Source: Planctomycetota bacterium (GTDB taxonomy: Bacteria; Planctomycetota; SZUA-567). Taken from it: a stretch of DNA of 5,561 nucleotides. The notes under the pieces are model-generated. The model was given only the letters and a program-made list of their open reading frames with translations. It did no database searches and was not told where the DNA came from. The position numbers and the translations under genes are program-made. Location: positions 1 to 5,561 of the forward strand of contig JAJBSZ010000100.1 of assembly GCA_020861125.1 (NCBI GenBank), given 5' to 3'. Shown here piece by piece: positions 1-5,561 of this stretch (position 1 is its first letter; each line of letters starts with the position of its first letter).

Positions 1-868
1 CCACGCCTGGGCCGGCGACGGGGGTACCGCGGCCGCGGACGGTGGCGACGCTGGCGATGTCGGACACCAGGTTTTCGAACTTGTCGTTCGGGTTGATATC
101 GTTCTGGCCGTTGGGATTGGTCAGGCGGTTGGCGTCGATATCCGGTTGCATGTGGGTGACGAGGATCACCGGGGTGCCCGCGGGCAACAGGGCGATTTCC
201 CGTTCCAGACGCTCCCGCGTTTCCCGGCACGGCCACATCTGGAACAGGAACAGGCGGATGCCGCACCAGTCGCGGCTCAGGAAAACTTTATGCTGGGCGT
301 GGTCGAATTCCTCCGCCGCCAGATCGCCATGGGCCCGGCGGTACATGGCCAGCATGGCACCCGGGTCGGTGGCGGGGGTCATGGTGCGGAAAAAGCCGAT
401 GGCATTGCTGGCGTCGTGATTGCCCGGCACCACCACGACCTCCGCCCGATCGCCCGAGGCCGCGGTCAGGGTGATGCCGTCAAGGTATTGGGACTGGAAC
501 TGTTCCCAGCAGCGCTGCGCGGTGATCACCACGGCCGGGTCCGTTCCCTCCATGCGGTTGGCGATATCGCCGCCCGAGATGACGAATTCGGTGGCGGGTA
601 CCGGCTGACAGGCCATGACGCCGTTGTCGGCCGGAAACACCGCCCCGGCCAGTGCGTTGATGGCGTCCACCATGGCGGCGTTGACCCGATCCGCCGGCAC
701 GTCCGTCTGCCCCCGGAAGTGCGGCCGGGTGACGCCGTAGTGCTGATCGGAGGTAAATACAAAATGGGCCTGCCCACCGGCGGCAAAACCAAGCGCCACC
801 ACCGCCGCCACCACCACGGCCACCCGGCTCCAGACCGGTGCCCCGTTCCTTCCACACCCTGCGTGCAT
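1..868 (-). CDS. Predicted exported calcineurin-like metallophosphoesterase (C-terminus outside window)
   Basis: Reading the minus strand from the ATG at 868 gives 289 codons open to the window edge. Residues 1-35 look like a Sec signal peptide: an Arg-containing start, a hydrophobic run VAVVVAAVVALGFAA (16-30) and a likely cleavage after GGQA (31-34). The metallophosphoesterase motifs follow in order: SDQHYG (40-45; Asp41, His43), GGDIAN (99-104; Asp101), PGNHD (148-152; Asn150, His151) and VTHM (237-240; His239). The closing GHxH motif would lie beyond position 1. These residues bind the two metal ions of phosphomonoesterases and diesterases, here probably in the periplasm or outside the cell. 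The substrate cannot be told. The gene is separated from the operon by 175 bases and a possible terminator, so it is probably transcribed separately. The family is well supported; no specific name is justified. Confidence 0.88.
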   Translation of the reverse strand, partial: MHAGCGRNGAPVWSRVAVVVAAVVALGFAAGGQAHFVFTSDQHYGVTRPHFRGQTDVPADRVNAAMVDAINALAGAVFPADNGVMACQPVPATEFVISGGDIANRMEGTDPAVVITAQRCWEQFQSQYLDGITLTAASGDRAEVVVVPGNHDASNAIGFFRTMTPATDPGAMLAMYRRAHGDLAAEEFDHAQHKVFLSRDWCGIRLFLFQMWPCRETRERLEREIALLPAGTPVILVTHMQPDIDANRLTNPNGQNDINPNDKFENLVSDIASVATVRGRGTPVAGPGV

Positions 869-875
869 TGCCTAT

Positions 876-880
876 CCCCT
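876..880 (-). promoter_or_regulatory. Shine-Dalgarno of the metallophosphoesterase gene
   Basis: AGGGG lies 7 bases (ATAGGCA) before the ATG at 868. An in-frame TAG at 874-872 immediately upstream excludes any longer N-terminus, so site and stop together fix the start. Confidence 0.65.
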
Positions 881-904
881 CGTCATTGTCTGTGCTATGC
901 CTTC

Positions 905-927
905 CCGGAGGCGACCATACCCTCCGG
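905..927. repeat. Inverted repeat in the leader of the metallophosphoesterase gene
   Basis: CCGGAGG (905-911) and CCTCCGG (921-927) are perfect inverted repeats around 9 bases; a second CCTCCG copy at 931-936 can form an alternative 7-base stem (CGGAGGC with GCCTCCG). No T run follows on either strand, so it does not look like a terminator. It lies 37 bases before the ATG at 868, within the 175-base gap 869-1043, and could be an operator or an mRNA leader hairpin. I saw no convincing -35/-10 pair in the gap. Confidence 0.35.
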
Positions 928-1017
928 CCGCCTCCGATGGTAGCGAGCAGCATGGCGTTCTGGTGACGTTGGTGTGAGTTTTTGGTGAGGATCGAAAAGG
1001 GCTGGGGTTGCCCGGGG

Positions 1018-1043
1018 AAAAAAGCGGCGGGTGAACGGCGCCG
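1018..1043 (-). terminator. Possible intrinsic terminator after the Rrf2 gene
   Basis: On the minus strand, directly after the TGA of the Rrf2 gene, CGGCG (1043-1039) can pair with CGCCG (1029-1025) around a 9-base loop, followed by one C and six T (1023-1018). The stem is short but all G-C, and the T run is otherwise rare in this G+C-rich sequence. It would end the operon here. The competing 10-base palindrome ACGGCGCCGT (1035-1044) overlaps the first arm. Confidence 0.45.
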
Positions 1044-1451
1044 TCAGGCCCCATCGACCAGATCCGTCAGCCGGGTGGCATCCAGATAGGCGTCGATGGT
1101 GTGGTTCAGGCCTTGCCAAAAGTTTATGGTCGGGCAGGTCGACGCCCGCCGGCAGGGGTTGGGGGTGCTGGTGAGGCAAGCCACCACCGCCACCTCGCCG
1201 TCCACCGCCCGGATGATGTCGCCGGCGGTGTATGCGGCGGGCTCCCGGGTCAGCACATAGCCGCCCTGTGCCCCCCGGGAGCTCCGGAGCAGTCCGGCCC
1301 GGATGAGCTGGCTGGCGATCTGTTCCAGATACTTGACGGAAATCCCCTGGCGCTCGGACACATCGCGGAGGGAAACGAATCCGTCCCGGCCGGCCGTCGC
1401 CAGGTCCACCATCAGGCGCAGGGCGTACCGGGTTCTGGTGGAGAATTTCAC
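1044..1451 (-). CDS. Rrf2-family transcriptional regulator, probable Fe-S sensor
   Basis: A 135-residue protein of normal Rrf2 length. The N-terminal winged helix is clear: MKFSTRTRYALRLMVDLA at the start, then ISVKYLEQIASQLIRAGLL (37-55) as the recognition region and GAQGGYVL (60-67) as the wing. Cysteines at 92, 100 and 106 (CX7CX5C) stand where IscR and relatives hold an Fe-S cluster; an IscR-like ligand His three residues after the last Cys is absent (TIN instead), so the fourth ligand, if any, differs. The start is GTG at 1451, overlapping the upstream stop as GTGA, with no good ribosome binding site, so translation probably depends on the upstream gene. As the last gene of a sulfur/Fe-S operon it most likely senses cluster or sulfur status and autoregulates the operon; this is inference. 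The operon promoter is outside the window. Confidence 0.92.
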   Translation of the reverse strand: MKFSTRTRYALRLMVDLATAGRDGFVSLRDVSERQGISVKYLEQIASQLIRAGLLRSSRGAQGGYVLTREPAAYTAGDIIRAVDGEVAVVACLTSTPNPCRRASTCPTINFWQGLNHTIDAYLDATRLTDLVDGA

Positions 1452-2311
1452 GGCGCGGTCCCGGGCGATGCGGTTGCGCCGGACGCGGCAAGGGCGTCGG
1501 GATCGGGATTGAAACTGCCGGTGCGGTAGCCCGCCAGATCCAGGGTCACCCGGCGGTAGCCCAGGGCGGTGAGCCGGTCCACCACCGCCTGGCGCCGCTC
1601 GGGCGCAGCGAGAAAGGCGATGGCGTCCGCCTCCGCTTCGATGCGGGCGGTGTCGCCGTGATGGCGGAGCCGGACCTGGCGGATCCCCAGGCCGCGCAGA
1701 TATGCCTCCGCCTCTTCCACCTGCCGGAGAGCGGCCTGGGTCAGGCCGTGGCCAAAGGGAAACCGGCTGGCGAGACAGGCGGCAGCCGGCAGATCGGCGG
1801 TGGGCAGGCCCAATTCCGCCGACCAGCGCCGGATCATCGCCTTGGTCATGCCCGCTTCACGGAGGGGTGCGCGCAGGCCGAGCTCGCGCATGGCCCGCAC
1901 CCCCGGGCGGTAGTCGTCGGCGTCGTCGGCGTTTTCCCCGTCCACCACCGTGCCGTAGCCCTTTTCCCGGGCCAGGACCACCACCTGGCCCATGCCCAGC
2001 CGCCGGCAGTGGTAGCAGCGGTCGAGGGGGTTGGACCGGATGTTTTCCTCAGCCAGGGCGTCCACCGCCAGTTCGAAGTGGGGCAGCCCGAGGGAACGGG
2101 CGATGGCGCGGGCGCGGTCCGTTTCCTCGGCGGCGTACAGGGCACCGGTTAGTGTGGCGGCCGCTCCGCCGACCCGGGCCGCTCGGGCCGCCAGGAGAGC
2201 GCTGTCGACGCCGCCGGACAGCGCGACCAGCGGCCGGTTCATCCCGGCCAGCAGGGCGTCCACCCGATCCCGGCGCTCCTGTTCCGTGGCGGTACTCATA
2301 TCTTCAGGCAT
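1448..2311 (-). CDS. larE: LarE-like PP-loop ATP-dependent sulfur transferase
   Basis: With the ATG at 2311 the protein has 287 residues, typical for LarE. The PP-loop SGGVDSALL is at 32-40, followed by RCYHCRR (98-104), DGENADDADDYRPG (125-138) and ACLASRFPFG (178-187). LarE adenylates a pyridinium carboxylate intermediate and inserts sulfur during synthesis of the nickel-pincer cofactor of lactate racemase; in Lactobacillus plantarum the sulfur comes from the enzyme's own cysteine in the ACLASR motif, here Cys179. Cys99 and Cys102 add a CxxC, giving three cysteines, the set associated with LarE homologues that carry a [4Fe-4S] cluster and use external sulfide. The start overlaps the hydE-like stop by 8 bases and the stop overlaps the Rrf2 start (GTGA). 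No larA, larB or larC is visible, so the nickel-pincer role is unproven and another substrate is possible. The family call is firm. Confidence 0.88.
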   Translation of the reverse strand: MPEDMSTATEQERRDRVDALLAGMNRPLVALSGGVDSALLAARAARVGGAAATLTGALYAAEETDRARAIARSLGLPHFELAVDALAEENIRSNPLDRCYHCRRLGMGQVVVLAREKGYGTVVDGENADDADDYRPGVRAMRELGLRAPLREAGMTKAMIRRWSAELGLPTADLPAAACLASRFPFGHGLTQAALRQVEEAEAYLRGLGIRQVRLRHHGDTARIEAEADAIAFLAAPERRQAVVDRLTALGYRRVTLDLAGYRTGSFNPDPDALAASGATASPGTAP

Positions 2312-3461
2312 TGCTATCTCCCTCGGTAGTGGCAGTGGCCGGTGCCGGGGCGGCATCGGGCCGGCGATGATGGAAATGCGGCGAGTCGCCCCGTTCGCCC
2401 CAGAGGATGCGTTCCTTGACGCTTGCGATGCGCAGGGTCAGGCAGGCGCGGCACTGGGTGGCGTTTTCCTCGAGGCAGGGTTTTCCCGCGTAGAGCTGGT
2501 AGTGTTTGCGGTGCTCGGTGTCGGTGACGTTGGGCATGATGACGTTGGCGCCGGCCAGGAGGCCCCGCTCCCGGCCGTCGTCCGCCAAGGCCTGCAGGGC
2601 GGTGGCGGCGGCGATGTTGACGTCATGGAGATGCAATCGGGTGACCGCGATCATGTTGAGTCCGAGGCGGAGCTGGCGCGCCGCGAATTCCGGGGTCACC
2701 GTCTGGCCGTGGCCGACGGGGGTGTCCGGGTGGTGGATATAGGGTCCCATGCCGATCATGTCCAGATCCAGTTCGCGGAACAGGCGGATGTCGTCGGCAC
2801 AGTCCGTCAGGGTCTGGCCGGGCAGGCCGCACATCACGCCACTTCCCACCTGGTAGCCGCAGGCGCGCAGGTCGCGGAGGCACGCGAGGCGGCGGTCGAA
2901 GCTGTGGTCCGGCGGATGCAAGGCCCTGTACAGCGACCGGGAGCTGGTTTCCAGGCGCAGGAGATAGCGGTGCGCCCCCGCTTCCCGCCAGCGGGCGTAG
3001 GTGTCACGGTCCTGTTCCCCCAGCGAGAGGGTAATGCCCAACTGCCCGCCGCTGGCGTCCGTTATCCGGCGCAGGATGCGGGCGATACTTTCGGTATGGG
3101 CGGCCGTGGCGATTTCACCGGATTGGATCACCACGGAACCGTACTGTTCGCGGTAGGCCCACTCCGCCAACGCCACCACCGCGTCCTCGTCCAGCGTATA
3201 GCGGACCAGATCCCGGTTGTCCCGCCGGATGCCGCAGTAGTAACAGTTTTTGCCGCAATGGTTGCCCATCTCGATCAGGCCGCGGAGACTCACCACCGGA
3301 CCGATAAGGCGAAGTTTCACGGCATAGGCCGCCTGGTGCAGCCGCGCCACGTCCGCCTCGGCTTCCAGGCCGAGGAGGAAGGCCATCTCATCGCGATCCA
3401 AAGCTCCCGGCGCGGCGGCGGCGCGGTCGAGGAGTGCAGTCAGGGAGTCGTCGTCAATCAT
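2304..3461 (-). CDS. hydE: HydE-like radical SAM protein ([FeFe]-hydrogenase H-cluster maturase family)
   Basis: A 385-residue radical SAM protein. CGKNCYYC (69-76) is the CxxxCxxC motif for the SAM-binding [4Fe-4S] cluster, followed by GIRRDN as in HydE. Further HydE-type stretches are IQSGE (112-116), TLSLGE (144-149), GLPGQT (212-217), GPYIHHPDTP (239-248) and GANVIMPN (304-311). C-terminal cysteines 329, 337 and 340 form CX7CX2C, matching the auxiliary cluster site I recall from Thermotoga maritima HydE. Known HydE acts with HydF and HydG to build the two-iron subcluster of [FeFe]-hydrogenase; neither partner is visible. A Leu sits in LRLET (168-172) where I recall His in T. maritima. The tail after about 358 is rich in His, Pro, Ala and Thr and looks disordered. 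The start overlaps the upstream stop by ATGA, with only a weak ribosome binding site. HydE family is very likely; a hydrogenase role here is uncertain, and an unassigned HydE paralogue is possible. Confidence 0.85.
   Translation of the reverse strand: MIDDDSLTALLDRAAAAPGALDRDEMAFLLGLEAEADVARLHQAAYAVKLRLIGPVVSLRGLIEMGNHCGKNCYYCGIRRDNRDLVRYTLDEDAVVALAEWAYREQYGSVVIQSGEIATAAHTESIARILRRITDASGGQLGITLSLGEQDRDTYARWREAGAHRYLLRLETSSRSLYRALHPPDHSFDRRLACLRDLRACGYQVGSGVMCGLPGQTLTDCADDIRLFRELDLDMIGMGPYIHHPDTPVGHGQTVTPEFAARQLRLGLNMIAVTRLHLHDVNIAAATALQALADDGRERGLLAGANVIMPNVTDTEHRKHYQLYAGKPCLEENATQCRACLTLRIASVKERILWGERGDSPHFHHRRPDAAPAPATATTEGDSNA
2318..2324 (-). promoter_or_regulatory. Shine-Dalgarno that fixes the LarE-like start
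   Basis: GAGGGAG lies 6 bases (ATAGCA) before the ATG at 2311. An in-frame ATG also exists at 2356, but it would add 15 residues (MPPRHRPLPL...) read out of frame across the hydE tail, resembling nothing in the family. The strong site selects 2311. Confidence 0.7.
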
Positions 3462-4558
3462 GATCGTCCGTCCACGGCCGGCGCGAGTGAATGGCTGCCG
3501 GTCCGTTCAATGATGCCGCCCGCCAGCAGGGCGTCGTCCCGGTACAGCACCGCGGACTGCCCCGGCGGCACTGCCGCGATGCCGTCGGGAAAATCCACCC
3601 GGCAGCCGCCGTCCGCCAGCGGCTGGACCCGGCAGGGAACGGCCCGGCCGGCGGACCGCACCTTGACCCGGGCGTCGAACGCCTCCTCGGGCCGGGCGGT
3701 AGACACCCAGTTCATGTCCCCTGCCGTCAGCCAGTGCCGGACGGTCTCCTGGCGGTCGCCCACCACCACGGTGTTGGTCTCCGGCACGATATCCACCACG
3801 TAGAGCGGCCGGCCGGCGGCCAATCCCAGACCCCGCCGCTGACCGATAGTGTAGTTCCAGCAGCCGTCATGCCGGCCGAGGATGCGGCCGGAACGGTCGG
3901 TAAAGGCTCCCGTCGCGGCGGGAAAGCCCAGGAGCTCCCGGTGGTCGCCGGCGTAGAAGTCCTGGCTGTCCGGTTTGTCCCGCACCGCCAGGGAGAATTC
4001 GCCCGCCAGGTGCCGCACCGCGTCCTTGGTGAGGTCGCCCAGAGGAAACAGACTTTCGGCCACCTGGTCCTGCCCCAGGCGGTAGAGAAAGTAGGACTGA
4101 TCCTTGGCCGCGTCGCGGGCCGTCAGCAGGCGGTGCCGCCCGTCCCGGTGGTCCGTCCGGACGTAGTGCCCGGTGGCGAACCGGTCATAGGACAATCCCG
4201 CCTCCCGGGCCAGCCGCGGCAGGACGCCAAACTTGACGGCGGCGTTGCAGCGCACGCAGGGGTTGGGCGTCCGGCCCGACCCGTATCCGCGGCGGAAGTC
4301 CTCGAGCACGATACGCTCGTAGTCGTCGCTGCAGTCGAGGACGCGATGGGGGATTCCCAGGTGGTCGCACACCCGTTGCGCCGCGGCGATATCCACTTCT
4401 TCCCCCGGGCCGAAGCAGGCGTCGCGGCTGCCGCCGAGGTAGCGGCCGTCCCGCCAGATGCGCATGGTAACGGCAGCCACCTCATGGCCCTGATTCCGGA
4501 GCAAGGCGGCGGCCACCGCCGAATCCACCCCGCCGCTCATGGCGACCAACACCTTCAT
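3458..4558 (-). CDS. MnmA-like PP-loop thiouridylase paralogue lacking the second catalytic cysteine
   Basis: A 366-residue protein, about the normal length for MnmA, the enzyme that adenylates U34 of certain tRNAs and replaces O2 with sulfur. Visible signatures are the PP-loop SGGVDS (8-13), TPNPCVRCN (97-105, Cys101 and Cys104), GHYVR (130-134), AKDQSYFLYRL (151-161), YTIGQRRGLGL (236-246) and a C-terminal beta-barrel region from about 250. Canonical MnmA has a second catalytic cysteine in a motif such as DSxxICF; here the aligned stretch reads KPDSQDFYAG (195-204), so that cysteine is replaced, probably by Tyr202. Loss of this residue, plus the operon setting, suggests either a distinct MnmA subfamily or a PP-loop enzyme acting on another substrate. 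The ATG at 4558 is supported by GGAGG and an ATGA overlap. The family call is firm; tRNA thiolation is not established, so no symbol is given. Confidence 0.9.
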   Translation of the reverse strand: MKVLVAMSGGVDSAVAAALLRNQGHEVAAVTMRIWRDGRYLGGSRDACFGPGEEVDIAAAQRVCDHLGIPHRVLDCSDDYERIVLEDFRRGYGSGRTPNPCVRCNAAVKFGVLPRLAREAGLSYDRFATGHYVRTDHRDGRHRLLTARDAAKDQSYFLYRLGQDQVAESLFPLGDLTKDAVRHLAGEFSLAVRDKPDSQDFYAGDHRELLGFPAATGAFTDRSGRILGRHDGCWNYTIGQRRGLGLAAGRPLYVVDIVPETNTVVVGDRQETVRHWLTAGDMNWVSTARPEEAFDARVKVRSAGRAVPCRVQPLADGGCRVDFPDGIAAVPPGQSAVLYRDDALLAGGIIERTGSHSLAPAVDGRS

Positions 4559-5561
4559 GCCGTACCTCCAACCGACGGCCGCTCGTGTTCCCGCACCCAG
4601 CCCAGGGTGCCGTCCCGCAGGGAAAAAACTTCGCCGGCATAGCCAGCGTCCCGCAGCAGCCGCGCCGCCGTCTCGCTCCGGACGCCGAACGGGCAGACGA
4701 ACACCAGCGGTAACCCTGGATCGAAGGCTGCCTGTTCACTGACGACCCGGTTCAGGGGCAGAACATGGGTCCGGGAAAAATCGCCCAGGGACACGTCGCC
4801 CGCTTCGCGGACTTCCACCACCTGCACTCGGGGGTCCCGGGCCAACAGGTCCTGGAATTCCGATGGGCTCAGCCGCGGCGGCGGCTGGCTGGCGGCGCGC
4901 TTGAGGCCGCAAAATTCCTCGTAATCCACCGGCCGGGTAATGCTGGGAGAAGGACCACAGACGGGACAGTCGGGATATTTGCGGATCGGGATCTCCCGGA
5001 AGCGCATGGTCCAGGCGTCCACCAGGAGGAGCCGCCCGGCGAGGCTGACGCCATCGCCCAGCAGGAGCTTCAGGGCTTCGGCCGCCTGCAGGCTGCCGAC
5101 GATGCCGGGCAGCACCCCCACCACGCCCTCCTCGGCGCAGGTGCGGACGGCGCCTGGCCGCGGCGGCTCGCGGAAAAAGCAGCGGTAACAGGGACCGTCC
5201 GGCAGACCGAATACACTCGCCTGGCCTTCGAAGCGGTGGATCGCCCCGAACACCAGCGGTTTGGACTGAAAGACGCAGACGTCGTTCACCAGATACCGGG
5301 TGGGGAAATTGTCCGACGCATCCACCACCAGGTCGTACTGGTGCACTATATCCATGGCGGTGGCGCCGGTCAGCCGGATGGGGTGGCCAATAATCTTGAT
5401 ATTCGGATTCTGGGCGGTCAGGCGGTCCCGCGCGGCGTCGACCTTGCTCCGGCCGACGTCGGCGGTGGTGAACAAAACCTGCCGCTGCAGGTTGGACTCG
5501 TCCACCGTGTCGTTATCCACCAGACCGATGGTGCCCACCCCCGCCGCCGCCAGATAGGGGG
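4555..5561 (-). CDS. ThiF/MoeB-type adenylyltransferase with C-terminal rhodanese domain (N-terminus outside window)
   Basis: The gene is read from the window edge; the first complete codons give PYLAAAG followed by VGTIGLVDND, the end of an E1-like nucleotide-binding fold, so the true start lies beyond 5561 and the GTG at 5538 is internal. Numbering from that GTG-encoded Val, the family signatures are DESNLQRQ (14-21), DASDNFPTR (73-81), zinc cysteine pairs CYRC (117-120) and CPVC (191-194), and the putative catalytic Cys134 in TCAEEGV. From about 223 to 327 there is a rhodanese domain with active loop CPFGVRS (Cys282). This is the MOCS3/Uba4-like architecture: the E1 part adenylates the C-terminal glycine of a small sulfur carrier (MoaD/ThiS type) and the rhodanese cysteine supplies persulfide sulfur. 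No carrier gene is visible. The stop overlaps the next start by ATGA. The family is certain; the carrier and pathway are not. Confidence 0.93.
   Translation of the reverse strand, partial: PYLAAAGVGTIGLVDNDTVDESNLQRQVLFTTADVGRSKVDAARDRLTAQNPNIKIIGHPIRLTGATAMDIVHQYDLVVDASDNFPTRYLVNDVCVFQSKPLVFGAIHRFEGQASVFGLPDGPCYRCFFREPPRPGAVRTCAEEGVVGVLPGIVGSLQAAEALKLLLGDGVSLAGRLLLVDAWTMRFREIPIRKYPDCPVCGPSPSITRPVDYEEFCGLKRAASQPPPRLSPSEFQDLLARDPRVQVVEVREAGDVSLGDFSRTHVLPLNRVVSEQAAFDPGLPLVFVCPFGVRSETAARLLRDAGYAGEVFSLRDGTLGWVREHERPSVGGTA
4565..4569 (-). promoter_or_regulatory. Shine-Dalgarno of the MnmA-like gene
   Basis: GGAGG lies 6 bases (TACGGC) upstream of the ATG at 4558, inside the last codons of the ThiF-rhodanese gene. 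It supports that ATG and shows the gene can recruit ribosomes itself as well as through the ATGA overlap. Confidence 0.75.

What the first reader, a model, noticed from the sequence alone, without database searches (positions are those of the whole stretch)
1044..5561. Coupled five-gene sulfur-chemistry operon of unknown product
Seen: ThiF-rhodanese, MnmA-like, HydE-like, LarE-like and Rrf2 genes are joined by overlaps of 4, 4, 8 and 4 bases, so they are probably made together. Known: each family activates or transfers sulfur, builds a metal cofactor, or senses Fe-S clusters. Inference: together they could form a pathway that makes a sulfur-containing cofactor or modification not explained by any single family. 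The usual partners (hydF/hydG, larB/larC, a MoaD/ThiS carrier) are absent from the window.
Basis: partly seen in the sequence, partly recalled or inferred. Interest (0 to 1): 0.8.

Follow-up and report, generated by a model that had tools for sequence, protein, structure and literature searches.

The report
Sulfur-enzyme operon with unusual MnmA
Five neighbouring genes for sulfur-handling enzymes appear to be read together; they look like parts of several known pathways rather than one new pathway, but one of them, a transfer-RNA sulfur-adding enzyme, lacks a cysteine that its studied relatives need for their chemistry.

Summary
The five-gene minus-strand operon is real (MoeB-rhodanese, MnmA, HydE, LarE, Rrf2; overlaps 4, 4, 8, 4). 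The same order occurs in one further genome (G289), the first four genes in another (G005), and MnmA lies near HydE in 17 of 80 fetched HydE loci. One new cofactor pathway is not supported: most examined relatives carry hydG, hydF, [FeFe]-hydrogenase, larC and ThiS/MoaD genes elsewhere. Best reading: co-regulated, oxygen-sensitive sulfur/Fe-S enzymes under an Rrf2 regulator, each serving its own known product.

The parts
4555..5559 (-). MoeB/ThiF-family adenylyltransferase with C-terminal rhodanese domain, 5'-truncated by the window edge (334 residues here against 391 in G289 and G005)
   Evidence: Pfam ThiF 221.3 bits, Rhodanese 27.2 bits; two CxxC pairs and rhodanese loop CPFGVRS; full-length relatives L111 and L005
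3458..4558 (-). MnmA of the 'SQDF' clade (F-type): CxxC at residues 101/104 kept, Tyr202 at the place of E. coli Cys199
2304..3461 (-). HydE, radical SAM H-cluster maturase; CxxxCxxC at residues 69-76 and C-terminal Cx7Cx2C at 329/337/340
   Evidence: TIGR03956 315.7 bits over cut-off 254.6; cysteines; PDB HydE hits
1448..2311 (-). LarE, ATP-dependent sulfur transferase of the CxxC-C type (the longer ORF starts at 2356)
   Evidence: TIGR00268 267.7 bits over cut-off 150; three cysteines conserved in 19 of 19 aligned LarE, 12 further rows left out of that alignment
1044..1451 (-). Rrf2-family regulator with three cysteines (C-x7-C-x5-C), similar to IscR and CymR but under both cut-offs
   Evidence: Pfam Rrf2 130.8 bits; IscR 118.5 (cut-off 207.55), CymR 103.5 (cut-off 195); same cysteines in the G289 copy

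Best explanation
The operon bundles oxygen-sensitive sulfur and Fe-S enzymes of a bacterium that is probably an anaerobe related to Planctomycetota, under an Rrf2 regulator. Each enzyme works in its own known pathway: MnmA for tRNA 2-thiouridine-34, HydE for the [FeFe]-hydrogenase H-cluster, LarE for the nickel-pincer nucleotide, MoeB-rhodanese for charging a ThiS/MoaD-type carrier or passing sulfur on. What they share is sulfur supply, oxygen sensitivity and regulation, not a product. The MnmA is a variant class (F-type) that lacks the cysteine equivalent to E. coli Cys199. Shown: gene order, its recurrence, loss of that cysteine, the clade, the intact fold in a predicted model. Inferred: F-type MnmA still thiolates U34, using sulfide held by a [4Fe-4S] cluster bound to CxxC plus another ligand (candidate Cys48); Rrf2 senses Fe-S or sulfur status; each pathway assignment for the window's own host.
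Against: The relatives are mostly MAGs of untold completeness, so 'only MnmA' may be an assembly gap. Partners are not universal: HydG not over cut-off in G001, G004, G010, G036 and only in fragments in G011 and G025; HydF not over cut-off in G011, G020, G025, G035 and G289; no LarC in G001, G013, G022, G035. In G030 the LarE lies on another contig than MnmA-HydE, and none over cut-off was found in G011. Six of 37 genomes, and G289, carry a second, canonical MnmA, which would leave the F-type copy free for another job. The pairing of F-type MnmA with HydE in both gene orders is tighter than shared regulation strictly needs. Cys48 is common in canonical MnmA as well (82%), so it is no special mark. 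The palindrome was not found in G289. No tRNA, cluster or expression data exist here.
Confidence: 0.6

Rival explanations
1. F-type MnmA is a dedicated partner of HydE: it no longer serves tRNA (at least where a canonical MnmA is also present) and activates or delivers sulfur for H-cluster assembly or for a HydE auxiliary cluster.
For: F-type MnmA is HydE-linked in 16 of 27 copies, canonical in 1 of 17 (Fisher p 0.0004, relatedness not corrected, linked loci over-represented by my choice). Both orders occur, MnmA>HydE and, in L013, L022 and L026, HydE>MnmA. Of 294 genomes of the phylum of G005, 9 hold the F motif: 7 have a HydE match at E <= 1e-60 (38 of 294 in all; p 1.1e-5), G299 has a contig-cut HydE beside MnmA and HydG, G196 has HydG. 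Six of 37 genomes plus G289 keep a canonical MnmA as well.
Against: 20 of 37 genomes have F-type alone, and 11 of 37, all with HydE, have canonical MnmA alone. The domains that bind tRNA in MnmA and the full fold are kept. G236 has F-type MnmA but no HydE match at E <= 1e-60, though it has HydG. Both traits may simply mark anaerobes. The titles and abstract starts on H-cluster maturation listed name no PP-loop enzyme.
Confidence: 0.12
2. The five enzymes form one dedicated pathway to a new sulfur-containing cofactor or modification.
For: Overlapping genes and the same five-gene order in G289.
Against: Standard partners of each enzyme are found elsewhere in most relatives; LarE, MoeB and Rrf2 come and go between loci.
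Confidence: 0.05
3. The linkage is an inherited gene order of one bacterial lineage with no functional meaning.
For: 17 of 19 MnmA-linked HydE rows fall in one HydE clade of 33 rows, in which 28 were scored; the label is clustered (10 changes against 16.6 in shuffles). 26 F-type-bearing genomes of the first set lie almost wholly among the same organisms.
Against: Ten gains or losses are still needed on the tree and both gene orders occur; two linked loci (L053, L060) lie outside the clade, L053 with a canonical MnmA in the order MnmA>LarE>HydE.
Confidence: 0.2

Closest known systems
CxxC-C type MnmA ([4Fe-4S]-bound, as in Thermus thermophilus)
   Same: PP-loop, CxxC pair, PRC-barrel and C-terminal barrel, full fold
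   Different: The third cysteine (E. coli Cys199 position) is replaced by Tyr in SQDFYxGD with a loop three residues shorter; the CxxC-C and DxxC-C types described in reviews both keep it (passages of PMC8584467 and PMC11784392)
LarE of the [4Fe-4S] type (Thermotoga maritima LarE)
   Same: Three cysteines in a CxxC-C layout; LarC and LarA present in several relatives' genomes
   Different: The gene sits with HydE and MnmA, not with larB or larC; CxxC spacing here, against Cys92, Cys96 and Cys172 reported there (passage of PMC9283937)
HydE, [FeFe]-hydrogenase maturase
   Same: Over NCBIfam cut-off, radical SAM and C-terminal cysteine motifs; hydrogenase and HydG in most relatives examined
   Different: Gene linked to mnmA instead of hydG or hydF
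IscR and CymR regulators (Rrf2 family)
   Same: Rrf2 domain and three cysteines; cystathionine-type genes nearby in two relatives
   Different: Below both curated cut-offs

Membership tests
HydE | Score over TIGR03956 cut-off | tested here: met
   315.7 against 254.6 bits
HydE | CxxxCxxC radical SAM motif | tested here: met
   Cys69, Cys73, Cys76
HydE | HydG, HydF and [FeFe]-hydrogenase in the same genome | tested here: inconclusive
   No genome is held for the window; relatives: 34 of 40, 18 of 23, 22 of 23
MnmA (DxxC-C or CxxC-C type) | Score over MnmA cut-offs and full MnmA fold | tested here: met
MnmA (DxxC-C or CxxC-C type) | Cysteine equivalent to E. coli Cys199 | tested here: not met
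   Tyr202 in the window; no Cys in 31 of 33 F-type rows (two have SQDFCGGD) against Cys in 34 of 34 canonical rows
MnmA (DxxC-C or CxxC-C type) | tRNA U34 2-thiolation activity | not testable with these tools
   needs an assay
LarE (nickel-pincer nucleotide) | Score over TIGR00268 cut-off | tested here: met
   267.7 against 150 bits
LarE (nickel-pincer nucleotide) | LarC and LarA in the genome | tested here: inconclusive
   Window genome not held; G002, G005, G030 and G289 have both, G001 has LarA but no LarC match
IscR | Score over IscR cut-off | tested here: not met
   118.5 against 207.55 bits
CymR | Score over CymR cut-off | tested here: not met
   103.5 against 195 bits
MoeB / MoeZ | Score over a MoeB or MoeZ equivalog cut-off | tested here: inconclusive
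   best 323.1 against 449 bits, but on a gene cut off at its 5' end; full-length relatives were not scored against NCBIfam

The most novel reading that the evidence does not exclude
HydE-linked F-type MnmA is a third mechanistic class of MnmA that has dispensed with the persulfide cysteine and transfers sulfide from a [4Fe-4S] cluster; in genomes with a second, canonical MnmA it may be specialised for H-cluster maturation with HydE.
Probability: 0.35. Interest if true: 0.75.

Novelty: new variant of a known kind. Interest (0 to 1): 0.5.

Why it matters
How MnmA moves sulfur to U34 is contested: a persulfide on Cys199, or sulfide on a [4Fe-4S] cluster with Cys199 as a ligand (PMC11784392, passages). 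A natural clade that keeps the enzyme but has lost that cysteine lets the question be tested without mutants of the E. coli enzyme. It also shows a recurrent, unexplained pairing of a tRNA-thiolation gene with an H-cluster maturation gene.

Tried and rejected
One joint cofactor pathway: disfavoured because the partners are found elsewhere in most relatives. HydE turned away from hydrogenases: not supported, since 22 of 23 examined genomes carry an [FeFe]-hydrogenase domain. A shared operator: one 40-base palindrome in G005 and none in the G289 stretch given; a search for its half-sites in nine loci and the window gave one weak further hit, in L011. Promoter and terminator scan: near chance. 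HydE on plasmids: 27 records, none over 60% identity. Measuring how far Cys48 lies from CxxC in the predicted model: not possible, no coordinates are laid in the box. P0003, a 548-residue HydE hit, is an internal duplication, perhaps an assembly artefact. My first motif count of the 120 MnmA homologues mis-scored 19 rows through a loose pattern and was redone.

Prior print: paper searches showed no paper joining MnmA or LarE with HydE and none on a MnmA without Cys199. Searches list only part of their hits (10 of 33, 12 of 52, 8 of 30, 12 of 110), and most subscription papers are not held. Shigi 2020 (PMC7025502), which defines the MnmA types, is not held; I know it only as cited in reviews. 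Five papers were seen as passages, all others as search listings.

The 40 genomes are 40 of the 80 loci, picked by me to include all 17 MnmA-linked ones, so their linkage rate is enriched. Searches used chosen subsets (23, 23, 31, 20, 7 and 9 genomes).

Full report
Observation. The first gene is cut by the window edge. MnmA, HydE and LarE pass their curated NCBIfam cut-offs; MoeB-rhodanese and Rrf2 are certain only at family level. No whole genome is held for the window. Those of its nearest HydE relatives that bear a name are Planctomycetota MAGs (best 69% identity), so the host is probably an anaerobe of that kin (inference).

Conservation. A scan of genome contigs with a HydE alignment kept the 80 best of 565 confirmed places. 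MnmA lies near HydE in 17 of these 80 loci (L002, L003, L004, L005, L007, L010, L011, L012, L013, L020, L022, L026, L030, L033, L041, L053, L060), in 14 of them as the neighbouring gene on the same strand. HydE comes first in L013, L022 and L026; in L003 MnmA is divergent with NadA between, in L007 an esterase-like ORF lies between, in L053 LarE lies between. LarE is within the locus in 6 of 80 (L002, L005, L007, L013, L018, L053). The full order MoeB>MnmA>HydE>LarE>Rrf2 was found in G289, MoeB>MnmA>HydE>LarE in G005. As a further check, the length lists of the longest contigs of the 120 closest HydE and 119 of the 120 closest MnmA proteins share 12 values, the window's included, against 0 to 2 for 24 shifted lists; four of the other 11 are the contigs of G005, G011, G030 and G289 already seen.

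Partners. HydG is over cut-off in 34 of 40 genomes, HydF in 18 of 23, the [FeFe]-hydrogenase domain in 22 of 23, LarC in 27 of 31, the LarA domain in 12 of 20, ThiS/MoaD in 6 of 7. In G005 all of these lie on contigs other than that of the operon, and the operon's MnmA and LarE are the only copies over cut-off. In G289 HydG, hydrogenases, LarC, LarA and ThiS are also elsewhere; HydF was not found over cut-off, a second HydE lies on another contig, and LarE copies were not counted. Against the reading: G001, G004, G010 and G036 have no HydG over cut-off and G011 and G025 only fragments; in G030 LarE is on another contig and in G011 none was found over cut-off. The simplest view is that the operon holds the ordinary HydE, LarE and MnmA of these cells, grouped by chemistry and regulation.

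Neighbourhood. Other loci add NadA, BioB and ThiH, all Fe-S enzymes: NadA>MnmA>HydE in L004, L010 and L012; MnmA>HydE>NadA in L060; LarE>BioB>HydE>MnmA in L013; HydE beside a BioB-LarE fusion in L018. In G005 and G289 two cystathionine-lyase/synthase-type genes are divergent from moeB (G005 scored, under each curated cut-off; G289 read by eye). The Rrf2 protein keeps three cysteines in both the window and G289. This fits sulfur or Fe-S regulation but does not show it.

Distribution. All 44 MnmA over cut-off in the 40-genome set were typed: 27 F-type and 17 canonical, in 37 genomes: 20 F only, 6 both, 11 canonical only. HydE-linked are 16 of 27 F-type and 1 of 17 canonical (Fisher p 0.0004; relatedness not corrected, linked loci over-represented by my choice). 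In 294 genomes of the phylum of G005 (whose record title says Planctomycetota) a strict F-motif DNA pattern hit 9 genomes, once each, every hit inside a MnmA place, with no hit for the reversed control in the rows shown. Seven of the 9 have a HydE match at E <= 1e-60, against 38 of 294 overall (p 1.1e-5); of the other two, G299 has a contig-cut HydE beside MnmA and HydG, and G196 has HydG. The pattern is a lower bound: it missed G236 (SQDFSGGD; no HydE at that threshold, but HydG), G328 (SQDFVAGG) and G274 (SQDFIAGG), the last two with HydE. On the HydE tree, with 65 of 82 rows scored, linkage needs 10 changes (shuffled mean 16.6), and 17 of 19 linked rows lie in one clade.

Interpretation. 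Because F-type is the only MnmA found in many genomes and keeps the complete tRNA-enzyme fold, it most likely still makes s2U34. It cannot do so through a persulfide at position 199; a [4Fe-4S] cluster on CxxC plus a third ligand (Cys48 is the best-conserved candidate) carrying sulfide, as proposed for TtuA and NcsA (PMC10067955, passages), is the natural alternative. The pairing with HydE may be no more than co-regulation of oxygen-sensitive enzymes, or inherited gene order; a direct role in H-cluster assembly is not excluded, above all in genomes with two MnmA.

Noticed in passing
L018:10957-12807 and L123:4146-5912: Single proteins joining BioB and LarE (616 and 588 residues, in opposite domain orders), suggesting that a LarE-type sulfur transferase serves biotin synthase.
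   Followed up: partly
L128:1868-3406: LarE-LarB fusion of 512 residues, with LarC nearby on the same contig.
   Followed up: no
L007:7192-15644: Run of NadA, MnmA, esterase-like ORF, HydE, BioB, ThiF-like, LarE, a weak FabK-like match and ThiH: a large Fe-S and sulfur cofactor cluster.
   Followed up: partly
L113:5242-6327: PP-loop protein with ThiI-like and NFACT-R_2 RNA-binding matches, directly upstream of LarE in G030; no NCBIfam match at 1e-10.
   Followed up: no
L112:451-1956: Second, distant HydE in G289 (45% identity, one in-frame stop reported in the matched stretch's frame), besides the operon copy; contamination of the assembly cannot be excluded.
   Followed up: no
L005:7683-7722: 40-base palindrome (85% complementary arms) between divergent cystathionine-type and moeB genes; a possible Rrf2 operator.
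   Followed up: partly
L180 and L199: MnmA with SQDFVAGG or SQDFIAGG: perhaps a second lineage without the final cysteine; L180 falls outside the main F-type clade, L199 was not placed on a tree.
   Followed up: partly
L002: Contig filed as Candidatus Adiutrix whose MnmA and HydE group with Planctomycetota: gene transfer or misbinning.
   Followed up: no
window 2-868, minus strand: Partial metallophosphoesterase-like gene downstream of the operon (Pfam Metallophos 18.2 bits, under the cut-off of 21.5).
   Followed up: partly
L029:7998-9495: An Rrf2 gene overlapping the start of HydE in a Spirochaetales contig.
   Followed up: no
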